Assembly: GCA_026874595.1 (NCBI GenBank) | Contig: CM049313.1 | Coordinates: forward strand, 55,782,159-55,846,158 | DNA: 64,000 nucleotides | Reading direction: 5' to 3' | From: Sipunculus nudus | Taxonomy: Eukaryota > Annelida > Sipuncula > Golfingiida > Sipunculidae | Shown: in pieces, positions 1 to 64,000 of the stretch | Numbering within the stretch: position 1 is the first letter of the stretch | Layout: each line of letters starts with the position of its first letter | Translations under genes and position numbers: made by a program | The notes under the pieces: generated by a model | Database searches by the model: none | What the model was told of the DNA's origin: nothing | What the model saw: only the letters and a program-made list of their open reading frames with translations

Positions 1-318
1 TCAATATTCATGCAAAGAATAATAGTGATCAATGCATTAGTTATTCAGCTACTTGAGCTTTTGTATCAAATTTTTTATTATTCTGGGGGGTACTTTCGAG
101 ACCCATAGCTCGGAGAATATGGGTAACAGAGACCTAATTTCAGGTTTCCAAGGAGATTTTACATGGACCTCCCAGGATGTCAAGTTTGAAGCTTCCAGGT
201 CCAGCATTTACGATTTGTACTGTGTTAATGACCGGGCAGCCGGACAGACAAACCAACGGACGACAGACGAAGCGTGATCGCTATAGCTCAGATGACTTTC
301 AGTCAGCTGAGCTAAAAA
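1..318 (+). repeat. Family A element, 3' part (one core plus 3' palindrome)
   Basis: The left edge of the window cuts into a family A non-autonomous element. Its sequence matches the roughly 335-bp core seen repeatedly at 8550-10233 and 40300-41654, including the G-run after 'ttattct' and the phrase 'atgggtaacagagaccta'. After a short gacagac/gacgg-rich tract it ends in the family A palindrome at 285-313 (AGCTCAGATGACT, short loop, AGTCAGCTGAGCT) followed by A's. A 74-codon open frame across it is a by-product of the repeat and not a gene. Confidence 0.8.
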
Positions 319-659
319 AGATGCAATATATAAATGGTAAAAAAAAAAATTCATATAATAAACCCCTGGCTTACACTTACCTTTAACAGCAAGAAATAAA
401 ACTATGCTATCAATTTTACTGTTATTTGTATATATTTGGAACTGAAACCAACAAATCTAGCTGACTGGATGAACGAGGTACTTGTGTTTCACACCATTTC
501 TCCCAAGATGTGAATACCATAAGAAACCTGGAACTGATACCACGTATCTATTTTTATGCGTCTTTCTCAAATCTTGACCTTATATACCTTTTTTAAATAT
601 AGAATGGATATTTATAAGGTATTAATATTTCAATGTACATTTCTTAAATCATGTCTTAC
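319..659 (-). other. Intron 3' of the IQ/DH exon (5' part of the intron)
   Basis: This is the beginning of the intron that follows the IQ/DH exon on the minus strand. It starts with the donor GTAAGA at 659-654 after CAG. The intron continues beyond position 1, through the family A repeat at 1-318. I see nothing else in this stretch. Confidence 0.75.
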
Positions 660-913
660 CTGTTGAGAAAAATGGAATTGACATCTTCATGATTGATCGG
701 GGGCTTTTTTGAGCTGGCAGCCATTTTGAATGGTCTTTGGAAAACAGACACGAGGGTGGCAAGCTGGTTCACGTATTCTTCCTCATTCTCCACCATACCA
801 AACACAATACTGTTACGTTTACGCATGCTCTCTGCATGGTCAGAACGTATGTACTCGTCAACGATCTGCTTCCATCTTCTCCGACATAACCATCCACGGA
901 AAAAACTCTGCAC
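660..913 (-). CDS. RASGRF: RASGRF-like exon: IQ motif and start of the DH domain
   Basis: Internal exon of 254 bp (84 codons plus two bases) of a Ras-specific guanine nucleotide-releasing factor. RASGRF proteins are cytosolic/membrane exchange factors that load GTP onto Ras (CDC25 domain) and Rac (DH domain), with calmodulin binding at the IQ motif. The exon starts [14 protein letters not shown], which is the IQ-motif region typical of RASGRF1/2. It continues through ESMRKRN into the DH start ([14 protein letters not shown]) and the near-invariant stretch MAASSKKPP...SIFLN. It ends on AG of a split codon, consistent with the family's next residue, serine of 'LNSET'. The acceptor is ttttcag|GTG and the donor CAG|GTAAGA. 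The frame joins exactly to the exon at 12970-13050. RASGRF1 and RASGRF2 cannot be told apart, because the invertebrate gene is probably the common orthologue. Confidence 0.95.
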
Positions 914-1003
914 CTGAAAAGGCACACAAAGTCAAATTATACTTACATACTGTGGATGACTTCACTTTCACGAATGCAAGTCCATAAAAAAAGTGGTTAA
1001 ATC

Positions 1004-1330
1004 TTGAACAAGAGCACCACGAGCATACATAATACACCTGTCATGTCTTGTGACCCCTGACCTCATTATAGGCACAAATTTTGCTTATGAATTTAATTCA
1101 GGTAAGAAACTCTATTGGTAAATATTTATAGTCAGCTTCAAGAAAATCCATCAAATTCATGTTGTCATCACCAAAGTTTGGTGACCCTTGACCTCATAAG
1201 ATATGCAAATATTTTTTTTTAAAGAATCAAACTCAGGCAAGATGTTATATCGGATAATACCTCTGCTGAGTTTCCATTGAATCCCTGGTAAGTTATCACA
1301 GCACCACTTCAAGTTAACAGCCTGATCATG
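1004..1330. repeat. Degenerate dispersed repeat, unassigned
   Basis: Contains two diverged copies of a phrase like 'gtgacccYtgacctcat' about 130 bp apart (near 1050 and 1180), in the style of the cores of the families described below ('gtgaccttgacc'). No clear ends are visible. From 1331 to about 2730 I see no further structure, only AT-rich intron. Confidence 0.35.
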
Positions 1331-2734
1331 GATGCATGGTGCCCTTACCAAAATATGACCTGCATGTCTAGGACAGGCATATATAAAAAGAAACCTTGTG
1401 AAGGTGACCCCATCAGCACAGCCAAGCAGGCATTTACATGATGACCAAATTTGTTATTAAGAGAGGATGTTGATCATGAAAAGCATCATGTTTTATTAAT
1501 TCTATGGTTAAAGGTCACATGAGCTAAGATTCTGAGAATATATTGACTTCTGGTTGTATTGTTAAATCTTAACACTCATAAAAAAAACATAAATAAATTT
1601 AAGAAATGTTAAACTCACATTTATGTAGTCTGCAACCACAGAATGTTAGAACATATGTAACTTACAGGTAAAGAATTGAAATAAAGGTATCTTTATGAAG
1701 TTGATCCCTTCAAATAAAACACTTCTTATTTGTTCTTTAGACACTTACCCTTATTTTTTTTAATGAATGAAGATACAAAATAAGCAATCTCCTTCACTTT
1801 TAAAGAGATGTCACCTTTAAAGCACTTTTTACATGACAAAACCAATACATTCTGGACCTGTATCCAATGAGAATGAGTGTTCATACATGTTATCCAAAAG
1901 ATAAAAAGTTTTGAAAAACCTGAATGCTTTATACACTGTGCAGCAGGCAGTTTTAAAATTGTCATATTAAAGGCCAAAGCATAATTCTGCAACTGTATCT
2001 GTGAAATTAACCAATCATTTGGCACATGTCCAAAAGACCATGGCAATAGTGAACACTTGCATCTATTAATATATGTCTTCATGTTAAATGGACATATATT
2101 TAGCATAGGCTTGTGAAGCTGATTTATTTTCTCTCCCAAAAACAATTTAGAAACTCATTTTTGTGTGAAAGGGGTGGTCTGGCTTGCATGGAAAATATCA
2201 GTTTGAGCACTTTTATTTCTTAAGAACAGGCTATAAATATCCTATTTTTAGCTGAGCATTAAATATCACATAAATTACACCGCTTTACTTCTTAATACAC
2301 TGTACTCTACAAGGTAATGAACTAAAGCAGCACATAAATTAGTACACAGCTTTGGGGCTCTGCTTAAAGTTGAAAATCCACTTTTTTATGTCACAATGGA
2401 ATTTAACTTGAGATCTTTTTGCCCATTATTTTATCAATATGTCACACCAAAATTCAAAGGGTTAGGTGAAATCACTGGTTTACAGTAGTTTGCCCTCAGT
2501 GTGAATATTATTCTCAATATTATACATTTTTGGTATCCTTTATTTCCTTCCAAAAGGAATTTCCAGAGCTTCCAGATATTTGTCTCTCTCACACTGCACA
2601 GTCTCAGTTGTTGGCTGTAGAACCATGGGCCACAATGCCTACTAAGCTAAACTTGACAAAGTTACAAAAGGCTATAATACACATAATAAAGCTCACACTG
2701 ACCTAATCTGGAATTAAAAAGATATTGCCCGTCT

Positions 2735-3030
2735 GCAAATGAACTTTGAAATTCCAGGGTCCAATGGTAACAATGTGTGCCCTGTTAAGTCTTTACATAC
2801 AGGTCAGGCTTACAAGGTACTATAATCTAGATATGTCTTGGCCGTGTAACTCCGAGAATACAGGTCACAGTGACTTATCATTTCGAAAATTCATAATGAT
2901 CATAAAACAAGTGAGGAATGGACTTCCATTTTATATGTGCCTTGTTAAAATCTGGCTGGCAAAGATTAATCTCTATATATTTAACATACATTCCTATAGG
3001 GTGTTGACTTACAATCTGCTGAGCTAAAAT
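2735..3030 (+). repeat. Old, diverged family A copy
   Basis: Recognisable family A phrases are present in degraded form: 'ccagggtccaatggtaacaatgtgtgccctgtta', 'taactccgagaatacaggtcacagtgac', and a damaged 3' end 'ctgctgagctaaaa' at about 3016-3029. Substitutions are far denser than in the copies at 8550-10233, so this is an older insertion. The second old copy at 51950-52293 has a similar structure. Confidence 0.55.
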
Positions 3031-3359
3031 GAGAGGCAGAAAAGCTAGAATGAGATTGAATTGAGATTCAATTTAATAAATTTAATCTTATCTATTATCT
3101 AATATTACATGTGATTTCTTATGTCTTTGCTTTTCCAATATACTGTAAAACATACTGAAATCTGATTTCTAAATTGCAGAATAATGCATATATAAGGTTT
3201 ATACTGGCAACACCTGGCCACACCTGTTATTACATGATAGGTTATCTATTATTTCCACTGTAATCATCCATTGCTGTTGATCATACAAAGAACTTTAGGG
3301 ATTGATGTACATGTACTTATTTTTCTTTCTATTGGAGTAATGTATGATAATTCAAGTAG

Positions 3360-3550
3360 ATACGCTCCCGAGGCAGCGGAAATCTTGCGCTTCTGAAGAA
3401 GCAACTGATTTTCACGCTGCCAGCTTTGACCGTTTATGATATATTTAGACACCAGATGGCAGTTTGTTGTCCGCTGAAATAAATGTGTGTATGATGTGAC
3501 AAGCAGCCAATCAGATGCCAATAAACAAACACTCGACAGGCATCCTGGCT
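3360..3550. repeat. Dispersed repeat shared with 29480-29670
   Basis: About 190 bp here and at 29480-29670 share long runs such as 'ctcccgaggcagcggaaatc', 'gattttc.cgctgc', 'agtttatgat', 'gtgatgagcagccaa' and 'caacaaacactc'. They are in the same orientation. The segment is richer in G+C than its surroundings. No terminal repeats or poly(A) are evident, so the class is unknown. Confidence 0.6.
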
Positions 3551-3689
3551 CCGCCCATTGCTGCGCTTGATGAGTTTCTGGTCGGATTTAAATTGCTCCC
3601 TCTGCATTATCGCATCATCGACCGATTCAATTATGACATTATGACTGTGTTAGCGTAGCCATGTATCTGTTTTCAATTGTACACAATTT

Positions 3690-3962
3690 TTTTCCTGAAC
3701 GGTAAAACGGTTCCTGAGATATGACAGACGCACAAATGGACACTGGGCAGAGAGGAAAGGTCAGAGGTCAACGCCAATTGATAAGGAACCAGTTCACATG
3801 TGACCCGTTAATTGGTGTAAGATTCATAAAAATCTGTCCAGTAGTCTCAGAGGAGTTCTCTGGAAACGAACGAGGCCGCCGCTGCCGAACCCAGTCAAAA
3901 ACATAGTAGCGGAACCTGGTCAAAAACATAGTATCCGCAAAACTTCATTTTGGCAGATACAA
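3690..3962 (+). mobile_element. Family C element, 3' fragment
   Basis: This is the 3' end of a family C element, related to 8380-8545. It has 'acggttcctgagatatga', the 'ggagttctctggaaacgaacg' block and 'ggtcaaaaacatagtatccgc', and ends in the palindrome at 3931-3960 (GTATCCGCAAAAC, loop, TTTTGGCAGATAC). Its last 13 bases are the exact inverse of the 5' subterminal sequence of the complete copy at 6959-6971. The 5' part is missing, so it is truncated. Confidence 0.7.
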
Positions 3963-4687
3963 ATAGGTTTGTTTTAGCTCCACCCACTTGCCCAAGTAGT
4001 TTGCAACTTTTGGTAGCCCTGTCCCCATTTTTTAGAACTTTTACTTTCCGTGGGCAATCAGTTAAAGATCCAAGAAAGAAAAGGGCTAACTTGGTGACTA
4101 GCATGGATCCTGTATATTTTGTACATTTTGAACAACATTAGTTTGTGTGTATTTGTTTAATAATAAAATTAATATATGATGATATTTGTACATAACAGGG
4201 CAACAAGTATAATGTCAAGTCACTGCTATGTCAATGTATTTATTAATTGTGTGTGTATGTATGTATATAAATATATCAAAATAAAATTTGAAATAAGTTT
4301 GGTCATTATTTCAGAAAAACATTTTCATGAGAAGCCTGAAACAGAAGGGCCCATCTCCTATGGTGCCAGTGGCTGCAACAGATTTACAACATGTGTTCAA
4401 CGTGGTTCAAACATCCAGATTTATAGCCACAGGGTCATTCTTAATGGTGTTCAGGGATTAATAAACACAGCAATAAACATCTCTTAATCCAAAACCTCAC
4501 AATTTACTGGCAATTTTAGATTGCATCATGATGTTGACAGTGCTGCATGCCAATCTGGATTTACAGAGGAGGTAAAAATTTGCAATACAAATTATTTTTA
4601 AGAAATTTAAGGAAGAAAATGTCTTAAATAAGATCAGTCATCTGTCACACCATAACAAGGATATGATCTTATATTAGCACCCCTGGC

Positions 4688-5977
4688 AAAATTAGGGACC
4701 AATGGGTCTTGAAACTCAGCTGAATTTGTCTTTAAGGATAATTTTATGAGCTTTTTCAAATTGTTGGTCCTGTGACCTTAACCAATGACCTTTTGACAAA
4801 AAAATCTGAGAACTTACTATCCTTGAACTTACAGCATTTAGATTATTGTAACAATTTAAACTAGAATATCAGCAGAAGCTGACAAAAGCCCTCAGCCAAA
4901 AGAACAGTGTTTAGAGGTGGTAACAGTAACAAGTACTAAATATCTGTTCTTACATGGATGTATATCTGTACATGTCTCAGTTATAAATTTAAAATGGAGA
5001 GGTATGTACCATGATTCATAACAATCCACCAAATGCTTCCTGAAAAATAAGCTTGTAAGTTTTTTTCTATAATCAGCTCTAAAACGTAGAAAAATTGGTC
5101 AAGGTTACCCATCTTCGAACTTGACTGAGATTTTGTCAATATACATCTTCACAGAAAAAATAAAATTCTTACGGTGAATCCTTTTTGAGATATCCCGCTC
5201 ATACGCCCAAAGTTGAAAAATTCAATAAAAATTCATTATAAATCAGAAATTGTAGGTGGTGCCACCAAACTTGTATAGCAGGTACAAACTATCAGTCCCA
5301 ATAATCATAGTAAGTTTTGTGAAAATCCACCAAATGGTTCCTGAGTAATAAGCATCTAAGTGTTTTTCTATAATCAGCTCTAAAATGTAGAAAAATAGGT
5401 CAAGGTCACCCATCTTCGAACTTGACCGAGATTTTGTCGATATACATCTTTACCGAGGAAATAAAATTCTGACGGTGAATCCTCTCCAAGATATCCCGCT
5501 CACAAGGTAAAAGTTAACGGACGCCGGACGGACAGACGGACGGACAGCTTGGGTGACGACAATAGCCCATCAGCCTAAGGGCTGAGGGCTAAAAAAAAGT
5601 GGTACTAGTGACCTTGACCTCTGAACAGGTAACCTCAAAATCTACTGATTTCTTCCACTTTGGGCAGGTAATCCATTTGTTAAAAATGGAAAGTTTGGGA
5701 TAAAAGTTTGATTTACAGTGCATCCACAATTCTTTTAAGATGTGGTTCCTGTGACCTTCACCTTTGAACTCAAGACCCTGAAAAATCAAAATGTTTCTTA
5801 CTGAAGAGATGGGTCATAGATAAATCAAGTTTAAAGCAAATCTATCCATCCAAACCAGAGTTATTGTCCAAAAACTAATTTTTGAATGGATGGGCCCAGT
5901 GACCTTGACCTGGCTTTTGACCCCAATATCAAATGAATCTTCTATTCACAGGTCATTTCAGTCAGCTGAGCTAAAAA
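4688..5977 (+). mobile_element. Family A element with a 'gtgaccttgacc' core, carrying a nested family E element
   Basis: The 5' end 'agggaccaatgggtcttgaa' followed by 'actcagctga' is a diverged family A start. The 3' end 'cagtcagctgagctaaaa' at about 5958-5975 is the family A terminus. The interior is not the 335-bp A core. It is a different unit with phrases such as 'ggtcctgtgaccttaacc', 'agtttgggataaaagtttg' and 'tgaccttgacc', also seen at 10820-11250 and 46900-47170. A complete family E element is inserted at 4860-5594. The element has no coding capacity. Confidence 0.65.
4860..5594 (+). mobile_element. Family E element (complete, about 735 bp), nested in family A
   Basis: It starts with ACTAGAAT and has AGCCCTCAGCC at 4887-4897, which is repeated exactly inverted at 5580-5590 (GGCTGAGGGCT). 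The latter is also the right arm of a hairpin at 5564-5590 (AGCCCATCAGCC, 'taag', GGCTGAGGGCT). A's follow. The interior holds two copies of a unit of about 301 bp ('ctataatcagctctaaaa' at about 5069 and 5370). A (gacgga)n/(ACGG) tract at about 5519-5548 precedes the hairpin. This is the clearest single example of the shared family architecture. Confidence 0.75.
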
Positions 5978-6045
5978 ACCCCTGTATCTAAGGCAAAAAA
6001 AAAATAAAAGGTATGGTTCTCAGGCACTGCCCGTGTCAATTTTAA

Positions 6046-6060
6046 CCCCCCCCCCCTTGC
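6046..6060. repeat. Poly(C) run
   Basis: A run of C's interrupts AT-rich intron sequence just downstream of the family A end. It is a simple repeat with no associated element visible. Confidence 0.8.
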
Positions 6061-6357
6061 ATCCAAAATAAATTTTAAGAAGATATAATAATACAATTTT
6101 GAAAAGATTTACTTTGTTAATTAGTGCTTTTACCTGTTTAATCATAAAATTCTGTTATTTTCATGCTTTTCCCTAATCAGATGTCATTTTTGTTCTAACA
6201 AACAAAAAGAAAAAAAAGATATCGCACACTAAATTATTTCAGGGAAAAATGCCTGAGAACCTTTACTTTTTGCCTAACATCAATCCAATTTTAAATTCAT
6301 AATAGAACTCATTAAGTACACAATATTCCAAACCTTGTACAATTTCATTTTTAAAAG

Positions 6358-6358
<1 letters not shown>

Positions 6359-6406
<48 letters not shown>

Positions 6407-6408
6407 AT
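6359..6408. repeat. (AT)n microsatellite
   Basis: An almost pure run of alternating A and T, about 45 bp, inside the 12-kb intron. The sequence around it (6061-6745) is plain AT-rich intron with no feature I can support. Confidence 0.95.
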
Positions 6409-6745
6409 ATATATTAAGTTTTCATTAATTTTCATGTAATATTTTAAGAGTTTTAAGCCATTTCAATTTTTAATAAGTATGCTTTTTTAAGCACCCAATA
6501 ACAGCAAGCTACTTTCTAGTTGGTAATATTTCCTTTAAGAGAGTGCTTCATGCTCCAACACTTAAGGCACAAAGGCACATTTTCTTGCCCTATCTGTTAG
6601 GGTATGAAGGCAGACCTTTATGCCATTACACACCTCCACTTAACTGGAATAAACCAGCAATTAATTAGTAATTATAATTTGGTTTGATGAAGAGACTTGA
6701 ATAATAGATTATTTATCACATATACAGATTCAAACATATTACTAA

Positions 6746-9700
6746 ACAAGTGACCCATGGGTCATGACGCTCAGCTGACTGGGAAGAGATTCACAAAAGG
6801 AAATTTTATCATCAGAATGGTAGATACCCATTCAACTGAAACATCAAACAGAGTAACCAACAGGCCAAGATTTAGTCTGTATTTATATATCTGAAAAATA
6901 GAGAAAAAATGTGTAAACTTTAAAAACTAGAATACGTGTAGCCGACAAGTGACTACGTGTATCTGCCAAAATCAGAGTGGAACGGGTGAAGTGAGGCATG
7001 GATTGAGTGGCAAGGGGAAACAGAGTGAGGTATGTTGCATATTAGCATGGATGTCTAAATGTCTAAATGCCTAAATGTGTATGTAGGTTGTGCAACCTAC
7101 CACAAATCCACAAAGCTGTCCAAGCTGAATACATATGCAAAATTTTAGGCAGAAAAGTCAAACCACTACATGGATATGAGTGATTATAGCCCACGGCAGA
7201 CAAACAGACAGACGCTGTGCAAAAATGGTTGCAGTTTTGTGTATGATAAAGACCTATGTGAGATCTAAACACAAGCACAATTTTGGCCCAATCGGTCAAA
7301 TGGTTCCTGAGATATTAGCTTGGAAGTGTGCAGCATTAACTAGAATGTAGGTGGCGCCACCTGTCATAAAATCAAGAAAGCTATCCAGGATGTATAAACC
7401 TGCAAAATTTTAGGCAGTTATGTCAAACCACTACAGAGAAATGAGTGATTTTAGGCCACGGCAGACAAACAGACAGACGCTGTTTAAAATGTGCAAAAAT
7501 GGTTGCAGGTGGCCCCTCCAGTTTTGTGTATGATAAAGACCTATGTGAGATCTATACACATGCAAAATTTTGGCCCAAGCGTTCAAACGGTTCCCGAGAT
7601 ATGAGCTTGGATGTCTGCAGCATAAACTAGAATAAAGGTGGCGCCACCTGTCATAAAATCAAGAAAGCTATCCAGGATGTATAAAACTGCAAAATTTTAG
7701 GCAGATATGCAAACCACTGCCAAGATGTGAGTGACTTTATTGCACGGCAGACAAACAGACAGACGCTGTGCAAATATGGTTGCAGGTGGTGCCACCAGTT
7801 TAGCGTATGATAAAGAGCTATGTTAGATCTATACACATGCAAAATTTTTGCCCGATCGGTCAAACGGTTCCCGAGATATGAGCTTGGATGTCATCAGCGT
7901 GAACGTGAATGTAGGTGGTGCCACCTGTCATAAAATCAAGAAAGCTATCCAGGATGTATAAAACTGCAAAATTTTAGGCAGATATGTCAAACCACTGCCG
8001 AGATATGAGTGACATTATGGCACGGCAGACAAACAGACAGACACTGTGCAGAAATGGTTGCAGGTGGCGCCACCAGTTAGCGTATGATAAAGAGCTATGT
8101 TAGATCTATACACATGCAAAATTTTGGCCCGATCAGTCAAACGGTTCCCGAAATATGAGCTTGGATGTCATCAGCGTGAATGAGAATGTAGGTGGGGCCA
8201 CCTGTCATAAAATCAAGAAAGCTATCCAGGATGTATACGCATGCCGAATTTCAGGTGAATTAGTCAATTCACTGCAGAGAAATGAGTGATTTTAACCAAA
8301 GCCAGATGAACAGATGGACACAGGTTACAGGTGGCGCCACCATTTTTTGTGTATGTTATAGAGCTATCCAAGGGCTACATTAGTATAAATTTTATTTCCT
8401 GATCAGTCAAACGGTTCCCGAGATATGAGCTTGGAAAGCTCATAAAATCAAGTCCCAGAGGAGCTCTCTGGAAACGAACGCGGCAACGGCGGAGGAACCC
8501 GGTCAAAAACATAGTATCCACTAAACTTCGTTTTGGCGGGTACAAAAATACAGGTGGCTCCACCAGTCTGCAGAAACTAATAAAAACACTTACAAACATC
8601 AATATCCATGCAAAGAATCATGGTGATCTCCCCATTAGTTGTTCAGATACTTCAGCTTTAGTATCAAATTGTCCATTATTCTGAGGGATACTTCGGAGTC
8701 CTATAGCTTGAAGGATATGGGTAACAGAGACCTAATTTTAAGTTTCCACAGGCACTTTTCATGGGCCTCCTTGCATGACAAGAATGAAGATTCTAGGTCC
8801 AGTTGTTGCGATTTGTACCCTGTTGACAGATAACCACATCTTTAAAGGTATCAAAAAAAGAGAAAAAAAATCGTAAAAATTTGAAAAAAATAGAGGTGGC
8901 GCACCCAGTCTGCAGAAACTGATGGAACAGGTCATGATCAATATGTATGCCGAAAATCATGACCATCAGTGTTGTCGTTATTGAGATACTGCAGTTTTTG
9001 TATCAAATTTTCCATTATTCTGGGGGGTAATTTGGAGCCATACAGCTTAAAGAATATGGGTAACAGAGACCTAATTTCAGGTTTCCATGGAGACTTTTCA
9101 TGGGTCTCCCTGTGTGTCAAGAATGAAGATTCTAGGTCCAGTTTTAATGATTTGTGCCCTGTTAACAACTGTTCACATTTTTAAATTCGTAAAAAATCGA
9201 AAAATTCAGGTGGCGCCACCAGTCAGCAGGAAGTGATGGAACATCTCATGATCAATAGGTATGCCAAAAATCATGACCATCAGTCAACTAGTTAATGAGA
9301 TATTGAAGTTTTTGTATGAAATTTTTGACTTTTCTGGGGGGGTACTTTGGGGCCCCATTGCTCGAAGGATATGGGTAACAGAGATCTAATTTATGGTTTC
9401 CATGGAGACTTTTAATAGGTTTCTCAGTGTGTCGAGAATGAAGATTCTAGGTCCAGCGGTTACTATTTGTGCCACGTTAACAGATGACAGCATCTTTAAA
9501 CGTCTCAAAAATAGAGGAAAAAATTGTAAAAAAATAAAAAAATACAGGTGGCGCCACCAGTCTGCAGGAACTTATGGAACATCTCATGATCAATATGTAT
9601 GCCAAAAATCATGACCATCAGTGATGTAGTTATTGAGATATTGAAGTTTTTGTATGAAATTTACTATTCTGGGGGGTACTTTGGGGCCCCATAGCTCGAA

Positions 9701-10233
9701 GGATATGGGTAACAGAGACCTAATTTCTGGTTTCCAAGGAGATTTTTCATGGACCTCTCAGTGTATCAAGAATTAAGATTCTAGGTCCAGTCTTTAAGAT
9801 TTGTGCCCTGTTAACAGATGTTCACATTTTTAAAGGTCTCAAAAATACAGAAAAAAATTTGTAAAAAATCGAAAAATACAGGTGGCGCCACCAGTCTGCA
9901 GGAAGTGATGGAACATCTCATGATCAATATGTATGCCAAAAATCATGACCATCAGTCAAGTAGTTAATGAGATATTGAAGTTTTTGTATGAAATTTTTGA
10001 CTTTTCTGGGGGGTACTTTGGGGCCCCATAGCTCGAAGGATATGGGTAACAGAGACCTAATTTCTGGTTTCCAAGGAAATTTTTCATGGACCACTCAGAA
10101 TCCCAAGTTACAAGGTTCTAGGTTCAGCGGTTACGATTTGTGCCTGGTTAACGGACAGACAGACGGACAGACGGACGACGGATTAAGAGTGATCGCTATA
10201 GCTCAGATGACTTTCAGTCAGCTGAGCTAAAAA
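6746..10233 (+). mobile_element. Family A element with a 335-bp tandem core, carrying a nested family C element
   Basis: The 5' end is ACAAGTGACCCATGGGTCA, which contains the 14-bp palindrome TGACCCATGGGTCA. GCTCAGCTGACT follows at 6769-6780 and is repeated exactly inverted at 10216-10227. The 3' hairpin at 10200-10228 (AGCTCAGATGACT, loop, AGTCAGCTGAGCT) is followed by A's. The interior has about five tandem units of 315-343 bp, marked by 'ggtggcgccaccagtctgcag' variants at about 8551, 8894, 9209, 9547 and 9881. A (gacagacgg)n tract at about 10150-10180 precedes the hairpin. A family C element is inserted at 6926-8545. Short open frames starting 'MGNRDLIS' recur because the core recurs. They are not genes. 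Confidence 0.8.
6926..8545 (+). mobile_element. Family C element with a 285-bp tandem core, nested in family A
   Basis: It starts with ACTAGAAT. GTATCTGCCAAAA lies at 6959-6971 and its inverse (diverged) is in the 3' hairpin at 8514-8543. The interior has about four and a half tandem units of 264-287 bp, marked by 'cagacaaacagacagacgctg' at about 7196, 7460, 7747 and 8027. Each unit carries the palindrome GGTGGCGCCACC or a near variant, and the phrase 'cggttcccgagatatgagc'. Its flanks join into one family A core unit when it is removed ('ctgaaaaatagagaaaaaa' / 'aaatacaggtggc'), which marks the boundaries. Confidence 0.75.
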
Positions 10234-10819
10234 TCCACACTTACATGATACAGCTCTTCTTATATCCTTATAGTCAGGGCAAGAAGGAGTGTTGCCAGGG
10301 AAGAAAGTGTCTTAATAGAGCAGGAAGGTGTCCTGCCCTAACTGTTATGAATTACTGCCAATATTGAATCACATGTATACCATAAGAATAAAACAATGTA
10401 CCAGGTTCACCACTTGTTTTTAAATATAAACTTTATTTATTTTACATGGAATATGTTTAGAGAAGAATTACTGGCTTAAAATATTTTTGATGTATTTAAG
10501 TTCTCTGAGTCAATTCATTTAAATGCATTCATTTTTTAACATAAACTATAACACAGACAGGTCAGGAAGGGCCCTACAAAATGCACAGAGACTTCCAGTG
10601 AGAGATGAGTGATGCTTAAAAAATATTTTTCTAGACATGATTTCATGCACAGACGCAGGGAATTGGCTCAAAACAGTATTTAAACAACTGAAGAAAGGTG
10701 TTAAGGTTTGAATCAGTGACAGTCTTGTATAAAGATATGGTAATGCTGCATATGCCAAGCAAGAGTGGCATAATTACATCTGATATTTTATACTCCAAGC
10801 CTTGTCAGTATAAAAATCA

Positions 10820-11250
10820 GTGGGATGGTCCTGTGACCTTGACCTCTGGCCCTGTGATGTTGAAATCAATATGTTTCTCCCCATATTGTTAGGTGATCCA
10901 TATGTGATGGATGTAATAAGGTTTGGGATGGAAAATTTGGCTTAAAATATGTCTAAAACCTTTTTTTTTTAGTTATAACCTTTGATCTTGGCACCTAAAA
11001 ATCATTAGCATTTTTCTCCTTTTGGTATTTGAGCCATATGTGAAGGACAGATGGTTTTGGTAAAGAGTTTTTTTTTACTGAAAAGAGGGTCAACTGACTG
11101 TTATATCTAACCTGGTGACCTCAAATTTTACAGATGTCTTCCACTTTGACAGCTTAGCCATATGTGAAAGATGGAAAGTTTGAGATGTGGGCAGTTTGTT
11201 GACAATCCATCCACAATCTTTTCAAAGATGTGGGTGATCCAACCATTTAC
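10820..11250 (+). repeat. Core units of the 'gtgaccttgacc' type, no ends visible
   Basis: Diverged units related to the interior of the family A element at 4688-5977: 'ggtcctgtgaccttgacctctggccctgtgatgttgaaa', 'gtttgggatggaaaatttgg', 'gccatatgtgaaagatggaaagtttga'. Neither the 5' start nor the terminal hairpin can be seen, so it is a degraded or truncated copy. The stretch 10234-10819 before it shows nothing. Confidence 0.45.
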
Positions 11251-12969
11251 AAATAAACTTCAGTATTAAATATATACCAAAAGAAACAAGATTGAAAATC
11301 TGCTGCACAAACCAGGCTCTACAAAATTCATGTCATACTTTATCACGGTAAATTTAATACATTTTATATTGATTTTTACCTTTACCTTAACTTTCATGCA
11401 ACACAAGCATCCTTGGAAATTCATGAAAATAATTCATCACATTTATGACATCATGAGATATTTCATTATTAACATTCACTCTTATTTCTCTGTCTCTCAG
11501 AGTTAATTGATCTATTATAACTACTGATATCTTGGCTGTTATACTTTAATTATTTTTACCTATGTTTTGAAGAATAATTTTAAATGGAAAGCTATATATC
11601 ATTCCTGTTGACCTGTCAAAGCATCATCTTGAATGTCCCCTGAAGATATGAAACATGATTTTTAAAACATTTAATGAGAGGTCATTTAAGCATAGGATTA
11701 AGTATCAGATAAATCTGTCCAATTACTTGTGATAAATATTGCATGCTTTTGATAAAGTGCAGGCAGCATGTCAGCCTGCCTGGTCATACAGTTAACAAGA
11801 CTAGAAAATATCTGATGCCTCTGGCCCCATATTAGATCACTGCCAAACCGCTTGCTTCCTTTCGGGGACTGCAGAGACGGGCTACCTGGCCTATGATTAG
11901 ACGAATGGGAGAGCCAAGAGCCCTGGTTGTCAGACACTGAGGTGCAAATTTTATGTGACAGCAGTCCTAAGTGGCTTGTGCCAGGAATACGTGCTTGGTC
12001 TGTCTCTGTTAAGAACAGATTCAAGCCAGTGTGGCACTACCAATCTGATGGCTATATACAGTGACAAAATAAACTGTTCCTCGTCAGTCATGGTTTTTGG
12101 CATGATGATATTCATTTTACAACTCCAAATTATACATGTATAAATATATAAATATATTTAATATATATATGTGTGTGTGTGGGAATTAATATAACAAATT
12201 CATCATGTCAAATGAAGGGACTGAAAAAAACACTTCCACATGCCAAAGGTTTGAAACAAGAAGGGCTTAACATAGTAATTAGTTTAACTAAATCAGGAAA
12301 GATCTGTTGTTGATGTCTTTGACAAAAGCATGGTGTTTGAGTTAAGCCAGTTTGACAGGAGAGAAATTTACCAAGTGTAACGTTTTAGTCAAGAATACAT
12401 GGTTGCTATGTCCATATTAAGAACCCTTTCAAGCCAGTATGGTACAGCTGATCTATTGGCTATACAGTGAAAAAAGAAACCCATAATAAATTTTTTTAGC
12501 AAAATGAAACCCAAAATTATGTAGCTTTGAGTAGCTTACTGCAAGTTTATATGTGGCACACAACATACCTTTTCCTGGAAGTAACTCCCAATGGGATATA
12601 ATTTGCTTTCCCAATTAAGTCTGGATTTGAAATTAATCCATGGTGCAAAACAAGCCAAGATCAATCCTAAATATTACTGATGTCACCTATACTACAACTG
12701 AATTTAAGTGATGATCTTGTTTTGACTGACTTGACATACAAGTGTGGGAATATGACCTCTTATGTATCTCGGTCACCAGTTGTCAATTCCTGTGTTAACT
12801 TTCGAACTTTCTGACCATCTCCCCATTTATCAGATCTAATCCCACCTCAATGGTTATACACTTGTTGGAAACAAATTTGGAAAATCTGAGCCATTCAATT
12901 AACACAATGATAAAACTATATCAAACCTTAGTATGTTGACAAATTACAACAGGGGTAACAGAATGATAC
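11251..12969. other. Unremarkable intron
   Basis: AT-rich intron sequence up to the linker-exon donor. The only feature I can point to is a short AT then GT dinucleotide run at about 12139-12181. The 108-codon minus-strand open frame at 11698-12024 resembles no protein I know and has no splice or family support. Confidence 0.6.
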
Positions 12970-13050
12970 CTTTTTGACTTTCTTGAGTTCTTCACTGTCA
13001 TCTTCAAGTTTGTCGTTTGATATTTTGCGCTCCTTCTTGTACTGTCGAAG
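12970..13050 (-). CDS. RASGRF: RASGRF-like exon: charged linker before the IQ motif
   Basis: Internal exon of 81 bp, exactly 27 codons in phase 0. It begins LRQYKKERKISND, is acidic in the middle (KLEDDSEE), and ends LKKVKK. In vertebrate RASGRF1/2 the equivalent stretch is a poorly conserved acidic linker ending DIKKIKK immediately before VQSF of the IQ motif. That is the residue pair at which this exon meets the 660-913 exon. The acceptor is cttccag|CTT and the donor AAG|GTATCA. It is short and weakly conserved, so its support comes mainly from its position, its phase, and the ...KKVKK|VQSFF... join. Confidence 0.88.
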
Positions 13051-13692
13051 CTGGAAGTGGAAGAAGAATCTGAACTTTTTAAAAACATTCAAGTTAGGAC
13101 TGTGTCCTGTAGATGGCACCACAAGCAACATAACACTATTCTCAGTGTAGAGCCTCCCATATAGCCTCTATTTATGCCATCAAAGAAAAGTTCCAGAGCA
13201 GTTTACTGGTACACTGTATCAGACAATGCTTGCTATGACAATGTATGCACAGCTTATTATAATGGCCACATTACAGGAGCATGCTCATGCACTCTCTTCT
13301 ATTAAGGTTCAAAACATGAAATAAAATAAACATCTCTACATAAAAATTCCAGAAGACCAACTTTGTCACAATGTATATAATATATGAAGGACTACATTCT
13401 GGGAAAATATCACACATACAAATAATTGCACCTGACACATTTTTAACTTTCATGATGAAATACTGAAGATCTGATTATATGCTTATGCGCAAATGAATCA
13501 GATTTTATCAAATAAAAATAACAAGCAACTTATTAAATTATCATTGCAGATTATCATATACTTGATAAGCAAGCATTCCACTGCACAAATAAAAGCTTTC
13601 AACTGTTAATCATACATGCTGAACCATGAAAATGAATATATACATTTGTTCAATGAAACATCCATTTAATCCAGCCTAGTATTGATACATAC
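13051..13692 (-). other. RASGRF intron of 642 bp
   Basis: Lies between the coiled-coil exon (donor GTATGT at 13692-13687) and the linker exon (acceptor ...cacttccag at 13051). It is phase 0. It contains no repeat or other feature that I recognise. Confidence 0.88.
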
Positions 13693-13840
13693 TTCGTTCT
13701 TGAGTTTCTTGACCTCAACGGACAGTTCCTCTGTCTGCTGTACATAATGCCACTTGGCTTGTCTCTCGCTATCAAGAATCTGCAGCAGATGAAGGTGTTT
13801 CTGTTCCAGCTGTTCTTTCTGTTCAACAACCTTACTGAAG
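13693..13840 (-). CDS. RASGRF: RASGRF-like exon: coiled coil after the N-terminal PH domain
   Basis: Internal exon of 148 bp: one base completing a serine codon (AG|C), then 49 codons. The product runs FSKVVEQKEQLEQKHLHLLQ and ILDSERQAKWHYVQQ, then EELSVEVKKLKNE. Vertebrate RASGRF1/2 have the equivalent segment with the motif QKYLHLLQIVETEK and end EIERLKAEI. The heptad spacing of L/V residues supports a coiled coil, the segment that in RASGRF lies between the PH domain and the IQ motif. The acceptor is tttgtttcag|C and the donor GAA|GTATGT. GAAGTAT|GTATCA would also be possible, but it breaks the phase with the next exon. The frame matches both neighbours. Confidence 0.95.
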
Positions 13841-15440
13841 CTGAAACAAAAGAAAATTTTGATTGACTTCATGGCCATTCTTTTGTTATTTGTTGGTATA
13901 TTACATTATTGTACATTCTTGAGTAGGGACAGGTCCTTGCAACTTCTTTTGGGATAGGTTTTTACTTGGACCAAATATTCAAACTTCAATGGGACAAGGT
14001 GGATACCCTGGATCAGTATCTGATATATCATATATATGGCAAGCAAGAGCCCTTCATGAAAAAAAGTAAAAAAATCTCATGCTTAATGGAGAAATATGGG
14101 AAATGATCCCCATAGGACTCACTTAGAATTTCAAGACTAATAAAGTGTTATGGAAATTTTCACCAAATATGAAATTAAATGTTATTTTATTAGTCATGTT
14201 TCTCTGTATTAATTGCTTACACTTACATTTGCATATTATACAGACATGCATGCAAAGACATATGTCAATTATACATTATTGCAAGTTTCTAAATTTAAAA
14301 CATTCTTGATTTGATAATAAATTCAGTATCATTGTTATAGAGAAATAATGTTTACAGAATTAGCCCAGCTGGTATTTATGTACCCCTGAAGTGTCTGGAG
14401 CTGACTACTGAATTGCTATATGAAGGCTGAACAATGTACAGTCTCATGCATATGCATATTTTCTCTTTGACAAAAGTGACAAAAGTCTGGAGAAACATTA
14501 TCTCAAGATGCAGTATGTTTTTCTGGTTTTAATGTATTAGAAAGGATCCACTTTAACAAAGCTGAGGCAATATCTAAATTTACTCTTAGCCTGAAAGTGT
14601 TTTCAAAAGATAATTAAATATTTCTTACAGAGATGAGCTATTATTGGCCTTGTAGAATTACCACTAAGACTCTTAGACTATGTTTTGCAGAAAACCATTC
14701 CAATCAGTCTGTAGATTATATGTAACGTATATGCAACATACACTTTGTCTTAATTCAGGTTATAAATGATTTAAACATAAGACAAGAGATATAAAAACTA
14801 TCAAACCATTTCATTTACAGCTGTCTTACTCAAACATATTAGTATAAAATAAAAACCTCTGAAACAGATACTTATCATCAATTTTAAAGTCACAGTATGA
14901 ACTGTATCAAAGCTGCCTGGCATGATGTATATCCATGTAATAGAAACTAATCTCACACTAAGATAATTCAATTATTTTCCTTTAATTAGGATGCCAAATA
15001 CATCATTTCTCTCCATTACTATATATAATTATAATTATGCTAATTCTATTATCATATCATATCATATGAATCAAACCAGAAAAAAGGGTCCCTTTGTACT
15101 ATACTGTTATTTTTAGGTCTTTCCATATGACCTTTGGATCTAATAAGGTGAAATTTGTATATACGTAATGATAATTCATAAGATTTTGGCAACATTCAAC
15201 AAGTAATTAGTACCTGATTTAATAATGAAAGAGGTTAAGTAATCATATCTGATTGTATGTTAATTTATCTGACTGTTAGCACAATACCTCTGCAAAGTTT
15301 CTATGAATTATCAAGGAAATTTTGTGAAAGATCAAGAAATAAATAATTATTTTAGTTAGTGGTATTTCTTGTGTATTTTTTCTTGATCCTGTTCAAAGAT
15401 GCCCATTTATTTAACAAGGCATATTAGGTATACATGAAAA

Positions 15441-18042
15441 ACAAGGCCTACAGTCCTAATGCGAACCTGTGTAATGGGTTATACAACTGGTATAATGCTT
15501 CAATGGTGGACCATTACTTTTCAAGTACAGGTGTAACATGTATATGAACAATGCTAGTACTAAACATTTTGAATAAGAAACAATTACACAAACATCACTT
15601 TTGAAATTCTGGCATGGGTGCACAAAACACAAAAATGATTATAGCTTGCACCACCAGTCTTGTACACAATGAAGCTATCAGAGATATATACTTATGGCTA
15701 ATTTTTAGACTAATATATCAAACCCCTCCTGAGAAATAAGCAAGGCCATAAACTGTTAAAAAATTATTGTAAATGGCACCACCATTCTTGTATACAACAA
15801 AGCTATTCCATATGTATAAATATGCTCAATATCAGACTGATATATCAAATTCCTCTGGAGAAATAAGCAGGCACATACACTATGCAAAAGTCATTGTAGA
15901 TGGCAATACCTGTCTTGTGAATGAGAAAGCCATCAAAGATGCATAGAAAGGTTAAAATATCAAACTTACCTTGAGTCTGATGCACTGGGCCTACCAGGCT
16001 TAGGTCAGAATGACAGTTGCCTGTGAACTGTGACAAATTGCTGACTCAAGTTACTGCACTGAGTGAACTCTTGACCTGCACCTGGCTAAACTGAGTGAAC
16101 TTTTGACCTGTACCTGGCTGCACTGATTGACTTCTTGACCTGTTGCATATTCTGACACAGTTGGCAATCTGCCAAAGCTATAAATAGATCCAGGCTGAAC
16201 TTTGGTGCCAAATCTGATAAAGTGGTCAGTCTGCAACAGCTATAAATAGAATGCAGCTACTGCACTGAGTGAACTCTTGACCTATACCTGGCTCCACTGA
16301 GTAAACTCTTGACCTGTTGCCTAACCTGATACAGTTGGCGGTCTCCCAAAGCTATAAATAGATCCAGACTCACCTTTGGCCTGTTGCCAAACCTGAAATA
16401 GTAGTCACACCATTGCATAAGCTCAGAGCTTTGCTCCACATGCAGCCCTGAGGGGCATGACATCCATGAGGTGATCACATGATACCCATGAATTGATCAC
16501 ATGCTACCCATGAGATGTTCACATAGTGCCCATGAGGTGTTCACATGTCACCAATGAGGTGATCATATGCCTTGTGCCTGTCTCTCTAATTGAACTCTTG
16601 ATATATATCTGGCTGCACTGAGTGAACTCTGTTGACCTATTGCCAAATCTGAAACAGTTGGCGGTTTCTCAACAAATTCAAAGATACAGACACAATCTTG
16701 GCCTGTTGGTAGATCAGTTTACACATACTGAAAGACTTTGGTTAAAATGCTTTTTTTCAAGCTGACATAGTCCTTTTACTGTTAAAAGTCCAATAATTCT
16801 GCCAAAAAACATGCAAGTAAACTTGAACAAAGGCCACCTAAGAATTTTTTTTGTACAATGTTACAGATGTTATAATTGAAGCAACAATTTTGCAGAAGAA
16901 CACTATTGCAGTCCTCAGTTTGAGATAGAATTAGTAATGGCCATGACACAACCAAAATCAACAACCTCAATCTATTCTTATATGATTGAAAGAACCATAT
17001 CCTAGGATAATTCTTGTGAAAAATTGAAAGATTCAACTTGACAGTTGCATCATAAATATTTTAAGCTGAAAGAGGCTAAAATTAAAAGGTTTTTGCCCAT
17101 AAAAAAACAGGTAAATGTAGGTGGCGCCACAAAATCTGCAATTTCAAATATGAATCATGTGACCAACATTTACAAAATACTTGGTGATACTAGCTCCAGT
17201 GATTTCTGAGATTGCTATGTCAGTATACATACTTGGCCAAATGACTAAGTTCAAATTTGTGTAACCGCACCAAAATTCATTAAACACTATCCATTTGCAT
17301 AAACTTGAGAGGGCTTGCCTCTGGAATCATATCTGTAAAATTTTGAACAATTTGGCTTGACCATTTACAAGAAGAAGACTTTTAAAGGTTTTTCAGCTTT
17401 TTCCCCTTTAAAATCAAGTAAATGCAGATAGCAAAATAAATAAGCTGAATCCATCAACATTTGATATATGACAGATGATTGCATAAAATAGCTCCTGCTT
17501 TTCCTGAGAAATTATAGTTTAAAGTACAGATGACCGATGACCTCGTAAAAAAAGGTCAATGCAGGTGGCGCCACCAATACCTGAATTTCATTATGACTCA
17601 TGTGACCAACACTGGCATAAAATTTGGTGATGATAGCTCTGGCTGTTTCTGAGATTGTCATTTTAGTATGCTTTTTTGGACAGATGACTAAGTTCAACTT
17701 CCTGTAACTTGGCCAAAATTCACCGAACTTGTACCATTCAAACAATCTTGAGAGAGAAGGTATAACAGATTATTTCTGTGAAATGTTGAACAATTTGGCT
17801 GGACCATTTCAGAGGAGAAGATTTTTAAAGGTATTTTTAGCTTTTTCTCTATAAAATCTAAGAAAATGCAGTTAGCCATAAAATAAGCAAAATCCAATAG
17901 GGTTTTTCAGTTGACTAATTTTGCATAAAATTTTGTGATGCTAGCCGCTGTCGTTTACGATGAGTATTGGTTATTATACAGACAATGGACAACAGACAAA
18001 GGATGACGCCACACCATCGCATTATCTGACAGGTTCGCTAAC
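15441..18042 (+). mobile_element. Family B element (about 2.6 kb)
   Basis: The 5' end ACAAGGCCTACAGTCCTAAT is followed by GCGAACCTGTG (15461-15471). The 3' end reads 'cgccacaccatcgcattatctgACAGGTTCGCTAA'. The interior contains 'ggcaccaccagtcttgta' units (15640-15960), tandem 'actgagtgaactcttgacctg' blocks (16030-16340 and again near 16615), a short 24-bp repeat (16460-16565), and 'ggtggcgccac' units with 'cataaaatttggtgatgatagctc' (17120-17990). A 'cagacaatggacaacagaca' tract precedes the 3' end. No coding capacity is visible. Confidence 0.72.
16460..16565. repeat. About 24-bp tandem repeat within family B
   Basis: Around five units of the type 'cccatgaggtgatcacatg' with variable linkers. 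The matching region of the second family B copy (22245-22305) has only about three units, so the unit number varies between copies. Confidence 0.7.
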
Positions 18043-18195
18043 AATGATCTCTCCTGGAAAGTATAATAGTATCTGTCATGATTATGTTACAGTAGAAAAA
18101 ATACTTCCACCAGGTGTGATCAGTGGCATGTAAAGTAAACTTTAAAAGAAGCATCCTGCACTACGCTCACAATTGAAGATGGTGACCAAAAGTAA

Positions 18196-20818
18196 ACAAG
18201 GGACCTATGGGTCACGACGCTCAGCTGTTATATATGATAAAAAAATATTATTTAGAAATGAGGCACATGCTGGTTTTGTGTGGTAATAAATATAAGCTGT
18301 ATTATGAGTTGTTGTTGTTTAGCTTATGTATGATTTTGATAGTACCTTTGGAGACAGGGAAGAGGATTTATTTCATTTATTTTATTAACAAATGGAGTAC
18401 TATTGTCACACAGATTTTGACTTGGCCATATAACTTATAAGCAGAACATATAATATAAGAGTTTAACTATTTATTAAAAAAAATACAAATATTGTCCCAA
18501 ATATAATTTTTATTAAAAATAATAAGAGAATCATATGATTTTTTAAAATGAAATATAACTGATATGATTATTAAAATAATATTAAAGAATATATTCATGA
18601 ATGCATTCATGAATATATTTTAAAAGTATTTGCATGAGTATTCATATATTTTCATTTTTACCTGAATTCCCATTCTTTATGCAAGAAATTCTATAATGGA
18701 GTACAAAATCATATTCGTATTTAAATACAATTACAAAGTATTTGCACCATGTCTGGAATTTATTCAGTTTTCACCAAACAATGATGTTGAGAATCCAGAA
18801 TATACAAAATTCACACATTTAAATAATGATCATAAGTACCTGGTTTTATGGCTTTTATTTATATTAAAAAGTAACTGTAAAAAATTCATTTTGGACTAAT
18901 TTCACATCAATGTACACAGTAGACACAGCAGGAATCTAGATTAATATTATCAACTGCATCTTTGTCTAATTTCCTTCATATGATCCCTAATGATTTGTAA
19001 TGAATAATATGATTTACTTCTTTATCATTAAAATTGAACTGAAAAATGCAATAGGTGACTGCATGGTGTTATTTGGAATATGTGACATTCTACCCATCGA
19101 TACAAGATTCTTATATCATCAGTAACTGCAAGTTAATTTCCTGTTATTATAAACTAACAAATTCCTTTTCTATTTTTCTATAATTTGTTATTAAAACCAA
19201 TAAAAAATTATTAATCTATTGTTTTTTGTTATGTTCTTGGTTAAAACTACTAGATGAGTTGGGTTGGACACCTGGAACAACTGTGGCTTGCCATAAGCTG
19301 CCTGGATTCCATGTATGCCTCGCCTCAAGCGTGCATAATTTGATGAAAGGTCAACAAGGTCAACATACAGGTGACTCAAGAGGGGCTCGAGAGAGCCAAA
19401 GTCTGACAGGGTCTCACAAAAAACATTAATAAAAGCTACAATTTTTGGCCAATTTCTTTCAGCTTTCTAAACTAAAAAGCTGAAATGCTTATGTGTGCAT
19501 GATATGAAAATTATATCAACAGTGCTCACGGGAAACAAACCTGCCATGGTCACAGTTGGGCAAAATTTAAGGTACTAATTTTATATTTATACTAAATAAA
19601 ATTTGAAAAATTCAGAACTAATTTTGGGTATTCAATTGAATCTTGATTAAATAATGTTACATCCCTGACAAAAAAATCTCTAGCTTCAGCAATGCTCTTG
19701 TTAAGGGAGTAAATATATTTCTTGATTTTTTACAAAGTGCATTATTATTGGGCCCATAACTTAAAACAATTACACAATACTGACATCATTCTGGCATGTG
19801 CATTGAGAATGAAAAATATGTATATTATTTATGATTAAAGTCAGATCAGTGGTTTTGATATTAGGCAGTCTTGAAGTGTAACAATGGGTTTTTAATGGAA
19901 AAATGAAGTTTTTCATTAATATCTCGAATGTCCTAGTGACCAAATTCTTGGCATGGTAGGGCATTTTGGAGACATCTAACTGTATGCCGAATTTAAGGAA
20001 CTTACAGCTGAAGCTGGGGAGCTGAGCACTTGCAAACTGCATAACACTAGCTTGATGTAAACAATATGTTACATGGTGCTTGAAAACTTGATTAAAATCT
20101 ACAGTTTTTGATCAACTGGTTTCAAATTTTTGGTGTTAACAGTTGAAATGCTAACAAAAACATGCTGTGAAAATTAAATCCACAGTACTTACAGGAAAAA
20201 AACGTGCCATGGTCAAAGTTGGGCAAAATTTAAGGTACCAATTTTTTATTTTTATTAATATTTTAAAAAATTTTAAAGATTTTCATCTAATTTTGGGTAT
20301 ACAATTTAATTTTGATTAATTAAAGTTATATTACTGGAAAAAAGGTCCATAGTGTTAACATTTTTTGTGTTAAGTGATCAAATATCTTTTCTGATTTTTT
20401 ACAAAATGCATTATGTTTGGGCCCATAACTTTTTTAAATTAAATAATACAGACATAATTTCTGGCATGTACATAGGAACTATATAGAGGAATATTTATGG
20501 TAAATATGCGGTAAAACAGATGAGTGGTTTTGATATTAGGCAGTCCTGAAGTGTGAAAATAGGATTTTAATAAAAAATTGAGGTTTTTCCTTAATTTCTC
20601 AAAGGAACAAAGTAGCAAACACCCAGTTTTCGGCTTGGTAGGAGATCTTGGGGACATCTCACATTATGCCGAATTTTGGATTCCTAGGTCTTACGGTTTC
20701 AAAACGTGCCACATCTACGGACGGACGGACGGACGGACGGACGGACAGACAGACAGACGGACGACGGACAATGGACCACGACTAAAGCTCAGATGACTTA
20801 TAGTCAGCTGAGCTAAAA
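18196..20818 (+). mobile_element. Family A element with a 660-bp core
   Basis: It starts ACAAGGGACCTATGGGTC followed by 'acgacgctcagctg' and ends with the family A hairpin (agctcagatgact...agtcagctgagct) plus A's at about 20786-20818. The core is unlike that of the A elements at 6746 and 37967. Two copies of a unit of about 660 bp carry 'cgtgccatggtcaaagttgg', 'gcccataactt' (about 19750 and 20411) and 'gtggttttgatattaggcagtc'. A clean (ACGG)n/(ACAG)n tract at 20716-20760 sits just before the hairpin. The 5' part, 18230-19400, is AT-rich unique sequence. Confidence 0.72.
20716..20768. repeat. (ACGG)n/(ACAG)n microsatellite within family A
   Basis: Tetranucleotide run of ACGG units changing into ACAG units, immediately before the terminal hairpin of the family A element. 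The same position carries shorter versions in the other families (5519-5548, 10150-10180, 50655-50685). Confidence 0.9.
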
Positions 20819-21362
20819 ATCTAATTTACAGGGGATCCCTGACAAGTACACATTCCTTCCTTGATTACAAATTTTCAAACAATATCATATGTGCAATATC
20901 ATACCTTAAGCCACAACATTGTTACAATAAACAGAACACATCTACCAACAAACAGAACCAAAATGATAATATATCAGACAGGTGAAAATGACCCTGAGAA
21001 TGAAATCTGGGTAGGTTTCACTAGGATACACTCAACTTGTATTCAGCCAAAAGGAACTGACAGCTGAAGATATTACAGATAAGTGACTAAGTACCGGTAC
21101 CTTTAATATTGCAAGGTATGTATTTAATTACTATTAACATTTTTACAGTGATGTTACACTTCAAAAGGAAAAAGAGTAAAATTACCAACACAACTCACAT
21201 CAACACTCCATAATGATCACATACTAATTAAAGATGTGCTTCAGAATATACATATAGCTCCGAATGTTAGAAATTACATGTTTCACTTGCTCCGCATGAT
21301 GATTTGGTTATTTTTCAAAATATTGCAATACATGCTGGACACTTGCACACAGAATAACTGTA

Positions 21363-24340
21363 ACAAGGCCTACAGGCCTAATGCGAACCTGTGCATTGGG
21401 AAATACACCAGGTATAATGCTTCAATGCTGGACCATTACTTTTCATGTATATGAACTATGCAAGTACTAAACATTTTGAATAAGAAACAATTACACAAAC
21501 ATCACTGCTGAAATTCTGGCATAGGTGCACACAACACTAAAAAGATTGTAGCTGGCACCACCAGCCTTGTATACAACGAAGCTATCAGAGATATATACAT
21601 ACACCCAATTTCAGACTGATATATCAAACCCCTCCTGAGAAAAACGTGTGCAAAAGTCATGGTAGGTGGCGACACCTGTCTTGTGAGTGAGAAGGCCATC
21701 AAAGACACATAGACAGGTCAAAATATTAGGCCAATACATCAAACTTACCTTGAGTCTGATGCATGGGGCTGACCAGGCTTAGGTGAGAAAGGCTGTTGCC
21801 CCGAGTGAACTGTGACAAATTGCTTGCTCAGACTACTGCACTGAGTGAACTCATGACCTGCACCTGGCTAGACTGAGTGAACTTTTGACCTGTACCTGGC
21901 TGCACTGAGTGAACTCTTGACCTGTTGCATAATCTGACACAGTTGGCAGTCTGCCAAAGCTATAAATAGAATGCAGCTACTGCACTGAGTAAACTCCTGA
22001 CCCATACCTGGCTGCACATAGCTATAAATAGAATGCAGCTACTGCACTGAGTAAACTCCTGACCCATACCTGGCTGCACTGAGTGAACTCTTGACCTGTT
22101 GCCTAATCTGATACAGTTGGCAGTCTGCCAAAGCTATAAATAGATCCAGACTGACCTCTAGCCTGTTGCCAAATCTGAAAATAGTAGCCACACCATTGCA
22201 TAAGCTCATGCAGGGGCCCTGCCCTGTGGGGCTTGACACCCATGAAGTGGTCACATGGTGCCCATGAGGTGTTCACATGTCACCCATGAGGTGATCACAT
22301 GCCATGTGCTTGGCTGCACTGATTGAACTCTTGACCTATATCTGGCTGCACTGAATGAACTCTTGATCTGTTCCCAAATCTGAAACAGTTGGCAGTTTCT
22401 CAACCTATTTAAAGATACAGATTCAATCTTGGCCTGTTGGTATATCTGTTTACACATACTGAAAGACTTTGGCTAAAATTTCTTTTTTTTCAAGCAGACA
22501 TATTCATAAACTTTTTATCAAAATATCTAGAATAATAAAAGATGTAGTATTTTCATTGTTAAAGGTCCAATAGTTCTGCCAAAAATCATTCTAGTAAACT
22601 TGAACAAAGGCCACCTAAGAATAATTTTTGTGCAATGTTACAGAAGATATAATTGAAATAATGACTAAGTTCAACTTCCTGAACAAAATTGAGGGAGATG
22701 GTATAAAAGATTATTTCTGTGAAATATTGAACAATTTGGCTTGAGTGTTTCGGAGGAGAAGATTTTTAAAGTTTTTTTTAAGCCTTTTCTCAATAAAATT
22801 TAAGAAAATTTTCAGATGGCTAATTTTTTGCATTAAATTTCATGATGCTAGCTCCAATCACTTTCAAAATAGTATGGGTAAACGTACAGAAGACAAACGC
22901 CGCCACACCATCACATTAGTTCACAGGTTCACTAAAAATTAATACAGATGCATATTGAATGCATAAATTGTAATACAGATACATCTCACCGATGGCAAAA
23001 TCTTGAATTAATTTGACTATGGATACCAATTATTTATAATCCATGTACAGCCGTCTTTATATACCCACAGAGAGCTGTATAGCTGTGATTGTAAACATTG
23101 CCTGGCATGAGGAATATCTAAAAATCATAAATCTACATTTTTTAAAAGCTTTTAAAAAACATTCTTGTCAATATTAACCATAGATAACCTGAAATCTAAA
23201 TGTCTAGAGGCATGATGTAATAAATGCTGATAAACTGGTGCCAGTCTAGGTGTATCTAGATGTATCTGTTTCACACAGCTAACATATATGGTAAAATGAC
23301 TCAATTGAACCTTTATAATTCAGCCAAAATTCATTCTTTGGAACCATAAAAGATAATTATTATAAGAATTATTCAGGGGATTATTCTTGTAAAATATTAA
23401 ACAAATTGGCCTCAGTAGGGTCAGTCAAAAAAAATTTTTACAGGTTTATAACTCAAATGGGAAAATACAGCAAAATGGCTAAGTTAAGCTTCCCATAACT
23501 CAGCCAAAAATCACTGAACCAAAACCATTTGAACAAACTTGAATTATCAACATCTAAGGATAATTAATGTGTGAGATTTAAGAATTTGGCCCAGTGGTTT
23601 TTGAGGAGAAGATCTTTGTAGCACCTGAGCTAAAATGGGCTATTACAGCATATGACTAAATTCAGCTTCCCATAACTCAGCCAAAAGTCACTGAACTTAA
23701 GACTTTTTGAACAAATTTCAGAAAGCACTACCCTAGGATCATTTCTCTGCGATATTAAACTATTCGGCCATATGGTTTCAGAGAAGAAGTTTTTTGTAGC
23801 CGTCAGTATGATACGGGCACTGATGACCCCCGTACAAAAAAGGTAGATGCAGGTGGCACCACCAATACCTCAATTTCAGATATGTCTCATGTGAACAACA
23901 TTGGCATAAAATTTGGTGATGATAGCTCCAGCCGTTTCTGAGACTGTAATTTTAGTATGCTTTTATGGACAGATGGCTAAGTTCAACTTCCTGTAACTCA
24001 GCCAAAAATCACCGAACTTAAACCATTCCAACAAACTTGAAAAAGATTATTCCAGGAATCATTTCTGTGAAATACTGGACAATTTGGCTGAACAGTTTCG
24101 GAGAAGAAGATTTTTAAAGCTTTTTTAGCTTTTTCCCTATAAAATCTAAGAAAATGCAGTTAGCCAAAAAATAAGCAAAATCCGATATAGTTTTTTAGAT
24201 GACTAATTTTTTGCATAAAATTTCGTGATGCTACCTCTTGCTGTTTTCAAGATAGTATGGGTTAATGTACAGACGACGGAAGACGGCCGACGGCCGACGG
24301 ACAACGCCACACCATCGCATCAGCTCACAGGTTCGCTAAA
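21363..24340 (+). mobile_element. Family B element, compound (two B-type 3' ends)
   Basis: It starts ACAAGGCCTACAGGCCTAAT with GCGAACCTGTG at 21383-21393, repeated exactly inverted at 24326-24336 (CACAGGTTCGC). GCTAAAA follows. A second, slightly damaged 3' end ('caccatcacattagttcacaggttcactaaaaa') lies at about 22905-22938. The copy therefore looks like one complete element (21363-22938) continued by another B-type 3' half (22939-24340). The second half has repeating phrases 'aactcagccaaaaatcactgaac' and 'ggagaagatttttaaa'. A 'cgacggccgacggac' tract precedes the end. Confidence 0.7.
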
Positions 24341-27182
24341 AAGTTCCATTCTCTTTCTTACTACACTGTGAAATCTTACAGGAATAAAAATTCTTTTGCT
24401 GAGTGAAATTAGAAAGCTACTGAAAAAAAAAGAATGAAAAAAAAGAGTAATTATTGAGTCATTTTCAGTAAATCTTCAAAAAGGGTACCTCTTTTATGAA
24501 AGAGTGATTTGGCAGGTCTGATAGATGAATTCAGATATTTTAGGAAAATGTAATAAATAGAAGGTGATGACCAAATTGTTGTTTGCTTGGCTGAAAAGTA
24601 ATACAGTCCTGGAGATCGAGTTTTTATAAAGTATAAGGACACAAGATCTGACGCAGAATATACATTTTTTTTTTACTTTAAATTGTACTTTGTTCATCCC
24701 TTTTAGCTGCCCGCCCATACTATAAGACAAATTATACCCCTTGGACCATTGCTTCCAATATTGATAGATGGACCTATCTTATAGTTCCTCAGCAAGCCAT
24801 CTATAATGTTCATGTGGATGTGAACAGAGGCATAAAAGCTCTGCAGGATTACTTGGCCAGTGTTTGGTAATCCAATTTCTTGTTATCAGAGATGCATGTA
24901 TCAAATGAAGGGCCATTTATCAGTGGCATTCTCGTACCTGAGCAGAATTCGTGGGTAAGATGGTTTATCTGTAAGTCTGACCAGCAATCTTGATATTTCT
25001 GTCAGTGAGGACAACATATGCATATAGTTATAACTTTTGTATGCAACTTCATTTGGAGGCTTTTGAATAATGTTATCAGGATACAAAACAATTTTTATCA
25101 TTTAAAATTTAATGCATTTAGGCTAAAATACTAGAAATAAACTCCTCAATCCCTATAAGCCTACCTTTACAGCTGTACATTTAATGACAGTCTATAACCA
25201 TATAAAACAAATTCTTCTAGAAGTAGGATATCTACCCACACAAGCACATTACACAGCTTATTTGTAGAAAAGAAAGCTATAAAACGAAAACTTAATTATG
25301 ATTAAATAACCAAATCTGTAATGCTGTATCTGAATACTGATCACCTCAATGTGCAATTTTCTTTCAAATAATATGAAAATAAAATTTAACCATCACAGAG
25401 AATTCACATATTAAATTTTTGAAAACTGTGAAATGCTTAGTGATCCTCAATTAATTAAAATTATTAAAAAAATGCCTTTCCATTTGATTCTCAATTCAGT
25501 TAATGTTAACAATCATTATGTTGTGCTGGTGATGTCTATATACTTGAAATCTCCCTACAGATGATTCTATGGTTAACAAAATAATAACATACTCAAAGAA
25601 ATGTATAAATCATCTAATCCATAACTCATAATGGCACTGTCACCTGTTAATGAATGTATGTTGATATTCCTTGTTAAAAAACAATACACGCTTTATCATG
25701 TATTACTTGTTCTTTTTGTATGAGCAATATATCAATCCAAATGTCATGAAAATGAACGTGAAATTAATGCAATAATTAATATATAAATCAATCACTGCAG
25801 GCCTGATCACATTAATGATCAATAACCAGCTTCCACTCAATGAATCAATGAGTGTAAGAGGAATAAAAATCATCATTTTTTTAGATGGGTACAATTGTCA
25901 TTAAATGTCCTTTATTTATTTCATTAAGAGGAAAATATCTGTCTGAATTTAAAGATAATATATGTCTTTCATTTTATTAATGTCCACTACAAATGATGTC
26001 ACAATTAACAAGCTTTCTGCATTTGTATATTCTGCATTTGTTAAAAAAGAGTAATTTCTAAATGATTCTTTGAACTAGTAAGTGGACAAGTGGACAATTT
26101 CCATGTACCACATTTTATATTGTTATGAAATTTATTCTATGTATTTACCATCAACTTGAATCATTTTTTTGTGAAACACAAATAGTTACCTTGTTACAGT
26201 GTGTATTTATTCAGTTGATAAAAAAAGGTTATTCCTGTTAATATTTTATAAATGATAACTGTGTATTGTTGAAAACTATTTACATTTATTTGTTTACTTA
26301 TTAATTATTTAGCCTATTCATTTATAATTATTTTTCACGTGACCATGTATCATGTATTTTGTATGTATATATGTTGGATCTATGGGCCTGAGGCCTTCAT
26401 TTCCAGAATAAAGATTTATTATAATTATCAAAATTTTTCATTTAAAAGACAGGGAGAGTGGGACACGTCCTCGTCCGGAGCAAGCGACAGCATCATGTCA
26501 GATCCATTTCCTCATCTGATTGACATTCAAACCCTCAGCAGTGCCATAAAATCAATAGACCCTGTTCTAAATATAGATTTTTCAGCATACTGCTATTTCA
26601 GATTCCCCTTGGGGGGTTTAGAGCATCCAGCGACCATAATCCAATACCTGTGAGTTACCTGACCAGTTTACAATACCAGCTCTATGCTGGTAAAGTCCAT
26701 TCTCTCTTGAACACTCTCAAGAAAGAGCACTCATGATAACAGGAATGGAAAGATTATTGTCAGTACCATTCTGGATTTTTTTTAAAGGACAGAAAGTTCA
26801 AAAAGTGTTAAATTATCTATAAAAAATATGATAAAAGCATACATCAATGCCTCTTTGCACAACTCTATATTTTTAAGTATAGAAATTTAAGAAAATATTA
26901 CATTTTCTGTAAAAAAAAGTATGAAAAAAAATGATATAACATTTATGTGCTGATTTACAGGGTTACGAATCTCAGTATTTAACGTTCAACATATATTATC
27001 AAATATTCATAAAATCTGGCCCTACATAATAATATTTTCCTATTATAATCTGTCCCTTTCAAACAACTTTTGTCACATGAAATTAACTGAAAAATAAATA
27101 AATATTCAAAATAAACAAAGTATTCTTACATCAATACTGACTTCCAAAAAAGAAAAACTAAAAGCAGAAATGAGGTATCAGC

Positions 27183-27284
27183 ATCACTAAGCAACAGCAT
27201 TCCATGAGCCAGCATCACCTGGCAACACAGGAAGTAACCAGTGTTACCTAGCAACATAAACCAACTATAACATCACTAAGCAAC
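27183..27284. promoter_or_regulatory. Cluster of four RFX X-box-like motifs
   Basis: Four motifs of the form ATCACnnnGCAAC / GTTACCTAGCAAC end at 27195, 27226, 27255 and 27284, spaced 29-31 bp. The third, GTTACCTAGCAAC at 27243-27255, fits the imperfect-palindrome X-box consensus (GTNRCC then RGYAAC) bound by RFX factors. The others keep the GCAAC half. This may be an intronic regulatory element or simply a short diverged tandem repeat. The sequence alone cannot decide. Confidence 0.35.
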
Positions 27285-29479
27285 AGAGAGAACTGATGTG
27301 CATATCATATTATGACATCAAGAGCATCATCTGGTACACCATAATTACAAAGTTTATTCAAAACACTCAACTGATTAAATAACTTATTCTTTCTATTCTG
27401 AGTTTTTCTTTAGATGAATTCTCAAGCATGTGAATGCAACAAGGACATTAAAATGTCAGTCCACGTACAATCAGTGACACACAGGTAAAAACCATCTCCG
27501 TGGCAATGTAAATCTCTAGAGACTAGAGATTCACAGGACAACTGCATGCCCTGTTAAAAAGATCAATAAAATAGTCATTGGTGCACACCCTGGGATTACT
27601 TGCTAACACAAATATTGCCAATGTCACCCAGGACCCGAGTATTTGTTCTACAGATCCTGTTTTACTAGTATCGAGAGCACAAGACAAAATCCATGTCTGC
27701 ATGAAGGCACACTGCTTCCCTGGCTGGCAGACATGATGAGATCCAGGTCAATTAGTGCTGCTGCCTGCTACCCTGGGGAAGTGAACAGTGGCCCCCTTCT
27801 GCTTGTCCCTTCTCTTCCTATGATTATGGATCTGACGGATATTATGCAGATTACCTGTACAACCTCTAACGAGGACACAGGATTCTTGGTGGTTTAAAGG
27901 TCTAGAGAATGCACCACCTTGCAGGCATTCCTCCAGCAGCAGCAACACTCCCTCACACTGTAATTTATGCTGACAAGGTAGATTTTGAGAAAACATTCAG
28001 TACGACTCAACAGGATAATAATAAATATACTTGTAGTCCATCACAGTACCAATGTCCACATTTTAATTTTTTACCATTTAAAATATTTTAATTTTCAAGT
28101 GTGCAAGTATGCATATGTTAACCTTCATTCTTATGTTAAGCTTATAAATGTTTTACAAATAAAATAGCCTCAGTTCATTCTTTCCAATAAACATGACTTT
28201 TTTTTAGTTACAAATCAGTGAACAGCAACATTTATTTAGCTGACAGTAGTGAGAAGACAGTTATGTGATTATGAGCCAGGCATATAAAAAGACAAAGGTA
28301 ACATTTGGGGATTTACAGTCTAGCTGACACTACTGACAATGTCAGTATCTTCCAAAAAGATACTTTGCCTTCTTGGTCTTTTGGGCATCTCATTCTTGTA
28401 GCTTTTCTTGGCTCTCTTGTGAGCATACATTACAAGTAAATATTTAACATATAATTTAACAGGCTCTAGAAAAATACAATCTCCACCAGGACAGTATACA
28501 TTCATCCCCATTTGTGTGTTTATGTATGTTATGCAATCATGAATGGAATCTCTGAACTTTTCAGGGTATTTTCAGAATGGGCCAATGAAAAATTGATTGG
28601 ATTTTGGTGTGGCTCTGGCTCAAGATCCGGATTCAGGAACATCACCAAGGAGTATTATCAAATAATAGGTTATTATGCACGAATGACACTGGGAATATTG
28701 GCAAAATAGAATGTCCACATCATGAGGCAAGTATATCATGAAATGCAATTTTTTTAATTCATTTTTTTTATGTTTATTTTTTTTATATGGCACACAAGGC
28801 ATTTGTTTGGGTTAGCACGTTCATTGATAGGGTAGCAGTCTGCATTTGAAAGTATTACTGCGAGTGATGTTAAATGTGTAATAAAATTTATATAATAAAA
28901 ATCCCTAGATGATTAATGTATTAGGTCAGTGTCAAGTTACCTCCATATTACATGCATTACTTTACTTTTTATAAGTCTATTGAAATCTTTGTGAATGACT
29001 AATAAATGTGTATCAACAGAAAATAAATGTGGTTTTTCTTCACATGTTACATGATAATGTCCTTATGAATTTAGATTTATCAAGTCTGTGTTACTGTAAT
29101 AAGTTGAGTCTTCTTTTGAAAGGTGTGATGTTTTTCAGCATCTCCTCCCTTTCAACCATGTATTTTGGACATTTTAGAAAATATTGATCTGCATCTTCAG
29201 GTCGAGTATAACAACTTATTTTTACAATGTCTGTTTTCAGTAATAAAGTATAGATAATGCTCTGAACACTGAGTGACCTCCTGGTGACCTTCCACTCACA
29301 GGCTGTGAGAAATAGCAGGATTCTTCAAGTTTGACAACACGCAGTCAGTTTGAGCTTGATAAAGAAAAATCTGATTGGCTCTTCATTTAAACAAATCTGC
29401 AGAACTGGTAGAAGAAATTTGATTGGCATAGCATTTAAACAAATACAGCTGCACCCGTGGCAAACTCATGTAGCACTAC

Positions 29480-29670
29480 ACTCCCGAGGCAGCGGAAATC
29501 TTGCTCTTCTAAAGAAGCTACAGATTTTCGCGCTGCATGCTTTGACAGTTTATGATGCACTTAAACACTAGGTGGTGCACATGGGCCTGTCTGCTGAAAA
29601 AAACTGATTGTGTGATGAGCAGCCAACCAAATGCAAGTCAACAAACACTCAACACGCATCAGGCTCTTCC
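29480..29670. repeat. Dispersed repeat shared with 3360-3550
   Basis: Second copy of the G+C-richer repeat described at 3360-3550, same orientation, with scattered substitutions. Downstream, 29820-30300 is also relatively G+C-rich, with no identified element. Confidence 0.6.
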
Positions 29671-31573
29671 CAGAAACCATGTGTGGGGCAATTCTCTCTG
29701 AGCATGTGGCCTGTTCAAACGATCACCTGGGCGATGAGCTGTCACTCAAAACAAAATGAACATTGGCTTTGTGTATTCCTCGCTTGGCTGGTAAACTGTG
29801 TTTTCTTCAGCACAGGGTCACATCTGACTGGACCAAGGTACAGTGCCCCCCTCTTGTGTAGAGATTCAGGATACAAGGTCATAACAAACGGCGCTTTCGA
29901 TATAGGTAGTTGGCTTATGGGTAAAGCGCTGAGTAAAGAGCGTAGTGTAGCACTGCAAGAAAGGAAATATGCAGATATTGGGGGATAAATTACCTCAGGC
30001 CATGAACACAGTCAGTATAGAGACTGTGTCGAAATTTGACAATTGCATTTTGTGTATTCCAGCAGGTTTCGAAAAAGTCTGTGCTTAGTATTAAGCGCTT
30101 TCCAATGCAGTGCAGTGTGACCGATACCTTGAAAAACATCAGATTGTGCTGGTGATTTTGGCAATATGATTGGTTAAATATTATGCTGGGGGAATTCAAC
30201 AGAGACAGCACCGCCTGGTGGCCAAACCTGACAATCTGCATTTTAATGCAGCAGGTAGTGTAGCGAATAGTTGAGCATAGCGTAACCCCTGCTAATGGAG
30301 CGTAGGTATAGATCTATATAAATGATGTTGTAGATGCATATTTCTAGTACATTCTACATGCATACCACCCATGACCAGTACACATTCACTGCTGGACAGT
30401 GCACCCTTGTGGTAAAGGCTTTGATTATTAAATTAAGGCAGTGACTGGCCATCAAATTCCATTACAGCACCACAGCAGATCTAATCGTGATAGTGTGCCC
30501 CTTTATAAAATGTGATTTCAATATTTAACCATGGAAGAGAATTTGGATCCTCAAGTACAATAAAAGGCTCTTAAGAGCCCTGGTATTTACGTATAGAAAA
30601 TTATAAATGCTGCAGGGGCATTTTTTGTGATGTTTTTTAACAGGTATTGTTCAAACACTCATGCTTATGAGAAATATACATGGGACATATCCGCAAATGT
30701 ATGATTACCCTGCTGTCAACCACTCCTCTCCCACACCTTTAATTTGATCAGTTGTATTTGGTTTCATGTTATCAATATCTGTGTGGGTGTTTTAGTATTC
30801 AGTACCAATATAGTTTTAAGGATAGTCACACCCACATATCTATGGGCCTACAAACAATCCTTTTATTTATATGTACCAGATACTGTACAAGATGCATGAA
30901 AAACATTAAATCAATCCAGATCAGCAAATTTATTTGCCACATGTAAAATATCCCAATATTACACTTGGGTACCTTGACAAACATTGACACAGCACTGGTA
31001 TAGGTTATTGCTAGAGTAAGGAAGCTCATTGTGTTAAGGTGTAAGTTTTTATTTGCTACATGCTATGTGCAGAGTTTGTATATAAACCAGTAAGGACTAA
31101 GGTAATTATTATTTGAACTGGTTTATTCTAGATGCCTTATTGTGTTCGAGCTGACTTCCGGATTGTTCCTGAAGGTGTAACATATATTTATCTCAGAAAA
31201 AGTACTGTAACAATTAGAAATATAAGCTGAACTTTCTATAAAAGAGTAATGAATTACCTTATCTCAAATCAGCTGGTATATTCCAGAAGTAGAACTTTCT
31301 TATAGTCTCATTTATAAAAAGGCCATAGTACATATCCAAGAGAGTTTTTGTTAAGTGGTAGCTACATCAAGAAGTGTTTTTCAGTTGCATCCAGTAGGGG
31401 ACTGATAGTTGAAATAAGGCTATATATTTTTTTACTTTCTTGTGCAGTTCAAATTTCGTTTTTGATACTGCAGTTGACCTCAAAGTCCATATGGTCACAC
31501 AGGACTGTCCGAAGTCTTTAATAAACATCCTTATTGAAACCTCCCCTGGAAAGCCCCGCCAGTGTTTGTATAC

Positions 31574-31731
31574 TGTTAAGAAGACAAATAAATAAGGGGA
31601 AAATCCTGGGCCGATCCAGGAGTCGAACCCATGTCGGTGGCTCACAAGTCTGGCGTCCCAACCGCTTCGCTAGAAAAGCATGCTTCACTAGCGAGACAGT
31701 TCGGTCCGCTTTTATGTCACCACATAACACA
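31574..31731 (-). repeat. TRIM LTR copy 1 (3' terminal)
   Basis: 158 bp, TGTGTTATG...CTTAACA on the minus strand, preceded by the purine tract AAAAGGGGA. The sequence after its 3' end (31573 downward, GTATACAAACAC) is not a primer binding site. It is presumably host flank, so this is the 3'-most LTR of the array. Confidence 0.7.
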
Positions 31732-31848
31732 TCCCCTTTTAAGAGCTTTCTACTATCAGAACAAGACTAATTATCCCAGGATTCACACTTTGGTGAGCTT
31801 ATTCCCTTGGCCACAAAGTAAACCATCCCTTTAGACGAGCCCCCATTT
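31732..31848 (-). other. TRIM internal spacer 1 with PBS and purine tract
   Basis: 117 bp between LTR copies 2 and 1. Minus strand: AAA, then the primer binding site TGGGGGCTCGTCTAA (845 downward), then 'tttgtggccaagggaataagctcaccaaag', ending in the purine tract against LTR copy 1. Confidence 0.65.
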
Positions 31849-32006
31849 TGTTACAAAGTCAAATTATTCAGGGGAAAATATCGGGCCGATCCCAGATTCG
31901 AACCCATGTTGGTGGTGCACATGTCCGGTGTTCCAACCGCTTCGCTAGCACAGCAAGCTTCACTAGCGAGACAGTTTGGTCCGCTTTTATGTCACCCCGT
32001 AACACA
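31849..32006 (-). repeat. TRIM LTR copy 2
   Basis: 158 bp, TGTGTTACGG...TTTGTAACA on the minus strand. The TGTTAC/GTAACA ends are inverted. It contains a TATA-like CATAAAAG near the 5' end, box A and box B (see next entry), and a T-run downstream that could end a Pol III transcript. Confidence 0.72.
31875..31947 (-). promoter_or_regulatory. tRNA-like Pol III promoter inside LTR copy 2
   Basis: Minus strand: box A TAGCGAAGCGG at 31947-31937 and box B GGTTCGAATCT at 31904-31894, close to the consensus TRGCNNAGYGG and GGTTCGANNCC and about 32 bp apart. A TTTT run at 31878-31875 follows as a possible terminator. The same boxes occur in the other three LTR copies (box B GGTTCGACTCC and GGTTCGAAACC variants). 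Confidence 0.65.
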
Positions 32007-32124
32007 CCCCCTCTTAAGAGCATTCTGCTCTCAGAATAAGACTAACTAATCCAGGAGTCACACATTGGTGAGCTTATTCCCTGGGCCACAAAGTTTACCA
32101 ATCATGTAAGACGAGCCCCCATTT
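32007..32124 (-). other. TRIM internal spacer 2 with PBS and purine tract
   Basis: 118 bp. Minus strand: the primer binding site TGGGGGCTCGTCTTACATG starts at 32121, and the purine tract AAGAGGGGG ends at 32007, directly before TGTGTTACGG of LTR copy 2. Confidence 0.68.
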
Positions 32125-32283
32125 TGTTTCGAAGACAAATAAATGAGGGGAAAAATTCTGGGTCTATCCCGGTTTCGAACCCAGGTCGGTTGCGCACAAG
32201 TCCGGCGAACCAACTGTTTCGCTTGCAAAGCAAGCTTCACTAGCAAGACAGTTTGGTCAGCTTTTATGTCACCCCGTAACACA
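32125..32283 (-). repeat. TRIM LTR copy 3
   Basis: 159 bp, TGTGTTACGG...TTCGAAACA on the minus strand, with the terminal GTAACA altered to GAAACA. Box A (AAGCGAAACAG) is more diverged than in copy 2. Box B is GGTTCGAAACC. Confidence 0.68.
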
Positions 32284-32392
32284 CCCCCTTGTTCTGCTAT
32301 CAGAACAACACTTATTATCCCAGGAGTCATACTTTGGTGAGCTTATTCCCTGGGCCACAAAGTAAACCGTCATACGGGACGAGCCCCCATTT
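32284..32392 (-). other. TRIM internal spacer 3 with the best PBS
   Basis: 109 bp. Minus strand: TGGGGGCTCGTCCCGTATG starting at 32389, whose first 13 bases equal the complement of a typical tRNA-Pro 3' end. The spacer ends in AAGGGGG directly before LTR copy 3. Confidence 0.68.
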
Positions 32393-32512
32393 TGTTACGA
32401 AGACAAATAAATGAGGGGAAAAATCCTGGGCCAATCTGGGAGTCGAACCCAGGTCGGTGGCGCACAAGTCCGGCGTCCCAACCACTTTGCTATAAAAGCA
32501 TGTTTCACTAAT
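32393..32512 (-). repeat. TRIM LTR copy 4 (5'-truncated)
   Basis: About 120 bp of the LTR 3' part. On the minus strand it ends ...TTCGTAACA. The 5' part (TGTGTTACGG...) is missing. The break coincides with the first unit of the 95-bp minisatellite at 32513. Confidence 0.65.
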
Positions 32513-33060
32513 CAAGTGACTGTAATAGCGAAGTGTCTGAAATAGAGATGCATATGTCTGTAACAGAGATGTTACAGTATCAATGTCTACAGTTTACAAG
32601 ACTGCCTCAAGTGACTGTAATAGAGAAGTGTCTGTAATAGAGATGCATATGTCTGTAACAGAGATGTTACAGTACCAATGTCTACAGTTTACAAGACTGC
32701 CTCAGGTGACTGTGATAGCAAAGTGTCTGTAATAGAGATGCAAATGTCTGTAACAGAGATGTTACAGTATCAATGTCTACAGTTTAAAAGACTGCCTCAA
32801 GTGTCTGTAATAGAGAGATGTTTGTGATATAGATATGTCTGTAACAGAGAGGTTAAATTTATCAAAGTCTAAAGTTTATAGTACTGAATCAAGTGTCGAC
32901 AATTTACAGGAATCTCTCAGGCATCTGTAATAGGTAATAGAGAGATCCCAGTAACATAGAGATCCCTGTTTCAAAAGAGGTTCCAGAAATAGAAAAGTGC
33001 CTGTAAAAGTTCAGAGAGGTTACATACCTCTAAGTGTACAATTAGCACGACTGCCTAAAG
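32513..33060. repeat. 95-bp minisatellite, about four good units plus decayed tail
   Basis: Units start at 32513, 32608, 32703 and 32798 ('caagtgactgtaatag...agactgcct'), spaced exactly 95 bp. From about 32830 the periodicity decays but 'gtctgtaacagagaggtta' pieces continue. Each unit contains shorter internal repeats of the type 'tctgtaa.agag'. Confidence 0.85.
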
Positions 33061-33415
33061 TGGCTGACATAAATAAAACAGGAGGCTATGGAAATTATGT
33101 TTTATTTTGGTATTATACGGTGGAGAACGCCACGAAGCAGTCTGGCTGATGTTGCAGTTTCATTCATGTACTGGACTGGTATATCACTGCATCATTTAAA
33201 TGCTTGTTTTTTACAGAAACAACCTTGAATACACCAATATATATGAAGCTAACTGTGCTAAAAAAATCAAAAGTCTCATGTAAATATATGCAATTTTGCA
33301 ATATAAATTTTAATACTAACTGAGCCCTTATAAGCATAAAATATGCATATAAACCTTCTGGAAATATTTATGAATTCCTTAACTATCAAGTCCAAAGGAA
33401 TGTGACTTAGTTGCT

Positions 33416-33495
33416 ATTACTATAATATAATATAAAATAATATATTATAACATAATATAATATAATGTCAGATCAGATCAGATGTAATATAATAC
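33416..33495. repeat. (TAATA)n-like AT repeat
   Basis: Irregular array of 'ataataatataata'-type units followed by 'gatcagatcagat'. Simple-sequence DNA between the minisatellite region and the family C element. Confidence 0.75.
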
Positions 33496-33536
33496 AACTT
33501 TTGTTTAAATATGTTATTCAAATGTTTTCAAATTTG

Positions 33537-34134
33537 ACTAGAATATGGGTAGTCAACAAGCGACAACGTGTTTTCCCTGAAATCAGAGTGGGATGGGTGA
33601 AGTAAGGCATGAATGGAGTGGCAAGGGGAAATAGAGTGAGGTGTGTTGCATATTAGCATGGATGTCTGCAGATGAAATGTGTGAGAAGGTTGCGCCACCT
33701 ACCACAAAATCCGGAAAGCTGTCAAAGTTGTATACATATGCAAAATTTCAGGCAGATAAGTCAAACCACCACTTGTATATGAGTGATTTAATCCCACAGC
33801 AGACAAACAGAAGGACACTTAGCAAAAATGGCGGCAGGTGGTGCCACCAATTTTGTGTATAATTAAGAGCTATATGAGATCTATACCTATGCAAAATTTT
33901 GGCCCAATTGGCCAAACCTTTCCCAAGATATGAGCTTGGATGTCTGCAGTGTAAACATGAATGAAGGTGGCGCCACCTGTCACAAAATCAAGAAAGCTGT
34001 CCAGGATGTATAAAGATGCAAAATTTCAGGTGGATAAGTCAAACCACTGCTGAGATATGAGTGCGGCAGAGGCGGTGGTGGCGGCATCTGACTGAAAACA
34101 TAGTATCCGCAAAACTCTGTTTTTGTGGATACAA
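33537..34134 (+). mobile_element. Family C element, short copy (about 600 bp)
   Basis: It starts ACTAGAAT and continues 'gtcaacaagcgacaacgtg', with the shared 5' block 'aaatcagagtgggatgggtgaag'. It has a little over one 285-bp core unit, including GGTGGCGCCACC at 33966-33977. It ends with 'acatagtatccgcaaaactctgtttttgtggatacaa', the family C hairpin. Fewer core units than the copy at 6926-8545 show that the core number varies. Confidence 0.72.
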
Positions 34135-37100
34135 TTAATCAAATCAGTGATCTCTGTATCAAAGGACTTATATGCAAACATGGGATCATTAACCTCTTAT
34201 CAAAAACTATTTGTTAAATGTGCAAACCACATAACTATATATATATCGAACGCCTCCCAAGGCTAATACAACTTACACCTTAAGCTAAAGCATGTGTACA
34301 GGTTGTGACCTTTTTCCATGCTTTAATTAAGTAACCTTACTCATTGCTCCCTGAAAACCCAATTATCACAATTAAATTAAGTGTTAGGCTGGGCATAAAG
34401 GTACCCTTGGGACTCGGAGCAGTATATACCAATTTATAGCTACAAATGCTGGTTTAGTTGATTGCTGCAAGCACTCAAGTGATTCTTTTTGCATCTCCTT
34501 GCTTGTAACTGAACTTCTTTTTCAGACTTTTTGAAATATTAAAGATGGAACTTAAAGTGTGAGCACTTAGACTAAGTCTTATGAAGCTCTGTGGAAAAAG
34601 TTGAAAATCTCTCTCATGGGATTTTTTTCTTCGAATAAATGCATGAAATATTTAGTAAATGAGTAAATAATGAGTATACGAGTATGATGAGCATCCTGTA
34701 TATTATGAAAATATATAAATATATATACACAGAGGGGGACAGGAACAAAATGAAATAATACACATATTTATATCTTTTGCATCTTTGAAGAATTTAACAT
34801 TCGAGATTCTTTTTTTATAAAATAACTGAATAATTAAAATGAATTAACTATATTAACAGCATTTAACTTTCACAGTAAATGTATGGTCTCATCATAGGAC
34901 AATTAACATACAGATGAGTTCTTAGAAAACTGGGGCATAAGCAAAGGTTCAAATTTATTGAAAAAGAGAATCCATTTGAGAAAGAACTGTGTGGTTTCCC
35001 ATGCTTCAAGTTATCCAAAGAGGAATTTGCTTCCTGGGCTGGCAGCATTTATCAAAAGGCTACATTCACAGACAGAAGTGCTTGGCACCATCCTTGTAAT
35101 CCCCAGAGAATAGGGCCAGCCCCTGCAATGCCAGGTTCCCAGGATCCTCTGCCGGCTCCCCATCACTAGTACATCAACGCTATTATGAGTTGGGAGTAGA
35201 GATGGCAAACACAGGGAGGTTACCATTATTTGTGAGTGACAGACATGGAATATAGCTGCCTGCTCCCTGGCTGCTTTGCGATAACGTCAACTTGCCATGT
35301 ACCTATGATGCTGTATTGCTTGTAACCAGACCTTAGCATGCTCAACAGCAAATTTGGTTGACTCTGTAATTTCTATCTAATAGTGCATGGCTGAAGGGTT
35401 GCAGCAACTCAATTTGTAATACCGCAGCCCCTAGCTGTGCCATGCCATACAAGAGCAGAAGATCCCCCCGCGATTCCCCTCCGTCAATTATGATGCAACC
35501 ATCCTGGTCAATCTGTAGAGATATACCAACCATATTACATCAGTGTCTGTCACCAGTGATGACTCTGTAGCAGAGCTAGTCAGGACTGAAATACCAAGTG
35601 TATTATATCATCTGACTATAAATATTCACTCTGTGATTTGTGTATTAGCTTGTGGTTGAAATTCAGTGAGTATTGAAAAAAATAAATGATATGTTAATGA
35701 GACTTTCCATAATGATTCTGTGAAGTTAAGTTACATAGTCTAAAATCAATCTACTCATTATGCATGCAGTGTGATTATAACAATTTCAAAATTAAAATTT
35801 AATCCAGTTACCAGTACACTTGAATATTTAGTCATTTTTATTATAACCAGGGTTACCTTGAATTCTCTTAGCATTTTTGCTCCTCTCCTTGTCTGTTATT
35901 TTTACCTTAGCCATTTTTACATGGAATCCTATGTAACAGATGCATGATAATTTTCACTTTGGCATTAACACATGGTATAAATGTAGATAAGAATACCATG
36001 GAATGCATTCTGTCAATGACTTAACAGTTAACCCTGTCTAAGATAACTTTACCTGCAAGCCATGCCGCAAAGCAGCATTTACAGGAATAATCCAGTTCTC
36101 CTGTTCAACTAATTCTGAATACTTTATTTCAAAACCAGGACTTCCATACTTTGTAGGCCTGCATGTTTGAGACATTTAAGCAGTTATTCATTCAGTTATT
36201 CATAATGCCTGTCAATAAAATATGTTGTATGTCAATACAGATAAGGTGTTCTGCATGTTTAAGAATCACAGTATGCAGATGAGCCTTTAAAAAGCTATAT
36301 CACGAAATGAACTGCAAGGCCATTTCATATTTTTTGTATGCCAAGGATACAAGGGTAATAATACAAAAAAAATGTTTTCACTTCAGATGTTCTCTTGCAT
36401 ATTGTAGTAATGCATGGTACCCAGTGTTCAACTCCAGGTCCCTTTGAGGGCTCCTGCCCAAAAGTTGCTATCCTTTTCAGCCTTTTCAAAGGACACATAT
36501 AAGTAAGTTTGGAAACAATACAGAAAAATGCCCAGCCTAAAACTTAATTTAATTGTTATAAAAAGAAACTTAGAGATATGCATCCACAGATGCTGTGTAA
36601 CAAAAGTGTAACCATTGTTTCTATAACTTGGTTGGAAACAAATGAAAAAGCCTAACCAAGTACAATAGATTATCACAACAAAATATATCACAATGAAAAG
36701 AGCTATTTAAATTTCAAACCAGAGTACTTTACAGGTTCAAATTATTGAGATTCCATTGCCCCAATTTTTTTTTATCCAAATTAAGCCTGAGGATTTGAAT
36801 TAAATTGGGAACACTTGTACAACATGAACACTTTATGCCCATTGACTTCCTAAACCATCCCAGACCAATTAGACTGATGCAGTATCTAGTTGGCCCACGG
36901 GAAAGGCATCACTCATCACCTAGGCAACCTCCCAGGTCTCTTAAGGCCATGGCAACATGATTTAAATGACAGTGAAATACCCTGAGGAGGTTCGATCATG
37001 ATGTTAGCTCAGACCATGGATTAATTATGAGAGATTCTGTTCCTTGTCCTTCATTTAACATGCCCAGTTTCTGTGCTACATTGTCTAGACTTCTGGTAAG

Positions 37101-37966
37101 AGAGTCATATATGCATCAAAAAGTCTACAGAATATCCACATAATTTACTTTATACCACCCAGTGGTATTTATTTACCAAGAGGTTTATTTACCATCTGTA
37201 TTGAGAAACCTATAACTGAAAAATGTCTATAACTCGAGGGGGGGGGGGTTCAGCCTTAGTAATTCAAGAAAACAGTGCTTTTAAATTAGGAGCTAATTTC
37301 TCCCAGCAAAGTTTAAACTTCTCATCAAATCTGCTCATCCTGAACAACCTGATGATGCATATAAAAACTGTGAGTCTACTGTTGACCCTCAGCTCTGCCT
37401 GCATGCCCAATGATATCCCATAAGTCAGTTTCATGTTTATTGTTATTTTCATAGTCTTCTTTACCAAGGTAATTTATATGGTAAAATAACATGATCCATT
37501 AAACCAATAAAATTTTTTGAATAGCTAAGTACATGTCAACCCTTTTGAATCTGCAAAAAGCAAAAAAATACTGTATATTCATCTTCTAGTGCTACCCCTG
37601 TAAATTCATCATTTTTATTTGTTTGGTTTATATTTGTTTGGTTTTCACTTATAATGGACTTGCCCGCATAAAAAGTAAAATTTTTTATAGGTTTCCTGTG
37701 ATTCATAATAGCCCTCTATTTAATATTTATCTTCAGAAGTGTCTGATCTAATTATTAACTGATTAGATTCTCATAACCATTACAGCCATTAGCAGTTAAT
37801 TAGAACAAATTTAAAAAGTTCTAAATTGGGGGCTTAAGGTCAGATGAGAGCACATTTGTTTCCTGAAAAAGCCTTTGTAGAATACTGTTCTTTGGAGAAA
37901 TTCTGTACAGACTGATGACCATGGAAACCACTGAACTACCAGTTGTACAGAACATATCTTCTTTAA
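34135..37966. other. Intron stretch without recognised elements
   Basis: AT-rich intron. 35030-35530 is noticeably richer in G+C and has minus-strand open frames (35011-35226, 35342-35533) whose products I do not recognise. A poly(G) run lies at about 37239-37250. Nothing else can be supported. Confidence 0.5.
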
Positions 37967-40900
37967 ACAAGTGGCCCATGGGCCATGACGTTCAGCTGAA
38001 TTCAAGGAGCCTTGAAAATGGGCAAAAGACTCCCAGAGTGCTCTAAATCATGCATTTTGCCATTATATATAGCCCTTAGATAAAAGTTACAGTGACCTTA
38101 ATCTAAATGCAGCTGCTACCATTTATGCCATCCTGACTAATTTAGTGTTAAAATCAAGTTCTTTTACACAGCTTGTAGAAAATGGGTCAGAGTGACATAT
38201 CAGGTTTCCAAGGAGATTTTTAGGGACCTCTCTGAAAGTCATGTATGAGGATTTCAGGCCAAATACAATTTGTGCCCCACCTGACTCACTTGGTGCTCAT
38301 GTTTTCTCCCCTAATTTACAAAATATAGTTAACCATGACCTAATTTCAATTTTCCAAGGATATTTTTCATGGAACTCTTAGGGATATCAGTTAGAAGATT
38401 CTATGTCCAACACTCATGATTTGTGCCCTGTTAATGGACAACTGCTTCATCTGAAGTTCTCAAAAATAGACATAAAAATGTATAAAAAAGGTCAAAACTA
38501 GAATGGCTCTGTTTTTGCAGTGCAAAACAAATATGTCTCCCCCCTATGGTTCATCCCAAAACATCAGGGGTAAAATATGCAATATCTCAAAACAATCTAG
38601 ATTTCAGCAAATTAGACATTGAAGGTCAAGGTCACCATTTTTTGAACTCTGATGACATTTTGACAGAAAGAACTGGTGTGTCAAATTTGAAGAAAAAGTC
38701 TTCAGTACTTCCTATTTTATGGCGGTCACAATAAGCCTTGAATTGCATTAATTTGACCTTGAAGATCAAGGTCAAGGTCACAGAATTTCAAACACATCCA
38801 AGATTTTGATTTGAAACAATAAAAGTTTCAAATTTTGGAGGAAAATTTGCAGCCCTTCAAAGTTATCTCATCCACATGACAATAACTATAATGCAGCTAA
38901 TTTGACCTTGAAGATCCTTATCAGGGTCAGCAGATTTCAAACTCGTCTAAGAACTTGGTAGTAACAATTGGTGTACTATATTTGAGAACAAAATTGGAAA
39001 TACAACAAAATTAGTCAGGTTCACAAAAATGTTACATTTCAGCAGATATGACCTTGAAGAAAAAGTCAAGGTCACCAGGTTTTAAACTCCGATGAAATTT
39101 TGGTAAGAACAATGAGCGTTTCAAATTTTGGAGGAAAATATGAAGCCCTTCAAAAGTTATCTCATCCACAAGACAATAACTTTTTGCTGATTTGACCTTG
39201 AAGATCCTAGACAAGGTCACCAGGTTTCAAAGTCATCTGAGAGTTTGGTAGGAACAATTGATTGGTGTACCAAATTTGAGGACAAAATGTGATATCCTTC
39301 AAAAGTTATCTTGTTTACAAGACAATAACTATAATTCAGCTGATTTGACCTTGATTTTCCTGGTAAAGGTCACCAGGTTTTAAACTTGTCAGAGAACTTG
39401 GTAGGGACAATTGGTAAACCAAACTTGAGGACAAAATGTGGAATACTTCAAAAGTTATGGGGTTCACAAAAGTTTCACATTTCTGCAGATTTGACCTTGA
39501 AGATGAAGGTAAAGGTCACAGATTTTCTAACTCTTTCATTTAATTATTGGTTTACCATTAACAATTGGTGTACCAAATTTGGGAAAAAATGTGAAATACT
39601 TCAAAAGTTATGGGGTTAAAAAAAATTTTACATTTTTCATGGTGCCCCTGTAGCCTGAATTACAGAAAAAAAAAAGTTATGGGGCTCACAAAAATTCCAC
39701 CAAGATCAAGGTCACAAATTTTCAAACTCATTTGTGTACAAAATTTGAGGACACAATGTGAAACACTTCAAAAGTTATGGGGTAAAAAAAAAATTTACAT
39801 TTCCGCAGATTTGACCTTGAAGATGTTGGTCAAGGTCACCAGCTTTCGAACTCCTTTAGTAGGAACAATTGGTGATCATACCTAATTTGAGGACAAAAAT
39901 TTTAAATACTTAAAGGTTACTGCGTTCCCAACACAATAAGTATAATATGCCACTGATTTGACCTTGAAGATCCTGGTCAAGGTCACCGGGTTTTAAAATC
40001 ACCCAAGAATGTGGAAGGAACAATAAGTGTACCAAATTTGAGGAATATTTTATGGTGCCCCTGTACCCTGATTTACAGAAACAAAAGTTATGGGGCTCAC
40101 AAAAATTCCACCAAATTTGACCTTTAAGATGAATGCCAAGGTCACCAGTTTTTTTTAACTCCCCCAAGATTTTGGTATGCACAATTGAGTGTTTCAAATT
40201 TTGCAGAAAATAGGCAGCCCTTCCAAAGTTATCGACAGACAATTCACTGAAAACAATATGCCTCCCCGTAATGGGGGGGGGGGGGGGACATAAAGACACA
40301 GATGGCATCACCAGTATGCAGGAACAAATGAAATTAGGCAAAGAATCATGGCAATCAATATATTAGTTATTCATATACTGAAGCTTTAGTATCAAACTTT
40401 TAATTATTCTGGGGGGGGGGGTTACTTACAAGCCCCAAATTAAGCTTGGAGGATATGGTAATAGAGACCTAATTCCATGTTTCCAAGGAGACCTTTCATT
40501 GACCTCCCAAGATGTAATATGAGAAACTTCAAAGTGCAACAGTTACAATTCGTGCCTTTTTGCTGGAAATCCATATCATTTGAAGGTCTCAAACAGAGAA
40601 AAAAATACATATAATTTTGAAGAAATACAGGTGGTGCCACCAGTGTACAGGAACTGATGAGCACTCCATGATCAATATGCATGCAAAAAAATCATGGCAA
40701 TCGATGCATCAGTTATTCAGATACTGAAGCATTTATTTTTTAATTATTCTGGGGGGGGGGGGGGGGGTACTGACAAGCCCCATAGCTCAAACAGATATGG
40801 GTAACAGAGACCTAATTTCAGGTTTAAATGAAGACTTTTCATGGACCTCCATGGTTATTAAGTAGGAATTCTAGGTCAAACAGTGACAATTTGTGCCCTG

Positions 40901-41654
40901 TTTAAAGATGAGACTTTATTTGAAAATCTCAAAAATAGAGATAAAAATGTGTTAAAATTAAAAAAAAAATACAGGTAGCACCTCTATTCTGCTGGAGCTC
41001 AAGAACCAGTCCATGATCAGTATGCATGCAAAAAATCATGGTAATCAATGCATTAGTTATTCAGATACTGGAGCTTTTGTATCAAATTTTAATTATTCTG
41101 AGGGGTAATTTCGAGCCCCATAATATAGAGGATATGGGTAAGAGACCTTATTGCACTTTTCCACAGAGACTTTTTATGGACCTCTTTTGATGTTAAGTTA
41201 AAAGAATCCAGGTCCAGTGGCTAAGATTTGTGTCCTGTTAACAGATGACAGCTTTTTTGAAGATACCAAAAATATAGAAAAAAAATTGTAAAAATTGGAA
41301 AAAATACAGGTGGCCCAACCAGTTTGCAGGGACTGATGAAACTTTCAATTATCAATATTCATGCAAAGAATCATGGGATCAAAGCAGTAGTTATTCAGAT
41401 ACTTAAGCTTTTGTATCCAATTTTTTATAAATTCTGGGGGCTACTTCCAAGACCCATAGCTCAGTGAATATGGGTTAAAGAGCTTCCAAGGAGATTTTAT
41501 TCATGAACCTCCCTGGATGTTAAGTTAGAAGATTCCAGGTCCAGCAGTTATTTTTTGTGCTCTTTTAACGGAAGGCTAGACAGACGGCCAGACAAATGAC
41601 AGGCAAAGGGTGATTGCTATAGCTCAGATGATTTTTAGTAAGCTGAGCTAAAAA
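37967..41654 (+). mobile_element. Family A element with 335-bp core, carrying a nested family D element
   Basis: The 5' end is ACAAGTGGCCCATGGGCCAT followed by 'gacgttcagctga'. The 3' end is 'agctcagatgatttttagtaagctgagctaaaaa' at about 41620-41654. The core units of about 332 bp are marked by 'ggtggtgccaccagtgt' variants at about 40301, 40631, 40975 and 41309, with long G-runs after 'ttattct' (40409-40420, 40749-40767). A 'gacagacggccagacaaatgacaggc' tract precedes the hairpin. The family D element at 38497-40294 splits the first core unit. Confidence 0.75.
38497..40294 (+). mobile_element. Family D element: 147-bp tandem core, nested in family A
   Basis: It starts ACTAGAAT and has TATGTCTCCCCCC at 38532-38544. 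Near the 3' end is 'caatatgcctccccgtaat' followed by a long G-run and 'acata', the inverted counterpart. Between them are about ten units of 144-159 bp with 'ttgaccttgaag' at 38753, 38902, 39048, 39192, 39345, 39491, 39811, 39958 and 40117, plus 'caaggtcac' and 'ttcaaaagttatggggt'. The surrounding family A core rejoins ('gttctcaaaaatagacataaa' / 'gatggcatcaccagtatgcag') if it is removed. Confidence 0.72.
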
Positions 41655-44600
41655 CATGATTACAAATTTTATAAACTGCATGCAAATTTATGCAAATGTT
41701 TGAGTTAAGTATATAACATAAAGGATATTATATGTTCTATTATCAAGATGTTAAACTAAATAATTATGCATTAATTAACTATAATTTATAATAATTAACT
41801 ATAAAATGCTTAATCTGCTAAGATTCAAGCATATAGTTTCACTCTAGGAGTCAGTGTCCTACATTTTAATTCTGTGTAAGGGTTTTATTTGGTCACTTTA
41901 GTACTGAAGTCCTGTGAATTTTCTTCTCCAAAATCATGGTGCCCCTGTAGCCTGAATTACAGAAACTTGACCAAATATTTGTTCACCTACTCTGGATTTT
42001 AAGTTTTGGTCACAGAGGCTAATGAAACATATAAGAACAACATTTATAAGATCTGAGTGATGTAAGGTATATGCATCCCTGTTGACAGCCTTAAATCTAC
42101 AGTAAAGTAAATGTTCCCACAAGTATCAGTTAATTAATTCTCCTATAGCCATTGATGTTAATTTGCTTCAAGATTACCAGAAAAACAAACAAGCACTGTG
42201 AATATTCCACCCCCTTCAATGAGGCAAGAAAAATTCAAACTGAGAACAATTTAAATCACCCATGCATAGTATTGTGCATACTTATAAAACCATAATAAAC
42301 CAAGACCATTCTGCATCAAGGCTGTGTGAGATGCATACTGAGACCTGGGAGATAAAGACCAAATCCTTCAGCAATTGATCTGCAGACTGGTCTCAAGACC
42401 AAGTTCTCACAAGCTCTCCATAGATATTTCCTGAAATCAGGGAACACCTTGTTTAATGAAATATTTAAAAGTCACTTAAAAATCTGCAACTATTACTTTA
42501 TATTTAATAACATGACAAAAACTTGATATTTTATTACCTGCTACTTTCAATGTAAAAGGTAATTTCCTAATCACAAGGAAACTGGAGAGAGCTAAAATAG
42601 TCTGTCTGGGTCTGGATAAGTCAGTTAGCTGAGTCAGATGTGACATTTTATCACCAGACCAGTCTACAGGGAGAACCACCAAACATGCCAGCAGGACATC
42701 TTCTTGTCTAGAGGCTACGGCCTGTCATGTACAGCATGGATCCTTCGAACAGAAGATATTTTACATTGGAACTATCTACAAGTTTGCAACTCTTTGTATA
42801 GCATTTTTCCCCTTTAATAATTTCTGGACAAAAATATTTGGACAAAAAGATTTTCAACATATCATATATTGTCACACCTTTGTGTGTAGTGCCAGTCAGG
42901 GTGAGAGATGTTCACACTTATGCTATTGGAATTAAATGAAGCATCCTAGTTGATTAGTTATCAAAGAAATAATGACCAGTACAATATGTTTATAAGGATT
43001 GGAAATCCAGTGATAGGGGGAGAGATAGGAGACAGAGGTGTGCATCCTGTGCATCTCTGTCCACCCTTGTAGGACATGGCAGGCATGTGGCACACTAAGA
43101 TGTATTTGGCTTCATCCTTGGAATAATATTTAAGTAAGTTATGGACTTCCATCTCAACTTATATCAGCAGAAGTAATGACCATTGATGTGATCCAAGAGC
43201 TGCCTACTATGATTGTTATGTTCTGTTAAGTATCTGTGAATCTGTGATGTTCAGCATGAATTTGAGCCAAAATGTCAACAGGGACCAGTATCTGTATTGT
43301 TCAACTGTGAAGCTGTAGTGTTATGTTCAACAGAATAAATTATGTGTTAAAGTTCAAAGGACTTACTCTTTGAAGTCACCAAGATAACATAGCAACAATT
43401 TGTGCCATGTTACAGATATAACTGATATAATGGTGTTTATACAATGATAGGGCATTACCTCTTAAAATAATAATACTATCTACATTTTACAGAAATCACC
43501 AGCTAATTGGGACTGCCGAAATTGATGAGAAGTATTTTCACCTGAAAGACAATACATTACTTTTTAAATTTAAGTGACCCAGAGGTTGTACTGTTCAGTT
43601 GAGGAGCATGGCCATGAGCCTAATACCAAATGATAACATTAGATCAAGGAGTACAAAAGTGGCATCAATTGATACATGCAGGACAAACTGTTTAGTGTTT
43701 TTTTCTTCCATACCTCTTGTGAAAAATGCATATCACTATCGTCAAAAGTATCATGTGACAACACTCCATATTTGGAACAAATATCAGCCAAAATAAGATC
43801 CAAGTAGGGACACCTCTTAAGCCATGCGTCTAAATCAAATTAATCAATGAATATAAAAAATGCCAACTGGTGTACTTTCGCTTTCTAATCTGAAAAGGTA
43901 ATAAGACACCACTGGACAACAAATGAACCATGATCCTTAAACTGTATTCTTTGCTCTTTGAAGACTTTATGGTCTATTTGAGTCCTGGACACTGTCTCTT
44001 GCAGCCTGACAGATGGTCCTACGTTTCAAAGGGGATTGAAATACACAAGTAACTATGTGGTTTATTCATCTTCACCTGCCTATCTTATATATAAATTTCT
44101 TGTTTTAATCAGCTCAAATGCAGCTATTTCTGCTTTACACTAGTCACAGATTATTTGAGACAATTTTTTTTTACAATGGACATCAACCTATATACTAACA
44201 GGGTTAGATATTCTAAGGAGCCTATAGGCTTGAAGCTTGCATATTTTGCTTGGGCCTTTGTTTTGAAGAAAAGCAGGCCTCTCAATCTTGAGAAATATTA
44301 CTCCAGTCTGATCATCAATGTTAGTTTTGTCCTGAGTTTTTAAGTTGATGACTGAGGACTGTTGTTTGGAAATGTCTGCCAGTTTCCATTGTGGGAGAAA
44401 GTTTTTTTTTTATTAGATTATGCACTAGATGTTGCAACAGTGGATTTGTACAAGTGGATTTGGACAATGTTAAGTTGCTTTCCTTATTCAGGTATTGACA
44501 TACAATTTCACATTTATACATCTCCTGACAAATCAAGCAAAATATATGTTCCATTTCATGGTTTTTAACAGGAAGAAATTAATCATAATCTGGGAAGTGC

Positions 44601-46714
44601 AGGCCAATGAATCGGAGAGTTCCATTTGAGCTTCGATCCTCCCAAGGGAATATGCTATGTGTCAGAATTTGAAGTTAAGTAAAAGTGAATCTTTGTTATG
44701 TATTTCATGTCATTACCATATCATTATATGATTAGAAATCATGATTACAGTGCAATGTGAGGGAACATTATCAGCACAGTGTAAATACAAATGACTGGTT
44801 TGTTTAAGGTAGCCAGGGATGGTTAAAGATTGCAAGAATCAAGGTCAGCAAGAAATTTTCCTGTCCCATTGGACCCAAATAACAGAGCAACCAAAAGCAA
44901 TTTTAAGCATCACAGATGCTAATCCTCACATTCCTGAAAGCCCACAGTTTATATCTTTACACAAATCTAACAACTGTTGGGAATATGGTAGTTTATGATC
45001 AGGTGTTGTAGTACTAAGCTGTATTGGTCATGAGAATTTTTTATATTTTTCAAATAAAAAAATTGTATGAAAAATCAATTTTCAGGATATAGCTCTCCTT
45101 GCAAGATACTATGTGTTTTGCCAATAAAAGGACCTGCAGCAAAACCTACGAAGTCAAAGGTAAGGAATCAATAAGATACTCCAGCATAAAGGTTGTCACA
45201 AGTGGGTTCTTGTTGGTGATGTGATTTATTTTTTTGCAGGAACCTGTTACAGGACATAACCTCTGACAAAAGCAAGTTTGATATCTTCCTCAGGGATCAG
45301 TGATAATTAACATTCAGTACAGTTATCATCACAAAAACTCCTGAATATTTTATGTAGATCAAAATGAAGATTTAAGCTAGCATACAGCTAGATTCTACAC
45401 AAATATACCAAACATCTAGTGTAAAGATCTAAATGATAATAATGTTTATACAAGTAAAGCTTAAATTGTTGAATGATTTATGCACAGGTATCAACAGTAG
45501 GCTTTTTCACTCAGAACCATCAAAGTTAGAAGATAATGTACATAAAATGAACCCCTATGACAAATTTCAAGCATAGTACTTTATATTGTCAGAAAGTCTC
45601 AGACACTGTGTCTTGCATGTAGAATATTGAACCTGGATATGTGGCAGGTTGACACCATTCTACTCAAATATGGCACAAATATCATTAACATTAGGGTTTG
45701 ATGATAATGTAAAATAGCTTGTATGACTAACGGCTGCCACATGCTTCTTCGTTATGTGCAGCACTACTCAAACCTCTTATCACATGCTGCCGTTGGTATC
45801 ACCATCATCCAGCCAGTGATGCAATCATCCCATATGTCAAAAGGGAATAGATATCCAGCTCTTTTATACAAACATATGTCCACTGCCAGTAATAGTCAAA
45901 CCTAGGGATAAAAAGACTCACGGGACTACCTATGTATTTTAAGAGCAATCACATCAAAGTCAATTCCCTTGTATTTTTACCAGTGGTAAGGATTTGGCAA
46001 AATAATGTCTTATTGTAGAATATGTAAGAATAAAAGAATATATCTGCTTTTTTATATAACTTTATATATATTTTTACAATGACATATAGCTTTCACTATG
46101 GCTGCTAATTAATGTATAACAAACTACCCCGTAACAGAATTTATTGACATGGCCCCAAGGAAATTTGCTCTTCATACAATATATAAAAGGAATAGAGCCC
46201 AGAGCCTCATCAGCTGCACACCTGTTGGCTGGTTTCGACAATACTTAACCAAATTCAGCAGTCAGCAAACATTTGTCACGGTGGCTCAACATAACTGCTG
46301 GCTTTCATATGCTTGAGTAGATTTTAGTGATGGTCATGCTACAAAGTATGTACTTTATTTAAAACAATAAATTATACATTTTAAATGCAATTCCTTGATC
46401 ATATATTGAGTAATTTATCTTAGAAGTTTCATTGGCCTATTATAATTAGATTACAAGCAAAAAAGCCTAATTGTGGATCTTATCTTTTTGAGAACCACTT
46501 TTTTTCATTCAATCAGACTTAGTTGCACAAAGTTGAGTCACTTTAGTTTAATGAATTTACAGGGGCCCTTCCAAGTTAATTCTGCTCAACTTGATTTGAA
46601 CCTGAATGGAATGGGATGTCTCCTGAGGTGAGAGCTCCCCTCAATACTGGCATTACAGAGATGCAGCAGTATCCAAAGACACATTGATGGAGTGTACACA
46701 ACAACAAAAATTTT
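41655..46714. other. Intron stretch without recognised elements
   Basis: Unique-looking AT-rich intron of about 5 kb. I see no tandem repeats, element ends, RNA genes or supportable exons. Open frames are all under 80 codons and without recognisable motifs. Confidence 0.6.
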
Positions 46715-47300
46715 TATATTGTAGGTGGTGCCACCAGTCTTGTGAACAAGATGAGGGTATCAATAATCAATGGACATTCAAAGTTTCAGGGCAATATGTC
46801 CAACCACTCCTGAGATAAGTGCATGAATATATTCTATGACTAGGGACCTTGACACATACCTGAATTTGTCTGTAAGGATATTTTTATGAGCTCTTAAAAT
46901 GTTGGTCATGTGACCTTGATCCTTAAATTTTTACCTAAACATCAATAGGGTTCTTCTTTTCTGGTAGTTTAGCCAAATGTGAAAGTTGAAAGGTTTGGGA
47001 TAAAAGTTTGGCATTATATACATAAAAAAAATTTCCAAAGAAGTGGACCCAGTGACCTTGGCCCTTGATCTTGTGAACTCAAAATTTAAAGGTTTCTTCC
47101 CCTTTCATGAGGTAAAGAGATTCTGAAAGATGGAAGGTGTGGCATTAACAGTTTGGGTTGTAGTTAAAAATATACAGGGTTCACAAATATCCTAAGTTTC
47201 CACTGATTCTACTGTAAGTCACCAGTTCTGGAACTTCTCCAAGAACCTGACTGAAACAATAGGTGTACAAAATTTGTCGAAAAATAGGCATTTTTTTTAC
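46715..47300 (+). repeat. Degenerate B-type and A-type core units
   Basis: 'gtaggtggtgccaccagtcttgtgaacaagatgagg' and 'accactcctgagataagtgca' (46722-46830) resemble family B core units. 'agggaccttgacacatacctgaatttgtctgtaagga' onward (46850-47170) resembles the family A element at 4688 with its 'gtgacctt' core. No intact ends, so these are old fragments. Confidence 0.45.
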
Positions 47301-47573
47301 TTCAGAATTTTTTTTTCAGATTTTCACTAAATATGAAATTATTCAAGATAAATGCCTCTGTAATATTTGTGGTCATAACCCAATTTGAACAGGCTGCATC
47401 CTATGATTAAAATCATTGCATGAGCACAATATAAAGGATATCTGATTTGTCAGATTTTTAGTTATTAATTCACACTATTTACATGTGGCAGTGATGGCGG
47501 TATTAAATGGCACAAAACCTCCAAAAGATCACATCTGATCTCGAAAAGATCACACTTGTCCCCCATACATGAA

Positions 47574-50500
47574 ACAAGGCCTACAGGCCTAATGTGAACC
47601 TGTGTATTGGGAAGTACACCAGGTATAATGCTTCAATGCTGGACCATTTACTTTTCATGTATATGAACAATGCAAATTCTAAACATTTTGAATAACAAAC
47701 AATTACACAAACATCACTGCTGAAAATCTGACAATGCTCACAACACAAAAACGATTGTAGCTGGCACCACCAGTCTTGTATACAATGAAGCTATCAGAGA
47801 TATACACATATGCCAATTTTCAGACTGATATATCAAACCCCTCCTGAGAAATAAGCAGGGACACACATTGTGCAAAAATTATTGTAGGTGGCACCACCAG
47901 TCTTGTATACAATAAAGCTATTCGATATGTATAAAATATGCCCAATTTCAGACTGATCTATCAAATTCCTCTGTAGAAATAAGCAGGCACATACACTGTG
48001 CAAAAGTCAATGTACGTGGCACCACCTGTAAATGAGAATACCATCAAAGACGCATAGACAGGTCAAAATATCAGTCCAATACATCAAACTTCCCCAGAGT
48101 TTGATACACTGGGCTGACAAGGCTTAGGTGAGTAAGGCAGTTGCCCCCGAGTGACCTGTGACAAATTGCTGCCTCAAGCTACTGCACTGAGTGAACTCTT
48201 GACCTGCACCTGGCTAGACTGAGTGAACTTTTGACCTGTACCTGGCTGCACTGAGTGAACTCTTGACCTGTTGCATAATCTGACACAGTTGGCAGTCTGC
48301 CAAAGCTATGAATAGATTCAGGCTGAACTTTGGTGCCAAATATGATGCAGTGAGCTGTCTGTCAAAGCTATAAATAGAATGCAGCCACTGCACTGAGTGA
48401 ACTCTTGACTTATACCTGGCTGCACTTCTTCCAATCCTGGCACTGTGCCAAAACTATTTATAGAGCTGACATCATCTTGGCTAATGGCCAACATCAAGGC
48501 ACTGGTAATCTGCCATCTGAACACAAAAGTGGTCCCTACTTGAAATAACTTTGAAATTTATTTTCCTAATACAAAATGCTTTTCAGCTGACTTTTTATGA
48601 AAAAGAAATAAGGAATATATGTAAAATTATTACGGATGCATACTGAATGCAAAATTAAAATACAGATATATCTCACTGATGGCTAATTCTTGAATTAAGT
48701 TAAGTAGGGATACCAATAATTTATAATCCACGTACAGTTGTCTTTATATAGCCACATAGAGCTTAATACCCATGATTGTAACATTGTCTAGTATGATGAA
48801 TAACTTAAATCATATATCTAAATTTTTTAACAGCTTTAAACAAGGGACCTATGGGTCACTGTGCTCAGCTGACGTTAACCTTGAAGGTAAAAATCTAAAA
48901 TAATATCAAATGGAGATAAAGTGTAAGAGGAAAAGGTAATAAAGGCCATGGTTGGTTTATATGATTGGTTTGTATTGATGAGCAAGAAATTGTTGCAAAA
49001 AATATTTTGTGACCTGACTATGTGTTTCCTAATGTTGAAACTAATGCATGTGAGCAGTTTGTGAACAAATGATCTGTACTATTACCATGATCATTAGTTA
49101 GTTGGTTTTTCGATTAACTGTTGACATTTCAGTACTTTACACATTTGGTCAATTGAATCTATTTTTGTATAATATATATTATTAAATATATATGTATTTT
49201 TTTTTATGAAATGTATACAGTTGAAATATAGCTAATTAACAACATAAAACAGGGCAAATAAAGCCTGATCTCAAATTCTGCTGAGGCAGGAAAATAATGA
49301 ACAAATGTTTGTATTAAATCCTCATTTTTTTATCACATCAATTATTTTCTAATTTAAGTTCATATTTCTATACATTTCCAATTTAACATATATATCTGAA
49401 TATAAAAGTTGATTCATAATTCTCCATTGCATCATCATAAATCTCAATCTTGTCAGATAACACCACATCATGCATACAAATGTTTATTTATTTTTTACCA
49501 CAAAAATATATCTTTTAAATCTGCAAAACAATAAATATCTAAAAATAATACTTGATTTAGATTTCACAATTTTTAATTGTGTCTTTATTTATCCATAATG
49601 TGCTTCATATTTTATAATAATTTAAGCATACTGATGGGTTCAATTATATTTGTTAAAATCATTTAAAAGAAAAATTTATTTCTTTAAAAATGCTACATTA
49701 CACAACATTGCATCTTCTGGATTACACCTTGAATTATTTTTTCAAGGAAAGTTTTTGCATATCGAAGTGGAAACAGCATTACAATTAAGGAGATACAGTG
49801 AAAACAATAACAATTACTGCATAACACTTGGTAGGTTGGGTTTGCAGGGGGGGGGGGGAGGGGGGGTGATTGGGGTGGTGATATGAGAATAACTGCACAC
49901 CTGTCACAGCAGGGGATCTCCCCCAGTGACTGTAACAAATCAGAAACCCTGGCATAGCTGACTTCCAGTGACCTGGAGTGGGACCCTGCATCTGTAATCA
50001 AAGCAAGTGACTACAGAAAAAAAATCAATAACTGGCTTAATTTTCAAGCTTTTATTTTCAAATTTCAGATTTAGACAAACTAAATATTTATGTTTACATG
50101 CTGTGAAAATTAAATCAATGGTGCTTACAGGGAAAAAAACGTGCCATGGTCAAAGTTGGGCAAAATTTAAGGTACTGATTTTTTTTTATGCTAATAACTT
50201 AAAAAATTTACAAAATTCAGAACTAATTTTGGGAAAACAATTGAATCTTGATTAAAAATAGTTATATACTTTAGAAAATAGACTCTAGTTTCAAAATTTT
50301 TTCTGTAAAGTGAGTTACTATTTTTCCTGATTTTTTACAAAGTCCATTATGTTTGGGCCCATAACTTAAAGAATTTACACTTTACAGACTTAATTTCTGG
50401 CATGTACATAGGAACTATATAGAGGAATATTTATGGTAATTATGAGGAAAAACAGATGAGTGGTTTTGATATTAGGCAGTCCTGAAGTGTGAAAATAGGA

Positions 50501-51883
50501 TTTTAATAAAAAATTGAGGTTTTTCCTTAATTTCTCAAAGGAACGAAGTCGCAAAGACCCAGTTTTCGGCTTGGTAGGAGATCTTGGGGACATCTAACAT
50601 TATGCTGAATTTTTTATTCCTAGGTCTTACGGTTTCAAAACGTGCCACATCTACGGACGGACGGACAGACGGACGGACGACGGACAATGGACCACGACTA
50701 TAGCTCTTATGACTTATAGTCAGCTGAGCTAAAAAAACTTTCTGGTCAATATTAACCAAAGATAACCTGAAATCTAAATGTCTTGTGGTATGATGTAATA
50801 GATGCTGATAAACTGGTGCAAGGCTAGATGTAACAGCATCACACAGCTAACATATTTGGTAAAATGACTCAATTCAATCTCCATAATACAGCCAAAAATC
50901 ATTCATGTGGATCCATTAATGACAATTATTATAAGAATTATTGTAGGAATTATTCTTGTAAAATATTTAACAAACTGGCTTCAGTGGCATCAGTCGAAAA
51001 ATGTTTCGCAGGTTTATAACTCATATAGGACGTTACAGCAAACTGGCTAAGTTCAGCTTCCCGTAACTCAGCCAAAAAGCACTGAACAAAAACCATTTTA
51101 ACAAACTTGAATTATCAACATCTAAGGATAATTAATGTGTAAGATTTAAGAATTTGGTCCAGTGGTTTTTGAGAAGAAGATCTTTGTAGCCACTGAGCTA
51201 AAATGGGCTGTTATGGCATATGACTAAATTCAGCTTCCCATAACTTAGCCAAAAGTCACTGAAAAAAGACTATTTGAACAAACTTCAGAAAGCACTACCC
51301 TAGGATCATTTCTGTGCCATAATAAACATTTTGGCCATATGGTTTCAGAGAAGAAGTTTTTTGTAGCCCTCAGTGTGATACAGCCACTGATGACCCCGTA
51401 CAAAAAAGGCCGATGCAGGTGGCAACCAATACCTCAATTTCAGATATGACCTATGTAATCAACATTGGCATAAAATTTGGTGATGATAGCTACAACCGTT
51501 TCTGAGATTTAAATTTTAATATTCTTTTTTGCACAGTTAACAGAGTTCAACCAACTTTAACTTGGCCAAAAATCTCCGAACTGGAACCATTCAAACAAAC
51601 TTGAGAAAGATTGTTCCAGGGATCATTTCTGTGAAATATAGGACAATTTGGCTGGACAGTTTCGGAGAAGAAGATTTTTAAATCTTTTTTTGCTTTTTCC
51701 CTATAAAATCTAAGAAAATGCAGTTAGAAAAAAATAAACAAAATCTGATATAGTTTTTTGGATGACTGATTATTTGCAAAGAATTTGGTGATGCTAGCTC
51801 CTGCCGTTTTTGAGATAGCTATGGTTAACATACAGACGACGCACGACGCCGCACCATCGCATTAGCTCACAGGTTCGCTAAAA
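47574..51883 (+). mobile_element. Family B element, interrupted by a family A element
   Basis: It starts ACAAGGCCTACAGGCCTAAT with 'gtgaacctgtg' and ends 'cgccgcaccatcgcattagctcacaggttcgctaaaaa'. The interior order matches 21363-24340: 'ggcaccaccagtcttgta' units, 'actgagtgaactcttgacctg' blocks, then 'aactcagccaaaaa.cactgaac' units and 'gagaagaagatttttaaa'. Between 48840 and 50735 a family A element is inserted. The uninterrupted sequence is preserved at 23100-23210. Confidence 0.72.
48840..50735 (+). mobile_element. Family A element (660-bp core type) inserted in family B
   Basis: It starts ACAAGGGACCTATGGGTCAC and ends 'agtcagctgagctaaaa'. It shares 'cgtgccatggtcaaagttgg', 'gtttgggcccataactt', 'gtggttttgatattaggcag' and the ACGG tract (50655-50685) with the element at 18196-20818, and has one core unit instead of two. 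The left flank '...agctttaaa' and right flank 'aaactttctggtcaat' fuse in the empty-site copy as 'agcttttaaaaaacattc' near 23148. A G-run of about 25 bases (49846-49868) lies within it. Confidence 0.75.
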
Positions 51884-51949
51884 AACTATACAAGATCTTC
51901 TGGCAATGGTTCAAGAACTGCATGATCAAGCCTAACTTTAGATACCTGG

Positions 51950-52293
51950 CAATTTGTATGTATTTATTGGGCTAAACACACTCTGTAACTCGCAGAATAT
52001 AGGTCACAGTGACCTCATTTCAGGTAGATATCAGGCCATTTGTATGCATTTCTATTATTTCTGGGGTGCACAAATACACTCTGTATCTTGCAAAATATAT
52101 AGGTAACATTGACCTATTTTCAGGTTTCCAAGGAAATCTTTTAAGAATGTCTGATAATGCAGATTCTTGCTCTTATAGCCCTTAAATTTATGATTCACTG
52201 TGCCTTAGCTGCCAGACAGATGGATGGCTGGTCAGCCAACAGACAAAGTGCCATTACTATACCTCACTTGACTTAAAAGTAAGTTGAGCTAAG
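51950..52293 (+). repeat. Old, diverged family A copy
   Basis: Degraded A-core phrases: 'tctgtaactcgcagaatataggtcacagtgacctcatttcagg' and 'caggtttccaaggaaatctttt', then 'cagacagatggatggctggtcagccaacagacaaag'. A damaged 3' end 'aaaagtaagttgagctaag' lies at about 52275-52293. Confidence 0.55.
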
Positions 52294-52412
52294 AACCAAA
52301 CAGGTTTGTGTACAAGATAGAACTATCCAAGATCAAAGGACAACAAAATTACAGGCTACATCAAACGATTCCCAAGATATAAGAATAGATTAAGACTATA
52401 GGTGAACTGTTT

Positions 52413-52602
52413 GTAGGCAGCTAGACTTTGTTAGGCACCATTTCTTATGTTACATGTACCCAATATAATGATGTTGTAGGCAGCTAGACTTTGTTAGGCA
52501 CCATTTCTTATGTGACATTTTACCCAATACAATGATGTTGTAGACAGCTAGACTTTGTTAGGCACCATTTCTTATGTGACATGTACCCAATATAATGATG
52601 TT
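52413..52602. repeat. About 64-bp tandem repeat, three units
   Basis: Units begin 'gtaggcagctagactttgtt' at 52413 and 52476, and 'gtagacagctag...' at 52540. They are nearly identical, so the triplication is recent. Confidence 0.9.
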
Positions 52603-52682
52603 TAATTTAGAAAAATTCCATCCATGGGTTTCAGAGAGTTCTAAGGAAATGAACACAATAGCAGAGTTGTTATTGTACAATA

Positions 52683-53420
52683 ATATATAAGATAAGATAC
52701 AAGATTTATTCCATACCAATACAGGAATTTGCCTTGAACTTGAAGACCTGTGATATCATACAAGACAAAGTGCTGAGTGCAAAAAAAAAATATAGTATGA
52801 TAAAGTAGTAAGAATAAAATAAAGAAAGGAATTAGAAAATAATGATGGACACATCGCAATCAAATTGCTTTTGGTACAAATTAGTTTGAGTACCTGTTTG
52901 TTCTGCAGTTATGGGACTGCAGCCTTTAGCCTAATCTTAACCAAACAATATAGCCACTGAGCAAGCTTTCATCTTCAACCATTCTTTTCATCATATCCAT
53001 AACTTTATTTTCATAAACAATATTTATATCCTCCAACTGAAATCCAATAACCTTATCTGCTGTTGTTCTTATCTGTTCAATTTTTTTTTTGGGGGGGTTT
53101 TAATGGGAAGAATTCCCCACCTGCATGTCAAAGCATAGGATATTACCAAGAAAAGAATAAACCAAGTAGTTCACTACCTATATTAAACAATTTTAATTTC
53201 CTTAGAATGTATAAATGCTGCTGTCCTTAACAGTGTAATGATTTACATTATTATCCCATTTAAGCTTATCATCTAATATTATGCCTAAATATTTATACTG
53301 TTGTGCAGTTTCTACCTTTGTTCCATCAATAGATCTTGACAAGTTCGTCTCTTTCTAAAATCAATTATCAATTCCTTTGTCTTTGAAGGATCTAATAACA
53401 AATGATTATTCTTTCACCAG
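52683..53420 (-). pseudogene. Decayed 3' end of a non-LTR retrotransposon (reverse transcriptase C-terminal part)
   Basis: On the minus strand, in several frames with stops and frameshifts, the region translates to pieces typical of the C-terminal part of LINE reverse transcriptases. These are NNHLLLDPSKTKELIIDFRK (with TGA at the preceding W-x position), SIDGTKVETAQQYKYLGIIL followed by DDKLKWDNN, LRKLKLFNIGSELLGLF, TADKVIGFQLEDIN, and the end CRTNRYSN(stop)FVPKAI. Behind it come 'ttcaaggcaaattcctgtat', 'aataaatcttgtatcttatctt' and a short TATCTT-type tail at 52683-52699, which looks like the true 3' end. The active site (YxDD) and everything 5' of it are missing, so this is a 5'-truncated dead copy. 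It is in the same orientation as the host gene. I cannot assign the clade. Confidence 0.75.
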
Positions 53421-56400
53421 GTTCTTACTGGTTCGATTTCCTTTCAATATTTATGAAAAGATATGGGGAAAGTAAACAGTATAACAAAATTTTATGACAG
53501 AACCAAGTGTTCTATGTTAAAATCATTATTGGAATACCAAAAACGGTGACTGTGGAGAAATTTGCAATTTTGTTATTTGATATTAATACGGAACTGATAA
53601 ACAGAGCCTGCAAAATATTACAAAATGGAACATGACAAAAATTTCAGCCAGAATCAATAAAGTTCTTTAACAGTTATTGATTGTCAAACACTTCTTTGAA
53701 AGCTTTGCCTGTCACTGAATTATTTAATAGCAAATCAGATCGATGATATTTACACTGAAGCAAAAGAAAAACATGATTATAATTTAAGGCATCATGTATA
53801 TGAAATATCCAAAGTTAAAGTAATGATATATATAGAGGATGATGAAAAAAAATTAAAGGGTTTGGTTAAATGTGACATGAAACATTTCAAAATGGTTACA
53901 ATATGACCTAAACTTAATAAAATTTCTCTATGTCTAAAATAATCATCAAATGAAATGACTAATTATTATTTCCACAGATTTTAATTGCTGAAAGTAATAG
54001 TCACGTATTCTTTTCAAGGACTGCAAAAACCATTCTTTAAAGGCTCTGGGCTAACTGCAATATAAGGAATGATTTGGTGTTCCGACAGTATCCAGCAACT
54101 GGCGCAGGTGCTGCTACAGAAGATTTTGCTCTCATCCAGGACCAGCCTGGAGGTATGTGGAGTCAATCCAATATTGCAGCAACAGTTCTCAATGGTCTGA
54201 TTAGCATGCGGGAGGGTGGATCTACACAGCATCACTGCTGCTCTTGGACCCTCTCAACAGGCAGCCTGGGCCAGCTCTACCTCAATCAGTGTGTCTTATC
54301 TGCAGGCCTGTGTCATGTGACTCAGCTGCTAAGCAGTCCCACTTTGTCTGTGTGAAGTGTAATGGGTCTGCTGGCAGCCCCTAGCTACTGGTGGCTGCTG
54401 ATTCAAAACCCCAAGGTGTCTAATCTGTGTTAGGCCCTACTTCCATACAGGAAGATCTGGGCTTTCCCAGAAACAGGACATCAATTTCTCTAACCTCTAA
54501 CAACCTCAGAGACCATTTAACACAATAAATTACTCATTGGTACCTGAAAACTTGAATTTGATTTTACGCTGGACTGATGTTCATCCAATTTTAAAACAAA
54601 ACAAAATGAAATTAACCAATGGTTTTATTTTTGTGATTACTGACGTATCTGTTCTATGCATCCGCTTCTCTTACAGAATCAAACTTGCAACATACAAAAT
54701 TACTTAAAATGTAAATTTTCAATGAACAGTCTCATATAATTTGACACGGTAAATTTACAGAAGGGCCCTACTAAATCTAATTTAACTGTATGAATTCAAC
54801 ATTAATTATGTGATAATGATGAACAGAAAATATTTTATAATATTACACACTCAGGTCCTTAATTATTGCTGAAATCTTCTCCACTATATTAACATCTGTA
54901 ATAATATTTAGGTTCACATAGTAACTTAACCAATAAGAACCAGTAGGAAAATTTCATATGTAGTACATGTATTTGCCATATTGATATAAACATATGTCAT
55001 TCAATAAATTTTAAAATGCTATTAAAGTCCTAGCATTCAAAAAGTTTATATTTTACACAACAATTATAAGTCTAAAATACTTAATATATCCTAGGAAAGA
55101 TTAGACAAATATGTACAAAACATGTTTCTTGTAAAAATACATAAATTTGTTGAGTTTTGTTGGGTACATAATTGCTGCCCTATGCCTCCTTGAAAGATTT
55201 CATGCAACATCAGTAATACCATGCGCAGGTCGCTAGTGACAGTAGGATAATCTAGTTGATGTCGAGCCATTGTTTGACTTCATTGATCCCAACATCCCCT
55301 ATAAAGCTCTCAATCACACACTTGGTGTCAGGAGGACAGCCGGTGAGTGGGTTCAAGTCACACTCGGTACACCCTATCACGCTGCTGTCATCACTTCCAA
55401 ACGCCTGATGGTGTGAATCTGATACAGATTTCAAACAGAGTAAGGTGTCTGGCTTCTACTGCTTTCCTATTTAGATCATTAGTTCTTCAATCCAAATCCC
55501 ACTTCTGACAAGAAGTGTCCTTAACTTCTAGGAACAGTTGTAACTCAACTGTTAATTTTCCTATCTGACTGGTATGCAAAGGATTTCACACAGACCACGG
55601 TGCTATAGTATCTCCTACATTCCTTTTTTTCGATGGAATTTCAATTAAAAAAAGATCGACTCATAACACCAAGTGACCTAAATGTTTGGGTATATAGGGG
55701 AACTTTGTTTATTTTTTAACACCCAGCTGAAATGACACAGATTTCACAAGGATTAGTGTGCAAAGCTTCTGCTACCACTTTGTCAGTTTTTGGTCAGAAT
55801 ATCAGTTCTGACAACAATGACATCATGTTTCAGGTTAAGGGGTTGAGACTAGCTGTAACTTTGTAATACTTGATTGCTGTAACCATAATGATTACAATGA
55901 TATATCACAGCTTTATTTGATATAGCATGTATTTCTATGAATATCAAAATTCTAACCATACCTTAGTGAATGTATTTTATTTTTGAGTTTCCTGATAGTT
56001 CAGGCTTCCTGCTGCCAAGAGTTCTAGCCTTTCTAAGAAAATCTAAAGAACTTTCCCAACAGATCTTGATCATTTCTTATGCTTCCACATTGCTTCTTGA
56101 TAAATTCATACTTAAGCCTACAGACATGGCACAAAATGCTCTACCTTCTACTTAATTCCCATCATTGTGTATTTCTTCTGCTATTATTTTTTCTGCTTGG
56201 ATGAAGTAACATCTGGTTTTTGTCTTCATAAGACTAAGTTAGTTCTACACTAACAAAAATTTATGGTACAAATTTAACAAGTAAGTAAAGCAAATTAATA
56301 GTGAGAAACATAAACCAGCAAAAATGCATATTGTCATATGTCAGACCTTGAGATATTAACAAAGACACTCTTGCTGCTTCCATAAGCTGAGATATATTGT

Positions 56401-57119
56401 TCTGGATGCTTTGCTGGAGAGCTGCTGGCAATGAAGATTGGCTGCAAGAGGCAGATGACAGCGTGAGGCATATATATATTATTTTTTAAACACTGGTGGA
56501 AGGTTGCAACTAACTGCAGCCCCTATACTTTGAATTTATTGTGTGCAAGAAGGCTACAGAATGATTGTGGCTAGCTCAAACCTCTGTGGCTAGAAGCTAC
56601 TGTGTATGCAGGATGGCTGCATGCGGGAAGACTACAGCTAGGTGCCATCTGCTATGTTATACAAATTAATGTAACAAGAAGTCAGTAGTGTCAGTCTTAC
56701 CTTGATATGATTGGTTGATTTGGTTTTGGTTGGAAGGGAGCAATCTTTGCGAGTTTAGAAATTCTGTTTGTTTCTCTAGTAAAAACTTGTAAATCAACCA
56801 GAGGCTCAAGGAATTATAAACACTTTGGTGGTTTCAGCATATTCATTGGACCGTCACTGGACCAGTTTAACAATTATTGAGCGATGGAGAACAGAGATAA
56901 CTAGGAGGGGTCCTACTGCTGGTAATTCTGAATATATATCATATTTTGATCATCTGAACAGGGTTACACCTTTTTGTGCATAAAGTATGATAAAAGGAAG
57001 GAGGACATCCACTGCTGGTAATTAATCAGTGGTCAGATTTGAGGAAAAAGATAACAGTTTGCATTTGAGGAAATTTGATGATGTGACAGAGGCTCTGGTA
57101 GGCGCAAGTGCAGGAGATT
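53421..57119. other. Intron stretch without recognised elements
   Basis: AT-rich intron. 54070-54420 is more G+C-rich and has open frames on both strands that I do not recognise. 55252-55440 holds a possible minus-strand exon (see findings). No repeat families A-E are evident. Confidence 0.5.
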
Positions 57120-57430
57120 AACTTCTAATAGTGTGTGAGAATGAGGCTGCATAAAGTATGCAAGAGACAGGCTGCAGGAAGTGTGTGAGAAAAAGGCTGC
57201 AGAATGTGTGCAAGAAACAGGCTGCATGAAGTATGTGAGAAAAAGGCTGCAGGAAGTGTATGAAAGAAAAGGCTGCAGAAAGTATGTGAGATAAAGGCTG
57301 CATAAAGTATGTGAGAGATAGGCTGCATAAAGTAAGTGAGGAAAAGGCTGCATAAAGTATGTAAAGAAAAGGCTGCAGGAAGTGTGCAAGAAAAAAGCCT
57401 GCAGGAATTGTGCAAGAAAAAGGCTGTCAC
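57120..57430. repeat. 25-bp minisatellite, about eleven units
   Basis: 'ggctgc' recurs at 57145, 57170, 57195, 57220, 57245, 57271, 57296, 57321, 57346, 57371 and about 57397, i.e. every 25-26 bp. The unit is like 'aggctgcagaaagtatgtgagaaaa'. Because 25 is not a multiple of three, all three minus-strand frames read through without stops, giving spurious open frames up to 163 codons rich in CSLFLTYFMQP-type repeats. Confidence 0.92.
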
Positions 57431-60400
57431 AACAGTGTAGGGATGCTGCTGCTGCAGTGTGGCAAAGTGCCATAGGAACCGCTAAAAAAGCTGTGGGAAG
57501 TGTGAATGATATGTTGGGCAACATAGGCTGCTGCAGCTATGCTGCACAGCTGTGGCAGCTATGCTGCAAGGTTGCAGCAAAATAATTTACAAATGAAATT
57601 GTGAATAGTCAACAGCTGCACAACATAGCTGGAAGAGCAGCTGCAAGGCAACCATGTGGGGCAAGCATGATTTTTTGTTAAGGGCAGTGGTACATTTAAT
57701 ATTGCCCACATGAGTGTTGATGATAAGGCTGGTCATGAACAAGGGGGATATATACAAAGCAACATATAATGAATAACTTGCTATACAATGGTGAATATTG
57801 TTTCCTGTCAATTCAAACATTTCACAAATGACAACAGATTCCTAATCTTGCTCACTGGGATTATGAAAATTGTCCCTGACCTATGAATCAAACTCCCTGT
57901 TTATTTACACCTGAGAATTTAATAAAAACTTTCTGATATTTCAGTTCATTGCTCCTAAAAGCATATTTTCACAACATAAAACCATGTTAACTTGCAAAAG
58001 GTTTGCTCTCTGGGTGGGCCTGTTTGATTGTATATATGCAGGTCTTGCTGGCTGTTGATAATTTCAAGTGGCATGAACCCCCAAAATAGATAATGTTTTT
58101 TCCTGATTAGATGCAAAGATGTGAAGGAAAAAAATAAGGATATGTCTGACAATGATTTATGTTAATATGTCATATGGAAATGAGTATTTGATCCCTGACT
58201 GAACTCCAGTAATGGGTTAGAAGCACTCAGACATGAGTGCTCCTTTCAGGTCCATCAGGTATGAGGGAAACACGGTCCTACCCAGTGACTCCTGTTATTG
58301 CTTACACATGGGGCTGACCATGCTTTGGCAGTATTGACACTAATGTAGTTATATGTGACCTGGAAACTTCAAGTTATTGGTACAGACAGATTTACTGCTC
58401 TTCCCGCCTGTTCTTGGGATGTAAGCAGAGAAAACTGAATGGGACATAGCTTTGCTTGATTCTCCTGGAAACCTTTTTATACTGTAAGTAAATATTTACT
58501 GCATATATTCAACATCATTCCTAATGAAACGATTACACAATCAAGTTCACTAGAGCCCAGTGACATTTCAGCTAAACAATCAAGGCTGGCTTGGGAAAAA
58601 AGCTAGATTCTGTGGCCTGACTCCATTCAACAATCTTCTGCAGGCTATGAATTTAATAGCCAGCTATTCAGCAAATGGTTATGGTACAGATTATGTATGA
58701 CTATGTTAGCTAATAACTTAAGATTTAAAAAAAAAACATAGCACCACAGGGATCATTCCTTATGTACTTAAATAATTGGTATGGAAATATAAAAAGGTGT
58801 TCACTGATTGCAGAATCTGGTGATTCAAAATACACTGCATATATAGTTGTGATATATCCTGTTAAAGGTATATATATAGCTGTGATATGGCCTGTTAAAG
58901 GTATATATAAACTGATATATGACATCTATTAATTAAAGAAATTCCCTTGAACCTTTCATGAAAATATGCCAGAAAACACTGATTCCACAATACAGGCTGT
59001 TCATTTCGTTTATAGTTTGTTCATTATATGTTTATAAAATATGGGGATCCTGCCAAAACAATCAAAACATATTCAAGAAGAACGTACATCTGGTGGCAAG
59101 TAAGACAAACCAGAGTTCTGTAAATGTCGTTTTGCAACCAGTGACCTTTCACCTTCCACACAAATGTGACCAACCATCTTCAATTACATGGTTTTTCTGT
59201 TTTTCAACATGGACACATGTACCATGCTATACCAACAGCTTGTAGATGAACAAAGGTCATACATCTCATACAGAGGCACCATAAGAACCTTTACTTGATG
59301 GAATTTGATACAGATCATCAACGTGTATGTAGAGTAAGTCAGAAATCACATATTTTCTACAGATTAGGCAAGTGAATAACTGGCTTTAATGCAGAAAATT
59401 TAGAAAGTCAGAGATAAGAGACAGAGAAGAAATTAAACAATAAATGCTATTTAATATTTAGAGTTATTATGAGGGGCCCAAATTGGTCCAAATTATCAAT
59501 TTGATTCAAATCTCAATTCAATTATTACTTTAGAAGTAAATTTCAGACTTTACCTGCAGATCTCCGGTCCTCAGTTTATCACCACAATATTTTGTTTCTT
59601 TGAAAGTGTAGTGGTGTTGATATTAGAATTAAAACACATGCACAATGAGCAGCTTCAACAATATGGCATGTATGTAAATTTATTAGCTCACAAAAAGTTT
59701 TGACTTGGTAGATGCAAAAATAAACAAAAGATCTGTAATCAAAATGAATAGATTAATAGTCAAAGTGAATTTAATAAAGGGGTTGCCAATTAATGCATTG
59801 GTTATTTGATGCATTGAAATCATTTGGTGATCTGGTATGTATGCAACATATATTATATTTGCTCTCAGATTCTACAAAAGGATTTTCTCTATTAGTTCTG
59901 CACACTTGATCAGATACCAGAAACATTAAATATCAGATTTTATGTTTCCTTATTTGGCAGGTCTATTGATCCATGAGCATAGCTTGTATATTAAAGACTC
60001 CGTACTATTACAGTTTCCAGAAAGGTTAACATGCTTACTCTCTCTTTGTTATACAATCAGTCAGATCAATAACATCTGTCCTGTAGTGCAGACCTATCCA
60101 GGCACATCATAATCGACCCAGATGACCTGATTGACCTTGACCAAGTCTTATAAGTCCAAACCTCATGTAAAATATCAAGTGCTCAAAATAGCAAACAAGC
60201 CCAGTGTTTTCATTATATAGTTTAAGAAACTTGGCTAACTTCACGATATTTAAGGACAAGGAAAGAATAAAAGGAGGACCATTCTTTTCCATTTTTATAT
60301 AAAAACTAAGCATTGCATATCAAAATAATTTTAAATAAAAATTATTTCCAAATAAATATTCATTATCTATATGTTAAAATCATTCATCATATGCTGTCAA

Positions 60401-63400
60401 ATCATCAGAAATTCAATATTATGCTTGTAGGCAACATCAAACCAATAAATCTTTCTAATTTTTTTTAAATTTTCCTTTGGTACAGGTAATTAAAATAATT
60501 TCCATTTTTTAACTGTAGGAGTACATATATTGGTCTATGAGAACCTTCTCTAATGAATAAGTCTTAATCTTGGTGTCAGTCCTGAAGCAAAATAGACTTC
60601 ATCTCTATTCTGGTCTAGACTCAGGGTACCAAGCAGACAATTTTATTATTGCAGTGATGCATCATAAATTTTTGATTGCATGGCTCTCTTTTTAAATTTT
60701 TTTCCCCCCAAAAATGGAACTTTGTCCATACCCTAAGTTTTTTTTCTATTCATCCATTAAAAACATAACAAAAACCACTTAATGTGGGCTCAGTGACACT
60801 GGTATAAAGGGGTGGATGACAGAAAGCCATAGTTTATGGTCTTCTAGTCTTAGTCTTACTTATAAGGATATCCCTGGTCTTAATTAGACTCATGGTCCAA
60901 TGCAGTTGGTGTAATCTTAACATTATTTTCAGAAATGTTTGGGCTGAGAGGTTCTCGTCTAAAATTTATTATACATCTCTGAAAAGAAGGATTTTTATTT
61001 GATCACTTTTCGTTACAATTTCAACTAGAAATTTCTGGCATTGGAGATGCAATATAGTATCCCCATACAATTACAGCATCACAACTTCTAAAATAGACCC
61101 GCTCTTCAGGAGCATATACTGACACTTGACAAGGCAAAGGCAACCAGGGTCAAGATCACAAATGTTTGAACTTGCCCGACATCTTGGTGGAGACAATTTG
61201 TGTATCAAAGTTGAAGAAAAGAAAAGCAGTTATTCTAAAGTTAAGGGTTACTGATATATAAAAATATATATATATGTATATATATATTTATATATATATA
61301 TGTATATATGTATACTTTTTATAATGAAACACAATTTCACAGCAATATATGTTTTTTTTTTAAATCATATGCTACAAAGAAAAATGAAAAAAGTAGGAAA
61401 AATAGGACAGTCCATAAAGTAGGAAAAAGTAAAGGAAAATTAGGATTATTGGTTGGCCTGTACATACATATAGATTCATGTACTTCATGTACAAAACCTC
61501 CAGTTCATATCCATCACTTCTTGTACACTAATATTAATGCAATTATACAGTTCTGTACATTCCAAGAAATCCCATTCAGATGAAATTTTATCAGAAAGCC
61601 TCTTGTTCAGGCAGCATCACACTTTTCATTTTTTTCACCTGATTTCATTGCCAATGGCTGTCTGGCTGTCTGAGATATTGTCGGCTTCTCCTGATTTGTC
61701 TGATGATATGTCAAGTCAGAGGAAAGTGGGATGCCGGAACTTGCAGATCAGCCATGAAATCAGCAATAAAATCAGTCATAAAGTCACATGACCTGCATCA
61801 CCATAATGACATCTAGCCTCAAGGTCTGAGAAGAGTCTGACCTCCTGAACTGATGAAGATCATAAACTGATGTATGATCTATCAGCAATAAAAGTGGGTA
61901 TATGTGAACCTAATTTAATTGATCAAATCCATGACCCCAGCACTCTATACCTAGCCCCTGATATTCTTGGGGCAATGCCTCAAACTAAAGGAGTAGGGGA
62001 AGAGTTGGGCAGGAAAGGCTAACTTTAACCTTGATTACAGTGTTAACTTCTTTAGCAGATTTTACATGAAAGCTGTTCTGTTACTTCATGATAAGCAACA
62101 GAAGATCAAGATAGTAAGACAGCACAAGATGGTGTCTCAATACAGGAGGTTAGCCTCGAAGGACATTGGGAGGCAGCAGGCAGCAAGTGTCTAGGGACAG
62201 CAGGACCGTGTCACAGGACAGAAGGGGACAGCGAGCATCTGTCTTATTTACCATAATATGGAGTGCAATCCCAGCTTTTAGAATGTGTGCATGTCAAAAT
62301 GCCAAGACCAGCAGCGTGTTCAATATTTAAAGAAAAATGGAATGCTTCACACACTGTTGATACAGTCGTTTCCTATGATTACCAATTATTTTCTATGATT
62401 ATCCACAAAAATCTCACCAAACAGGTAATGTGAGAGACATGTTCCTTTTATAGAAATTCTGCGATAAAGATTTTTAACAAATCATAAGGTTTGGTTAAGT
62501 TAGAAAAATGTGGATACATCACGTCATCTTGGAGGAAATTGTGAAGAAAAAAGTATAAAAACACTGCATATACATAGAGTTGTGGAAGAAAGCTGTAACA
62601 ATTACACATCGGTCATTAACAGTTGCAAGAAATCATGTTTAAGCTTGTGGTGGCAAATCAAAGGGAATCCTAACATATTTTAATATAGAAAATCATATCA
62701 AATGATCACAGTGTGAAGCCTGCCTCTAAAGAAGTGCATACCAAATATTGTGGAGCCCAAATTATCCATGTTTTCATGTTAGTTTATTTTAACTGCTCTT
62801 GACATTTAACATTTCACAAATTAATTTTTCATGGAGTTTCCCATATTTAACATTTATAAATACTTTTCTACTGCAAAACTTTCAAACACAAAATATTCTG
62901 AACCCTAATTTTATTAATTTGACACCACCAAAATAATTAATTCTATAATATAATTCATGATAAAGAGCATGGTTTCATGTTATTCCTGCCTCTTCTCCAA
63001 TGGCCACCAGATTTTCTCCACAGATATATTTATAACTTAGGATTTTTCTATGGGTACTTAATTAAAATTCATATTGTCATGCCCTCATAGAAACTCTGAT
63101 TTCTTCCATCTCAGGTATTTTAAAAGCCCTCACATGCTGATTTCTTAAGTACACAGTAAAACCTGGATGCTGCAAGTCAAATGTTTATAATCACAAGGCA
63201 GACACTAAAACAACATGGACACACTTTCTATCAGTAATGAAAAAATACCCTTTAAAAGAGTCTTAAAAATTTACATCTTAATTGGAGGTTCCAAATATTT
63301 CATTTTTCTACTGATCAATTTTCAAATTTCTGGGATCAAAATTTTAATCTTATTCCACACAATTGAACAACCCACCATAGCCAATGGTCTAGCGAGTACC

Positions 63401-63817
63401 TTGGCTGAACTTGAGAAAAGATGAGATTAACAGACCAATTACTCTCTTTAGCAAATCAAATTCCTTGATGTTTCCCTGATTCCAGATATGTTTCTTTAGA
63501 AGACCTTTTTCTGGAATTTCCTTTTCCCTGTTGGATAAAGGGAAACTCATTTTTCTTACTGAAATCAGGATGGCTGTGAATTAATTCTCTATTTAACCTG
63601 GTATAATTACGGACTCTTATCAACATTTATCCTGAATTTTGGGTTTAGGATGAATCAGACAGAAATTGTACTTACCTGGCTGGCTCATTTTTCTATTTTT
63701 TTCTGATTTCTTGGATGGCTTTAAATCCTCTAATTAATCTGGTAAATTCATTGTCTTCTATCAAGAATTATCCCAAATTTTTTGGTTTATGGTGGTTCTG
63801 ATAAAAACTGTACTTAC
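57431..63817. other. Intron stretch up to the PH-domain exon
   Basis: Mostly unique-looking AT-rich intron. 61110-61225 has a diverged unit like the family D core ('caaccagggtcaagatcac', 'gacaatttgtgtatcaaag'). An (AT)n microsatellite lies at 61257-61312. 62130-62240 is a small G+C-richer patch with 'ggacagcagga' repeats. No exon can be supported before 63818. Confidence 0.55.
61257..61312. repeat. (TA)n/(TATG)n microsatellite
   Basis: Alternating AT with interspersed TATG units, about 55 bp. Confidence 0.9.
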
Positions 63818-63924
63818 CTGGCTTGCTGTATGGCATCGATCCAGTTAGAACATTCTGACTCTGTATCAGCTTTCAGATCGTACTGTCTCTGTCCCTCCTT
63901 GCGGTAGTAGATGGCAAAGCAATA
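63818..63924 (-). CDS. RASGRF: RASGRF-like exon: C-terminal part of the N-terminal PH domain
   Basis: Internal exon of 107 bp: 35 codons plus AG of a split serine codon completed by the exon at 13840. The product YCFAIYYRKEGQRQYDLKAD continues TESECSNWIDAIQQA(S). This matches the last two strands and the C-terminal helix of the RASGRF N-terminal PH domain, which in vertebrates reads YYFTVLF...LELR...EWMEAIHQAS. The invariant PH tryptophan is present (SNW). The PH domain helps recruit the exchange factor to membranes. The acceptor is gtcattgcag|TAT and the donor CAG|GTAAGT. The phase agrees with the coiled-coil exon 50 kb downstream. The first part of the PH domain must lie upstream, beyond position 64000. 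Confidence 0.93.
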
Positions 63925-64000
63925 CTGCAATGACAAGTATACCCAATTTCAATACCAGGAAATTTAAACACCTATTTCTCATAGTACTTAATTTGTTTAG
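63925..64000 (-). other. 3' end of the intron upstream of the PH exon
   Basis: Only the last 76 bp of this intron are in the window. It ends in the acceptor attgcag and has a modest pyrimidine tract. Confidence 0.8.

What the first reader, a model, noticed from the sequence alone, without database searches (positions are those of the whole stretch)
31574..32512. Tandem TRIM-like retroelement whose LTRs carry a tRNA-type Pol III promoter
Seen on the minus strand: three complete 158-159 bp units with TGTGTTA...ACA ends plus one truncated unit. They are separated by 109-118 bp spacers that start with TGGGGGCTCGTC (complement of a tRNA-Pro 3' end) and end in a purine tract. Each LTR has TAGCGAAGCGG (box A) and GGTTCGAnTC-type (box B) sequences, and a T-run downstream. 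Known knowledge: TRIMs are LTR elements without genes, and plant Cassandra TRIMs carry a 5S rRNA promoter in the LTR. A tRNA-like promoter in an animal TRIM LTR would be the parallel case. Inference: the LTR may be made by Pol III as an RNA of about 100 nt, and the array arose by LTR-LTR recombination.
Basis: partly seen in the sequence, partly recalled or inferred. Interest (0 to 1): 0.78.

Follow-up and report, generated by a model that had tools for sequence, protein, structure and literature searches.

The report
Tandem Helenus retroelement with tRNA-like promoter
This is an old, broken tandem copy of a tiny gene-less jumping element of the known Helenus kind, and sister copies elsewhere in the same animal genome record how it seems to borrow the copying machinery of a larger element that starts from the same transfer RNA.

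Summary
Window 31574-32511 (minus strand) holds one truncated and three complete LTRs (156-157 bp, TGTTA start), separated by three internal regions of 111-120 bp with a tRNA-Pro primer site and a purine tract. In the same animal genome 16 of 32 distinct two-ended elements have an exact 4-bp target duplication, against a shuffled mean of 1.76. A SINE is refuted. The kind is published: Helenus, TRIMs with a tRNA-like sequence in the LTR (Kojima 2024). What is added here is a driver and its footprints. A Gypsy element with a SCAN-type gag and integrase before RT has the same primer site but no detected internal similarity. Reciprocal Helenus/Gypsy hybrids are joined at the primer site; one has a perfect 4-bp duplication. 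Other copies run on into tRNA-Pro itself, or turn back into the LTR's own tRNA-like T arm (49 junction matches, 0 in control); two of those read have duplications. Pol III transcription is unproven: box B is no better conserved than the rest of the LTR. The host is an unnamed bilaterian. New member of a known kind, with unusually direct evidence for its helper.

The parts
32393..32511 (-). LTR A, truncated at its 5' end (about 40 bp of U3 missing), abutting a 95-bp tandem repeat
32125..32281 (-). LTR B, full length, box A broken
31849..32004 (-). LTR C, full length
31574..31729 (-). LTR D, full length, 3'-most of the array
32282..32392 (-). internal region 1 (PBS 32378-32389, PPT 32282-32290)
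32005..32124 (-). internal region 2 (PBS 32110-32121, PPT 32005-32015)
31730..31848 (-). internal region 3 (PBS 31834-31845, PPT 31730-31740)
31937..31947 (-). box A-like TAGCGAAGCGG in LTR C
   Evidence: read
31662..31672 (-). box A-like TAGCGAAGCGG in LTR D
   Evidence: read
32482..32493 (-). box A-like ATAGCAAAGTGG in LTR A
32440..32449 (-). box B-like GGTTCGACTC in LTR A
32172..32181 (-). box B-like GGTTCGAAAC in LTR B
31895..31904 (-). box B-like GGTTCGAATC in LTR C
31620..31629 (-). box B-like GGTTCGACTC in LTR D
32419..32423 (-). T5 run after box B, LTR A (candidate Pol III stop)
32151..32155 (-). T5 run after box B, LTR B
31875..31878 (-). T4 run after box B, LTR C
31600..31603 (-). 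T4 run after box B, LTR D

Best explanation
It is a decayed tandem copy (LTR-i-LTR-i-LTR-i-LTR) of a Helenus-type TRIM: a gene-less LTR retrotransposon whose LTR holds a tRNA-like box A/box B sequence. Shown by sequence: TG..CA LTR ends, tRNA-Pro primer site, purine tract, 4-bp target duplications, and hybrids with one Gypsy family. Inferred: an RNA starting inside the 5' LTR (probably Pol III) and ending at a short T run in the 3' LTR is packaged into particles of this tRNA-Pro-primed Gypsy (SCAN-type gag, integrase before RT), reverse-transcribed from tRNA-Pro and integrated by the Gypsy integrase. Because both RNAs have in common only the primer site and end motifs, plus-strand strong-stop DNA (LTR + 18 nt copied from tRNA-Pro) sometimes lands on the wrong partner: on the other element's primer site (LTR/leader hybrids), further into the tRNA, or on the T-arm-like sequence of the Helenus LTR (inverted or duplicated LTR pieces).
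For: 4-bp duplications in 16 of 32 distinct two-ended elements, shuffled mean 1.76, largest 7 in 1000; 0 of 32 at 3 or 5 bp. 17-nt tRNA-Pro primer site at 614 places, 0 for the reversed pattern; the best match to tRNA-Pro stops at exactly 18 nt in 56 of 80 sampled regions, 17 being required by the search; the TGG that pairs with the tRNA's added CCA is absent from the tRNA-Pro genes read. Of the 80 regions: 34 Gypsy LTR/Gypsy leader, 20 with Helenus internal region after a Helenus or unassigned LTR, 2 Helenus LTR/Gypsy leader, 1 Gypsy LTR/Helenus internal region. Genome-wide junction matches within 3 mismatches: 33 Helenus LTR to Gypsy leader (27 within 2) and 14 Gypsy LTR to Helenus internal region, 0 in either control. 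The hybrid L208 (Gypsy 5' LTR, Helenus internal region and 3' LTR) is flanked by AATT on both sides. Gypsy ORFs: SCAN in L145; in L143 Integrase_H2C2 (86.3 bits) and rve (32.4, cut-off 32.6) lie 5' of RVT_1 and RNase H. Both elements end the internal region with AGGGGG(A/T)G before TGTTAC, and both are found in (AT)n tracts. For Pol III: AATAAA or ATTAAA after LTR position 45 in 0 of 76 LTRs and a T run after box B.
Against: No transcript, particle or Pol III data. Box B is not better conserved than the rest of the LTR (0.939 against 0.923; 38% of windows as good), box A only top 10%; the most conserved stretch is GACATAAAAGC, which could be a Pol II TATA. The T run lies in the 5' LTR too and is usually only T4 (65 of 76), so read-through must be assumed. 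Half of the two-ended elements have no exact 4-bp duplication, and 3 of 32 have equal 6-bp flanks (L006 and L025 in simple repeats, L018 GTGTAT). Only 4 of 12 distinct non-canonical loci whose context was read have a clean duplication; 2 lie in (AT)n and 6 have no readable or matching second end. The shared primer site would in principle allow DNA-level exchange.
Confidence: 0.8

Rival explanations
1. A tRNA-derived SINE, moved by a LINE, that happens to lie in tandem.
For: Box A/box B-like sequence and T run.
Against: Fixed 4-bp duplications at TGTTA..TAACA ends, primer site, purine tract, LTR-i-LTR units, hybrids with a Gypsy.
Confidence: 0.02
2. An ordinary TRIM driven by a Pol II promoter (ATAAAA box at about LTR 15-20), the tRNA-like sequence being a passenger.
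For: GACATAAAAGC is the best conserved stretch of the LTR; box B is average.
Against: No AATAAA or ATTAAA after LTR position 45 in any of 76 LTRs, whereas the Gypsy LTR has TATAAA and AATAAA; the box A pattern is in 64 and a lenient box B in 51 of 76 LTRs; Kojima reports box conservation across families (PMC10886601).
Confidence: 0.3
3. The hybrids and inverted LTRs were made by recombination or rearrangement of integrated DNA, not during reverse transcription.
For: The common primer site could serve as a short homology; the site is abundant. 8 of the 12 non-canonical loci read have no clean duplication.
Against: Target duplications AATT, TGGC, CCTT and ATAC around four such products; tRNA sequence with the complement of CCA at junctions; junctions at the PBS or T arm.
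Confidence: 0.12
4. A tandem satellite unrelated to transposition.
For: Head-to-tail 275-bp period in the window, next to a 95-bp tandem repeat.
Against: Dispersed copies on many contigs: of 39 elements in 38 fetched loci, 15 have one LTR, 19 two, 4 three, 1 four.
Confidence: 0.02

Closest known systems
Helenus (TRIMs with tRNA-like LTRs; Kojima 2024, PMC10886601; outline, parts 1-4 of 6 and the figure/table section read)
   Same: Short gene-less LTR element, box A/B-like sequence in the LTR, PBS to a tRNA 3' end (tRNA-Pro is listed for bivalves), PPT, 4-bp duplications in animals, tandem arrays (reported for a zebrafish family), Gypsy suspected.
   Different: Published sequences could not be compared. 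The paper found no complementarity between the LTR tRNA-like part and the PBS; here the 8-mer ATCCCGGA, complement of the primer site's 3' end, is in 32 of 76 LTRs. It infers the animal driver from PBS similarity; here recombinants are shown.
Cassandra (5S-bearing TRIM of plants; Kalendar 2020, PMC7215508; passages and Discussion read)
   Same: Pol III-type promoter in a TRIM LTR; long tandem LTR-internal arrays.
   Different: 5S, not tRNA; plants; autonomous partners called unknown in that Discussion.
biv-TRIM (Satovic 2019, PMC6934838; abstract, Results part 1 of 2, Discussion and passages read)
   Same: Animal TRIM with tandem arrays and solo LTRs.
   Different: TDRs 202-218 bp, internal 77-80 bp, no clear PBS; its conserved inner motif is not above chance in the window.
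Gmr1-like Gypsy (the driver; PMC4131045 passages read; Goodwin and Poulter 2002 seen only as a reference title, that it describes Gmr1 is recalled)
   Same: SCAN domain and integrase before RT.
   Different: No phylogeny was made; the order is shown in one locus (L143) and SCAN in another (L145).

Membership tests
Helenus (TRIMp3) | Short non-coding element with two LTRs, under 1 kb | tested here: met
   LTR 156-157 bp, internal 115-117 bp in 6 copies measured; 19 of 39 elements are two-LTR
Helenus (TRIMp3) | tRNA-derived sequence with box A and box B in the LTR | tested here: met
   Box A pattern in 64 of 76 LTRs, strict box B in 40, lenient in 51 of 76; likeness to a particular tRNA not scored
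Helenus (TRIMp3) | PBS and PPT at the ends of the internal region | tested here: met
   tRNA-Pro PBS; PPT such as AAGAGGGGGTG
Helenus (TRIMp3) | 4-bp target duplication in animals | tested here: met
   16 of 32 distinct elements, shuffled mean 1.76
Helenus (TRIMp3) | Sequence relationship to a published Helenus consensus | not tested
Helenus (TRIMp3) | Functional Pol III promoter (proposed, not shown, in the paper) | tested here: inconclusive
   Conservation does not single out box B; no poly(A) signal after position 45; no expression data
tRNA-derived SINE | No LTRs, no PBS/PPT, variable-length duplications (recalled definition) | tested here: not met
biv-TRIM | TDR 202-218 bp, inner TGATCCCAAAGGAC motif, no clear PBS | tested here: not met
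   Lengths; motif at chance level; PBS present
Gmr1-like Gypsy (the driver) | Integrase upstream of RT; SCAN-type gag | tested here: met
   IN and RT in L143, SCAN in L145
Gmr1-like Gypsy (the driver) | RT tree places it with Gmr1 | not tested
   No tree was built

The most novel reading that the evidence does not exclude
The LTR's tRNA-like sequence and the primer tRNA are near enough alike that the strong-stop DNA confuses them: its 3' end (TCCGGGAT, the copy of tRNA-Pro up to the modified A58) anneals to the LTR's own T arm and primes a copy of the LTR backwards, making palindromic LTR-PBS-inverted-LTR insertions as a steady by-product. By the same read-through and jump, primer-tRNA sequence enters LTRs, so tRNA-promoter TRIMs could be born from their own primer tRNA and not, as proposed, from a SINE landing in an LTR. 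The first half (decoy) I rate at about 0.55; the number below is for the whole.
Probability: 0.15. Interest if true: 0.78.

Novelty: new member of a known kind. Interest (0 to 1): 0.5.

Why it matters
Who drives Helenus is open: the 2024 paper inferred a Gypsy for animals from primer-site similarity. Reciprocal recombinants joined at the primer site, one with a clean target duplication, point to a driver family in one genome although no internal similarity between the two elements was detected. The method can be repeated for other TRIMs without known partners (Cassandra, biv-TRIM). The tRNA-decoy products make a testable link between a tRNA-type promoter inside an LTR and errors of strand transfer, and bear on how tRNA sequence gets into retroelements.

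Tried and rejected
SINE reading: rejected by duplications and LTR structure. Satellite reading: rejected by dispersed copies. biv-TRIM: rejected. Functional tRNA or structured RNA: no tRNA by ARAGORN or Rfam; folding z 0.20 and 0.26. Promoter conservation as proof of Pol III use: did not discriminate. Age or origin of the window array from LTR divergence: neighbouring LTRs 0.83-0.84 identical, random pairs 0.892, neighbours in other elements 0.87-0.97: undecided between unequal exchange and concatemer formation. Host naming: Egg_lysin and hemocyanin gave nothing, but the controls were silent too. Of 11 COX1 matches I read three loci, L039, L040 and L042; I judge them bacterial from their open frames, so no mitochondrial contig was found; L041 was not read, the rest not fetched, and one short match on C5 was not followed. 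A scan of bacterial genomes with one of these proteins kept 80 loci, all 52-58% identical (near records may be left out there). A one-strand run of 10 homeodomains on C12 says bilaterian; 141 C1q matches fit but do not prove a bivalve. About 17 large contigs is an estimate from the contig lengths seen. Window ORFs against Pfam: 10 of 34 tested, one sub-threshold DUF. Literature: 9 searches. The name Helenus was seen only in Kojima 2024 among the 20 listed of 1,092 papers and the 10 listed of 67. No title in the listings was about an LTR T-arm decoy; these are a few term searches in one open-licence library. PMC10986323 passages were seen and not used.

Full report
WHAT IS THERE. On the minus strand of window 31574-32511 lie one truncated and three complete LTRs, separated by three internal regions. 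Each internal region begins a few bases after an LTR end with TGGGGGCTCGTC and ends in a purine tract before TGTTA. TGGGGGCTCGTC occurs three times in the window, all here, and never in 100 shuffles. The array's 5' end abuts a 95-bp tandem repeat (32512-32878), so the first LTR has lost about 40 bp.

COPIES AND DUPLICATIONS. A search of the window's own genome with one LTR gave 43 matches; only 40 of 3066 candidates were scored, so this is a lower bound. I fetched 38 loci. They hold 39 elements: 15 with one LTR, 19 with two, 4 with three, 1 with four; some of the single ones are followed by primer-site-like sequence and are not true solo LTRs. 34 are two-ended; two were dropped as repeats of the same flanks (L023, a duplicate of L005; L029, whose (AT)n flanks equal those of L006), leaving 32. 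Of these 16 have an exact 4-bp duplication; right flanks shuffled among elements give a mean of 1.76 and at most 7 in 1000 runs. Equal 3-bp and 5-bp flanks: 0 and 0; equal 6-bp flanks: 3, two in simple repeats and one, L018, not. L011, an LTR-i-LTR-i-LTR array, has ATGT on both sides. The duplications fix the LTR ends as TGTTACG..CGTAACA.

PRIMER. The 17-nt complement of the tRNA-Pro 3' end occurs at 614 places, the reversed pattern at none. I fetched 80 regions covering 81 of the 100 places listed. tRNA-Pro(TGG) genes of the same genome were confirmed by ARAGORN in three loci; the two whose letters I read lack the TGG that pairs with the added CCA, the elements have it. Against the complement of tRNA-Pro plus CCA the best match ends at 18 nt in 56 of 80 regions, 17 in 11, 19 or 20 in 4, 26 in 6, and 34, 38 and 63 nt in one each (L175, L187, L190). 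17 nt were required by the search. 18 nt is the length expected when copying stops at modified A58 (recalled). Genome-wide, the 34-nt pattern has 31 matches within 3 mismatches: 16 lack TGG and are taken as tRNA genes, 14 begin with TGG, 1 with TTG.

THE DRIVER. The 80 regions fall into: Gypsy LTR/Gypsy leader 34; Helenus LTR/Helenus internal 13; unassigned LTR/Helenus internal 7; Helenus LTR/inverted Helenus LTR 6; unassigned/inverted 1; Helenus LTR/other 5; Helenus LTR/Gypsy leader 2; Gypsy LTR/Helenus internal 1; Helenus LTR repeated 1; neither 10. L125/L126, L134/L135 and L165/L166 are identical or near-identical pairs and count twice there. Five downstream stretches were fetched. In L143 integrase domains (Integrase_H2C2 86.3 bits; rve 32.4, just under its cut-off) lie 5' of RT and RNase H; L145 has a SCAN domain; L147 has RT. 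Integrase before RT with SCAN is what I recall of Gmr1-like Gypsy elements; that more than half of Gmr elements in a frog study have SCAN I saw in passages of PMC4131045. Its LTR is about 790 bp with TATAAA and AATAAA. The window's LTR and internal region gave no match (E up to 1e-5) in the five downstream stretches, so apart from the primer site, the purine-tract end and the TGTTAC/GTAACA ends I detected no similarity. Helenus copies have (AT)n on both sides in 4 of 34 elements, against 0.11% of window positions; the 3' ends L143, L145 and L147 of the Gypsy also run into (AT)n, that in L144 does not.

HYBRIDS. L172/L208: a Gypsy 5' LTR, the primer site, a Helenus internal region and a Helenus 3' LTR, flanked by AATT on both sides. 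L128/L147: a Helenus LTR (its first bases changed) on a Gypsy body with a Gypsy 3' LTR, both outer sides in (AT)n. L142: a Helenus internal region that carries about 147 bp of Gypsy leader, both outer sides in (AT)n. The first two are mirror images and are what an intermolecular plus-strand transfer predicts: strong-stop DNA of one element lands on the primer site of the other, so only the 5' LTR is foreign. Genome-wide, Helenus LTR to Gypsy leader: 33 matches, 27 of them within 2 mismatches; of the 6 at 3 mismatches at least 3 do not go on as the leader, and close pairs on C9 and C14 may each be one event. Gypsy LTR to Helenus internal: 14. Reversed controls: 0 in both. These matches are junctions only; most were not read in context.

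TRNA DECOY. In L134 (= L135), L141, L169/L213, L197/L214 and L204/L215 the primer site is followed by an LTR read backwards from its box B. L134 (TGGC) and L214 (CCTT) have exact duplications around the whole LTR-PBS-inverted-LTR unit, which has two U3 ends. The two arms are 0.944 alike in L134 (arm against 75 other LTRs: mean 0.889, best 0.947) and 0.957 in L214 (mean 0.901, best 0.957, a set that may include the same locus as L197): nearer than average, not unique. In L213 the inverted part changes into inverted Gypsy LTR (my reading). L190/L212 reads LTR, 63 nt of tRNA-Pro complement at 4 mismatches, then a partial LTR, with ATAC on both sides. L187/L211 ends its second LTR with 38 nt of tRNA-Pro; no duplication was seen there. 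L130 repeats a 60-bp PBS-plus-LTR-end piece. Of 12 distinct non-canonical loci whose context I read, 4 have a clean duplication, 2 lie in (AT)n (L142, L128), 6 lack a readable or matching second end (L141, L213, L215, L216, L211, L130). The junction PBS+TTCGAACCCAT has 49 matches within 2 mismatches, control 0; most were not read. The 8-mer ATCCCGGA, complement of the primer site's 3' end, is in 32 of 76 LTRs. Whether the decoy is the cause is inference.

TRANSCRIPTION. 76 distinct near-full LTRs, chosen by likeness to the LTR of L140, were aligned. Box A is in the top 10% of windows for conservation, box B is average, and GACATAAAAGC is best. The longest T run at positions 111-142 is T4 in 65 of 76, T5 in 5, shorter in 6. 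No AATAAA or ATTAAA follows position 45 in any of the 76. If Pol III starts upstream of box A, the 5' LTR run must often be read through, and R would be about 85 nt. This is a model.

THE WINDOW ARRAY. Its LTRs are 0.80-0.90 identical in pairs, neighbours 0.83-0.84; random LTR pairs 0.892, sd 0.030. It is old or built from different copies; its primer sites have decayed to 12-13 nt. It is unlikely to move now.

KNOWN OR NEW. Kojima 2024 defines Helenus, lists tRNA-Pro primers in bivalves and suspects Gypsy for animals. The element is a new member. tRNA sequence trapped in retroviral DNA has precedent (HIV and MMLV cases cited in PMC12220202, passages seen). The origin of SINEs from strong-stop DNA was proposed long ago (recalled, not read). 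Changes made on re-checking the calls did not alter any odds.

Noticed in passing
window 32512-32878: A 95-bp tandem repeat (3.9 copies, 88% matches) directly abuts the truncated LTR.
   Followed up: no
G000 contigs C60, C61, C62, C66, C72, C74, C75, C89, C123: Nine near-equal COX1 matches of about 578 codons and one on C123; those read (C60, C61, C123) look bacterial, and one has only 52-58% identity to the 80 bacterial loci kept. A bacterium may have been sequenced with the animal.
   Followed up: partly
L219-L221 (G000 C14 about 19.08-19.16 Mb): tRNA-Pro(TGG) genes repeat about every 3.65 kb, with tRNA-Gln in the three loci scanned; a second series of tRNA-Pro-like matches lies on C5 about 41.6-41.7 Mb.
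   Followed up: no
L124, L133, L137, L152, L173, L177, L179, L184, L200: Regions with the 17-nt tRNA-Pro primer site but flanks that match neither Helenus nor the Gypsy; possibly other element families.
   Followed up: no
L213: A triple hybrid by eye: Helenus LTR, primer site, inverted Helenus LTR piece, then inverted Gypsy LTR.
   Followed up: partly
LTR positions 12-22 in 76 copies: GACATAAAAGC is the most conserved stretch of the LTR and lies roughly 40 bp upstream of box A, like a TATA element.
   Followed up: partly
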